Assembly: GCF_020921035.1 (NCBI RefSeq)
Contig: NC_063158.1
Location: 7,422,001 to 7,486,000, forward strand
Reading direction: 5' to 3'
From: Rhodamnia argentea
Taxonomy: Eukaryota > Streptophyta > Magnoliopsida > Myrtales > Myrtaceae
DNA: 64,000 nt
Every line of letters starts with the position of its first letter. Within the stretch, counting starts at the first letter, position 1. The position numbers were made by a program, and so were the translations under genes. Shown here one piece after another: positions 1-64,000 of this stretch. The notes beneath the pieces were generated by a model. The model saw only the letters and a program-made list of their open reading frames with translations, was not told where the DNA came from and searched no databases.

Positions 1-11
1 ATGGGCGCACA

Positions 12-2502
12 TTGCTACTCAATATACTCGTTCCATTAAAATTTTATCCACCGATAATGGTTCCAAAATTTTTTTCACGATCCATGCAATCTTTTTTGGC
101 TGCTAATGGTGTTGTTCACCATTATAGCATGGTTGCTACCACTCAACAAAATGGCATCGTTGAACGCAAACATGGTCATCTTCTTACCATGGCTCGTGCT
201 TTGCGCTTTCAAGCTTCCCTTCTTCTTCATTTTTGGGGCGATTGTATTCTCACAGTCACTTATTTAATTAACAAATTACCCACCCCTTTATTGAATGGTA
301 CCACCCCTTTTCAAAGGCTATTGAACACCCCACCAACATATGATAATATTAGAGTTTTCAGTTGCCTTTGTTATACTTCTTGTGGTCATTTACATCATGA
401 CAAGTTTGGTGCTCGTGCCATCCATTGTATTTTTCATGGCTATCCAAGAGGACAAAAGGGTTATCTCCTTTTTTATCTCGACAACCACAAATATTTTACG
501 AGTCGTGACGTCATTTTACACGAAACCGTATTCCCGTATGCCATCACCCCTTCCTCCATTTCTCCCGACCCTTTAGACGTGGTTCTTCCCATCCCCATTC
601 CAAATCACACAATCAGTTAAGAACCCACTTCACCATCCATTAAGACTTCACCCTCACCCACTATGGAACCATCAATTCCCCCCACAACTCCATCCACCTT
701 GGATCCACCAATTCCCACAACTACGGCTTCACATATCCCTTCTTCCACACCAACCAACTTTGGTGACACATCCAACCAGCCACGACATCCCACTAGGAAT
801 CATCACCCACCCCTTAAATTGCGTGATTACTACCGTGCGCATGTCTCCCGTCCAACTCCCAACCCACTCATGCGTGTTTCTCTAGGTTCACCTTACCCCT
901 TAAGCTCTTCTATTTTATATTTTCGTTTTAGCCATGCCCATTGTATTTTTTTATCCGCTCTAACCCATGATCAAGAGCCTTCCACTTTCACAATGGCAAA
1001 CAAGGATCCCAATTGGAAAGAAGCAATGGCTGCTGAGATAAAGGCTTTAGAGTTCAATAAAACCTGGTCCATTACCGATCTTCCTCTAGGGAAGGTACCC
1101 ATTGGCTGCAAATGTGTTTATAAGATTAAGCGCAGGTCTGATGGTTCAATTGAACGGTACAAAGCTCGTCTCGTCGCCAAATGTTACACCCAAACCGAAG
1201 GCATTGACTATAATGAAACGTTTGCCCTCGTGGCCAAACGAGTAACCGTACAACGCCTTCTTGCCATTGCTGCTATACATGGATGGCCCTTACATCAAAT
1301 GGATGTTAACAATGATTTTCTTCATGGGGATTTGGCCAAAATGGTTTACATGAAAATTTCACCCGGATTTGCTAAATAGGGGGAGCATTGGGTTTGTCGT
1401 CTTCGCAAATCACTTTATGGGTTGAAATAGGCTTCACGAAATTGGTTTTCTAAGCTATCCAATGCTCTCATAGCTACCGGTTTCTCCCAATCTAAAGCTG
1501 GTTACTCCTTATTTACATCTTGTCGACCCTCATCTTTCATGGTCATACTTGTGTATGTCGACAACATTGTCATCACCGAGGAGACCCAGCTGCTATAAAT
1601 CTTTTGAAGCGTTATCTTAACTCATAATTTCAGATGAAAGATTTGGGACACTTAAAATATTTCCTTGGCATCGAAGTGGCTTGTGCCAAAGAAGATATAT
1701 ACCTTTCTCAACGGAAATATGCATTGGACATCATCAAAGATGTGGGTCTCTTGGGTAGTCGTCCCATTTATTTTCCTATGGAAACCAATATCAAACTTGT
1801 TACAGACAGTGGTACACCCCTCTTAGATCCGACGACCTATCGTCGCTTAGTTGAGTGTTTATTATATCTCTCCATCACTCAACTCGACATTACTTTTGCC
1901 ATTAACATCTTGAGTCGACACATGAGCTCTCCCCGAGGGCCTCATTAGCAGGCTATTTTACGGGTCGTTCGCTACATCAAGAAGGCAGTAGAAACTGTAA
2001 TTTTTTTATCCTCCTCTACTGCATTACAACTAAGGGCTTATTGTGATGCCGATTGCGATGCCTGTCTCATCACCCGACGTTCCATTACTAGTTATATTAT
2101 GTTTCTTGGTGACAATCATCTCTCCTGGGAAACTAAGAAACAACACATGGTTTCTCGCTCTTCCGCCGAAGCTGAATATCGTGCCATGGTGTCCCCACTT
2201 GTGAGGTAACTTGGTTACAAGCATTACTAAAAGATCTTCGAGTACCTGCACATTCGGTCACTTTTTACTGTGATAATCAAGCAGCGCTTCACATTGCCTC
2301 TAATCCTGTATTTCACGAGCACACCAAATACATAGCAATTGATTTTCATCTCATCCGTGACAAAATTCAAATGGGTACTTTGAAGACAGCCCACATTCCC
2401 TCTAAGCTCCAATTAGCTGATGTTCTGACAAAGGCCTTGGGTAAAGAAATTTTTCATCATTTGATTTGCAAGCTCGTCCGTGATCTCCACGCTCAATCTT
2501 GA
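12..2502 (+). pseudogene. copia pol pseudogene (integrase, RT, RNase H)
   Basis: Positions 12-620 encode the C-terminal half of the integrase core, including the copia-typical stretch with NGIVERKH. Positions 663-1379 and 1634-1948 encode reverse transcriptase (NWKEAM...ARLVAK..TQ...DYNETF, and KDLG.LKYFLGIEV). RNase H follows to about 2500 (the DAD and SRSSAEAEYRA regions). Stops interrupt it near 618, 1377, 1428 and 1946, and the frame shifts between blocks. The RT catalytic box reads YVDN (about 1554-1565) instead of the expected YVDD. The protein is therefore broken in several independent ways. Confidence 0.92.
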
Positions 2503-2513
2503 GGGGGGAGTAT

Positions 2514-2743
2514 TGATTGTATCACGGATTTGTATATTTTTTATTATAGGAATAGATTAATCAATGGAGAAAATCTCTCCATCAATTAGGAGATCAATTA
2601 GCCTTAGTGGATTGATTAGATGTAACAGGGGAGAAAATCTCTCCATCAATTAAGAGATTAATTAGGAGAAGATCTCTACACCTCTTATATATATACCCAT
2701 TCTGTGTTTTAACAATTAATCATCTGATTACACTGTTTTCACA
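2514..2743 (+). repeat. 3' LTR of the copia element
   Basis: The LTR starts with TG directly after the polypurine tract and carries a TATATATA promoter-like stretch at about 2687-2694. It contains internal direct repeats (GGGGAGAAAATCTCTCCATC-like copies near 2571 and 2630). The 3' boundary is set at a CA about 230 bp downstream and is uncertain by tens of bases, because the 5' LTR is not available for comparison. Confidence 0.6.
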
Positions 2744-3472
2744 AGATGTTTGAACAAGATAAAAATTGTGAGTTCTCTCGTTGAAAGTATGTGAGTATTA
2801 TGTAAATTGGAAGGTTGGTAATGCAAAGTGCTTAGTAATTGAGGTCTACAAAACACATAGTACAATTCATAACTCAACCAAAAAAAAAAAAGATGTATCT
2901 ACGAGGGAAGCTTTTGACTTTGAAGTCGCAAAAAAGTGGGGAAAAAATTGTCCAATTGGTCTTAGATCTATTGTACGGATACCATCTCATGTTCAAACTT
3001 TTTTATTTTTCTAATTAAGTCATGAACCTTTGCACGAAATTTCAATGCAATCCTTCAAGTCAATTTCCATTGGAAATATTTAATGTGGCAATCCAGTCAT
3101 CAATGGCCATCCTATATGGAGCACCGTCACGTCACCAATTGGTGAAAATTGGCCAAAAAGACTATATTATAATTCTGCGCATGACTCAATTGGCAAAATG
3201 AAAAAGTTTATAACTGAATTTGAATTCGTACAATAAGTTTTATAGTTGATTGAACAATTTTCCCCTAGAAAAGTCACATCAACTTTTCGTCCGGTGGATA
3301 ATCTTGATCTAAACTTTTCAATTATGTAATTGGCATCGTGAAAGTCATGGACGACCATAGATTACCTTGGGCATAAACAAGCTGAAGAGAAAGCAGACAA
3401 ATGATTAAAGGGAGATAGCAAATAGATTCCATAAATTGCTCCCCACATGAAGTATCCTAGTTTCTAGGACTT
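2744..3472. other. intergenic, copia flank to FMO 3' end
   Basis: No gene is seen. Positions about 3010-3290 resemble a decayed piece of the foldback family described at 12222 (CAATTGGC / TTTATAACTGAATT units and a CAATTTTCCCCTAG end), at low confidence. The FMO 3' untranslated region must lie in 3400-3472. Confidence 0.4.
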
Positions 3473-6400
3473 CTAGCATTCCAAACTGCAATTAATGTTG
3501 TCCTCCTCCTCCTCCTCCTCCTCCTCTTCTTCTTCTCCTCCTTCTCCTTGCATCCATTTCTCAACATCCCAAGTGTCTCGCAGATTTGCGCCAAACATCA
3601 TCAGAAGATTCAACGATGTAAAATACATATTTTGTCTCCATCTCTCTAGTGGCGGTAGCCCCAACTCTCCAGCAAGCCAATTCTCATAATCAAACTGCCA
3701 AAAACAAAAACAAAAACAAAAAGGGGTAGGAAGATGATTATGTATAGGCTCCATTTATTTCGCGAAGAATAAGTGATTTGAAAAATATTCTCCAAAAAAC
3801 GATCACTTCCAATGAAAATGGTAGACTTAATTAGCGTTTTGTTAAGGTCCCGGAGTCTAATTAACCTGATAAGTAACAATACTCGAAGAAACGAATGCCA
3901 AGATTTCGATACGTTAAAATGTCCAATTCATGGAGATTTCTCTATTTTCTCATTGTTCAATTTCGAAATGAAATTGGGGTTGATGTACTTAAATGAGAAG
4001 TGCGATTGGTTTTCTTCGTGTAGGTACCTTTTCCAATTGAAGCCTGTGAGTATGACGCCTGGGCCATCCGACCGCCTCGATCCGTTGGTAATATTCTTGA
4101 ACCGATGACGTCATCTCTTCTTTACTTGGCAACAGTATTTTCCCGGATAAAATTTTTGCTACCCACCTTGATTGTAACTCGCTGAGGAGAATTGCAATTG
4201 TCTGTTGGCATGTCAAAATAGATGAAAGTCACAAAAGCTAAACCCTACTAATAAAACGTCCCAAAAATTTTTTTGGCCAAATATATCATTCATCGAGTTG
4301 ATATATTCTCGGAAAATATAAACATCTAATGTTTCCTTCAGAATTGTTTTTTCTTCCCTAAGAATTTTTTTTACTTGGGCTAAATCGCATACCCGATATG
4401 GTATGGCGATGAAAGAGAGCCACGGAGCTAGCGCAGGCGGGAAAACTTGTTTATACAAAGGTTCGACGCGATTATCATCCACGTTCACAATTCCATTTGT
4501 CTTGAGAAATGGGAAGTGATACTTGTACCTGAGAAGAAAGAAAAATACCAATAAAAATAAAAATTCCAATATACATGTGTGCTGGGCGGGACATATGTAC
4601 GTATTGGAAAAACATACTGTCCATACCCAGAACAATGGATGATAGCATCTGCACGCATCGATGATCCATCTCGGAAGACTATTTTGCCATTGTCTTCGGC
4701 ATAATCAATCTATGCGTAAACAAACGACGTTTTTGACGAGTCATGTCGCGATCAGAATAGTTTTGGCCAATTGTTTCAATGCTAGAAATAACATCATCGG
4801 AGCGGAAAAATAACATTACAATACCGGGGAATGTTGATATAGGCCATCATGAATCTTAAACTTGGTGGTTTCTCTTGAGGCTAGGTGAACTTCTTTCGCG
4901 ACATGTAAGATGTCTTTCGCAATGTCGACCGCGCTTGGTCCATTTCCAATGATCACTACAATCTGTATATTCATGAGAAAATTTTGACCCCAATTAAGTA
5001 GCAAAGAAATTACATTGTTCGACCAACTAAGATAGTTTCATCATTGAAAGATGCGGGATAATGTTCATAACCAGAAAAGGGGTTGAAAAACAGGATAATT
5101 CTAATACTGCGTACAAAAAAGGGGATTCTTTTTTCCTTGCCAATAGATTTTAAAAAAGTTGGTAAGTGTAAGAACTGTTGTAAAAAACAATTACCGTTCG
5201 CTTGTTGGTAACTCCACACTTTAAAGAAATTACTAAGTTTGCAATACCAATTTTTCTCATCTTTTATGAATTTTTATACATTTCTTACCAACTCTTTAAA
5301 CTTATCAACTGTAGTGTGTAGTGTGAACTTACCTGTTTTTATTTGAGTGAATTACTAAGTAATTACCGATTAAATCATCAATTAATCCTGCATTACTTGC
5401 CAATGTTTATTTGGTGTCGTTTTTATTTATCAACTTTGTAATCTGTTACCAACTTTTATGTGTCTTTATTACAAACACCTTAAATTTATCAACTCTTTAT
5501 GTATTTTACCCATTTTTGTTATGTGACTTACTGGGTTTTTTTCCCATTGCATTGCTAACTAGTATTGATTTATTATCTCTTATTGAGTTGCTTACAACTT
5601 TCTTTTTCTCCTTTCAAATTTACTAACTTTCCTTTTCAGTTACTTATTATTATTTATCGCATTTACCAACCCATCAAATTTAGCATCTATTTTTAGAAAT
5701 TATCGATCTTTGGTAGAGCGGTGACCCAATTTTCTTCGACCAAGTTACTGACCAGTTTTTTGTTACCAATTTTTATTCAACTTTGTTACCGACATTCATT
5801 TAGGGCCTGTTTTGCAAAAATTATGTTCTCAAAAATAATTTCTGAGCAGAAATAATTTTTTTATATTTCCATTCCCGAAAATTGAGAAGTAGATTTTTTT
5901 TTTTTTTTTTTTTGCTTCTTGTTTCTGTTCCAATTCTATTCCTTAGTCATTGATTTGTTCTCGAGAATAGAAAAATTAACTGCCATTATCAAATAGAGTT
6001 CTATTCTTTTTCGGTTCCCGAATAACAAAAGAATATGAATTAGAGAAATATGAGCGCTTCTTGCCAAATTGTAACTTATCATTCTTACTACATCAGAAAT
6101 TTATCGACTATTTTACACAAATATCAATTTTGATTTGAGTGGTTCACCAACTTTTCTTCAATTAAGTTGTCAAACGATTTCGAGTTACCAACTCTTTTTT
6201 AAGTTGTTTACCCAGTTTTTTTTTTTCTTTTCTAGTTACCAACTTTTATATTGAGTTACCACTTTTCTTGGCAATACTTATCAACGTTCTAAATATACTG
6301 ACTCTTCTTAAAAATTACCAATCTCATTTAGAGTGATTAATAACTTTTCTTCGATTAAGTTACAAGCTATGTTTGCGTTACTAATTCTTTTTTGAGCTAG

Positions 6401-8203
6401 TTACTAATGTTAAAAAAAAATTAGAATACCAACTTCTCCAATCTTTGACAAAAATAAAAAAAAAAATACTTCCTTTACCATTGATCAACGTATATTTACC
6501 TTTCTTATTAATAGCTTAGATTTCCCGACTAACCTTTATTTGTACGGCTTACCAATCTTTCTTCAATTAAATTGCTAACTAAGTTTGGGATTATCAACTC
6601 TCATTGAGTTGTTTATTCCGTTGCTTACTAATTATTTTTAAAAATTACTAACCTCAATTAAAATGATTGCCTACTTTCCTTACAATTACCGACCTCAATT
6701 GAATTGTTGGTAAAATATAACAACTACTAAACGTTAGTAAGAAAATCAATTAAGAGTTGATACTTCAATATTAGCTAATAATTTAATCCGATAAAAGTTG
6801 GTACATTACTGTAATTTACATTTGGTAACTTCATATAAGAGCTAGTAAATTTGAAGAGCTAGTACTTTATGCCATTAAAGATTGGTAAGTTGGTAAAAAA
6901 AAAATTGCTAGTTCGCAAATTATGAAGAAAAAAAAAAGATCATTTCATAAAAATGCTGTTAAGTTGCCAACAAGGTACTCGGAAATTCAGCAGTTAATCC
7001 TTTAACGAACAAGTTTTGTACATTTACCAGCTTTTATTGAAATTCATTGGCACGAAAAAATTCGTACGTACATAGAACTTCGTACCTTATCTTTATATGG
7101 TTCAGGGACCCGATAGTTATGGCTGTGTATTTGTTCTCCTCCCCAAGTACTTCTACCTGCGGCACGTTGCAAGGTAGGCATGACTTAGCTAAAAAGAAGG
7201 ACAACTCGAGAACCAATAGTCCTAACATTGGGAAGAGCCTTTTTCATAGTACTTAAAATTTTTGTCAAGCGTATATAACGAGAAAATATCTTAAATTATT
7301 TCAAAATATTAGTGGAAATATGGCAAAAGTAGCTCACTAAAAGCTAGAATTTTTTTTTTTTTATGTAACCGTCTATTTTTAACGAGTGCCTTGAAAATAT
7401 TGGTTACCAAAATTTATTTTCGAAATATATTGATTTAACATTTAAAGTGAGGTATCTTCTTGTACCGTTTGTAAACAATTGAAACACGACAAACAACGCG
7501 GTGCAAGATGTAGACATGATTTATTGTCGGATGTGTATCTTGTGTATTATCTGCATTGTCTTTTTTTTTGCAGATAAGGAAATTCTGATAGCCGAATTAC
7601 TTGGGAAAAACAATGAAATCAAAAGGAAAGAATGGGAGCAATGCAAAGACGGTCGTGATACGTACCTGGAAATTCAGCTAGCCTTGGCTCGGTATACTTG
7701 CCATTGCAGACAACCACGGCCTCAAACACCTCCGCGCGCACTTCGCCGTCCCGCGTCTGCCACTCCACGACCCACTCGTCATTCCTCTCCTCGACGACTC
7801 GCTCGACCCGAACCACTTCGTGCTCGAATCGGACCAGCTCGACCACCCCGGAATCCTCCGCGAAACCCTGCAGGAACCGGAGCACCTCCTCGTGACCCGG
7901 AAACGGCCTCGGATCAACCCCGACACTCAGTTTCGCTTCGAACGGGTAGTCCGAGAAGCCCATGATTGGCCTCGGGAGGTTCACCCGGAGCGACTTGTAC
8001 ATGCTGCTGTGGACGACCTCACGAGCCGGATCGAGGCCCAACGGATCGGACTCAACCCGGGGGTCATAGACCCACGTGCCCCCAACTTCGCTGCCCTTTT
8101 CGAAGACCACCACCTGATGTCCTTCTCGACGGAGCTCTCGGGCTGCGACCAGACCCGACATGCCGGCTCCGATGACCGCTGCTTTTACACTCCGTTTTGG
8201 CAT
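3473..8203 (-). CDS. flavin-containing monooxygenase, FMO GS-OX-like (7 exons)
   Basis: Predicted FAD/NADPH-dependent S- or N-oxygenase of the plant FMO GS-OX-like group. Exons: 7666-8203, 7086-7156, 4825-4962, 4627-4709, 4393-4528, 4028-4201, 3473-3694; all junctions are GT/AG and in phase, giving 453 aa (usual for the family). The FAD motif GAGMSG is at residues 12-17. The FMO signature xGxxxHxxxY is at 184-194, with its first Phe replaced by Trp. The NADPH motif GNGPSA is at 209-214, and a CSGYKYHFPFL block spans the exon 4/5 join. The start at 8203 was chosen because a TATA box sits at 8241-8248, making the upstream in-frame ATG at 8221 unlikely to be transcribed. Two oddities are a 2.1-kb repeat-filled second intron and a C-terminal run of glutamates encoded by a GAG microsatellite. 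In glucosinolate-free plants the substrate of such enzymes is unknown, so I name no substrate. Confidence 0.92.
3498..3540. repeat. CTC/GAG microsatellite in the last FMO exon
   Basis: A (CTC)n run followed by CTT units. On the minus strand it encodes a run of 11 glutamates near the FMO C-terminus. Its length is likely to vary between individuals. Confidence 0.9.
4963..7085 (-). repeat. repeat-filled intron 2 of the FMO gene
   Basis: This 2.1-kb intron is about 70% AT and is dominated by dispersed, degenerate units around TTACCAACTTTT. From about 5230 to 6700 the units read ACCAACT on the plus strand. From about 6720 to 6910 they read mostly AGTTGGT, as in the short stretch at 5155-5215. No coding potential is seen. 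It may be an old tandem or foldback-type insertion. Confidence 0.6.
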
Positions 8204-8240
8204 GGCTTTCTTTTTGTACATAACAATTTCTTGAGTGGTC

Positions 8241-8248
8241 CTTATATA
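8241..8248 (-). promoter_or_regulatory. TATA box of the FMO gene
   Basis: TATATAAG read on the minus strand, 38 bases upstream of the chosen ATG. At usual plant spacing the start of transcription falls near 8212, leaving a very short leader. Confidence 0.65.
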
Positions 8249-8259
8249 CGACAACGATG

Positions 8260-9211
8260 GATCTACTTGGGTGGGGTCGTGGACTAAGATTGAGCTTATT
8301 TTTCCCTTTCTTTTTTTTTCTTTGTACTTTTATAGGTATTGCTAGCTCCAAACCGAGTGGAAAAATCAAAGTTATAGTTTGAATAATCCTGCTTTCAATC
8401 TCTAATTACGTGCTTAGACCAAATACTATTTAGTCAATGCGGTGATGGCTATACCAAGAACAACATATACATGGACAAATCAAGTTTCGATTCTCTCAAG
8501 ACTCCGATAAAAATTGAATAAATTAATAAGAAATTATGGTTATGATTACTCATCGCCTAAGGATTCATCGGTTACCTAATAGTTCAGCCGTCGATTTGCT
8601 TTCGAGATGACAAATCCAAGCCATCAAGAGTGGTAAAAAAGGTCGCTCCGTCTTTCGCAAGATCATATGTTCAAACACGTTTTTTTCAAGGAATCTCTGA
8701 ACAATTTGGTTTCTAAGCATTTGGTGAGAGATTGCCCGACTTTTGTCGCATACCGACGGAGAGATCGCGTGATTATGACTTCAGACCAAACATTTGATAA
8801 TGGGTGTGACGTCTTTTGGTTAATGCCTGAAGGGAATAATTACACTGGTTGCCCTTTCTCACGCTTCGTACTTATCAAATAAAGTTAAAAGACTTGAGAT
8901 GCGTCTGAATTTGTGACTGTTATCCTAATTCTCACTGTTTAGGCCCACGTGATTGGGCAACTGTTTAGGCATGTGATGGGCAATTTCACTTTCCTACAAT
9001 TTTATAAAGTCGCTTCCCAAGCCGGGAACGACACAATTAGCAAATTTTCCTTTGTTTGTTCTGTTGGCTCGATGGAAACAACCACCAGATCTATTTCGGA
9101 AGGAAACTTCATGGTGCAACGTACTCAACTTAACACATTATGTTAGTTTGTTTAATTTAAGTGTATAGTCAACTGTCTACTTAGGGAAGATCTTGGCATG
9201 CTAAAAAAAGA
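8260..9211. other. intergenic region upstream of the FMO gene
   Basis: No gene or clear repeat is recognised. The FMO promoter must lie in its left part. The short open frames here have no family resemblance that I can see. Confidence 0.5.
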
Positions 9212-9957
9212 GGCCTATTTGGTTCAGCATTTGATCAAAGGACTTTGAGAAAATACAAATACCTTTGAGCTAAAGGCCTTTTTCAAAATGCAAGTAGTGT
9301 TTGGTAAAATGTATTTTAAAAACACAATGAAAAATAATTTTGATGTAAATGCTGTTTGGTGAAAAATGAACTTTGTAAAGTATTTTTACTTTTTGTTTTA
9401 AAACGGCGGTCGGCGATGATGGGAGGCGGCGGTCGGCGGTGGCGGCAACCAGTGGTAGCGGTAGCGATGGCGATGAGCGATGGTGTGCGACGATCGATGG
9501 TGGGCGGCGGGCGGTAGTGGCGGGTGATGGTCGACGATCGGTGGTAGGCATCGGGAGGCGAGTGACGGTCTGTGAGCGGCGAGGATTGGTGGTGAGCGGT
9601 GGCGGTGGCCGACGGCGGCTATGGCGGGCGGGCGGCGATGGTCAGCAGCGGGCAGCGATCGGCTACAGCGGTCGGCGGCGACGGGCTGCAGTGGTCAATG
9701 GGCAGCAGTCTACTAAAGTGACAAATTTAAAAGAAAAAAAAAATTAGTTGCATTTCGCAAAAGTCCTTTAGCCTAAAGGTACTTTAGGCTAAAGGACTTT
9801 GGCGAGAGGTACTTTGGGCTAAAGAACTTTGGAGAGCATTTGAAAGGCAATTGCATCTTCTTAAAGTGAGACAAAAAATGAACCAAACACCGTTTGCATT
9901 TGGCCAAGGGACTTTAGAGCCCCAATGCTCATTCCCAATGCTGAACCAAATAAGGCC
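9212..9957. mobile_element. non-autonomous TIR transposon with GC-rich core
   Basis: The left end GGCCTATTTGGTTCAGCATT and the right end (reverse complement GGCCTTATTTGGTTCAGCATT) are near-perfect terminal inverted repeats 746 bp apart. Inside the ends are AT-rich arms with AAAGGACTTTG and AAAGGCCTTTTTCAAAATGC motifs and their inverses. At 9400-9715 the core is a very GC-rich run of CGGCGGTGG-like units. No transposase is encoded. A 3-bp AAG may flank both ends, which is not enough to assign a superfamily. Confidence 0.75.
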
Positions 9958-10665
9958 AAGGTTACACGATGGATCAACTTAGGTCGTGAATTCCCTTTAA
10001 TAGAAATATTGACTTTAACATAATGGAAAATACTATAGTGATAGGTCCCCTCTTTCACTCTCTCCGTTGCTTTCCCCCACATTTGTTTCTCCATCCTCAT
10101 TACTAACTTCATAATTCCTTCTCCCTTCTTTTACATCACTCACCATAGTTTCATGTTCTTGCAAACCGATTTCTTGTCCTCTTTTCTAATTCAATTCAAC
10201 TGAACTTTGTACTCATACAGGTCAAGCCCAAAAAAAAAAAGGAAATTTTGTGCTAATTCATGATTTTTTTTTGTAGATATTTTACTTTCATGGTTCCAAA
10301 ATTGTACGAGTCATAATTCTTAACACAGAGAGTTTTTGAGAAAAAAACATTATTCCTCGATTTTCTGTATTCTTTCTTTCATATCTATTACAATGACCTA
10401 GAGATCTATATAGAGAGAGAAAAGAAAGACTCCTAAAAAAGGCATAACCTTTAATTTTACTAATTACATTTCATACGTATATTTTATAGCTCATTCTCAA
10501 TGTAATTGTCTCGAAATCGAATTGACGGCAATTCTTTTCTAATCTGATCTTTCACTATTGGGTTCCATGGGACATGAACAAGTCAGGGTGAGTCATCGCA
10601 TCGAACTCCTAACATCCATATATCGTCATATGTCACCATGCGTAGGATGCCAAGGGCGATTAAGA
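9958..10665. other. intergenic, nothing recognised
   Basis: AT-rich sequence with poly-A and poly-T runs. No gene, RNA or clear repeat unit is seen. Confidence 0.45.
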
Positions 10666-11140
10666 GAAAAATTATCTATAAGTTCTTAAATTTATTGTGA
10701 GTGGCTAATTCGATTTTAAACATTTTAATTGACACTAAATTAATTCTAAATATCCTTGTTGCCCCGAAGCTCGAGGTCATTTCCTAAAAATTCTTAAATT
10801 TATTGTTTGTAGTTAATTCCATTGTAAACATTTTGATTGTACTAATTTAGTTTTAAATATTTTAATAATTTACTAATTTAATCCTAAAATTTTTAAGTTC
10901 TAAACATTTTGATGATCTATCAATATAGTTATTTCGGTCAATTATCCAAATAAGAGGTTTAGGACTAAATTGACAAATCTTCAAAATGTGTGACGAAATT
11001 GACACAATTGAAAGATTTATGACTAAATTGATAAATAATCGAAAATTTTATGCCTAAATTAGCACAATGATAATGTTTAAGATTGAATTAACTACCGTAC
11101 AATAAATTTAACATTTTTTGAATAATTATTTCCTACGATT
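10666..11140. repeat. foldback-like inverted repeat, degenerate
   Basis: The left arm has units such as AAATTTATTGT...TAATTC...TAAACATTTTGAT and the right arm has their inverses (AAAATGTGTGACGAAATTGACAC, GTTTAAGATTGAATTAACTAC). The whole resembles the family at 12222 without a GC-rich core. The ends are unclear, so the coordinates are approximate. Positions 10680-10750 and 10785-10850 are near-copies of each other. Confidence 0.5.
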
Positions 11141-11452
11141 AAGTGTAACACACCCTAATCCTCAGGTCCAGTAGATCCATGAACCAAAGAAAAAGGGAAT
11201 AGAATAAGTAATGGACCCGAAAGCGACCCTAATACACTTACATATACATAGACTTACAGGTAGAAAGGTGAAATTACAGATGTAACCTCTCATGGGCAAC
11301 ACAGCACTCCCACTAAAATCATGAGTAGGACAACCTTACTAACACATTGGTATAGGATTAAATAACACGGCTTGACTCAAAATAAGAAATCCATGCCGCA
11401 AAAAGATGGACACAAATCTCCACCGTTTTAACCAGAGTTAAGCATATGTTCT

Positions 11453-11686
11453 CTAGGCGCCCTGCACAGCCGTGTGTGGCACTGTTGTGGCCGCCGACAC
11501 CTCCATCATCCCGGAATCAGCAGAAGAAGCTTTGTCCTCCTGATTGGCTCGGCGGGGGCACGGCGACCCTCGCTTCCTCCACTCTTGGTGGTGGTGGTCG
11601 TGGCGGTAGTGGAACCCTCGGCTCACAAACGCTCCGAACAAGGATCCTAGCGCGAAGGCGGCGACGGGCTTCATTGTCGTGCTCAT
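11453..11686 (-). CDS. small single-pass membrane protein, 77 aa, unknown family
   Basis: I do not recognise the family. The model is an intronless 77-codon frame. ATG 11686 is the first ATG downstream of a TATA box at 11793-11800, with no ATG in the ~80-nt leader. GC content is far above the surroundings, as expected of coding sequence. Residues 6-22 are a hydrophobic, small-residue segment (AAFALGSLFGAF), probably a membrane helix or signal anchor. A His-rich basic stretch follows (HYRHDHHHQEWRKR), then a Ser/Thr/Ala-rich tail. Its function cannot be inferred. A neighbouring 65-bp tandem duplication lies just upstream of the promoter. Confidence 0.6.
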   Translation of the reverse strand: MSTTMKPVAAFALGSLFGAFVSRGFHYRHDHHHQEWRKRGSPCPRRANQEDKASSADSGMMEVSAATTVPHTAVQGA

Positions 11687-11792
11687 CTCGGAGATCCGAT
11701 TGGACACCTCGAATCACAAGAGAGGCTGTAGAAGAAATTGTCGTGGGGATTAGTTTGAAGGCTTGGATTGAGATAATTAGACTGAGGGTGGC

Positions 11793-11800
11793 CTTATATA
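11793..11800 (-). promoter_or_regulatory. TATA box of the 77-aa protein gene
   Basis: TATATAAG on the minus strand, 107 bases upstream of the ATG. It predicts a start of transcription near 11765. Confidence 0.6.
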
Positions 11801-11831
11801 TCAGTTCGAGAAGAAAATTATAAATAAATGT

Positions 11832-11963
11832 GGGAGTTTCGTATTGCCCAAGGGCCTGTGGGGGACCAGGTCAATGCATATTTGCACCTTCTCCAAGGGA
11901 GTTTCGTATTGCCCACGGGCCTGCGGGGGACCAGGTCAATGCATATGTGCCCCTTCTCCAAGG
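11832..11963. repeat. 65-bp tandem duplication
   Basis: Two head-to-tail copies with a period of 65, starting at 11832 and 11897 (both begin GGGAGTTTCGTATTGCCCA). They differ at only a few positions, so the duplication is recent. Confidence 0.92.
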
Positions 11964-12221
11964 TCAATGTCTTGGTCTGTTTTGATCTTATCCATGTTAG
12001 AGATAAGAATAATAGTTTCACTTTGCACGCTGATTTCTACTTGGCAGACGGTGATAGAGTACGAGAAGATTGGTGCAAAAAGGGGTTATCAAGATAAGAA
12101 CCCAACTAGTCTTGAAGACAAAGTAGCATTCAAAATCCGAATTTACTGTCTAAATTAACACCATGAATGCCCTTTGAAACCGCCATTGACAAGTAAATGG
12201 GCTCATCAAAGCAAATTCTTC

Positions 12222-12967
12222 GAGAAAAGTGTCAAAAATCCTAAACATATTATATTTGTATCAATTAAGTCATAAATATTTTATTGGTACCAATTCAGTC
12301 CTAAACATTTTGCATCGGTGTCAATTCTGTCCTAAACCTTTTATTGGTGCCAATTTAGTCATAAATTTTTTTTGTATTTGTGCCAATTCAATCCTAAAAC
12401 TTTTTGTATTTGTATTAATTGAGTCGATCTAACCAATCTTGATCGAAAATCACCGACGTGGACGTCGGTTGTCCTACGTGGCACGGTTGGCGCCGGCGAG
12501 GGCATCGCGACCCCGGCCTAGGGCCGGTAGGGGTCAGCCGGCGAGAATAAAAAAAGAATAAAAAACAAAAAAAAAAAACTAATGGAGTTACAACCAGCCG
12601 TGTACAAATTGCAAGAAAAGAAAAAAGAAGGAAAAACAAAAAAAAATTAAAAATACTTAAAATATTAAAATGATATTAAAAAATGCAACGTTAGAGCCAG
12701 CCGTGCCACATAAGATAATTGAAGTCCATGCCAGCGATTTTCGATCTAAATTAACTGGATTGACTCAAGTGATACAAATATAAAAGATTTAAGACTGAAT
12801 TGACACAAATACCAAAAGGTTTATGACTACATTGGCATCAATAAAAGGTTTGGGACTGAATTGATACCAATGCAAAAATTTTATGACCGAATTGATACCA
12901 ATGCAAAAATTTTATGACTGAATTGACACCATGCAATAGGTTTGGGACTTTTTTGACACTTTTCCCC
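12222..12967. mobile_element. foldback element, family A (Mutator-like, non-autonomous)
   Basis: The ends are GAGAAAAGTGTCAAAAATCC and, inverted, GGGGAAAAGTGTCAAAAAAG. Flanking 9-mers AAATTCTTC (12213-12221) and AAATTCTCC (12968-12976) make an 8/9 target duplication, a Mutator-superfamily length. Each arm consists of four to six degenerate ~30-bp units (CCTAAAC-TTTT-TTGGTGCCAATT). Next comes a conserved block, AAAATC(A/G)CCGACGTGGAC...TACGTGGCACG. A short GC-rich centre is at 12490-12545. No protein is encoded. The whole element could fold into one long hairpin. Confidence 0.82.
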
Positions 12968-13353
12968 AAATTCTCCTATTTCTTTTGTGAAGTCGGCAAG
13001 CATGGTCGACCGAGAAAGACAAGGGTGGACAACTAGATATTGAGAGTGTTGAGAGTACAAAGCAAAAGCTTAGAGTTAAGCTTGTATATTTTCTCCATGT
13101 AAGCTTGTTCAAAAGGCATTTTGAATATTACTCTCATTTGTGCATTTGAGTAATCTTCTCATCAAAACCTTTAAAGTTTCTTCATCCTTTTGGTTCCAAC
13201 TATTTATTCATTGGTGAGCACTATTAATTAAAGTCTATATCACGTGACATATTGATATTTGGCAAACATCCTCACTCGTTAAACTAATTACACCATGAAT
13301 GATAGTGTATATGTTTATTGTAAACAAGGTACATTTAGCAACTCATCCAACAA

Positions 13354-14653
13354 GGAAAAAGTTTAAAAAAAAAAAATTCTAGACCTATTGCATCTGTATC
13401 AATTCAGTTTTAAATTTTTCAATTGGACCAATTTAGTCCTAAATATTTTTATATTGGTCCAATCGAGTCTATCTAGCCAATTTAGGCTGAAAATTGCTAA
13501 TGTAGTCGGCCATACTACATGACATGACCGGCACTAACATCGATTTTTAAAGAAAAAAATTTACAACATTTTTGAATTTTTTTCTTTCTTTTTTTCATGT
13601 TTTTCCTTCCATGGCCTATGGCCATGGCCGGCGAGGACTAGCCTCGCCTAAGCGAGAGTTGACTCCGCCAGGCCTTACTTGTGGGCCAAGGGCGACCCTC
13701 GCTCATGCTTCGCCTACCGGGCACATGCAATGATATGAAAAGAAAAAAAATCAATAAAAATATTAGAAATATCCACGTCAACATCAGCGGTGCCATGGAA
13801 AAAATGTCATAAAAAGTCTTTAATTTATTGCATTTATGCTAATTTAGTCATAAACCTATTGCATTGTGTCAATTCAATCCTAAACCTTTTGCATTTGTGC
13901 TAATTCAATCCTAAACATTTTACATTATGCCAATTAAATCAAAAACCTTTCATTGGTGCCAATTCAATCCTAAAACTTTTGTATTTGTGTAAATTGAGTC
14001 AATCCGACCAATTTCGATCGAAAATTCACCGACGTGGACGTTGATTGTTCTATGTGGCACGACTAACGCCGACTTGAATATTTTTTTATATTTTTTCGAT
14101 ATTTTTTAAATAAATTTTAATAAATATTTCCATTTTTTCTTCTTTTTCTTTTCTCTCAAGCATTAAAATATTATTAAAAATATTAAAAAAATATTAAAAA
14201 ATATCCACTTTGGCGCCAACCATGTTATGTAGGACAACCGATATCCACGTTAATGATTTTTCGATTAAATTTTTCCAGATTGACTCAATTAACACAAATG
14301 CAAAAAGTTTATGACTAAAATGGCACAAATACAAAAAGGTTAGAACCGAATTGGCATTAATAAAAAATTTATGACTGAATTGGCATCAATACAAAAGATT
14401 TAGGACTGAATTGGCACCGATAAAAGGTTTAGAACTGAATTGGCATCAATAAAATAAAATTATAACTTTTTTGACACTTTTCTCGTCGTACCACGTAAGA
14501 TTGCTAACGTCAACATTAGCAATTTTCGACTAAAATTAATCGGTTTGGCTCAATTATAAAAATATGAAAAAATTTATGACTCAATTAACATAATTAAAGA
14601 GTTCAGGATTGAATTAGTAATGCAATAAATTCAGAACTCTTGGGACAATTTAA
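13354..14653. mobile_element. foldback element, family A, outer copy (interrupted)
   Basis: The left arm is at 13354-13796 (CTATTGCATCTGTATCAATTC units, a GTAGTCGGCCATACTAC block and a GC-rich core at 13610-13730). The right arm resumes at 14485-14653 (GTACCACGTAAGATTGCTAACG, then inverted units ending GCAATAAATTCAGAACTCTTG). A second element of the same family splits it. The end coordinates are approximate because the termini are worn. Confidence 0.65.
13797..14484. mobile_element. foldback element, family A, nested inner copy
   Basis: The left end is GGAAAAAATGTCATAAAAAG and the right end is CTTTTTTGACACTTTTCTC. The ~30-bp arm units are inverted about a short AT-rich centre near 14080-14190. 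It interrupts the outer element inside the conserved GTGCCAY/TACCACG block. The flanking 9-mers are only weakly alike, so both insertions are old. Confidence 0.72.
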
Positions 14654-15210
14654 GCGTCCTTTCTAACATACAAGTAGTTGAAATCGGAGTTGAAAGAGTG
14701 TTTGCTCGGGTACTTGCCTCATGGCACCTCTTTTTGGCTCTGTGCTTGCCACGTAGCACGACACTTGGCATTGGCCCAATAAGTTTACCGATTATTTGCA
14801 TGTACTCCTGCGGTTTTACACTTTCAAATGCTAAAAAATTAGAGAGAGTCAATGTCTAAAGCATCTGCAAATGCTAAAAAAAGATTTTATCTAGATTTAA
14901 ACTCAGTCAAAATAACTAATTAAACTTAGCCAAAATAATTCAATTAATTTATGTAGGATAGAAAGGTGCGTTTGTCGTAAAAGAAAAAAAAAAAAGTACA
15001 TACTGCGTTGATACATGACAAATAGTACAGACAAGTTGTCTAGCTCACGAGTTTACCATCAAGATTTAAAATCATGATACCACCAAGTTTCTTTCATAAA
15101 ATACCATCAATGCACTTGATCAGTCTCCTAAATGAAGATTCTTCATTTCATTTGAACGAGAACTTCACTAACGTTCTGAAGAGCAAATCGCACGCAGCTA
15201 AACCTCAATT
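14654..15210. other. intergenic, 3' of the first proline-rich gene
   Basis: No gene is seen. The 3' untranslated region of the gene ending at 15211 must occupy its right part. Confidence 0.4.
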
Positions 15211-15612
15211 TCAAGCACACAGAAATCCTTGGGGAACCTTTTTCTCACAACCATTCACAAGCAAGCTGAGAGCGACCGGAACTTTGATCTTCACGAGGCC
15301 CAGCACGTTAGCCTTGATTGCAGTGCACAAGCATAATGCAGCTTCGAGATCAGCAAGCCCCGCCACGAGGGTGCAGCATTCCTTGCTGGGTTTGGCGCCG
15401 ATGTTCTCGGTGACCAGTCCGAGCCAGCTTCCGCAGACCCCGAACTTCAGCGTGTCTTTGGGGCACTTCCCGGGCCCTTTCGGGGCTGGCGGCAGAGAAG
15501 GCGACGGGACTTTTGGCGGGCACGGGAGGTTGTCGGACGAGACGCAAGGGAAGGAGATGATGCTGAGCAGAACCACAATGGTTACCGGAGTCCTAAGACA
15601 CTTGGGAGCCAT
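15211..15612 (-). CDS. hybrid proline-rich protein, 8-cysteine (DC2.15/14 kDa type)
   Basis: Predicted secreted cell-wall or apoplastic protein of the HyPRP group (LTP-like 8-cysteine fold), 133 aa, intronless. A signal peptide covers about residues 1-26 (TIVVLLSIISFPCVSS). A short proline-rich linker follows (PCPPKVPSPSLPPAPKGPGKCP). The C-terminal 8-cysteine domain shows CPKDTLKFGVC, ECC, CLC and the last two single cysteines, ending LCA. The start is the ATG at 15612: it begins a good signal peptide, and a TATA box is at 15695-15702. The frame extends upstream without a better ATG. It is a paralogue of the gene at 16487-16888, of identical length. Family members are linked to cell extension and stress responses, but no specific role can be read here. 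Confidence 0.93.
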   Translation of the reverse strand: MAPKCLRTPVTIVVLLSIISFPCVSSDNLPCPPKVPSPSLPPAPKGPGKCPKDTLKFGVCGSWLGLVTENIGAKPSKECCTLVAGLADLEAALCLCTAIKANVLGLVKIKVPVALSLLVNGCEKKVPQGFLCA

Positions 15613-15694
15613 CTTCAAGAAATGAAACAAGGTGAATGCTATGGGAAAAGTGTGAATGTAGCGAGTGTGGGAGAGGTTCAATCAATCATGTTGG

Positions 15695-15702
15695 TTTTTA
15701 TA
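15695..15702 (-). promoter_or_regulatory. TATA box of the first HyPRP gene
   Basis: TATAAAAA on the minus strand, about 85 bases upstream of the ATG. Confidence 0.65.
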
Positions 15703-16486
15703 GACAGTACAGCACTAGAGGATAAGTTAGTAAGACTAGTGGTGCTTGTTTGGCCATGAAATGGAGTTGTAGCAAGATCTTTATAGGAGAGACAGACTGG
15801 CCATCACACGCTCACATAGAGAGAGGTTGGCTATTCAAATTGTGGCCAAGGAGATTTCTCGTTGTTTCATAGTGGATGAGGAGTGGCCTGATGATTCATG
15901 GCCATCGTCTCTTCTTGTTGAGATGCTTGTGTAAGTTGTGTTAGATAAATCCCACATCAGAGAATTTGAGCAATCAATATATCTTAATTTGTTCATAACT
16001 CATTGGTTTAAGATTTTGAATAAAGATGGATCCAACTAGATATACTAACGAGCTCGAACTTAGGCTCCCTCTTGGCGATCTCTCCAAGTGAATGTATCGG
16101 ACCATTGATGTGTGCGCGTGCACATATGTATACATATTATAATTCCAAAGATAATAGGCATATTGCTCGAAGACAGGAAGAGCAGGCAAGTCCAGTCGTC
16201 TCAAGCAGCTAGGACAAGTTTGTGCTACGACTCCTCATATGCTAAATGAAAAGGAAATGGAACAAAGAAAAACTAGCACCAGAGTAACACGAGCAACAAT
16301 GTATCTTTATTGAGGTTGTATTGATGGATGAAATCATATTCCATTTCGATCAACGAATCACCCAGCTGCTAAAGAAGGTGATAATCTTATTCCAATCAAG
16401 ATGGACGAGAATGAACGAAACGATGACCAGACACAACTGAAGAGAAGAAGGAAAACCAAAAGTGGCGGGAGCGAGAACAATGTGCT
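15703..16486. other. spacer between the two HyPRP genes
   Basis: It holds the promoter of the left gene and the 3' untranslated region of the right one. No further gene is seen. Confidence 0.5.
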
Positions 16487-16888
16487 CTAAGCACATGGGA
16501 AGCCTTTTGGGACACCCTTCCCACAGTAGTTCAGGAGCAAGCTCAGAGAAATGGGAACGTTAAGGTTGATCCCCAAGATGTTGGCATTGATGGCAGTGCA
16601 GAGGCAGACCACAGCCTCGAGGTCTGCGAGCCCTTCGATGAGACTGCAGCAAGGAGTCTTTGGTGGGGTCCCCACAACAAGGTACAACAAGTCGTTCAGC
16701 AAGTTGGCGCACACCCCAAGCTTGAGGGTGTCCTTCGGGCAAGCGGCAGCAGCCAGGGATGGTGGTGATGGGTGTTTGGGTGTCTTTGGAGGCAGCGGCA
16801 GGCAGGGAACATGAGTCGAGCTCACCATAGTGAAGAAGAGGAGGTTGACGAGGAGGATAGCGGCAGTCGTGACAGTTTGAGAAGCCAT
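16487..16888 (-). CDS. hybrid proline-rich protein, 8-cysteine (paralogue)
   Basis: 133 aa, intronless, with the same layout as the gene at 15211. It has a signal peptide ([16 protein letters not shown]), a short Pro-rich segment ([16 protein letters not shown]), then the 8-cysteine domain ([18 protein letters not shown], final PCA). The ATG at 16888 (MASQ) gives a canonical signal peptide. An in-frame upstream ATG at 16972 would add 28 residues that do not look like the family, so I did not use it. The two genes are about 875 bp apart in the same orientation, which suggests a tandem duplication. The proline-rich linkers have diverged more than the cysteine domains. Confidence 0.92.
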
Positions 16889-17377
16889 TTCAGTGGAAAT
16901 CAGACATCCAAGGACTGCAATTAAGGAAGGCCCTAGGATTGCTTGTAACTCGTCATCTTGGCTCAGCTTCATAAAGAAGAAAGAAAATTCCTATATTCTA
17001 GCGCTAACAGGTTTATCAACTGGCATCTAAGCAAAGTCGGTGTCAACTTGATGCAACAGATTAACGAGAAAATTTCAATGCCCGGGTACCCTTTCATTTT
17101 TCAAAGCTACATGTGTGAGGTCCAATCATTCCCAACAATGAATAATAAAAATAACAGTTCACAAGAAAGCAGGAAAGCCGGCTCCAAGAGCAGGGACATA
17201 ACTAGGGAAAAAACGAGAGACACAGAACTTATCTTGATAAAAACCGTCAAATCATGTTCTCTGTACACAGCAGGAAATTTCAGGAACAAGAACCCACGGT
17301 GTACAGAGGAAGAGAATAACTAACATTAGATGAAGAGGGACGAGCAATTGATCATCAGGTTGGCCATGCAGTAACCT
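16889..17377. other. HyPRP promoter and SKA1 3' flank
   Basis: No gene is seen. It must contain the upstream region of the gene at 16487 and the 3' untranslated region of SKA1. Confidence 0.45.
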
Positions 17378-20300
17378 TCAATGAGGCTTCAGTAATATAA
17401 TAACACGGTTATGACCACTCCTAATCTCACTTATCCGACCAAGGTGCCGAAGAACCTACAAGAATGAAATGCACGAGGATGATAGTTTCACTGAACTAAA
17501 AGGCCATTCATGAGTAAACATAACTTTATTGACAACCCCATGAGAATTTCAGCCTATGACACGAAAAAAAAAAGGCTGGCACATCTATGTGAGCTAGACC
17601 CAAAAAACCAATGCATTTCATGAGCAAAATTAATAACAGACAACCAATTTGGGGAGAGACGCTTTTGCTCTGTATGGACATTGAGTAATCAATTATACTT
17701 CTGCTAATGGTGCTTGGCCACACATTGGACTGATGCTGAAGCGGCAGATGATTAATGGCAACTACCATTTTATGCAGCAACCAAAATGTTCTAAGAGTTT
17801 ACTAGTACCGTCTCTAACAATATGTTCCTCCATGGAAGCCCAGTAACTCATAAGAATTAATGATTCTGGCAATAAACACTCAAGCTATTGCAGGTTCCCC
17901 ACAAACATAACTAGAAAGCCTTATGCATCCCTCTTCTGAAGTTATGCCAAAAGTACGTAATGTTCAACTATACTCCAATTTCCAAAAGTCAGGATTTATT
18001 TTGTTTGAGGTGCACAGAAGCTGTCACACTTCAAACATGGAACCCCCAAAAACATCACACCAGCCAAAGACGCAAATACTAGGTCAATCCATGTCAAATA
18101 GGTAATGATCAAAACCCAAATTAGGAGATCCAAGTTCACCCGATTTCAGATGGACTAGGTACAAGCATGCACATAGTCAAAGACCTTAAACAAGGAATTT
18201 TTTAGGTGGAAAAACAGAAGATGGTTACTCACAGTCAGTATCGCTTTCCCTGTGTTGTCAAGCTTCAGATTTGGTCCTCTTATGTCAGACTCAAGAAAGA
18301 AATGTTTTCCTTTTATGCCTTCTATCATTGCAATGTCTCTGAGTTCCTGCATGATGAATGAGAATAAAGAGAACTAAAGATAAAAAATGACACTGTCCGC
18401 AAATTTGATGAATCGTCAGTATGCTCAACCATAGCCCGTACTTCATGTTAGACACTGTTCTAATCTCAAATCGTGTGTTCTAAAGCAACCGCTAGAAACA
18501 AGTCAGGAAGGTTAATTTCAACTCTGACAGATACAAGGGTCAACCGCAGTGAGAGCAGATAGTTGAGGTGGTTTATGCATTCTGTCCAGTGAAGTATACT
18601 TACCAGTGCCTTCTCCCAAAGACTTTCTTGCACCTTGACAACAACAAAAAATCATCAGTGATACTATAAGTCGATATCAGACACCGCAATACGAGAGTCA
18701 CAAGTAAGTAAACCTTCTTTTTTGGGGCCAGAATAAGTTGTGCATTTGCCTCAGCATAAGCAGCCATGTCATTAATAGCTGCATTGACCTTCTCTAATGT
18801 GAGTCTTCCTCTCATGTATCTGCAATTAAAGAGAAAAGTTGGGTATTTTAATCATCTATGAGTAAAAAGGAATCTTTGAAAATGAGACTAGTTACATTAC
18901 TCATTGTAGTCCCCTTTCCCAATCATTTAGCCAGTAAGAAGAAACAGGCTAACAAGAAGAGCGCGACGTAGGTGCAGTGACTCTTCCTGAATATTCAAGC
19001 TAAGATTTGGCGATAGTTGGCTGAAATTCACAAATGGACCTGACTTCTCTGAATAATAGTCCTTTCTGTCATTAAGGTGTATACTATCTATAACCAGTGC
19101 TTTGCGGTTATACTCTATGCCTTTATAAGCAACTGCAATGGCCAAATGACGCGGCCAAATGACACTGCCAAATGACACTGAAACAAGACCCCTGTAATAG
19201 CAAACCTAAAATAGCAATAGATTGGAAGCTACTTACGATGACAGTGAATCCAATTCATCTGCCGAAATGAACCACAGCAGTGGAGAAACTTGTCCCTTTT
19301 TCTCCTGGAAAAATGCCAATTTATAAAGGGTGATTGTCAGAAGTGCCTTGCACATGGTAAATGACATTTATTGCAACGAGAACTAACTGGAGAAAATGAA
19401 AAAGAAACCCATCAAGTCATTTTCAAAGATGATTACAGTGGAGCAACATAATGAAGAATGATTGTGCCATCAGGCTATTTTAAGAATAAAAGAACCTAAA
19501 ATTTCACTAATATCGGTAGAATTTAAAACCCATCAAAACAAGAACAGTAGATTGCAGACTTTTAACATTGTAGTTATGTGGAAAGTACTGTGAAGAGTTC
19601 TCGAATGTATAAGGTCATTTATCTGCTAACAATGCATCATTCAATGAAAGCACTTCTATTTTATTAGCTTGATTCAGTAATTCCATCAATTTCAAAGTGG
19701 GGTTGCAAGTTGGGTTTTGGCATCTCTTTGCTTTGAATTTATGAGGCTGTCCGCAGCCAGTTCAAAATGCATGCAATTGAAAACCTCACCATCACGTCAT
19801 CGGTTGTTACCCTTGATGTAGAGAGACCGTTAAAATGTTGCATATATATACAGAAGGTGTTACCAAGATCACCTGGAGGAACTTTTTTACTACTATTTTA
19901 AACATTCATATGGCGGCCCTTCCAATCATTATTGTCATTAATGTATGAAAAGCATGCTTGAATCCAACAGAACATGCCAGATAATCTGCTAAGTTTTTAA
20001 CTGGAATGTCACGAGAAGTTAATATGGACAAAATGAGATTTCTAATGCTCTGCAAGTTAGTTCAGACATCAGCATACCATGTACCAAATGAGCACACTCT
20101 AGCCTACAAGCCTCGCCTAATTTACTGAGTAATAGCTTTTCACTTTAATCGGCCTTTTTCCACGATCTTTCAGCACATTGTTGCATTTACCTTGGGTATT
20201 GTGACAGGCTCTCCCTCAAGCTTCAAATTCCCAACAACAGGATGTTGGTTACCAGCATCATGCAGCCCGCTGTGAACAAAAGCAAGTGAGAACTGCAAAC

Positions 20301-21344
20301 GCCATCATAAATCTAAAGATCTTTATACAAAACACATTTTATTTAACCACCAGCTAATCGTATCTGCATTTAACGTCGTCATTTTTTCCGGCACAAGAGA
20401 GGGAACATGGATAGATAAACTCTGCAATTTCTTCTTCTGCCTTAGTGATGCCTCAATAAGCTTCTGCAGTTAAAGCCATGATGTAATGAGATGGACAATG
20501 GGGGTAAAAGGAAGGGAAAGAATCACAGATCCTCCAGCAGTTCAACTTTTTCTGGATGCAATGGAGAGATATGAGCAAATTAATATAGAAGGAAGAAAAT
20601 GAACATCTGAATATTCAAATGCTGGCAAATAATGTTCCTTTCAGTCTCATCCTTTTGCCATACTATATCTCAGCCAAAAACAACTCAAAAAGAAGAGTTG
20701 TTCCCCCAAATTTAATAGAAGGATTTAGACACGACAGAATTGGTAGCATCCCAGTTTCCTTAAACCAGAATGTAAGCACTTGAGAACCACAATTAAAGAA
20801 AGAAACTTTACGATTGAGAAATGTATTTTGGACTTCAAGAACAACGTTTCTACCCCCTATCAGGACACCTTTATACATTTCCACCGAAGCAATCATCTCG
20901 CCAATCATAAATTAGCAGGAGGAAGGAAAAAACAATCCCTAACAGACCTAAATTTAACAAGTAACCAAAATTCCAGATCGAGACTAATTTCCCGATTAAC
21001 GGACGCTTTTCAAAGGGGAAAATGAGAGGAGACCTACTTTGGCTTTAGGGATGGCTTCGGTCTCGTCGCGCAGCCGGTCCTTGATGGCCTGCACCTGAAG
21101 CTCCATGGCCTTCAAGGCGGCGTCGACCGCCGACAGATCGGTGATGCTGGTCCCCGGATACACTGTCCGACCAATCGGAGCAGCACGAGAGGAATCACAA
21201 ATCGAGATTGAGTTCGATTGAGGACAGGGATCGAGTTTGGGACTCACTGTTTCGAGCGATGACGAGCTCCTGAAGATCGGCCACTCGATTGTTGAAGGCG
21301 GCGATGAGTGAGTCCAGCGAAGCCCCGGCATTCTTCACCTCCAT
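17378..21344 (-). CDS. SKA1: spindle and kinetochore-associated protein 1 homologue
   Basis: Predicted SKA-complex subunit, which couples kinetochores to spindle microtubules during chromosome segregation. Nine exons: 21248-21344, 21038-21162, 20351-20463, 20191-20269, 19237-19304, 18714-18819, 18604-18633, 18233-18346, 17378-17455. All have GT/AG borders and matching phases, giving 269 aa, close to plant SKA1 proteins. The N-terminus (MEVKNAGASLDSLIAAFNNR) and the following residues to about 110 form the coiled-coil oligomerisation part (LSAVDAALKAMELQVQ). Residues about 140-258 form the C-terminal microtubule-binding domain, including YMRGRLTLEKVNAAIND, KHFFLESDIRGP and the VLRHLGRIS end. 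The start is the first ATG after a CT-repeat leader. The last 13 residues after LGRISEI look longer and more hydrophobic than the usual short ending. The donor of exon 3 (20351) is the least certain junction. Confidence 0.92.
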
Positions 21345-21345
21345 C

Positions 21346-21367
21346 TCTCTCTCTCTCTCTCTCTCGC
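21346..21367. repeat. CT/GA microsatellite in the SKA1 leader
   Basis: A (CT)n run immediately upstream of the SKA1 ATG. It is a GA-rich leader on the coding strand. Confidence 0.85.
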
Positions 21368-22384
21368 TCGGGGGTGATTTGAATCCAAAGAAGTGATTTT
21401 TGGCGGCATGCATTCGAACTTTCTAAGGGATTCTTTTTTTTTTTTTTTGTCCTAAGCTTTCTAAGGGATTCGAGGAGGGGTTCAATTGCTAAAAGTTGTT
21501 GGGGGACTAGCCAAAACCAAAGAGAAAACAACTTGGGGCCTTGCAGTTTAATATCGAAAATATTTGGCACCTAAAATTAATGAACGATAAATATTTTCAT
21601 TGTCCGTGAAAATATTTAAATATATATTATTTTCAATAATGAAAAAAAATATATTGAATAATTATTTTAAGTAATTATTTTGAGAAAAAAATTTCTAAAT
21701 TATTTATTTTGCACGGAACAAACGGAGCCTGAAAAGGAAAATCGGCTAAAATTTTTATGGGTACTCATTCAAATTTGCCCTTGCATTGAATTGGAGAGAG
21801 ATCAAAGGGCCACAAAAAGGAGTTATGGAAAGGAAATTGAGGGTATAAACATAAATTGCTTAAGAGTATGCATGTAGCGCGACTAGTCTATATGCGCGAG
21901 CTAAAAATGGTCTCCCGTGTTTGGCTGCAAGAACAAAAACCCTAATTTTCACATCATCCGTGTGATGACGCACATAAACTCTGATTAATTTTCATAAGTT
22001 GCCGGAAAGCTAATCCTAATCATGAGGAGGGAATAGGGGAGGAGAGGAACAATCATGGCCATCGCGGATGATCACCATCGTCATGGTCATAGTTCCTGGT
22101 GTTGCCTCCACGACAATGGTCACCTAAGAACAATGACCACCCCTGTCTAGTCTCTCTCGATCCAACTCAATATATATGCCATACGGTCAAACCAGGGCTA
22201 AGACCATTACGAGGTGATCAAGTTCCTAGGAGACGGCCCCGAATAATCTCTCCATTTCTATCGGGCATTGTAATTTCCAAATTAAACCATAGGAGACTTA
22301 TGTATATATAAATGCAAAGCTCAGGTGAAAGCCCACTATTCCCCTCTAGTTGACAAATTGCAATTCGTGGTCGTGAAGAAATCC

Positions 22385-22385
22385 C

Positions 22386-22424
<39 letters not shown>

Positions 22425-22436
22425 AATAATAATAAT
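22385..22436. repeat. (CAA)n(TAA)n compound microsatellite
   Basis: About 13 CAA units followed by about 4 TAA units. Confidence 0.95.
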
Positions 22437-23331
22437 ATGTGCTTGGACTTTGGAGATATACATACAAAGATGATCAATTGGGTGGTGCGGGAAAATAAGG
22501 TGGCGTGCAATATCATCCACTGAATCACCCTCGGAAATGCGGCATTTGTGGAATTTAGGGTTTTTGTTTCGTTGCTTCGATCGATATTTTATGTTTTTTT
22601 TTTTCATTTAATTGAGAAACATTGGGATACTAGAATGTCGGTTCAATCGCATGTATCCTTATACAATATGAATTTCCCGCCGCTTCCACCGGCTCGACGG
22701 TTTGTTCCATACTGGTGAAAGTGGGGTGTTATTAATACACAGGTGAAAAGTAATTTATTAATTGATCATATTTCACAAGAATTAGCCTCGTTAGATAAAT
22801 GAAAACGTTAAAGTTTTTGGCCAAAAATAAAGTCCAAAATTATTAAGGTCATGTTAGATGAATACATAGTTTAATATTTAGTAATTGTAACACTCTTTTT
22901 CCCGCATAAACTAGACTTTAACCTAAACCTAATGCTTACAAATATATAATCGGAAAAAAAAAATAGAAGTCTACAAATATTTGAACTTATAACCCTCCTA
23001 CTCTTATACTAAATAATATTTTGTGGGAGAGATTGTCTAACCAGTCCTACACCCGATTTCTGGAAAAAAAAAATGACATGAAAAACAATACTAGAATTTC
23101 GCACAAAGGTTTAGGACATAATTGGCAAAATTTGATAAGTTTAGGACTTAATTAGCATCTATACAATAGGATTGTGACCAATTTAGTAATTTTCTCAATC
23201 TTCGTAAGATCACTACCGATTTTTATAAAAGCTGAAGTTATCATATGAAGACGAGGTGGTACCCTAACTTGGATGACTATATATTGTTAGAAGAGAAACT
23301 AACAATTTTGCCAAATATCTACGAGCATCAT

Positions 23332-23365
23332 AGTATGTATGTATGTATGTATGTATGTATGTATG
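23332..23365. repeat. (GTAT)n microsatellite
   Basis: About eight perfect tetranucleotide units. Confidence 0.95.
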
Positions 23366-26300
23366 CAGCATGTCAAATATCTAGAAGAGTTCGATTTAAA
23401 TGCTCATGCAAACAAGTTCATACGCAGCTGAAACGAATTTGAAAATCAAGACTCAAGACGTGACACATCGAGACTCAAAATTCGAATATTGAAACAATTT
23501 TGTTTACTCTTGAAAAAGTATGAATGCATGTCCAGAGGCAAGTCTTGTCCCAATTACTCAAGAATCGTTACAGGGCATATGACATCCATATGGAAGAATG
23601 CATTTTTCGATTTCACTCTTGAAAAGCTTTTATCCTAGAGTTGGAAGTCTTGCTGAGAGCGCATACTCAATAAGTACTTCGCTCAAACTATCAAATGATG
23701 TTTGCTAGTAAAGAGTTCATTCAGATAGAGGTCATTGAGATAGAGACGCCTTCAAGTTGTGGGATCGGGAACCGGTCGAAGAAGTCTTGCCCTAGGGACG
23801 TAAATGCACGGCTCGCCGAGATTTTGAGATGAACAGGGGATACTTGGGGAGGAAGGATCAAAAGAACGATGACTTTGAAGTCAAATCGTACGGATTCGGA
23901 AGGTTTTTATCCTAGTTTGAACGGTGGTCACGCCTTCATCTGAATCCGTTCGACCCGATTTTTGCGGCGTTGGGATGCTTCAGAACGGACAACGAAAGTA
24001 GGAAATGGCTACCGTCCCGGCTTCGGAATAAGGGCGACTGATATTGTGGGGTCAAAAAATGACTGCGATCGGGGTGGTGATATGGGTGTCAATATGCTTG
24101 TTTTAGTCCTACTGATCCAAATTCACTGTCGGATTCGGGTTTTAAGTGTAAGTCTTGTTCGGACGAGTGTAATCCAGTTTTGAGGTTTAAAACATGGTCT
24201 GGGTTTTGTAACTCCAATCAACTTTTGATAAAGTCCCCTCAACCCTAGGTCCAACGTGATGATTTTCGGAAATGAGGGGCAAAATTTCGGGCGACAAACA
24301 CGTTAACCCACTGGATTTTTAGAATTGATATTTTTTGCTCTTTTTCTCTCTTATTGTTCTTGTTATTCTTGTTCCGTAACTCCTCTACCTACATCCATGA
24401 TAGTAGATGCTGCTCGCCATTAGTGGCGTCATGGCTTCGGACGTAGCTTGTCGCTCAATTCGTCCTTAGGGTCTCTCTCCCGTTATGTGTGTGTGTCTAA
24501 GCGTGCATGCAGCGCTACAAACGAAGGTCACTTCCTAAATTGAAACTCACCAGCCTCTGGTGATCTAGACTGTAGATCGCTTGGAACAATCGACCCCCTA
24601 CCTAAACCATTCACACGACAAACCATCACAAGAATCGGATCTCGTCCTTCACTCGGCCGGGGGTGGGGGGCGAGAGAGAGAGAGAGAGAGAGAGATGGGT
24701 AGCAACGGTGAGGGGTGGCGGAGGCAACAACGAGTGACCGTGTCTCGGATATTGACAGAGGTTGAGAGAGGCTTTGGGGCACAATAGAGGTTGAGCTATA
24801 GGCTAGAGAGCGGACAAAAAGGGATTTTCCAATTAGGGCTTTGATCGGTAGGGTTGTATAATTCTTTAGAAAACTATGAGAACAGTTTTAATGAACTCTA
24901 CTGAATACGGGATATGGCTTAATCTAAATCATCATACATGTCAACTATCTAGAATGGACAAATTGAGGATATGATTATCCCCTGAAATTTAGAGGTATCT
25001 CTATCCCATAAGCTCCTAAAACATTGATGGCCAATAAACACGAGCAAGCATATTGGGAATCGATCACAATGGGTGACAACATTTTCTAGCTGTTGTACAT
25101 GGATGTTGAGGGAGAATGTGTTGACACAAAAGGAGCAAAGCACAATTTTAAGTGAAGCCAAATCGACAAAGAAGGGAACAAAGTAGGAAAAGCATTCAAG
25201 ACCTTACAAATAAGCATGCATTCCAGCTAAGTAAACCCTAATCAAGAAGCCAAGATGTTCATCTTAAATCACAATGTTATTCATGTTTTCCAAGGGGTAG
25301 GTGACCAAACAGGAAAAGCGAATGAAGTGAGTGCTAAAAACAGAAGGAAAAAAAAAAAAAAAGGAACGGCTGGAGCTAAGAATCAAAGAAGTAAACCTCC
25401 CAATGAGTTGAGATTCGCAATGGCTCTTCCTAATCAGGACCAACCTTGCATTAAGAGATGCAAATTCTTCACCCATATCGGATTTTTACATGCATGTTTT
25501 AAGAGATTGTGAGTGATGCTTGGTCAGATAAAATTGATATGATTGAGTGATAGGAAGGTTATAAATAGACAATTGAATAAAAATGAGTCATAGTTGTACC
25601 CGATTCAATATTTGACACGTGACTTGATATAGTAAATACCTAGCATTATTCAAGAGATTGCATAAGGTAGCTTATTCAAGCAACTCACACTGCACATCCA
25701 TACATCCATACGTACAAACGCACATACTTTGATGCGTGATTTATGAGATTGAGTCGCATAATATCAACTCGTATTAATACCATCGTTCGTATTAAACCCT
25801 CACACATAAACTAAAGAGACACATTAATAAAGATTTAGGTTAATGATGCATTTGAAACATAGAAACCCGTAAAACCTTCACAAGATCCAATGGGAAACCC
25901 AAAAAAAAAAAAAGCGATATCCATACTTGAGCTTTATCTATCAGATCGGTCCTCGTGCATCAGCAATGAAATCAATCTGATCTTACGCATGTATATGAAG
26001 CCAGAAAAAAAAAAAAAGAAACTCTATGTTTTGCGGATCGAATTAGTTATATTAAGCAACGAGAGGACGAGAGATACATGATATCTGGACATACTTCATC
26101 TGCAATTTCTAACATGAGGAATCCTTCAGGCTTCATAGGAAGTGATTAAAAAAAAACTCGTCAATATATATGAATAATAACCCTACGCTTGTGTTGTATC
26201 TAACATTTTACAGAGTCAACACATACCTAATGGCAGAAACAGTCGTACCCCTTAGCCGATAAGCTAGCCTGAATGCTTACTCATGTGGTCTCGTCTCTGC

Positions 26301-26407
26301 TCATTAACAACGTAACATACTCATTATAGTGACAAAATCCAGCGATTCCTTGGTGACATTGCGAATAAAGGTCCTGGAGTTTTGACATCAAACTAGCCAA
26401 AAATTGG

Positions 26408-27142
26408 TCAATTGTGAGATGGTGGGTGCGTCTTCGGCGGGCAGTAATCGGCATCTAGCCCGGGATGTTTCTCAGTAGGTATCTTCCGAGGAACGCGCCA
26501 TGAAACTGATACATTTTGACCATGATGAGATGGACCTCTTATCTTTCCTTTCGCATCCCTCGTCGTCATCGGCTTCTGAGTAGTTCTCGTCTGAACTATA
26601 GCCCTTTCAGGCTTTTTGGCCACCCGGGTTTCCACATTGTTGCGTTCATTATTGAATCTGTTGTTTCTTTGCATGGACTTGAAATTTGAGGTGATATTGA
26701 CCAAATCCAGTCTTGTCTTCCCGCCGCTCTGCAATTATTCAGGTGCGATCTCTTAGGGTTTTCCAGAAAAACCAAAAATAACTTTTCTCTTAAAACAAGT
26801 ATAACAAGGAAAGAGTTTCATGCATGCATAAAGATATATCAAACTCCTAAAATTCGACTGCATAAGTACTAAACCAAACATTTAAAGTTTAAACTTGACA
26901 TTTCATCATGTAGTATGCAGATTAACTATCTTTTTTTGGGTTGGATCAACCTTAGAAGAAATCTCAAACATCATTAGCTTTCTTAGACGACAACATCAGT
27001 AATGATTCTCATCACTAACCTTGCTAGATGAGGTAGCTCTCTTCACCGGCGTCTTGTCCATGTCCGTGAGGTGTCGGCCATCACATATATGCAAAGAAAG
27101 GCCGGTGATGATGAAGAGGAGAAGGCAATATGTGATTGACAT
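26408..27142 (-). CDS. RGF/GLV/CLEL peptide precursor (2 exons)
   Basis: Predicted precursor of a secreted root meristem growth factor / GOLVEN peptide. Such peptides are cut from the C-terminus, tyrosine-sulfated and perceived by RGI receptor kinases. Exons 27020-27142 and 26408-26728 join in phase 0 with GT/AG borders, giving 147 aa. Residues 1-22 are a signal peptide (MSITYCLLLFIITGLSLHIC). The middle is basic and variable, as usual for the family. The last 13 residues, DYCPPKTHPPSHN, carry the family pattern: DY sulfation site, prolines, PPxHN end, immediately before the stop. The Cys after DY is unusual. The single intron between signal-peptide exon and peptide exon also fits the family. 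Confidence 0.88.
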
Positions 27143-29597
27143 GCTAATACAAGATGAGTAGGGCAAGTTTGTGAAAGCCCAAGGCTTGTCAGTACAGGAA
27201 ATATAGATGACAAATGCAAAGAGTCCCTTCTTCGCATACAAATAAGGGGATGGTCTTATTTGTAGTTGAAGAGAGGAAACAAAGCATTAAATGCAGTCCA
27301 AGGAGAGGTTGAAGGTTTGTTCTTTCGGGCAGAACATGCGGTTGGGGGCAGGTAGAGAGGATACGAGGAAGACAATGGGGATCATGGGTGTGTTGTCTTC
27401 CCTATTATCTTGACACCTCAAGCAATCGGGTCCCAAGGAAGAACCCTAAAAAAGGAAAACGAGAAGAGACTTGAGAGTCCTCTCTGTCAGATAAATAGAC
27501 TGTAATAGTGTTCAAGAAGAAGAGATCAGTTGACTCTATTAATTAAGAACAAAGACAACTTTTAGAATATTGCTTAAGAGAAAGTGAAACATAAGATGGA
27601 AGGTCTACATGCTAGTGCCTGCCTATTGTTTTCTACCTTGGGTTGTCTCCATCCCTTGTCTTTATTATGGTTTAAAGAACTCTTGCAAAGAATTTAATAT
27701 TATTATCTTGTTTGCGATTAGACTATGTGGCAAAAAGTAGGAAGCCCTTTTAATGACAATGTTGTTAATTACTTGAAGTTCTCGGCAATGTCATAGGGAA
27801 GTGCACGTTTTACCGCACATCTTGCACCTCCAAGCAAGGACATGTATTCAGCATTTTAAAACTCCTGTTTTTAAAAAGGAGTTTTGTTAAAATAAAAATA
27901 ACTCTGGAACCTTACCCAAAAAAAAAATAATAATAACTCTGGAAACCCTTATTAGAAAATGAGATTTATGAACATTTAGTAAACCAACTATTGTAGTAAT
28001 ACGCACAATTGGTATTGTAAAAATCGAATATTTTCTCGTTAAACATGAAAATTTTGGACACTCGTTAAGAAAACTCTTTGAAAAAAAAAATTATTTTTCT
28101 TGTGTGATTTTTTTAGGGTTTGATTTAGGGTTGAAATCTATAAACAATTAATACGGTGGTTTTGGAAAAAGTCATCCATGGGGAAGTGTGGATCAGCAAG
28201 TTTTTCAATGCGGTTCCTTTCTCCAAACATGTTTAATCCGGTCAGCCTACAAACCCAACACACCTCCCTCCCTTCCTCCCTCTTCTCTCTCTCTCTTTCT
28301 CTCTCTCTCTCTCCACACACACGCACACACACATGCATGCACAAACTCTGGTTTTGTGTAATGTATCTGAATCGTATATTCAATTGATGTACAGTGACAA
28401 GAAGGCCAAATAGCTAAAATTGGGAGGACAAATTGGTCGGAAGTTATACCCCTCGAAGATCATGTGAGCAGCACGAGCTAACTGAAAGGGGTTAACAGTG
28501 TTAACCGGTATAACAAAAAACAAGTTCGAAAGGATCAAATGCTATGTTTACAAAAAAAAAAAAAAAAGAGCTTGGAGTTTAACGTGTATTAACTCCAAAG
28601 TTGGGGGAGTTAAAACGAAAATTTTTCCCTCAATGTTACTTGCAAAAACCTGATCTTATTCTGACAAAAGAACCCCATAAACTATGAAAACCGCTGACCA
28701 TTTCGATGTTGGGAAAGAATAAGAGGGGGAGGCGTCCTGTTAAAGCGAAATCAGACAGATTGTGGGGCGAAGAAAGAGGTGAATCGCATTGGTAAGTTGA
28801 GGACCATGCCTTGAATTCCCCAAACACCAACCCTTTGTTTATAATCTGTTGTTCCTCGCATCCCCGGTAGTTTTAAGTTTTTAACTCCTGGGGATTTGTA
28901 AATCCTGTAATAGTGTAGTCCCATTTTTGGTCTTTTGATGGCCTCGCCAGGACCACTCCAAACCTATAAGATTGATTTTATATTACACACATGAGTGCAG
29001 ATTGATATATAATATTTGAATGTATTTATGCCTTCCTTGAGAAATCAATCTTTTGAAGTTAGATAACAACACAATTGCAAGATAAAGAGTTCACACACCG
29101 TAGAGACGAAACCGTTTGTTTCACAGAAAATGAATGATTTTGAAAAATGTCTTCTTAAAAATGATCGTTTGTGTGGCTTGAAATAAATAACTCATCTCTA
29201 AACATTTTCATGATCGATAAAAATATTTTTCGTTCGCTCATTTTGATAAATAATACAAGCGATTATTTTTTTTTTTAAATTCAAACCATTCACTTTTCGT
29301 AAAGCAAACGGATCTTTTGATCTCGGAGACTTTCTTTCCAATTACGCACATTTAATTTCCAATCTCGCATTAGACAGAAACCCACTTCCCAGGTTTGCCC
29401 GGACATTGAAATAAATGGCTTCCTAAGCCTAATTGCAATGATATTTATCTGTATGCGCATTGTGGTTGCGAGGTTAATAAATGAATCGAGTCGGCCGCAA
29501 CCCTAAACTTCCAAGGCGATGATGCGGGTTCGATTTCCTAAAGCTGCTCAGTCTGTTCTATACTCAATCAATATTAGATAGATTTATACTTAAATGT
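27143..29597. other. intergenic, RGF promoter side
   Basis: No gene is supported. It contains a CT run with a CA run (28283-28333) and the short inverted-repeat element at 29107. Confidence 0.5.
29107..29314. mobile_element. short AT-rich MITE-like element
   Basis: The left end ACCGTTTGTTTCACAGAAAA and the right end TTTTCGTAAAGCAAACGG are imperfect inverted repeats about 205 bp apart, followed inside by TGAATGATTT and its inverse. The same type of end (CGTTTGTTTCG) occurs at 53552, about 21729 and 38530. Confidence 0.6.
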
Positions 29598-32535
29598 ATG
29601 TTTGTCACGACCTAAAATTTAGGCTAACGGATTATCAAGTTAATTAAATCAACTAACCTAATTCGAACCCTCCCCAGTCCTACCGAATCGCAACTTAGGT
29701 TCATTCATGAGAAAACATTTAATCGGAGCTGCCACTAATCATTTACGGTAGGTTGATTAGAAACCTATATAAAATAGCGGGAGAACTATTTTATCTCTAC
29801 AAACCAGAGAGAATGAGTCCGGGGACTTGGTTACACTAAAAAATTAACGCCATTTCGGTACCGACTTCATGAAAAAAGCCTTTCCAATTGATGTGAATTT
29901 GATGATTAATTAATTGAAAAAAAAATGTGACATGAACACCATATATTATGCACCCAGAGGATGATTTTTTGGTATTTTAGGTAATAAAAGAAAACACTCA
30001 AAAGCAATCAAAAATCTGAACAAAAATAAACAAAAATGCCAATAATATACCTTTTAATTTCCTATTTTTCCGAAAATCCTCTCATTCCCAAAGATCCGGG
30101 CTAGAGCGAGATTTTATCCATTACATCCTCGAAGATTCGAGCCAGTATGCGGATATGTGTATAGAAAAACAACATCCCTTTTGCCAAAGGGCAGAACACG
30201 AATTTCTATACTAAATCACCATCCCATTTCACGAGATCGTGGCTAAGGCGTGTGATTTATTTTTTCCAATGGGTCTAGGCACATATGGGAGCATATATTA
30301 TGGGCATGTTTGTTTAAAGATGTGCAAATTTTATAACAAACAAGCACAACAAAAATAAAATAATAATGAGTCAATTTATTTTGGATTTCGAAAATTAGAG
30401 AGGGGTAGCCGAAATTATGAGATTGGGGATCCACCTTTCCTCATCCAAGAAATTCAATCCATTTTTAATTTGAGAAATTGAAAATTCAATTTTAGATAAT
30501 CCTCATAAAAAAGGATAGACATTCGATCCAACTTAACCTTATCCCTAATCAAACAAGTTCAAATGAAATTATAAGGGATAAGATTAAATAATCGTTACAA
30601 CCAACTCCTAAGTTAGAGATGAACATCCGAAGCAAAGGATTATCTATAACGAGACAACTATTATTAGATCCAGAAAATCTAAGCAATTAGATGAAATTCG
30701 ACTTGATCCAATCTTTATCCGCAACACGAGATAATATTAAACAACCAAACGGATGAGCCCAACATATCAAGAGATAACCATTGTAATGAATCTCATTCGC
30801 ACATCAAACCCAACCATGAATAAAGGTATGCCGAAACCCTATGTTGCCCACAAAAATTCTTACTTGATTTTTTTATCTAGTCCAATTTCCATGATTGTTA
30901 TTTACGGCATTAGATGAGGCCAAAGTGGTCAAGGACAAATTCAATTCCACCAATCAAGATAAAGATCAAGATAATACTCATCCACCAATGTGCATGATTC
31001 GGCCAAAAGGAATGACAAATTTGCCGAAAATCAAACTTGATTTGTGAAAATTCTGATTTAGTTCAATTTGGTTTTTCTAAAATCTTGAATAACTTGGTTA
31101 CTTTGAGGAAAGTGTGCCGCCAATTAAACTTCATCAGTCCTCAAAAAAACAAACATAGAATCCAACCAATTCCTGAACCAATTAAGCCTTAAACATTCAG
31201 AATTTCTTCTCAACTTTTCTGGTTTAGAAAGATTGAATTTTCACTTCAATTGCTAACAAATACACCCATCAACACAATAGAACACACATACACGGTTTCG
31301 AAACAAAGCAATGCATGAATTGCAACCATAACTAGAGAAAAATCATACCTTTTCAATGCCAATTTCCAGAGCGCGCAAGCTGTAAATTTCCCCTAAAACA
31401 GTCTCCTTCTTGAACAAATTGGAGCTCTAAAGTTTGAGCGCTACGACAGCAAATAACACTCAAGTCAGTGACTGAATATTGGCCAAAAATCAGGCTAAAT
31501 AATCCTGAAATAGTGCTGGATCAGTGACGCAAAAAGGGGGGCTGAACAGCTATTTGAATTTGTCGGGACAGCAGCTAACTCAAGGAATTGATGTTGCGGA
31601 TCGGTGGCTTCGACAGCGGACGGTGGAGCTTGATCATGAACGCACGGCGGAGCTTGATCACGAATGGTTAGGAGAGTCAAACTCTTGGAACCTCCCTTTA
31701 GCTCTCAAGTGACGAAAATTCTGATGCGCGCCCAATGACCCGAACGCGAGCGAGCCCTCGTTTATATAGAGCTAGGCACGGCTACTTCTAGTAGGAGTAG
31801 GACTTCTTGAGAGCCATTAGATGAGCAATCCTAGCTATCCTAGGAGTTGTTATTAGCCATTGGATCATGAGTTCCCACATCAATAAAACTCTTAGTTAAG
31901 ATAAGAATTCCAAGCTAATAAAACTCTTGATTTGGTTTGAATTTTGAGAAGCCCTATTCTCCTAGATATATTTCTGCCAAGGGATGATGAGAGTGATAAT
32001 GGGCGAAATCCCTATGTCTACGTGGGCTTGGGACAATGCTTTAGGGTCTAGATTAATTAAATGGCTAATCAATTGAAGCCTCATATAATCATAAGGGCTG
32101 AATTGAACTGAATTTGAGGTTTATACCCATTAGAAATTTCGGCTCCTTCATGAACCAGCCCCCAGTCGGATTTCTAACTCAATTATGGGCTCGTCCTGAA
32201 TTCTCAAGCTCAAACTAAGGCTATTTCTAAATAATGAATATTTAATTAAAAGCCTTAATGATTAAAACAAGCTTGAATGAATAGAATTGTGCTCAAGAAA
32301 TAGGTCAATTCGGCACACCTTGTAGGTTCAATTAAAAATCTTAGATCGAGTCCGGTCCGGCCGTTTGTCAAGTCAAACTCAATTAATTTATCTATGACCC
32401 TAAATGCAGATGATGCGCTTGACGAAAAATAAAAATGCGATGCATGAAGATTATTATTATTATTATTTGTGAGAATTATGACTAACTCTCATTTTATGAA
32501 TTTTTGGAAATCAAAGTTTAGGTGTCAACAATGTT
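29598..32535 (-). mobile_element. 2.9-kb solo LTR with 5-bp target duplication
   Basis: The unit at 29603-32530 starts TGTCACGACCTAAAATTT and ends AAAGTTTAGGTGTCAACA. It is flanked on both sides by a perfect 5-bp duplication ATGTT (29598-29602 and 32531-32535). Transcription would run on the minus strand: a TATATAAA box lies at about 31757-31764. The stretch has no coding domains, primer-binding site or polypurine tract, so I read it as a solo LTR of 2928 bp. That is very long for an LTR and points to a gypsy-type family with giant LTRs; the exact lineage is unknown. A short internal-deletion derivative is the alternative. Confidence 0.75.
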
Positions 32536-32628
32536 CGAATAGAATATCTTTTGAATTAATATGCTGATTGTAAATTATTTGATTCTATTCTGTTACTTCA
32601 AGAAAAAAAAAAGTTCTTGATATGAGTT

Positions 32629-33672
32629 ATATCTGTTGAGAAAAAATCCTCAATTGATTTTGAAGTTGACAAAATAATACATATTCTCTTATATCTGAGT
32701 TAATGCAATGAAATACTTGTTTTGCAGATTGTCGTAATATGTATGCAATAAATTACATAGGATTGAATCTGGTAAGCAAGACTCGGAATATTTAGAGGAG
32801 CTTGGACGATGTCACACAACTCAAGCTTATTTCATGTGCAACGATCAGATTATCAAGAGATATCTTCATGATAATACAATTAAAATATTATATTGTCACA
32901 ACAGCTAGTAAATCAAACTGAATTCGTTCTTGGATATTATCAATCACAAAGATCATTTAAAGACATGGATTAAGGGAGACATGGGTGACTTACCTTATGA
33001 AAACTTCTATCTTTTGGAAATTCAGCTCATAATTGTATGGGCGATTTGATCTAACAGAAGATTCTTTTTTTGGTTATCCTCTACGGATACGAAATTCTTT
33101 GTATAAAATCTCGTCCATACGAAAAGTTTGGATAGTGATCCTCTAAAGATCTTGCAATAAGCAGTTGGAGATGGATGAATATAAAAGGAGACCTTGAGGC
33201 TGAAAAGTGGACATGAGAGTGTAGAATCTTAAATTCTAATATCAAAAGAGTTTCACATCCTTCATATGCTCTTGATCCAAACATTGTAATACTTAGAGGA
33301 GTTCTTTCTAATATGTCAGTATTAGATAAGAAGTCTATTGACTCAAGATTCGTCATTGAGTTGTAACCTATAAACTATTCACTAGTGGAATCCAGCTCGG
33401 CTGCTATCGTGAAGAAGTGAACGTAGGCTTGAACAAAGCTAAACCATTATAAATTCTCTGTGCAAATTCTCTATCCCTTGATCTCATTGTCTTTTTAATT
33501 TGATAGTTGAATTGTGCACACCACCACATCCGAGGACACCTCGGATCTTGTTAGCAATCATATTCTAAACTAAGCTCTGAGCTTATCCATTTAAATTCCG
33601 CATTAATTTCTAAATTTTATTGAAATCACATATTCACCCCCTTTAAGTGATAGGGCTAGCACCGACAATATC
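32629..33672 (+). mobile_element. 1.03-kb solo LTR, SIRE-type copia
   Basis: The LTR at 32634-33667 begins TGTTGAGAAAAAATCCTCAA and ends TAGCACCGACA. It is flanked by a perfect 5-bp duplication ATATC (32629-32633 and 33668-33672). The start (TGTTGAG...CCTCAATTG-TTTTGA) and the TATTCACCCCC-TTTAAGTG stretch near the 3' end resemble SIRE/Maximus-lineage copia LTRs. No internal domain is attached on either side. Confidence 0.8.
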
Positions 33673-34099
33673 CTCATGTGTGACATTACAAATGCGTGAT
33701 ACTACACTTCTGTGCAATCGCCGACAAGAAGTCTTTTGACTCTACAGTTGTCTCTTCGCCCTTTCCTTACATTCCAACTCTTCTGAACTTATTCCCCATG
33801 TGTGGCATTATCCAGCCAACATTTTGCTAAGTTCTCTAACATACTTTAACATCATCTCTCACGTGTAAATCAAATCGAGAACGACACATGAAATTGACTA
33901 ATTGAGAACCTCATATGCGAAACAAATTTTGGGCCGAACCTTACTTTGATACCATGTTAGAAGACAATTCTCCTATTATCTTAAAAATAAATTTTCTATA
34001 TATGTAGATTTCTAAAACAATTGGTAAAAAATGCTACCAATAATTTGATCTCACGGTATAAAAGTGCTAACCCTCATCGGCTCTCTGTCCGAAAAAACA

Positions 34100-34800
34100 A
34101 AAAAAAGTAATAAAAAAAGAAAAAACCAAAAAATACTAAAAAATAACAAATATATATATGAAAAATAGTTATAAATATTTATAAAAATGTCCACGTCAGC
34201 GCCGACCGTGCCATATAGGACGACCCTATGAGCTACAATTTTAATCCTTATGCAGCAACCCAAGAATAACACAAATAGATATGTGAATCACAGTTTTATA
34301 AAGTAGAAGAATTGATGCACCTTGCTTCGAATCTATCGTTCTTGATGTGGAATTTGCAACGATCTAATGCTCAAGAGCTTCTCCTCTATGAACCCTCTTA
34401 ATCACTGGCTTCAATGAGACGGCCCCTCACGTATCGTTTTCTAACGACTCTTTATGTGAGGTTATGTAGACATTAGGGTTTGGAGGAGAGACTTGAGCTT
34501 TATTTATAGAGATTTTAACATATTCTCTCATTATGGATAAAGGTTATCTCAGCCCATACTATCCAGCCTCATATCCAATTAGGATTAGGAAACCTTTTTA
34601 TCTTTTTTTTTTATATCAATAATTAATTACAATAACAATTAATAAAGCTCACATATAATATATTCTAACATACCCATATTCACGTCAGCGATTTTCGATC
34701 AAAATTGTTTAGATGAATCCAATTGGCACAAATGTAAAAAATTTAGGACTAAATTAGCACAAATACAAAAAGTTTAGGACTTTTTGGACACTTTTCCCCC
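34100..34800. mobile_element. foldback element, family A, right-half remnant
   Basis: The centre-proximal block (CCACGTCAGCGCCGACCGTG, 34191-34210) continues after an LTR insertion at 34671 with ATTCACGTCAGCGATTTTCG. Arm units follow, ending TTTAGGACTTTTTGGACACT and a CCCC end. The left arm is missing. Confidence 0.65.
34229..34670 (-). mobile_element. solo LTR inserted in the foldback remnant
   Basis: On the minus strand it starts TGTTAGAATATATTATATGT and ends near GTAGCTCA. It has a promoter-like TATAAATA at about 34500-34507 and a downstream poly-A-signal-like stretch. The flanks (GGGTA / GGGTC in that orientation) give only an imperfect target duplication, so the far boundary may be off by a few bases. 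The start is typical of copia LTRs. Confidence 0.62.
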
Positions 34801-35235
34801 TTGTTCGTTAGGATTCGGTCAACTTACGGTATCCTCTCATCAATTGATAGTCGGATAATTGTCGAGGAAGACGCCCGACTGGCTCTCCACTAGTCTGGTT
34901 TTTCAGCTTCGAAAGGGGACTTTAGCAGGTTTGGTCTGCAAGGCCTCAATCTTTGTCATTACTTGCTGCACTTCAACAGAGATACGAGGAGGTGGGTATG
35001 GTCCAAACCCGTCAAAAAACCCGTATCTAGTTGAGATTTTCTATCCTGAAACTAAAACAACTCATTGTTTAAATTTCTACCCCATCCATATATACAACTA
35101 AATATGAGTAACTCATATTTAAAAAGTGGGGTTTTGACCAATTTCTCACCTCTAATTACATGATCTCCATGACTTTAGATCCGGTTTCGTCACACTGCCA
35201 GACTTGTTGGGCTTGGAGAGAGAGAGAGAAAGAGT

Positions 35236-35272
35236 ATGGTGGTGGTGGTGGTGGTGGTGGTGGTGGTGGTGG
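35236..35272. repeat. (GGT)n microsatellite
   Basis: About 12 uninterrupted GGT/GTG units. Confidence 0.93.
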
Positions 35273-37692
35273 CGATGGTGATGTCAACCGGAGTTGATGG
35301 TGTTGAGACTACGCGTGGTTTAGTGGCAGTGAGGCCGGATCTGTGGAGATTGGGTGGCGGGTGATGGCTGTGGTGAGTCAGAACATGGTTGGCAGCGGTG
35401 AGGTCGATAAGCGGTGGCAATGGTGCAACGACGACAGTCGATCCATATGGTGATTTTGAAGTCTTTTAGGGTGGTGTATGTTGGAAATAATGGCGGCCTA
35501 TGGCGATTGAGAAATTGAAACTTCTAAAATAAAGAATTTTAGTTCAATCCGAACTATTGTTGTTTGCATGGCGGGACGGCCTAATTCTAGAAGAACACGG
35601 CAAACACGAACATGGACATTTTAACGATTACTTGACAGTGCTAGTGCCACATCAACATTTTGTAGGCATGAATTTAACCAAGGCATTATATGGGAAAAGA
35701 ACACTAAATGTGACATGATTTTCGTATGGCGTTCACTTTAATATCAAAACTTTTCGCCCGATCACTTAGTACGCGAATAATAACTATCCTGTTTTTGGAA
35801 TCAATTTATGGCTAGAAATAAATTTTTCTATTTTTAATTTCTAGACGAGTTTCTAAACAGATAAACGCATTTGATAACGACACAAAATTTCTATTTTTGA
35901 AATTAAAATTCATTTGATAATAGTATAAAATTTCTAGGGTGGTCGCCAGCAGACGACGAACCGGTGGACTACTCATGGCAACCAGCAATAAGCGGATGGG
36001 CGACCAAGGGCCGGCGGACCAACGAACAAGTGGACTGTAAACCGCAACCAGCGGACCGACAATCGACGATTGGTGGCCAACGAGCCGGTGTGTGGTGGAT
36101 CGACGGACAGCGTCTGGAGGACCGACAATCGAAAGAACTAAGAGATAGTAGACCAGGGACCGACGGACGGCGGACCGAGGATTGGTGGACCGGCGACCGG
36201 GACATGAGAGAGAGGGAATGAGTGATGAGAAGAATTCCTATTTATCATTTATATTCTAGAAATAAAACAGCTGAAAATTTTTACTTCTTAATTCCGTTTT
36301 AAACCTTTTTCTAGAACAAATTTATATTTGTGTTCCAAATATGTTCCAAAATAGGTTTGGAATAGAAAAATTATCAAAAAAGTCCTAAACATTTCACACT
36401 TTTGCCAATTCCATCATAAACCCTTTTAAGTTTGCCGATTCAGTTATGAACCTTTTCAACTCTTGCCGATCAGTCTTATTGACCGAAAATCGCTAACATG
36501 GCACCGTCGGCGCTAGCGTGAATAATTTTTAAATATTTCTATGAAAAAATTCGTATTTTTTTTAATTTTTATTTTTATTTTTCCTCTTTCTTTTTGCTGG
36601 CTTCCCTTGCCGGTGACCATTGGCTCTTGGTTTCTGGTCCATCTGAAATGGCTCCCGTTGCCCTAAGGGTTTGGAGAAGAACCGACCCCTTTCCCGAAGT
36701 CATTTCTCTATGATTCTGTCAAAAAGATCTCGTAACTTTTTCATTAAGGAAACGTTTGTGGGGAGTTGGCTTGTGGCTATGGGATGTTCCCGGTTTGTCT
36801 TTACGTGCAGAGGATGTTCTTGTTTGTGGTGGTGGTGGTGGTGGTGGTGGTGATGGGGATGTGCGACGGCGAGACACGGCCCGGTTCACGAGGCGGTGCT
36901 TGGGGATTTGGCGGAGGTCGTTTTCACGTGCCTTGCGAAAGTCGAGCAGCCTCGATCGGCTCACACTCCGTTGTCCCCATGGCGTCTCTCTCTCTGCTGC
37001 TTCAAACTTTCTTCCTTCTTTCCACCCATTTTTTCATTTTTTATGTTTGCCCCAGTCGGGTGCTGCAATCTTTTACACTTAATTGTGAATTTCTATATGT
37101 TTTGTTTTTTGGGGTCAACTTCAGCAATGTTTCCCCCTTGAAGTTTTGAAATGGATTGCGGATGTCCGTTCCCCCTTAACGCGGACTCCAACCGTAAATC
37201 TCACCATTAAGTTGGATTGTCACTTAGCTAAAATAATCAAATTGGTTCCGATTCATGAGATAAAAAGATCATTTCAATTACATTAAAGTTTAAGGAACAA
37301 ATTGAATAAGAGGATGATGACCAATTTTAATATTGCATATGCCTCCATAACATGTGTGTGTGTGTTTTTTTTTTATTATGCCCGATCGAAACTCCATATG
37401 ACGATGTTTAACTTTAGCGCTTTTAAGTGAAAAGGGCATATTATTTCGAACTCTTTAGAAAATGATTTGCACCAATCAAAATAAATTTTTCCATAACACA
37501 CTAATAAATAATATTTTTTTTAAATTAGTAAGAATATACATATGCTCGAGCTTCCACTATCCAAGCCCTGCAGGAATAATATTACCAGCATGCCAACCCT
37601 TCCCCAACTAAAATTTCTTAAATTCAGATCAAGTCATGCCGAACCCCGATTAAAGGAAGTACAACCCGTTAGTCCAAATGATGTGAATTTAC

Positions 37693-38250
37693 TAGGGGTG
37701 AGCATGGTTTGATGATAAAACCCGAAACCGGATCCATTGGGAACATATTCGGTTTCAAGTTCTAAGGTATGTAGCATAGGTTTTAGGTTCTAAAAATTGA
37801 GGAATCTGTTTTGACGGGTGGATTTCGGGTTTCGTGTAGATAGAACTTAAAACTTGTAACAAGTTTGTATTTTTTTTTTTTTTGTATATGTTTTTGAGCG
37901 ATCCTACGGTATTCTATGTGATCCAATGATGAGTGCATAATCTGCAATCATGAGTCCGAACTTCTATTTCCAGTGATATTTATGACTGAAATTTTTACTT
38001 TGTTAATATTTTATATTTATTGGTGTGACTAAATATGAGTTATAGTTAATGGATTATAGCAAGAGATGTTGATCATTGAAAATATTGATTCACTGTAATT
38101 GTTCAATTAAGAATACAAGTGAGACCTAAGTAAAATCTAAAGCCAACCCGAACTTATAACAGAATAGATTAAAAAATGATAAACCTATTTGAATGGATAG
38201 ATTCTAGATTTCAAATGAAATCCGGAGGGAATGAAACCACCCACTCCTAA
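37693..38250. mobile_element. possible hAT-type MITE
   Basis: The left end TAGGGGTGAGCATGG and the right end CCACCCACTCCTA are imperfect inverted repeats, with AATTTA-containing sequence on both outer sides. The inside has the familiar run of GGTTTCGGGTTT-like motifs and their inverses. The assignment is tentative. Confidence 0.35.
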
Positions 38251-38904
38251 AATTTAGGAGGCAGAAGATTAGAAATACTCCGTAAGCCTCTTCAACTTAG
38301 GAAGCAGCATCTTGCCATCTTTGCACGGACCCACATGAATTTCAAATACGATAGCTTCCATTTTTCATAAGAATAAATAAATAAAAATTATTTTTATCAT
38401 CCACATAAATATTTTTACATAAACTACTCAACAATAAAAATATTGACTAATCATTTTAAACAGTACAAACGATCATTTTCAAAAAATATTTTTTTTTTTT
38501 AAATCATTTATTTTTCATAAAACAAACGGAGTTTAAATCTATATATGCTCGAACTTCTCCATAGCATCCAAAACTAATGCAAGCGAGAACTTTTTAGACT
38601 TCCTACGGCGAGGGGAACAAAGAGTCACGAACGCGCTACATCACCCAAAAACAGTTGGTCATCAATCTTTGCTTTGCATCAACAAAGGTCCTATTCAACT
38701 CCCAGAGAACTCTCTGTAATGTTAGCACACGATTGTACCGTTCGAGAACTGAATAAATATGATAAATACATCTGACTTTGGTACAGAATGCTCTCACACC
38801 CAAATTGCGGTCCCTGGTTCTTGAACAAGCTTCGTTCTTTTTGCCTCTTCCATCCTACAATTTTCTTGAGCAAAGGCGCCAGAGGATACAAGATCATCAA
38901 TCGG

Positions 38905-41900
38905 TTACGTCCTCTTCATAAGATACCCCAAGATAAGGCCAAGCAAGCCGATGAGAACGACGTATATAAACGAAATACCGCCGTGGCCTCTCTTGGTTTG
39001 TCGCTTCAAAAGCTCCTGTTGAAATTTATTGAGACATCAATGCAAGACCAATAAAAGGCAAGGTATGCTGCTCGCAGAAGTAGACATTTCCATCGCCCAT
39101 CACATGGTGAAGTGCATCTATAAACATGCTATGTATCGCGCAATCTCTTTTTCTTTCCTATTTCCCTTTAACCACATATTTTGCCATATTCAGTCAAACA
39201 TTAGGTCATAACCATGCCTGCATTTGCCAGACCTAACTTTATCTTCTAACAATTCTGGAAGGTTAGGAGACAACGAAACAGCCAACAGAACTAGTCCAAC
39301 AGAATACAAAAAGGAAAATCTAGGACTAACCATGAATATCATGATCCATCAACAGCAACTCAATTAACCGACGGCTGATTTATTGACACAATCGACAATA
39401 TATTTCTTTGGGGTCCATCTCAGAAGATCTGCATTGCTCTCCCCTCCAAAATGGCCAGAATAATCCCTCCTTGGACAATTATTAATTCAAATACTCATGA
39501 TTCCTCATCAAATTGCCAACCCCTTTTGACCTGTCCTATGAATGCCGGTCACCTATATATGAAGTACTTTTGACTGATTTAGAATATTAAACATGGATCT
39601 TCCCATGAAATGACTGGCTTCCAGCTTGATACAATTCCAGCATTGTACATTAAAATAGTGGTTTGCAGCCACTATACCATCTTTTTTTTTTTAATCAAAG
39701 CCACTATCTTTAAGTGGTTGACATTTGCATCAGCAGAATTAGTTCCCATCGTTTTTCCTAGAATAGATTTTACTTGCTAATTTAAAGGTTAAAAGCACCA
39801 CATTTCACCATTAAATCACGACTGGCACCTAAGCACCACATTTCACCATAAATTACCTAGGTAGTAAAAAGCCCAGATAGCCTTGTCCAGGTTCATCTTC
39901 AGACCATCACTCAATTATGCCACTCTTGGTTTAAACATTATTGCTTAGTAGACGGTATCATTTCTAGTGAAAATTCCATCGAAATGAGAAGGGAAGTAAA
40001 CTAAACCTTACAGCAAGGGCAAGGCCTTCTTCAGAACAACAAATGAAACAAAAGTCATTCACATTACCACTTACCAATTCCTGTTGAAGCTTGTTATTTA
40101 GCTGAATAGCTGAGTTTTTCTCCTCAGTCAATTTCAAAATTAGAGCCTTTGCCTGGAACAAGAGGAAATATGTCAAACTAAGAGACAAGCAATTCATATA
40201 AATAGTAATTCCTTAGTTAAATAACAAGGGTCAAAGTTATGGGCTTTGATTTCTTGGTCAGTGCAACACAGGCTTTATATTCAAATTGAGACTCGCATCA
40301 CAAAAGAAATCACACTAATTGGCCATCAAATGAAACAACATTAGAATTTTCAAAGATCTATTAATCCCGCAATAATTAAACTGTTTAAGTCATTTTCTGT
40401 CACAAGAAAAAGGTTTCCATTGAGGAGGCTCCATACAAAGCCATAGCAATATTCAGGAGTCCTTTGCTCCAATACACTCCCAGCACAATATTTAGAACAT
40501 CTGCTTTCCGTACACTATGGTACAATGTAAGATCCATACCTTCTGTCTCCTTTTAGGGGTTGAAAACATATTAATTAACATATTATCAAACAAAGTGAAA
40601 CCTATGTCAATCTCTCCACATCCTGGTATAGTATTTGTAGATGTAATGACCTCAAAATAAAACACCCATAATAAATTACAGCCATCATAGTTTTTGTCAA
40701 CTAGAGCTTTCATCGAATGAAGTGGACACAACTCATAGGTCTCCGACATCTACATGGAAGGTGCAAAGCTCAGTGGATGGAAAATGAATAGGAGCACAAT
40801 TGCACCAAGAGAGCATGGTAAAGAGAGAAATGCTGAAGACACTTTACAAAAAGCTTGTTTACTAAGCGATTCAGCCAGATTCGATTGGATGAAATTCGCC
40901 TGGGACCACCATCTTTTAAATATCTTATGTGAACCTGCCAAATCACTTAGCATGCAAGTTTTAATATAAGCTCTTCGCACATCTAGTAAAAAATTTATCA
41001 GGAAGATGTATCAATACACATGTTTCTCATTCCAGTTATATCCTATACATAAATTGGCCAATCAAAGTTTTGTCGTTAGTCTCAAGACGCACATACATCA
41101 GAAGCGTGCTTTTCAAATGGCCAAGTGTTAAATATGACGTAGATGATGCTGTTGCGGCAAAATCTCAAACTCCAAATGAACAGGCTGATTTCTGCAGAAC
41201 TACGAGGTTGATAGGGAGACTAAGGCAATTGACTAGATGGCCTTCAATCATGGATAGCAACTATTGCTAGCAACGTAAGAGTGACTGAATAAGGTACACT
41301 AAAGACTTCATTGGGGCCAGGCCAAAGAAGTAGTCTTCGAAGTAATGTACATACGACATGTCTAATCTAACAAATGCAATAAACTCCTAATTGCATTCAC
41401 AAGATCCCCAAGGACGAATCAAGTCATAATACAATTGAAAGAACATTCCAGATTCCCGCAAGTTGCTATCACCACTGACGCCACATACTACCAACAAGGC
41501 CAGATGTAGTCCATCCTGGTCCTATTATTTTTCTCACTCAGGTGCAGCTTTTCACCTCATCAAGTTCAACAGTCTAAAGCAAGCCTCTTAATCCATGCTA
41601 CACATGCTATCTGTCATGACTGAGCAAAGACCAATAAGTACTGGCTAATAGTAGCCAAATGTTGCCTTTGCCTTTATTTACTATATTATGCTTTAACATT
41701 TTTCTTCTTCTTGCTTCTGTACACTCGTGATGCACTGGGGAGTTTGCTTCGTAACATTGTATTATTTATCAATTATTTATCAAATAGATTATATTTCAAA
41801 CAGAGTTTACTCATAGCTTGCGATGATCCAAGAGTACCCCAGGTTGGAAGTCCACCAACTGCTCACTATAAAAAGAAAGCATCCATCCTTCACCAACTAA

Positions 41901-44900
41901 AAGGATGAGCGAATTAAGAAAAAAAACAATGAAGAGATTACAAATTTACATAAGCAAGTTCAAAAAGCTCAACTATATACAGGAGTATTACTAACGTAAA
42001 CCATATGCCTAATATACTAGTAAGTACATTGGAGGTGAGAATTGACCATGAAAAGTGACGCTGATAAAAACTTTTCATAGTCTAAAGAACATAAACAGGA
42101 GAACTAGCATTTTCAAAAAAGAGCCAATGGAATTTGGAAGAAACCGAGGTCGTTTTGAAATAACATAAGAACACATGTTGAGAGTTTTGAATCCTCTGGA
42201 ACATATCTTGGGGCTTGGGGTATTGAGAGAAAACAGGCTATGGGATACATATAGAGACAAGGAAGAGCTCAGTGGAAAGCATTCAAAGTGAATGCAGATA
42301 ATTCTTGGAGATTTGAAATGACTGATGAAAGATGGGAATTGTCGGCTACACCACCCATTATGTGCAACTGGTCACTTGTTGAATCATCAATATGTCTATG
42401 ACAATCTGACTTTGGAGTTTGATGTAGTTCCAGGATGATATAAGAGTATAATGAGATTGGCTCTAACTCCAAGTATGCAAGACAAAATCATGGATGAGTT
42501 GTCAATATATAAGAGAGTCATTAGCCTATTTGGCTGGGACCTTGCTGTAAAAGAATAACTAGGTAATCCGCACTTGGCTATAGAACTTATATTTGGTCAG
42601 TGCTTCCTCCAATTTTTTTCCTAAATAGTTATTAGTAACTCTTTAAATAAATCATCTAGCTAAATGATGGGAAATTTATGCAATGCCAGCTCCAAATGTA
42701 CAAAGGTCACTATTAAATTTGACAAGTAATTCATCCAGATGAGAAAGAACCCAAAGCATTCTTTAGGAAGCAACTAAATATGATTAGACAAAAACATTGC
42801 CAATTAGTTTTATTCGGTAAATCTAATTCAATATTTGATTATCTCAGTCTACATTTGCAGATTCACATAAAAAGGAGTTTAGGACTGGTAAAAAAACGAC
42901 CAAACAATTTCAGATCTAGCTCTTAAGGTATATCTTTTTGATCAGACACTGACTCGATCATCGGAAGAAGAATTAGGCCTCTTTTGCAAGACAATGAGTT
43001 GAGGTGAAGTTGCATGTGGAACTCAAGCTGAAGAACTCATCAAGAGCAAAAGATCTGATCTCAATCTAGATCGAGACAAGAATAAAGGCCTCATCTTCAC
43101 AATCACATTTTACGGAAGAAGTTAATAGTGAGCAAATTAATGAGGAAAATGTGGAAAACTACGTGAGTGGAGGGGAAGAAAGAGATGCAGATTTGGGTGA
43201 TGAGATGAAACCACTGAGAAATTATCTTCTGTCCTTTTGCTTGTTTTTTGGCTAAAGTTAGCATGTTGCAAATTCTATATTCTTCTAAAGTTGTATGGCA
43301 TTATGATTGGGCTATTCTTCATTCTATCCTACAGTTAGAGTGCATGTTTTTCTTGCCCATCATCTATCTATATACTTTGATTTAATACGATCTATTCTTG
43401 CTTGATTAGTGATCCTAAGAAAGTCGATGCCTACTTTACTCAGGCAAGCAATTGTTATGCTTTCGGGATCCGGCGTTTTAGAGTCTTAGCACCTTTTACG
43501 TTTGACTACACTATCCTCAACTCAAGCGACACATCCAATCAAGTTATTTCCTTTATTCATGAATCTAACTCCACAGTCTTTAATCTACTTCCACAGAAGA
43601 CGAGTCATATTAGTATTATCTTAGCATTTCCACATACTCACGTATTAGCTAACTGTAATAGTATAATCCACACACAATCACATATCCTTCCAACCATGTT
43701 TGATAATGAGAAATGCCTTAAAATAGTTCTTCATCATGGAACCGAAATGTCCCTATTATTACTCCATTCCATCCACTACAACAAACCTCTCCCCTTTCTT
43801 AACATTGCAAATTGTAAAATGCATTCATACATATTACTTTTTCTTGATAATACTGCATTGACGAAGGAAACTTCTGCACTCCACCTTCACAATACCTTAT
43901 TGTCCTTTTGGGAGAATAAGAAAGATGTGCTCCTAAATATCCACAATCTACTTATGAGTAATCAAACTTGAAAAGGCCATAATTCAAGATTGCTATACCA
44001 AGTCATATCTGCATAATTATTTCATCATCACCCCAATAATTATTGTTTTAATAGGCTAAAAGTTTGTCCACATCCGTACATATTATACGTCCATGGAGAA
44101 ATAAACTCTCTCTGTCAAAACCAGAGAAACACTTATATTTCCATACAAAAATTCCTTTAAACTAGTTCTTCATTATCCACCTCGTTCAAATGAAAAAGAA
44201 AAACCATAAATAAGAATCTTGAAGAGGAAAAGATCATATTACCTTCCATGAACTCTCAAGCTAAATGATGGATAATGTCAGACATAGGACATTGCCAATA
44301 AGCCAGTGGAATAAGAACCAAAGAAGAATCACAATTGTTGTATTGCCTTTTTCATTCATTAGATCTGGAATCCTTTTTCGCCTTTTGTGTTTGGTTGTCA
44401 ATGAGGACGGTTAGCCAATCCCTAATAGTAAAGGTTACCAACTTAAGGTTGCAGTTTCCGATTTAACTGCAGATGTTCACACACTTATATGCAATTACCG
44501 AATGACAAAATAAAAAGTTTAACTTGTTTTGGCAATTCTTAATGCGTGCATAAAACATAAAGCACCTCGGATGAATTGTCCTGCGGCTCATCAAATGTCT
44601 TTGAAGCCTGAAACAACAATCGACCACTGTATTATAATCTATTGCAGATGAAACAAGCACTCTGATGTCGTGTTATATTTCAGATACCAATAATTCAAGA
44701 ATATATCAAGCACTCACAGCCGTAAATTCAAAGTTATTCAAGTTTCCATTATCTGAAATGGAGGCTCGTGGTGAGGAACCTTCTTCTGATCCTTCTCGAA
44801 CTGGGGATGGAGGCCGAGGGGGAGCCACATAAACGACCCTCAGCTTACACTCTTCGACATTGTGGCCCGATTCTTTATTGAACTGGAATCCAACACCAAT

Positions 44901-45227
44901 AACGTCCACTAGGTTAATTTCTACATAAATTGAACCAAAGTGAGCACTGTTAGCAAAGTCTCTGTAACACCCATTACCATTTCAGGTGTGATATCCTTTG
45001 TGCTAGCCCCCGGACTTGCAGTTACACTTTGAAGGAGAAACTTATCCTTGCAGTTCATGTCAAGAGGTGCTTCCTTTTGAGCTTGCATTGTAACTGCAAA
45101 GTAAGCATGGCATCGTTCATAAGGACATAAAATTTAAGCTTAATTAAACACTACAAGTCGATCAATAATGAAAATGAGGGAATGATTAAGGATTGTCTCT
45201 CAGGACGCGTGCTCACCCATCCGCGAA

Positions 45228-45267
<40 letters not shown>

Positions 45268-45750
45268 CCTATAACATCACAGGTAGACCTAGGAAATATG
45301 ATTCCAGTGTTAGGCCTGACGCAGTACTTCTTCGGATTCGTCGTCTTCACCTGAAAACACCATAAACGACGCATGCAAGAAAAAGGAAAAAAAACTCAAA
45401 TTCAGGTAGAAGAAAGAGTACAGCGAGGAATCGCAAAGCGAATCGGTATGCAAGAGATTCCCAGAGCCGTAGGAAATCAAATTTCACCTTGAAAGCTACA
45501 TAGCTGTCGGTCTTGTTAGAAAGCTGGAGAGAGCAAGAGATCTGCTTCCTCAACTCGACTGAGCAAAAGAATTAGCAAAATCAGGCACGGAATTCCCAAA
45601 GTAAAAAAAGGAAAAAAGAACGCCGAACAGAGATCGGGCGGGCACGGAGAAGCAAGCAACGAAGCAGCTCAAAGATGAGAGAATCCGAAGAGGCTCACAA
45701 GCGAATTGAAGCTCCTGAGGTTCGATTCTGAGGAGATCGCCCATACCCAT
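38905..45750 (-). CDS. VAP27-type vesicle-associated protein, complete (8 exons)
   Basis: ER-membrane tether of the VAP family. The MSP domain binds FFAT-motif proteins and links the ER to plasma membrane, cytoskeleton and lipid-transfer partners. Exons: 45699-45750, 45488-45558, 45269-45350, 44978-45093, 44718-44882, 44566-44607, 40075-40152, 38905-39015; all are in phase, giving 238 aa (normal). The MSP domain occupies residues 1-125, including [15 protein letters not shown] and the CDV turn. [21 protein letters not shown] linker follows. The coiled coil is [20 protein letters not shown]. The C-terminal anchor ([20 protein letters not shown]) is at 213-238. Intron 6 is 4.4 kb. It is the only copy of the local array with the anchor exons. 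Confidence 0.95.
40153..44565 (-). other. 4.4-kb intron 6 of the complete VAP27 gene
   Basis: It separates the linker exon from the coiled-coil exon. A 189-codon open stretch without stops lies on the opposite strand at 43402-43971. It starts with TTG, has its first ATG only at about 43698, and resembles no family I know. The rest shows nothing I can name. Confidence 0.6.
45234..45262. repeat. (GA)n microsatellite
   Basis: About 14 GA units in VAP27 intron 3, next to the splice donor of exon 3. Confidence 0.93.
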
Positions 45751-45773
45751 GGCGGAACCGCGGGGACAGATCG

Positions 45774-45807
45774 GAGGCGGAGGCGGAGGCGGAGGCGGAG
45801 GCGGAAC
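45774..45807. repeat. (GGAGGC)n repeat in the VAP27 5' leader
   Basis: Five to six hexamer units just upstream of the ATG. The two shorter VAP27 copies lack it at the matching position. Confidence 0.88.
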
Positions 45808-46589
45808 CTCTCCCTGCGGCGAGCGACGGCGAGAGAGAGAGCGAAGGCGGAGCGAGCAAGAGAGAGAAAGGGAGAGACGGAGAGAGAGAACGTGGGAGCG
45901 GGACGGCGACGTTTGTACCCGATTCCGATTCCACTTTGACGTCCGCTTTGGGCTGCTGCGGTCTCCTCTAACATCGGCAGTGTCCCACCTCAATGCTGCC
46001 CCGTCATCTCCCCTTTTCGTACATTTTTCCCACTATACAACGAGAAAATCATCCGGACAAAAAGAAATATGAAACATATGACAAGATACGATAAGCTTAA
46101 CATTGCACGTCGAATTGTAATTTAATTATTTGACTGTAAATTCAAAACCATAATACTTTTGTGTTGACGCAAATTATAAACACGATTATGGCATGATATG
46201 GTGAACTGCCACACTAAGTCAACAGTTGAGCAAAAAGATGAGCCACCATAAAACTCAAACCAAACCATCCGATTCGAATTGTACGGAAATCTTCGAGTCA
46301 GTTCGATTTCGATTGAGCCAATTTCTATTCGGGGGTTATCGAAATATGAAATTCATATCGGTCGATTTGGGTATAGGGTCGAAACCCGAACCCACCCCGA
46401 CGCCCCTAGGCCAGGCCCAAGCCGAACCTCAAGGTTGGGCCTAAATTTTGGCCCAAACCAGCCCATCATAAGATATCTGCACACACAAATGTCTGAGTCC
46501 AGCTCACTCCAGGGCCCACTAAATATCCCATTGCACTTTTAGCCTCATTTTACTGGCTACACATAATGGTACATTTGAGTTCCCTGCCT

Positions 46590-47008
46590 TGCCAACTTGG
46601 GAGGGCAACCAAATATTCTAAGCAGTTTGCCTAAGATTATAGGACGTAACTTGGTTTTGATCCAATCCACTCCAAATCAACCGACGATTTCGCAATTCTA
46701 GGGGTAACTACTGTGCTATTCCCAGGAAAAACGAAAATACAAGATGAGCCGGACAATATAGGTATTAAGAAAAGGGGTTTCCCGAGGCTCTAAAATCTAG
46801 TTCACCTACCGGTTCTCTAGAGATCGATCCATGGAAAAACGCTTATGGAAGTGGCAAAAACGATAGATACTGCTTTTTGGCATTTTCTTAAAGGGTTCAT
46901 ATAAAACGTAAAAGAATCGTCCTGCGACTCAATAAATGCCCATGAAGTCTAAAACCACAAGTGACCACTGTATTCTAACCTATTGCAGAAGGAACAAGCA
47001 TTATAACA
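46590..47008 (-). pseudogene. VAP27 3' remnant with dead exon 6 (copy 2 flank)
   Basis: The stretch 46907-46948 lines up with exon 6 of the complete gene: acceptor AG kept, then codons reading TSWAFIESQDDSF against [13 protein letters not shown]. The donor GAG|GTGCTT has become ACG|TTTTAT, so it can no longer splice onward. Beyond it (46590-46870) the sequence is similar to 50130-51200, showing that the duplicated block reached past the gene. Confidence 0.7.
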
Positions 47009-48025
47009 TCATGGTTTATTGCGGATGAAGATAGAATTAAGGATATATCGAGCACTCACAGCTGTGAATTCAAGGTTATTCGAGTTTCTAATGGCTGGAA
47101 CGGAGGCTCGTGGTGAAAACCCTTCTCGAACTCGGGATGGAGGCCGAGGGGGAGCCACGTAAACAACCCTCACCTTGCACTCTTTGACATCGCGGCCCGG
47201 TTCTGCATTGAACTGGAATCCGACACCGGCAGACTCGGTTAGGTTAATTTCTGCATTAAGAGAACTCAAGTCAATAATTACCATTTCTCGCGTGATATCC
47301 TTTGCGGTCGCCCCCGGACTTGCAGTTACACTTTGGAAGAGAAGCTTATCCTTGCAGTTCATGTCAGGAGGTGCTTCCGTTTGAGCTTGCATTGTAACTG
47401 CGTGGTAAGCATGGTAGCACTTACAAGGGCATAAAGATTTAGTTTGATTAAAGAATAAGAAGTCGATCGATCATGAACCTGAGAGAACAACTAAGGATTG
47501 TCTCTCATGATGCGATCGCGCGCCTGTACTCGAAAGTTGAGCAAGAGAGAGACCTTTAACATCACAGGTAGACCAAGGCAACACGATTTCAGTGTTAGGC
47601 CTGACGAAGTACTTCTTCGGCTTCGTCGTCATCACCTGCAAACACCATAGACGACGCGTGCAAAAAGCTCTCAAAATTCAGGAAGAAAAAAGAGCACAGC
47701 GAAGATTTGGAAAGGGAAATGATATGCAAGAGATTCTAGGAGCCGTGGAAAATCAAATTTTTACCTTGAAAGCTACATAGTTATCGGTCTCATTCGACAG
47801 CTGGAGAGAGCAAGAGATCAGCTTCCTCAACTCCACTGAGCAAACATTAGCAAAATCAGACATGGGATTCCCATAAAGAAAAAGAAGAACAAAAGTTGAC
47901 TCCGAACGGAGATCGGATGGGCACGAGAAAGAAACGTGGCAGTTCAAAGATTAAAGAACCCGATGAGGCTTACAAGGGAACTGAAGCTCTTGAGGTTCGA
48001 TTCTGAGGAGATCACCGGTGCTCAT
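47009..48025 (-). CDS. VAP27-like, MSP domain only (copy 2)
   Basis: Exons 47974-48025, 47765-47835, 47554-47635, 47282-47397 and 47009-47212 give 174 aa. The MSP domain is complete ([44 protein letters not shown]) with the APPRPPSRVREG linker. The coiled-coil and membrane-anchor exons are absent. The reading frame ends by running 16 codons into intron 5 (VSARYILNSIFIRNKP). The alternative, splicing to the dead exon 6 at 46948, also gives a stop and no anchor. All remaining splice sites and phases match the complete gene. If expressed, it would be a soluble FFAT-binding protein; if not, a young pseudogene. Confidence 0.75.
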
Positions 48026-48185
48026 GGCTGAATCACAGGGAGAGATCAGAGACGAACGCAGAACTTTTCTCTGCAGCAAGTAACAGCGAAAGCTCAGAGA
48101 GAGAGAGACAGGAGTGAGACGGTATCGTTTGTAAGCCTCACCGGATTTTGACTCGACGTAATATATTTACACAAGCATTATAACA

Positions 48186-49119
48186 TCATGGTTTATTGCA
48201 GATGACAATAGAAGCAAGGATATATCGAGCACTCACAGCTGTAAATTCAAGGTTATTCAAGTCTTTACTGTCTGAAATGGAGGCTCCTGGTGAAGATCCT
48301 TCTCGAACTTGGGACGAAGGTCGAGGGGGAGCCACATAAACAACCATCATCTTGCACTCTTCTACCTTTCGGCCCGGTACTTCGTTGAACTGGTATCCGA
48401 CAGCGACAAGTACGGCTAGGTTAATTTCTGCATTAAGAGAACCTAAGTCAATGCTGTTAGCAAAGTCTCTGCGATACCAATTACCATTTCTCGCGTGATA
48501 TCCTTCGCGGCAGACCCCGGACTTGCAGTTACACTTCGGACGAGAAACTTAATCTTGCACTGCATGTCAAGAGGTGCTTCCATTAGAGCGTCCATTGTAA
48601 CTGCATTGCAAGCATGATAAGTCAATCAATCATGAACATCATGGCACGAACGCTCGCATATACGCGAAATGTGAGCGAGAGAGAGAGACCTTTAACATCA
48701 CCGGTAGACCTAGGCAACACGATTCCGGTACAAGGCCTGACCCAATACTTCTCCTGATTCGTCCTCATCACCTGCAAACACCATAGACGACGCGTGCAAA
48801 AAAGCACTCAAAATTCAGGAAGAAAGAAGAGCGCAGCGAAGAATCAGAAAGCGAAATGATGTGCCAGAGATCCTCCGATCTGCGGAAAATTGAAATTTTT
48901 ACCTCGAAAGCTACGTAGTTGTCGGTCTCATTCGACAGCCGGAGAGAGCAAGAGATCAGCTTCCTCAACTCGACTGAGCAAAAAACATTACCAAAATCAG
49001 ACATGGGATTCCGGAAAAGGAACAAAAGTCGTCTCCGAACAGATGAAAGAACCCCGATGAGGCTTACGAGGGAACTGAAGCTCTTGAGGTTCGTTCCTGA
49101 GGAGATCGCCGGTACTCAT
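48186..49119 (-). CDS. VAP27-like, MSP domain only (copy 3)
   Basis: Exons 49068-49119, 48903-48973, 48690-48771, 48485-48600 and 48186-48389 give 174 aa with an intact frame. The product has a full-length MSP domain and linker but no coiled coil or anchor. It ends in the same intron-5 read-through tail as copy 2 (VSARYILASIVICNKP). The MSP core has diverged at the FFAT-binding face: the complete gene's [10 protein letters not shown] reads NQEKYWVRPC. Homology to the other copies stops near 48172, just after the tail, where copy 2's promoter region begins. There is no exon 6. It could be a functional soluble variant or a decaying copy. Confidence 0.72.
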
Positions 49120-51981
49120 GGCGGAACCACAGGGGGAGCGGGACGGCAAAATGTTTATACACGACAAATCTCTGATTCCGGCGGCCTAGGGTTTCTCACT
49201 CCAATGCCTTGTTGCGCTTTTAATCTCTTTGCCGTAGCCAGGATGAAACTGAAAGCTCGGGTATAAAATCTCGTCTTTCGATTCATATCTAAGATAGCAT
49301 CAAATCGGATATAAAAAATGTAGTTTGAATTAAAAATATCTTTCGAAGGAAGTAAGATGAAGTTGAATAGGGTTTCTTATATCCATGACATAAAAGTTAC
49401 TTTTTTCAAACTACAAACTTCTTAAATTAAAAACTTTAAGTAGTAGCTAAATGTAAACTAATATTTGAATATTAGTATTGAAAATGAAAATTCAAAATAA
49501 TAGTAAAATAACGGACAACTTTTCTTTTTTTAAAATTTATTCCTGAATTTATTTATATATTTGAATTTATGCCTATTCTTTTTCTTCTTCTTTTTGTGGT
49601 CGGAAAATTTCTGTCTATTTTGCAATATATATTATGTGTGTGTATATATTTAGCATCTATATTCGTTTTATTTTAGATATGCTAGTATATTTTTATTAAG
49701 GAATGCTGGAAGGGAATAAAAAAGGAATTAAAAAAAAGAGATGAAATATAGTTAACAAAATAAGTAAATAAAAGTGAAATAGAAGAACCCAATTTTAAAT
49801 GAAAGAATTCAAATTTGAAATGGATCTTTCTAATTTACTCTATCTCTTTCTTCTCCATATCTGTACTTCATGTTGAAGTTTCACGACTCATCCTTAGTTC
49901 TTTGTTCACCTCAAAGCTCCAAGAAAATGAGAGAGTCAAAACTTCTTCTCCGTAACTCTCCGATTTAAGTCAAAAGTCCACGAAAGTGGCAAAAAGCTCA
50001 AAACACCTTTTTTCCGTAACTCTGTAATTCATATTGAAGTTTCATGAATATAGCGAGAAAGTCAAAGCAATATATTTTTAGTAATCACGGGAATGAATAA
50101 TAATGTTTTCTCTATTTTACTAGGTTTGACGTTTGTTGGCTGACAACCAAATATTGTAGGCAGTTTCATTAATAATGTCATTCCCTAGAATTCTAGGGAA
50201 AATTGTTCAAAAGATCCCGGACATATTACACTTTTGTCAATTGAGTCTTAAACATTGAGTTCATTCGATTTCAGCCAAAAATCACTAACGTGGATATTGG
50301 TTGTCCTACGTGGCACGATCGACGCTAATGTATATAATTTTTAATAAATTTTTAATATTTAACAATGTCTCATTATGTTTATTTTCCCTCTTTTCTTTCA
50401 TTTCTTTCTTTTTTAATTATTTGGTTCAAACTAATGACGAGGCCGCCTACCATGGGTGAGGGGCGACGACCTCTGCCCACAACCCTTGCCGAGTTTGGCA
50501 AAGGCTTGCGACGCCTCGCCAACCACAATGAGGGCTAGCGAAGGCTTCACCGCCCTTGCTCAAGGGCCGACGGGGGTTGCCAGCCCTCCGCCGGTGGTCG
50601 GCGGCCCCACCGACCCTTTGAACCAAAAATTTAAAAAAAGAAAGTAAAGAAAAAAATAATAATAATCTTAAAAAATATAAAACATTATTAAAAATTATTT
50701 ATGCCAATGATAGTCATGCCACGTAGGATGATCGGCATCTATGTCAAAGATTTTTCAGCCAAAATTAGCTGGATAAACTCAATTAACAAAATTAAAAGAT
50801 TTAAGAGTAAATTGGCAACAATGCATTAGGTTTAAAGATCTTTTATGACAATTTTCCCTAGAATATAATATGAATATGAAGAGGTTTGAGAGGACATTCG
50901 TCTGATATAATTTGTTCCATGCCGATTGGCGATTTCACGGTCCTAAATGTAACTACCATGCTATTCCCAAAAAATTGAATATAAGACAGGCCGGACGCTA
51001 CAGGAATTAACATAAGAGATTTCCCAAGAATCTAAAATCCTAAATCTAGTTCACTCGCTGACTTTTTAAGCACCCATGGCTAAATGCTTCTGGAGAGTGT
51101 CAAGGATCACAGTTTCGAGGACTAAGTTATGCTAGATACATTTTCTCTTTTCAAAAAAGGTTTGTCTGACACACAAACATAACTTTGTTATTAAGCCCCG
51201 ATAAGATCCTGCGAGCTACGACCTACGAGTCATCAAATTTTAAGTTAAAACTAGGCATTATGCAATCTTGTTCGATCCAATATAATAATACAATCAAAGG
51301 CAAAACAAAATAAAGATTCGTTATAAAAAAACGGCATTATCTCATTATCTAGAAATAGAAATAATTATCTAGAAAAAATACATAATTTAATAAAAGCTAT
51401 ACAAAACCAACCATGAGTTAAGTGATATATTATGACGCAATAGAAAATTAGATGCAACCCAAATACAACGCTAACTTTTTTTTTTTCCTTAAATTAATAA
51501 TGACATAATTAAAACTAATCACTGAAATGAATCTAATATCCTAGATTAGTTAAACACCATAACTTATTAATTGAATGCCTAACTTAATAAATGCAGGATT
51601 TAATTAATTGGTAATGAACTAAGTAAATATAAAATGCTAAATTATCTATCAAGTGTGAATACTTACTCTGTAGTGAAAGGGTATCCTACCACATCTCTAC
51701 ATCTTTTTGTCTTTTCTTTTCTATTCAAACCTAATAAATCACGAAATAAAGTCCTAAAGTAAATCTAAGGATAAAAGTAAAGTCCTAAAGTAAACAGACC
51801 TTAAAATTTAAAGACTCCTAAAGAAACCTAATATGAATTAATTATTGAATCTAATGTGCAAGCAACTCCTAATCATGCTTCTATGACATTTTTATTTTTT
51901 TTTTCTTTATTTATAAAACTAATTAAAGACCAAAAATTATTCTAAAACAGAATTAAACACCTAATTACCGAAGTTAATCAA
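49120..51981. other. region upstream of VAP27 copy 3
   Basis: No intact gene. Positions about 50130-51250 are similar to 46590-46950, including a degraded exon 6-like stretch at about 51205-51245. They look like the 3' tail of a fourth, lost VAP27 copy. A foldback element is inserted within it (50196-50858). Confidence 0.5.
50196..50858. mobile_element. foldback element, family A
   Basis: The left end GGGAAAATTGTTCAAAAGAT and the right end ATCTTTTATGACAATTTTCCC are inverted repeats. Flanks TAGAATTCTA and TAGAATATA suggest a 9-bp target duplication with one later change. The arms carry the ACGTGG...CCTACGTGGCACG block. The GC-rich centre at 50440-50640 has ACGACGCCTCGCC-like units. It interrupts the segment shared with 46590-46870, so it arrived after that duplication. 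Confidence 0.8.
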
Positions 51982-53003
51982 GGGAAAAATTCAAAAAAGG
52001 GCCTAAAGTCCTCTTGATTTTTCAAATAAGGGCCCAAAGTGAATTATGTTTCAAATAAGGGTCCGAAGTAATATAGTACGTTTCAATTGAGGGCCCGAAG
52101 TGGTTATAATGTTTCAAAAAAGGGTCCGGCTTGAAGGGTATTTTCGTTATTTCACATTTTAATTTTTTTTCTTTTTCTTGATTGTAAAAAAAAAGTATGC
52201 ACAGGCGGGAGGGCTGCCCCTCCCGCCCGTGGCCGCCGGCCCACCGCCGGTGGGGGGTCGGCAGGGCGCGGCGAAGGCCGGCGGGGTCGCCGGCGACCCG
52301 GCGGCCACGCCGTCGAGGCGAGGGCCTCGGCCCTCGCCAAACCGGGAGAGGGCCCGACCCTCTCCCGGTTACCGGGCGACCCCGGCCCGGTCTCGGGCGA
52401 CGGCCGGCGACCCCGATCCGGGCGGGGACCGCCGGCCTCACCCGAGATCCGGGAGAGGGCCCGACCCTCTCCCGAGTTACCGAGCGACCCGGCCCGGTCC
52501 GGGCGACGGTCGGCGACCCCGATCCGGGCGGGGACCGCCGGCCTCACCCAAATCCGGGAGAGGGCCCGACCCTCTCCTGGTTTTGGCGAGGGCCGAGGCC
52601 CTCGCCCCGACCGGCGGGGCCGCCGGGAGTCGCCGCGCTCGCCGACCCCCCACCGGCGGTGGGCCGGCGGCCACGGGCGGGAGGGGCGACCCTCCCGCCC
52701 GTGAAGTAAACTTCTTCCTATCTCTTTCTTTTTTTCTTTTTTTTTGTGGAAACAGATAACAAAAATTATAATAAAAAAGAAAAAATTAAATAAGTAAAAA
52801 GACTAAAATACCCTTGAATCAGACCCTTTTTTGAGATTTTAAGGTCATTTCAAGCCCTTGTTTGAAACAGTATTCACTTGAGGCCCCTATTTGAGAAACT
52901 ATGAGAACTTCGGGCCCTTTTTTGAATCAGTGTTCACTTGGGGCTCTTATTTGAGAAAACATGAGGACTTCGGGCCCTTTTTTGAATTTTTCCCGTTAAT
53001 CAA
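51973..53003. mobile_element. foldback element, family B, perfect 9-bp target duplication
   Basis: The element spans 51982-52994 between two exact copies of GTTAATCAA (51973-51981 and 52995-53003). The ends GGGAAAAATTCAAAAAAGGG are perfect inverted repeats. Each arm is an array of four to five ~30-bp units (TTTCAAATAAGGGCCCGAAGT). The core at 52200-52705 is roughly 80% GC and is itself an inverted repeat. It also holds a direct duplication with a ~106-bp period (52344-52555). No protein is encoded. A 9-bp duplication and inverted ends fit the Mutator superfamily; the arm design fits foldback elements. Confidence 0.9.
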
Positions 53004-55771
53004 TTTAACTATTAAAAATAAAATTAACTAATATATGCTGCAAACTAAATTAATGCAGTATGTTAAACTATATAAATTAAACATGCAATCTTTCAAGTTC
53101 ATTACATGCGGTATGATGACATATATGAATAAAATAGTAAAGATCCGATTTTTGACTTAAAGATCCAATCTTTATGCATGATTAGTGCTGGATACATTGT
53201 AAACATACGGGAGAGGATTAAACCAACGTGATTAAACCAAGCTTCATGCAATTTTCTTAAAGTAAACTCACGCATAAATGTAAGTGTATGTTCTAAACAA
53301 ATACCTTCATGGAATAAACTATCAAACAGGGTAATAAAATCTAATTAATGCAATCTGAATGCAATATTAAAGAAATGAATCCACTTATAAAATATGAATA
53401 TGCAAATTACTAAATTCTCTTCTAGATATATTTTTGCAATTTTTTTATGAAGATGCAATCTAACATTACTAACATGCAAGATGTGATTTCTATCTTGTCT
53501 TTTTATAATATGAGATTTTATGAATATAAAAAATGCAAGTGTAGCAATTATGGCTTCGTTTGTTTCGCAAAAAATGAATAATTCGGAAAACATTTTCCGA
53601 ACAATAATTCCTTTTATCGCTTGCAAAAATAAAAGAAACGAAATTTCTTTTCATCATTCACAAAAATGTTTAGACATAAATTATTGTTGATAATGAAAAC
53701 ATTTTTCATTGGCTAATTATTTCAAGCATTATCATTTTTTGAAAATATATATTTTCCAAATCATTATATTTTTCTCGAAACAAACGAAATCCAAATAAAA
53801 AAAAACACTTTTCACACTAAATTCTACTTATTCTAACGTGACAATTATTGATGCAAAAAAAAAAAATACGAAATCCTATCCTAACCTGCAAAAATACACG
53901 GAATCTTAGATATGTCCATCTATGGATGCCAATATGAATATTTCTAGATATGTATACCATGTGATTTATTAACCATGCCCTAATTACGAGTGTAAATCTA
54001 GTATGTCAATCTAACACTCAAACCTAAGAAGTACACTATATGATATGATATGCATATTACTGTACGTATGAAACTACGAGTAGAACATTTCTTGTGTTAA
54101 TTACTTTCCTAGTTTGTAACATCACATGCAATTCGGATGCAATCGTAGAGCAGGCAATTTCAATCAAATTGATTTGATGCGGCAACATTATTATAAAAAT
54201 AATTTCAATAATGCCTAAATGCAATGCAAAATTACACGAAAATGTTCACAGTGTGAATGCACCGTTGATTTTTTTAGTTTATGGGTCAAGTTTGATCCTT
54301 AATTTTACTGCAAAATGAATGGCAAGAGTAAGAGCCAATAGTTAAGTGTCAACGGGGACTCCTGTATTTGAAATCGTTGGAGCTGGTGATTCGTCAGCGG
54401 TCTTTCCACGGAGTCAAATCCGATTCGATTCCAGTTCAGAACATTTTCTAGCTAATTCGTAGTGTCTTAAGCAGTCGTGTACATGGCAAGGCAGGTTTCA
54501 GCCGACGATCCGAAGCTCTCTTATAAGTAACAGCGGCACTGAGCTTTGTTTCTGATCAAGGTGGCGAATCCGATGAAGATTATTACATTAACAACTTCGT
54601 ATTCCTGCACTAAATTGATCAAATGTCGTTTTGCCAAGTCTTCCATAAAATTTTATCGAAGTGTAACAGGAGAAGTATGAAATCTCTTACGAAAAGAAAA
54701 GGAATATTTGCAACTGAGACACTTAGAGCAAAACGTCTAAAGGATCAGTGTAGAATAAACCACAGTGCAGAGAAACAGGGCTGTGCAGGTTAACTGTGAA
54801 AAATCTGGATCACATGCTGCTGGTTTCGTGCATTATAGTGATATCAGAACGGCGACTTTGCCCCGAATGAATGGCTACTTCCAAACAAATTGAAACTGGT
54901 GTCTCACAGATGTGGCGGTGATTCACTTCATGTAACAAGTAGAAAAGGCGATGCCATATGCCAAGACAAGACCAGTGCAAAGCAGAAGAAATCTGTATCT
55001 AAAGCTTAACAGATCACCGGCAGAAGTCACCTTTTTTTCCCTTCAAGAACTAAGGTGACTAACATCAAGCCAGCTTCGACTTCAAGGCTTAATAATGGTT
55101 AACACCCGCCTAATCATCTTGTTAGACCGCACGGCATGCGCAATGCTCAGGACTGTGATTACTCTTCATGCAGACTGTCAAAGATCAAAAGTCAACCTGA
55201 ATAGTCATCTTTTTCCTTCACCATTGTGACAGAAGGGGGTAATGTAACCGTTAGGACTATGTCACATCTGTCCTGTTGTAAGCAATGTAAGCCTTAGAAG
55301 GGATAACATGCCTCCTTTTTTTATTTCACTACAGATGGCCGTGTGGTGACATGGCACGACATACGGCAGTCCAAGACAGGACCCAAGATTGAATTTCAAG
55401 TTGGGCAAAATTGGTTGACCGGCCACACTTGAATTGGAATGGGGTAGAGAATGAAAAAGATACAAAACAATGTAATGTACTCAATAACCAAAACAAAATT
55501 GTGGGTCAAATAACATAACCCTCATCTGTAGGAGAAAGACAAACAACCTTTTCTTGTGATGAACTGTAGAAAAGCAACCGGCTTGAACCTTAAGGCACCA
55601 GAATCTTTGATTGTATTGGTAATATGTCAGCAGATATACACCAGAAAACATGAAGAATTCCAATGAACCACATATTTCCAAGTTCCAACACGATTTAGTT
55701 GATAATATGCTGAGATGTTTACATGTTTGATTGCGAGAACTTACCATCCAACTATGACTAATTATCCAACT
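53004..55771. other. intergenic, nothing coding
   Basis: AT-rich to about 54250, then more balanced, perhaps including a long 3' untranslated region of the gene ending at 55772. A short MITE-like element is at 53552-53792. Confidence 0.5.
53552..53792. mobile_element. short AT-rich MITE-like element
   Basis: The left end GGCTTCGTTTGTTTCGCAAA and the right end TTTCTCGAAACAAACGAAATCC are inverted repeats 241 bp apart. They match the element at 29107. Confidence 0.72.
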
Positions 55772-56779
55772 CTAACCATCAGCAGGAGCAGATCCTCTCC
55801 AATGTGTTTGATCAGAGGCACCAGCAAACCAAGCAACCCTCATGAGCTGTACACCAAGTATAAGCACCCACCAACACACCAGAGCCCTAAGCGTATGCAA
55901 CATCCACCCAGGAGCATTCATTTCAGTCCCAAGCTTCAAACCCCTCATCAGCTGTAATACCCGGTAAGCCTCATAAACAACCGGTGTCACTAGCCAAACT
56001 GGAGATTGCCAATGCCAAGTCAACATCTCAGTCAGAATTTGCACAAACAAAAGCAACATGTATGGCCCCAACAGTACTGTGAATGAGATAAGTGGCAGTT
56101 GAGGTTGGAAGAAGCCCTTTTGACATCCAAAGAGTATCATCGAGGGAACAATAACTCCCACTATAGCAGCAATTACATTCCAGAATTGATAGCTAAAAGG
56201 AACCTTGCTGTAGCGCTCCTGCACCAATTTCATCGGCTGGGCACAAGAATCGGCCATTAGGAAAAAAAGCGTAGCACCCAGGTTAAAGATGCAATCCAGC
56301 CCAACCAATGAAAGCAAGCTGGCGATGTTAGGGCCTTGGAAGACTGAAGACATCGGCAGCCATAACGTTGGCATCATGCCTGTCATAAGGAGGACAGAAG
56401 GACCCAGAAGCCACAATGGCCATCTTAAAAACATAGTCTTTAACAAAGTCTGATTATTTGTGCCAGAAAGCTCCTCTGCCGTTTCCACTTCCAGTGACTC
56501 AGATGCGCTCTTGGAGCTCAAGTTTTCAAATAAGTCGGTGGTTTTGGTAAAGAGGTTATCTCCATCCTCTCTTGGTGAATAAGTAGTTGGCGAAGGTTCC
56601 CACTGAGACGTCTTTTGACAGCAGATAACGGGACATTTACCTGGAAGGCGGAAGCTACGAACATGGAGAAGACATGATGGTTTCAAGATCAAACATTTCC
56701 ATCTCTGAGAATGGATTCTGGCCGCAGCAGTAGACATAGCAGATGGACTGTGCGCTAAAATCGCTGCTCCTTGATTCAT
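55772..56779 (-). CDS. predicted plastid multi-pass membrane protein, DUF7733-like
   Basis: 335 aa encoded by one coding exon. The ATG at 56779 is the first in the transcript: a non-coding 5' exon (57587 to about 57680) is joined to an acceptor at 56861-56862, and neither leader part contains an ATG. The N-terminal ~75 residues are Ser/Arg/Cys-rich with few acids, like a chloroplast transit peptide. Five hydrophobic segments follow (about 117-142, 151-178, 197-218, 228-251, 304-325), with conserved-looking LTWHWQSPVWLVTPVVYEAY between the fourth and fifth. I recall plant proteins with this core under DUF7733, but the function is not known. The family name is from memory and should be treated as likely, not certain. 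Confidence 0.82.
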   Translation of the reverse strand: MNQGAAILAHSPSAMSTAAARIHSQRWKCLILKPSCLLHVRSFRLPGKCPVICCQKTSQWEPSPTTYSPREDGDNLFTKTTDLFENLSSKSASESLEVETAEELSGTNNQTLLKTMFLRWPLWLLGPSVLLMTGMMPTLWLPMSSVFQGPNIASLLSLVGLDCIFNLGATLFFLMADSCAQPMKLVQERYSKVPFSYQFWNVIAAIVGVIVPSMILFGCQKGFFQPQLPLISFTVLLGPYMLLLFVQILTEMLTWHWQSPVWLVTPVVYEAYRVLQLMRGLKLGTEMNAPGWMLHTLRALVCWWVLILGVQLMRVAWFAGASDQTHWRGSAPADG

Positions 56780-57586
56780 AGTTTTGAATCTCAGTTGGAT
56801 CTTCACAGTTTTGCTCACAGCACCCCGTTTGATCTTTAAGGCCTAATATTGAGAAGTCCACTGTGAGCAAGAAGCAAAATTTCAGATCAAGAAATACAAA
56901 GGCACAAGATTGGCAATCATCAGAGTTACAAAAATCCTCGAGTGCTAAATTATATGAATATAATATAAGCCGACAACAAACTATTGCTAGTTCTGATTAA
57001 CAGTTCAGATAAGCATCTGAATGACACTAGCAAATATCTCATTGATCACCGATGAAGACAGGGTAAGGCCATCTTAAAACATAGGAAGCCATATGAGCTT
57101 CAAGGCACCAAAAGCCATCAAATTGTGTTTCAATCATTTGCTTCGTCTTGTGTGAAGTTTGAACTATTCGGTAAGTTCACCAACGCCCCTCGGAAAAACT
57201 GGTGATGCAGATAAAAAATCCCTTATCTGACCATAAAACCCAGGTTCATCACCTCGGCAGTAACTCTGTCTCAGACTCAGACCCAACAAAACAGGACTAT
57301 CTTATTTGCTGCCGATTGACTAGCCAGAGCTTGAACTAATCATCAAGCTGAAATGGAAAAAGAGCACCCACCTTCAAGAAGACGAAAGACAACTCCAAAT
57401 TTCAAGTCGCTAGCAGATTATCATACTTAAAATCACAAAAAAATATATATGTACATACAGAACCTAATTGACGAACAGCGAAGAGTACTCTCACATCGAT
57501 CCCCGACAATGAAGCAGAGTGCAAAGAAAAGCAGAGGGAAAAAAGGGTTTACGAGTTGGAGGCCATAAGATTCAATTCGGACTCAC

Positions 57587-57680
57587 CTCTCGCTCTGAAT
57601 AGCTGCGTCTCTTGGAGTTGGAACAGAGGCTGGAGCTGCTCCCCGTCAGACTTCAGCAACTGCTCTGTTCTGTAGTCTCT
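57587..57680 (-). other. 5' untranslated exon of the DUF7733-like gene
   Basis: Lies between a TATA box (57706-57715) and a good donor AGAG|GTGAGT at 57587. The matching acceptor is at 56861-56862. The upstream boundary is inferred from TATA spacing. Confidence 0.6.
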
Positions 57681-57705
57681 TTACTTTCGGCTTCCTGTAC
57701 GTCGG

Positions 57706-57715
57706 TTTATATAAA
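57706..57715 (-). promoter_or_regulatory. TATA box of the DUF7733-like gene
   Basis: The self-complementary stretch TTTATATAAA, about 30 bases upstream of the inferred start of transcription. Confidence 0.6.
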
Positions 57716-58486
57716 TACCATTCCTCAATTAATAATCCAATTACGGTGAGAAAATAATTACAAAATCGTCCCTCAAGTTTGTTTCCGATTACACTTTCGT
57801 CCACCTATCACTTTGCAATTGCATCCCTTTACTTTGAAGACGTTGGATTTGTAGATTGAGTTTTGTCGTTAGGATTCGGATTGGACCGAATTGCCTCTTT
57901 TCTTTTCATAAAGGTCCCTAACATCTTCTTATCCCGGCTTGGAGGAAGAGTAATTTGGTCTCTTAAGATAGCCTACTATGAGAATTCGGAATTTTGAAAC
58001 TTGGAATTCGAATTCTACCACCGGGCACTATGTATTTTTATTTCCCTTTTCTTCCCTAAGGCGACTTGAATCGGGACTCCAGATTTACTTGAATATTTAG
58101 CTTTTACTAATCGATATGCATCGAATTTAAGCTCGAGCATCAAGAATGCCGGGTCAAACTAAGCTCCAAGTGAAGCTTGAGAGATCCAATCTAAACCATG
58201 ACGCGCCTTCGTTTCTAACTTTTCGGATCAAGTTTAGAGGCAATAAACGAAATTAACAGACGGGTTTGATAATAGCACGACTTAATTATAGCTTATTGCA
58301 TCCATATCAGGTTGTGGCAAAGATTCGGATCATACAAGTCAGTTTCTCTCTAATCTCTACTTATAAAAGCCTGTAGCTTACTCGTCGTGGATGGTACACA
58401 TCTCGAAAGGCACGTGAGAACACGTCGCAATGTCGCCGGTAGCATCATATATTGTGGTAATGACTAATCACAAAGTATCCTAGCCA
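57716..58486. other. spacer between the DUF7733-like and SPX genes
   Basis: No gene is seen. It holds the promoter of the left gene and the 3' end of the SPX transcript. Confidence 0.5.
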
Positions 58487-60701
58487 TCAAGAAATCTGTA
58501 TAGGAGAATTAAGCTGCAAGAATCGGGCGAGATCGGAGTCCGGCAGGTTGAGAGGGGGCAGAGAGAATTGGCTGATCGTCGAGCTCCCTTTCCTCATCTC
58601 CTGCATCGTCCTCAGAGCGACCACGGTGTTCCGGAAGATCCCATCTCCGGCCACAGAGTCGGAGACTCCTGCCTCCCCGTCGGGTCTCGCCTTCTTGCGC
58701 TCCTCCATGGGGAAAACCGCGTCGATCGTGCTCTCGCATTCCTTGATCAGCTTCGACACGAGGTCGGTCGTGAAGAAGGGTTGCTCCAGGACCTTCTGTA
58801 TGAAAGGCAGGCGGAGCAGCCCGCCCGTCCGCTTGTCGTACTTCTTCAGTATCTTGGCTAGACCTGCGGAAAGGTAAGTTGAGTGGATTTACGATCAGTA
58901 TCCCGCGATGTGCTTCGAATTCGCGACGAAAAGGGCGGTGTCGGATTTGAGTACCGACCTGTGTAGTTGATGTTGCTGTAGTTCATTAGCAGCACCATCT
59001 CGCCGTGGAAGTCGATGATGTCCTTCCTGATTTTGGTCATCTCCTCCTTGTAAAGCTTCTCCGAAGGGTGACTTCCTTTCTCCCCCCAAGTGCTAACCCC
59101 TCTCTGGATCCTCTGCTGAAGCTCCTGCACATTCAATCCCATTGAGATGATTACTTTTGCCAAACTCATACACGCCAGCGTCGCAATCTCTCGATGCGAA
59201 AATCGCCGCGTGCTCGGGCACCCTCAGATAAGAAAGAACAGATGAATGGTGTCGTTTCGTTCTTAGGTGGGAAAGAACGGAGATGTGGACTCAGAAAACA
59301 GGCATTTCGACTCGGACAAATCTGAGTGAAACCTTATCCGCAGGTCCGCCATTGAAACGAACCCGTGACAAATCCGATCGACCGGCGTATGGAGAAAGAC
59401 CGGACAGATATTCGTAACATGAAGCGGGAGATCTTAGTTTCGTCAAACCTTCGACAGCAGAGACATTCATCATCTTCTTGATGTGTTAGTACGTGTTTCT
59501 GATGGGCGTTTTCACCAAGTGCTATCAGTACGCTTGAGAATGTGAACGTGATAATCTCTTTAGGGAGGGATTTGAATTGGTTTTGAATCGGAGAAAACTC
59601 TCAAAAGTTTTAATATATTGGCTTCTCGACATGTTTATGGGTACATTGGGCCCCATACGATAGCCCGTTTTAGTCAACAAGTCAACTCAATCGACTTTAT
59701 TGACGTAGTGAATCTCATATACCACATAGCTATATCGAGTTAGACTTATTCATTTTTACTGTCACGTTAGATCAATATGACAGACCTTTACGGTCAACGA
59801 GTCAACTCGATCGATCATATTGATTCCGTGAATCCCACGTACGATTCGGCCGATAAGTTGGACTTATTTATCTCCGCAATCTAGTTAGACCGTTAACTAG
59901 AGGCAGATATTATGAGATTGTAAACCCCACATATATGCAATCGAAAATCATAGCATCCAAAATCGATTAAAGCCGAATGGAAGATCACGTGTATAAATTC
60001 TCGTGACCAATTACCTCGTACCCACTTTATACGTGGGACCCATCAATGACCTGTATGCATGTTGTGGGGTCCATTCATTCATGTCATGACGTGGCATCAC
60101 ACTTTCGACAGCGAAGATGGACAGCCTAAAAAGTAAAAACAGCTTTAACATAATAGAATTGGCTCACCTAATTTCCTCCCCGTATATATCTTCACCCACC
60201 CACCCACCCCAAAACCACTTTGCCCCTGCTTCTGCTTCTTCCCCAAGTCAAAATGCAACCAAATAGAACCTAGTCACCGAGATTTCCGACGGGTCAACTC
60301 ATAGCCGACTCAGTTAACTCGTTCCCCCCCGAAAAAAAAAATTAATAATATTTGTATATTTTTTCGTAATTAGGTACACCAATGCACAATTCACCCATGT
60401 AGCATTACATAAACTATGGAAAAACCAGGAGAGAGAGAGAGAGAAAGCTCACCCTGTGCCGGATAATAAAATCCTCCTCCTTCTCGACGAAGAAGGAGTT
60501 GAACTTCTCGATCTCGCCGTGCAGCAAGTACATGAACTCGGCCTCGGCCTTGCCGTAAGAGCCGCAGCCCCCCGCCATCCCTCCCGGCGCCGAGGAGATG
60601 AGCCTCACCAGCTGCTTCAGCTCCTTGTAGGACAGGAACTTGTCGCACCATCCGGGCAATGTCTCTTGGATCTGCTGCTTCAACCTCTTGCCAAATTTCA
60701 T
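58487..60701 (-). CDS. SPX-domain protein, SPX3-like (3 exons)
   Basis: Stand-alone SPX protein. The family binds inositol pyrophosphates and, when phosphate is sufficient, holds PHR transcription factors inactive. Exons 60453-60701, 58959-59124 and 58487-58863 are in phase with GT/AG borders, giving 263 aa. The three SPX blocks are present: [18 protein letters not shown] at the start, [17 protein letters not shown] at about 63-79, and [18 protein letters not shown] at about 136-153 with the ligand-binding lysines. The C-terminal part ([31 protein letters not shown], final NSPIQIS) matches SPX3 rather than SPX1/2/4. A Gly-rich insertion at about 38-51 ([14 protein letters not shown]) is specific to this copy as far as I can tell. 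Two P1BS-type sites upstream suggest induction by phosphate starvation. Confidence 0.94.
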
Positions 60702-60841
60702 GGATACCCAACTGAAGCAGGAGCTCCGTCAACCAAAGCTCAGATCAACGAAGGAAAAAGAGTGAAAGTTTCTCGGGTACGTGCGAATGTTAGAGAGAGA
60801 GAGAGAGATTTATTAGAAGGGTTCGGTAGAATATTTAGAGG

Positions 60842-60849
60842 GCATATGC
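60842..60849. promoter_or_regulatory. P1BS site (PHR1-binding) upstream of the SPX gene
   Basis: GCATATGC fits the GNATATNC consensus and is palindromic. It lies 141 bases upstream of the SPX ATG. Confidence 0.72.
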
Positions 60850-60915
60850 TTGGCGTGATGAAGTGGCGAGTAGAAAAGGCATAAATATGAGTCGTTGAAG
60901 TCAGAGAATTCCTCA

Positions 60916-60923
60916 GCATATTC
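60916..60923. promoter_or_regulatory. second P1BS site upstream of the SPX gene
   Basis: GCATATTC fits GNATATNC, 67 bases beyond the first site. Paired sites are common in promoters induced by phosphate starvation. Confidence 0.68.
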
Positions 60924-60929
60924 GGTTGC

Positions 60930-63900
60930 TATAGAGAGAGAGAGAGAGAGAGTCGCACTTTAAGACTCGAGCAGAGGACGCGAGAAAACGAACGACTTTT
61001 CTTGGGGCCTCATGTTATAATATTCTCCGCCAAACCAGCGGCCCGTGGGGCCCGTGATCTGACGTGATTCGTATTGCTAAAACACTTATGTATTTAAAAA
61101 CACTCGTACCTGAATTGGGATGAGAGTACTGAGTAAGCGAGCGCAGACATAATAGTGGGGGAGAGAGAACGAAAAGAGAGTTCTAAAATTAGGCTGATAT
61201 AGATAAGCTATGAACTCATTTGATACTTATATTATGTCGGATTTTACCATTTTAAACTCATTAATAAAAATTTATTAGATATGATTAGCTCATATAGCGA
61301 CCGAGCCCATGTTGACATATTTAGTTGTGACTCAACCGCATCGGCCCCATCGCGAGGCAGGGCCAGTGGCGGGGTGCTTGTGACGGGTGGGTGAGGACAG
61401 AGCACACGGCATGATTCGTTGGAATCTCCTGAGAATCTACCATTGAGGATTTGGACATAGTTTATGGGGCCAATTGATTAAAAAAATAAATAAAGTTGGT
61501 GACTGAAGAAAGGAAAAAAAAAAAAACCCAAATCCAGGAATATTATTTTTTTCGGTTCTCCGGAAGTGTTCGAGGAAAGCAACCGACCGTCGGGTCATTG
61601 GTTCGTAGAAGCGGGGCCCGCCCCGGATTTGGGACATGGGAAGCTTCCTATCGTCCACAAGCGTAAGCAGCAGAGCATACGGGGAACAACAAACGTAAAT
61701 GTCCAGGCGGCTTCTTCCCCGGCATTGCACGAGTTTCTTGCTGAGATCTTTAACATATGATGGAACAAACATAGCTTGAAGCTTGCTTGTTTGCTAAGGA
61801 AATATGCCCTCCCGTGCCGTGCGCTCTTATTAGGTTACGTGGACGTTTGCGTGCTAAGATTCGGAGCCCACCCTTTGCCCAATGATTAGCCTTAAAGCTC
61901 TTCGTGATGTTTGATAATTTATCTAAGTCCTCCTATGAAAGCATAAGTACTTCTTTACCATGTTGTATCGGATGCAACGATGGAGATGGTCTAGGTGCGG
62001 GAAAAAGTGAATTCAAAAGATTTACTCATGTAGACAGGCGTTTGCGTAGATGGATAAAAAGAAGTTGAGGCAAACTAATCCGGTAAAGGGAGCTAAATTT
62101 CCTCGGCAATTTCATTAAAGGTTTGGCCGATGCTCATTTGTCAGACTGTTCTTTTGACTTTAGTTTTATATAAGGAGCTAACTTGATAAGATAAATTCAA
62201 TCGTATGATAATAAATAAATAAAATTGGTTTCGGCGCCCCCAGCAAGTTCAATCTAAACCAAGGATAAACTTTGTCCCAAAGCAGCTATTCTCATCATAT
62301 TCTCTAACAAGAACAGTCGACTCTATTAACCTAATTATATTCTTTGTCATATGCTTATCGTACAAAAGACAAATTAAAGAATGTCTTAGGCATATAAACA
62401 AGAATGGGTCATATTGCCGACCCGACCAGACCTTCTCTGCTCGCCCCTTCTAGCTAGATGCCATGGTCAGAAAACAAAACCCTAAATTGCCTTCTTGGTT
62501 GACATTGCAAGCTGAAACCCATCAATTGTTGTTGTGGTTTGTGTTCTTCTTGTCGTCGCCTATTGAAAGTGGGCATCACAAGTTGACACGATCTGACAAT
62601 GTGAGCACACCGAAAAAACAAAAAAAAAAAGGTTAATGAGAGACTTTAGAATCCAATATCGAAGCGATCATCTCGAAACAGATAACTAGAACTCGATTTT
62701 TCGAGCTACGTTATAAAACTAGAAAAGAAAATCTAGCTTTTCGTAATACTAGTATAGCGTTCGCAAGGTTTCACAGGAGGAAAAGAATGTGAACCTTGTG
62801 AAGGCATCTAATGTGTATTGATAGCTTTTATTAGATTTTTTACATACTAAACCACACTTTCATCTAACAACTTAAGCTATTAGAACAGTTGGTAGTGGTC
62901 TAACAAATTCTCATATGTTAGAAGTGAGTTCAAATCTTTCAAGACTCTATTTATCTTTCTAATTAAATATGTTCACACTTAGTACTAGATAAAAAGACCG
63001 GACTAAGTGTGGGGAGAAGTGATATAATATCTAAATAAACAATTGGCAGTGGTTCCAATAAATCGCATAGCTCCTTTCGGCTTTCCAAGATGATGATCAT
63101 GCATGTTAACCATGCATATCTCTATCTCTCTTCTTTTTCTTATGAAGCAAATACAACACAATTTTCAATCTCAAACTTTTGTGGAAAAAGCTTTAATAAC
63201 ATCACAGTGTATCGTGGTCACGTATTATTAAACAATGGATAAGGGTGGTGATTTGAAAGAGTCGACACATATAACTATGGGAATAATGTGATCAGAAGTA
63301 TTACAAGTTTTGGACAAAGCTCACTTTGATGACATAGATTTTCAATCTTTTCCCTATAATAATCATACGATCACATAAATCTCTAGAAATTTTAGAATCT
63401 ACTATTATTTCGAATCATCAAAATATAAATTTATTTATCAAAATAAGAAAAATTTCACTTTGTCATGCTTCTATTAATTTTCTTTTTCAGTTATATACAA
63501 TGCCTTTTTTTGCTAGTTATATATCAATATCTTGTGTAGATCATACCCTGGGAATTTATCAAAAAGTTCTAAACATATTGTACGAATTCTAATTCATACA
63601 CAAATCTTTCAATTTGGATACTTTAGTAATAAACCTCATGACAATTTGCTAATTAAAGTCATTTCGATCAATTTTGGATGAAATTCACTAACGTGAGCAC
63701 TGACTATCCTACATGGCATGGCCTGCACCGGCGTTGATAATTTCTATAAAAAAAAATTAATTCTTTATTATTTTTATTATTCATTTTCTTTTTACTTTTG
63801 TTGTCACTGTGGAAGCAAAGGCCTGCAAGCCCTCGCCGATCGCTAGTGAGGCGGACAGTGGCCTCGTCCGCAATGATGGCCTCGTCCAAATCTAGGTGAG

Positions 63901-64000
63901 GGATGTGAAGCCCGTGGTTGACTAGATAGCGATGGCCTTGCCTAGGGCCTTCGCGTCGCGACCTTCTCAAAGGCAAACTACCCAAGGGAAAGGTAATGAA
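60930..64000. other. intergenic region to the window end
   Basis: No gene is supported. A GA run (60932-60951) and poly-A runs occur. Positions 62870-63050 contain an inverted-looking AT-rich stretch I cannot name. The right end enters another foldback element. Confidence 0.5.
63550..64000. mobile_element. foldback element, family A, left half (cut by window end)
   Basis: The left end GGGAATTTATCAAAAAGTTC is followed by degenerate arm units, the CACTAACGTGAGCACTGACT block and CTACATGGCATGG. The start of a GC-rich core (CCTCGCCGATCGCTAGTGAGG region) follows from 63820. The right half lies outside the window. Confidence 0.68.

Follow-up and report, generated by a model that had tools for sequence, protein, structure and literature searches.

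Two partial tandem copies of a VAP27-type gene with open reading frames and near-neutral coding change

The Arabidopsis protein VAP27-1 is described in PMC7387695 as combining an MSP domain with a coiled coil and a transmembrane (TM) segment. Anchorless VAPs are already known: a clade of Arabidopsis VAP27 proteins without the TM domain is reported at the plasma membrane (Wang et al. 2016, as cited in PMC7387695), and human VAPC is a splice variant of VAPB that has neither coil nor TM segment (PMC3398895, PMC12249741). The latter two papers present VAPC as the first 70 residues of VAPB followed by 29 unrelated ones, an unstructured protein reported to act as an inhibitor. Mouse VAPB K43L/K45L has a 5-fold lower affinity for a phospho-FFAT peptide (PMC9239997), VAPB K43L binds the ORP1 FFAT peptide more weakly (PMC11094025), and Arabidopsis VAP27-1-T59/60A does not form stable contact sites (PMC5100027).

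The DNA analysed here (the window) is a stretch of 64,000 nucleotides, positions 7422001-7486000 of contig C9, from a genome of 346.7 Mb that, judging by its genes, belongs to a plant. Between its positions 49119 and 38905 the minus strand carries three head-to-tail VAP27 copies: the partial copies A (49119-48186) and B (48025-47009, with a degenerate exon 6 beyond, at 46948-46913), and the complete gene C (45750-38905). Blastn aligns A with B in blocks of 81.0, 86.3 and 89.8% identity and B with C at 77.6% (E=0), identities far above chance that rule out a fortuitous resemblance of the three copies. The nearest relative of A and B is the anchored gene C, with DNA blocks of ~80% for A and 78% for B, a closeness that would argue against their membership in the TM-less VAP27 clade. 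Copies scattered elsewhere were rejected as well, since a whole-genome DNA search, in which very common words were skipped, returned outside the array only one short match, to a paralogue on contig C3. The opposite strand carries another, diverged VAP27 gene with its own coil-exon match (C9, 7362500-7369500), ~100 kb away from the array. No earlier report of copies A and B was found in the accessible portions of the literature on the VAP27 gene family and tandem duplication.

The window contains further features. A reverse transcriptase fragment (RVT_2, 97.6 bits), which we take to be Copia-type, is found at 621-1379. The minus strand encodes a partial flavin monooxygenase-like gene at 7619-8329 (PF00743, 72.6 bits, profile positions 3-162 of 532) and two adjacent hydrophobic seed protein or lipid-transfer-like genes (PF14547) at 15211-15681 and 16487-16990. 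A very G+C-rich block interrupts an A+T-rich intergenic region at 52200-52700; by eye, it appears to contain repeated, near-palindromic segments, and each of its strands has several open frames.

Gene C codes for a protein of 238 aa with an MSP domain, a coil and a C-terminal anchor. Its exons 1-5 (45750-45699, 45558-45488, 45350-45269, 45093-44978 and 44882-44718, the fifth being 165 nt long) are followed by exon 6 (42 nt, 44566-44607), the coiled-coil exon 7 (40075-40152) and exon 8, which provides the transmembrane tail anchor and the stop (38905-39015). Intron 6 (44565-40153, ~4.4 kb), the longest of the gene, lies before the coil exon. It contains on the plus strand an open frame of 196 aa (43381-43971), which matches no Pfam family at E 0.001 and is possibly an insertion.

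The preliminary description took A and B to be devoid of coil and TM exons and named such exons spliced in from elsewhere as possible counter-evidence. In tblastn and short blastn searches with the coil and anchor exons of C as queries, C itself gave the only convincing matches in the window, and none was found near either copy. Among the best 39 candidates of a whole-genome protein search, the coil and anchor exons of C occur once each and the C3 paralogue provides one more anchor-exon match. We rejected the idea of further, hidden anchor exons because none appears in the window or among these 39 candidates. As far as the genome shows, A and B have no anchor of their own.

Both copies consist of exons of 52, 71, 82, 116 and 153 nt, free of stops and with matching phases, separated by four introns that are GT-AG in A as well as in B. 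In A, exons 1 to 5 are at 49068-49119 (with the ATG), 48903-48973, 48690-48771, 48485-48600 and 48237-48389; in B they are at 47974-48025 (with the ATG), 47765-47835, 47554-47635, 47282-47397 and 47060-47212, all on the minus strand. This exon structure is common to gene C and to the C3 paralogue. A and B share an in-frame shortening of exon 5 by 12 nt (153 versus 165 nt in C), which is read as a loss in A and B because the C3 paralogue has the corresponding residues. Exons 1-5 contain no stop, frameshift or broken splice site in either copy, the only lost site being the donor of B exon 6. Pfam recognises the MSP domain (PF00635) in all three copies, with 108.3 bits in C, 94.7 in B and 69.2 in A for a cut-off of 25.9. 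The VAP signature is altered in A exon 3: residues 40-57 read FEVMRTNQEKYWVRPCTG, residue 40 being encoded by exon 2. The five exons with intact phases, splice sites and frame that had first been described are thus confirmed, while the length of 174 aa attributed to each product is reached only by reading through the exon-5 donor.

This donor, GTGAGT, is intact after exon 5 in A, B and C, preceded by GCT in A and B. The 174 aa correspond to 158 codons from exons 1-5 and 16 codons from ancestral intron 5 (residues 159-174), which stay open to a TGA located at the same place in both copies (48186-48236 in A, 47009-47059 in B, minus strand). An AATAAA motif, absent at the corresponding place in C, is found just before this TGA in A (48192-48197) and B (47015-47020). 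If transcribed, exons 1-5 would code an MSP-only protein ending in ancestral intron 5, where the AATAAA and the stop are found. That the motif overrides the exon-5 donor, with cleavage directly behind the in-frame TGA giving compact MSP-only mRNAs for stand-alone soluble heads, whose frame is selected while the binding face is diversified, is considered quite improbable.

Transcripts of B might alternatively run through its worn exon 6 (46913-46948, minus strand), which keeps an intact acceptor (TTTTAG) and an open frame and has lost the ancestral donor. The predicted product has 201 aa and a weakly hydrophobic end, with a KD hydrophobicity of 1.37 over 19 residues for the spliced tail, compared to 1.32 for the read-through tail of A and 2.49 for the anchor of C. 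The initial five-exon description, if taken to mean that neither copy has exons after exon 5, was therefore too strong for B, which keeps this degenerate exon in frame.

The breakpoints of the copies differ. In A, homology extends over the first ~66 nt of intron 5 (to 48171) and stops a little short of the block upstream of B. Collinear homology of B to C reaches exon 6 (B 46914 corresponds to C 44573) and breaks off within this exon or immediately after it (blastn). The absence of coil and anchor exons in A and B is due to their 3' ends being cut off there. At the 5' side, B and C share a block upstream of the ATG (alignment score 77.3, shuffle maximum 33.1). The upstream homology of A ends ~19 bp before its ATG in blastn; A against C scores 54.6 in an alignment allowing long gaps (maximum of 300 shuffles 42.1) and 39 with ordinary gap costs (maximum 45). 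For A against B, neither type of gap cost gives a score higher than the shuffles.

The distance between the stop of A and the ATG of B is only ~160 bp, leaving little room for a terminator of A's own. Together with exon-5 donors that are intact and in phase with C exon 6 in A and B, this compactness would suit a single transcription unit in which A and B act as alternative 5' modules spliced to C exon 6, yielding anchored VAPs with variant heads. Such splicing must however skip the intervening acceptors, and A exon 5 joined to B exon 2 hits a stop after two residues. Each copy has also kept its own ATG, and the omega of ~1 reported below speaks against this model; a shared anchor is very improbable.

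Pairwise substitution rates were computed on 158 aligned codons, the 4 codons of C without counterpart being left out. Three methods give dN 0.14-0.15, dS 0.17-0.20 and omega 0.72-0.88 between A and B, a little under 1 and to that extent a point against plain neutrality, and omega to C is 0.55-0.67 for A and 0.51-0.66 for B. A and B differ at 66 of 474 exon positions (0.139), a divergence close to that of the introns with 58 of 375 positions (0.155), the intron count varying with the aligner (58/375 or 49/375); their coding differences are distributed evenly, 21:21:24, among the three codon positions. In a four-taxon branch codon model omega is 1.04 on the A and B branches, with a 95% profile interval of ~0.59-1.93, and 0.11 elsewhere. 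Fixing the former at 1 costs 0.01 lnL, and a single ratio for all branches is 19.8 lnL worse. A dN/dS near 1, the value that the preliminary description associated with pseudogenes, is hence what was found.

The MSP codons taken separately (the first 125) give omega 0.90 for the branches of A and B, compared with 0.11 on the rest. When the distant paralogue is dropped and only A, B and C are kept, the values become 0.98 and 0.50, so that the four-taxon value overstates how much A and B contrast with the stem and C. A free-ratio model puts the C branch at the bound (omega 20, length 0.001), the stem at 0.28 and the paralogue at 0.04; nothing is claimed for C from this fit because the paralogue, its sole outgroup, is saturated. 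Parsimony assigns to A 29 codons with a changed residue and 10 silent site changes, and to B 15 and 6, respectively. C-to-T changes are found at 4 of 65 CpG positions in each copy. Strong methylation decay was rejected, as there is no C-to-T excess such as long silencing would leave. Following the A-B split, the coding sequence has drifted at a roughly neutral rate.

The quality of the amino acid changes was assessed with a family profile built from seven VAP proteins of the genome, five of which are exon fragments and from which A and B were excluded, and two human ones. The scores are 207.9 for C, 189.9 for the inferred ancestor of A and B, 176.8 for B and 140.9 for A. Neutral simulation with equal numbers of changes gives 145.5 (sd 7.8) for A, with 71.5% of 1000 simulations scoring at least as high as the actual copy, and 167.3 (sd 5.8) for B, whose score is reached by 4.6% of 1000. 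Judged by mean BLOSUM62, neither copy has milder changes than those simulated, 69.3% (A) and 87.3% (B) of the simulations being at least as mild. These profile and BLOSUM62 comparisons reveal no protein-level constraint in A and, at best, a weak sign of it in B.

The basic FFAT-binding face is touched by these changes. Residues 41 and 43 of the copies, which a protein alignment maps to VAPB K43 and K45, are both lysine in C, glutamate and methionine in A, and lysine and methionine in B, and both copies retain a lysine at the position of VAPB K87. By this mapping copy A has lost two of the three lysines of this face and copy B one. Further changes are T44R, P47Q, K48E, C51W and N55C in A, and N46K, C51F, G57E and R62W in B. 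T44R alters the KTT motif, whose threonines are presumably T59/60 of VAP27-1. The decoy design put forward in the preliminary description, in which soluble MSP protein from A or B binds FFAT motifs and competes with anchored VAP27, could draw on the Pfam recognition of both MSP domains, on the retained K87 equivalent and on the existence of anchorless plant VAPs (PMC7387695). It is not supported by the present analysis: omega is ~1 on the A and B branches, the changes of A look random, and lysines of the face are lost along with the other exchanges. The chance that A or B works as a decoy is regarded as slender.

Indels behave differently from substitutions. Between A and B there are 11 in 375 aligned intron nucleotides and none in 474 exon nucleotides (Fisher p=1.4e-4); counting those of at least 3 nt gives 6 versus 0 (p=0.008) and of at least 6 nt 5 versus 0 (p=0.017), a deficit to be read with the caveat that the introns contain repeats that favour indels. 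Under neutral substitution both copies would be stop-free with a chance of 0.14, and the 18 of 18 counted splice-site bases per copy and both ATGs would be intact with a chance of ~0.048. A naive product including a conservative indel term (0.0049) amounts to ~3e-5 if evolution has been strictly neutral from the A-B split onwards, although the intact features were chosen for being intact. The earlier argument that open frames speak against simple decay is weak where it concerns stops alone; the result that opposes plain decay is the exon indel deficit. The deficit, the stop-free frames and the intact splice sites and starts suggest that the frames of A and B were kept for some of their history. 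Gene conversion from C is another process that may have renewed their exons.

The same indel pattern (p=1.4e-4, and 0.008 for at least 3 nt) fits expressed soluble MSP proteins that are loosely constrained or fast-evolving, with selection acting on frame and splice sites and residues mostly free or adaptive. Such proteins would agree with the intact starts and splice sites of both copies, with the B profile score, which is slightly better than neutral, and with the upstream block common to B and C. Omega stands at 1, however, with values below ~0.59 excluded at 95%, and the replacements look random in A and, by BLOSUM62, also in B. We consider this explanation rather unlikely. A translated but fast-changing protein would account for the rate and indel results, as brief or loose constraint followed by neutrality also does.

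A and B are probably partial tandem duplicates that evolve near neutrality and whose frame was perhaps maintained for some of their past. A normal anchored VAP27-type gene, C, would have been duplicated in tandem over its 5' part, with B breaking off inside exon 6 or shortly after it and A inside intron 5, and selection on the frame possibly helped to keep it open for some time. The structure of the copies, their breakpoints and their rates are observed, whereas we infer the order of duplication events, and likewise an absence of function. Most likely the coding life of A and B is over or nearly so, and we prefer to read them as gene fragments that are dying or have already lost their function and in which the frame is open by chance. 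Their phase, frame and splice sites have survived, yet their amino acids change about as fast as their introns. If translated, they would offer a natural test of a VAP head without anchor, with the anchored parent alongside as control; on present evidence they mainly illustrate that an open frame, taken by itself, can be very misleading.

A and B share the MSP domain with anchored plant VAP27 proteins and differ from them by lacking coil and anchor and by several changed signature residues. With the TM-less Arabidopsis clade they have in common a plant MSP domain without TM anchor, but they are tandem offshoots of an anchored gene and closest to C. Human VAPC is likewise a VAP head without anchor; VAPC arises by splicing, in contrast to A and B, which are gene copies in their own right and carry a whole MSP domain. 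Partial tandem-duplicate pseudogenes are characterised by truncated 3' ends and a neutral substitution pattern. A and B exhibit both traits, and they depart from this class in having acquired no stop or frameshift yet and in their deficit of exon indels.
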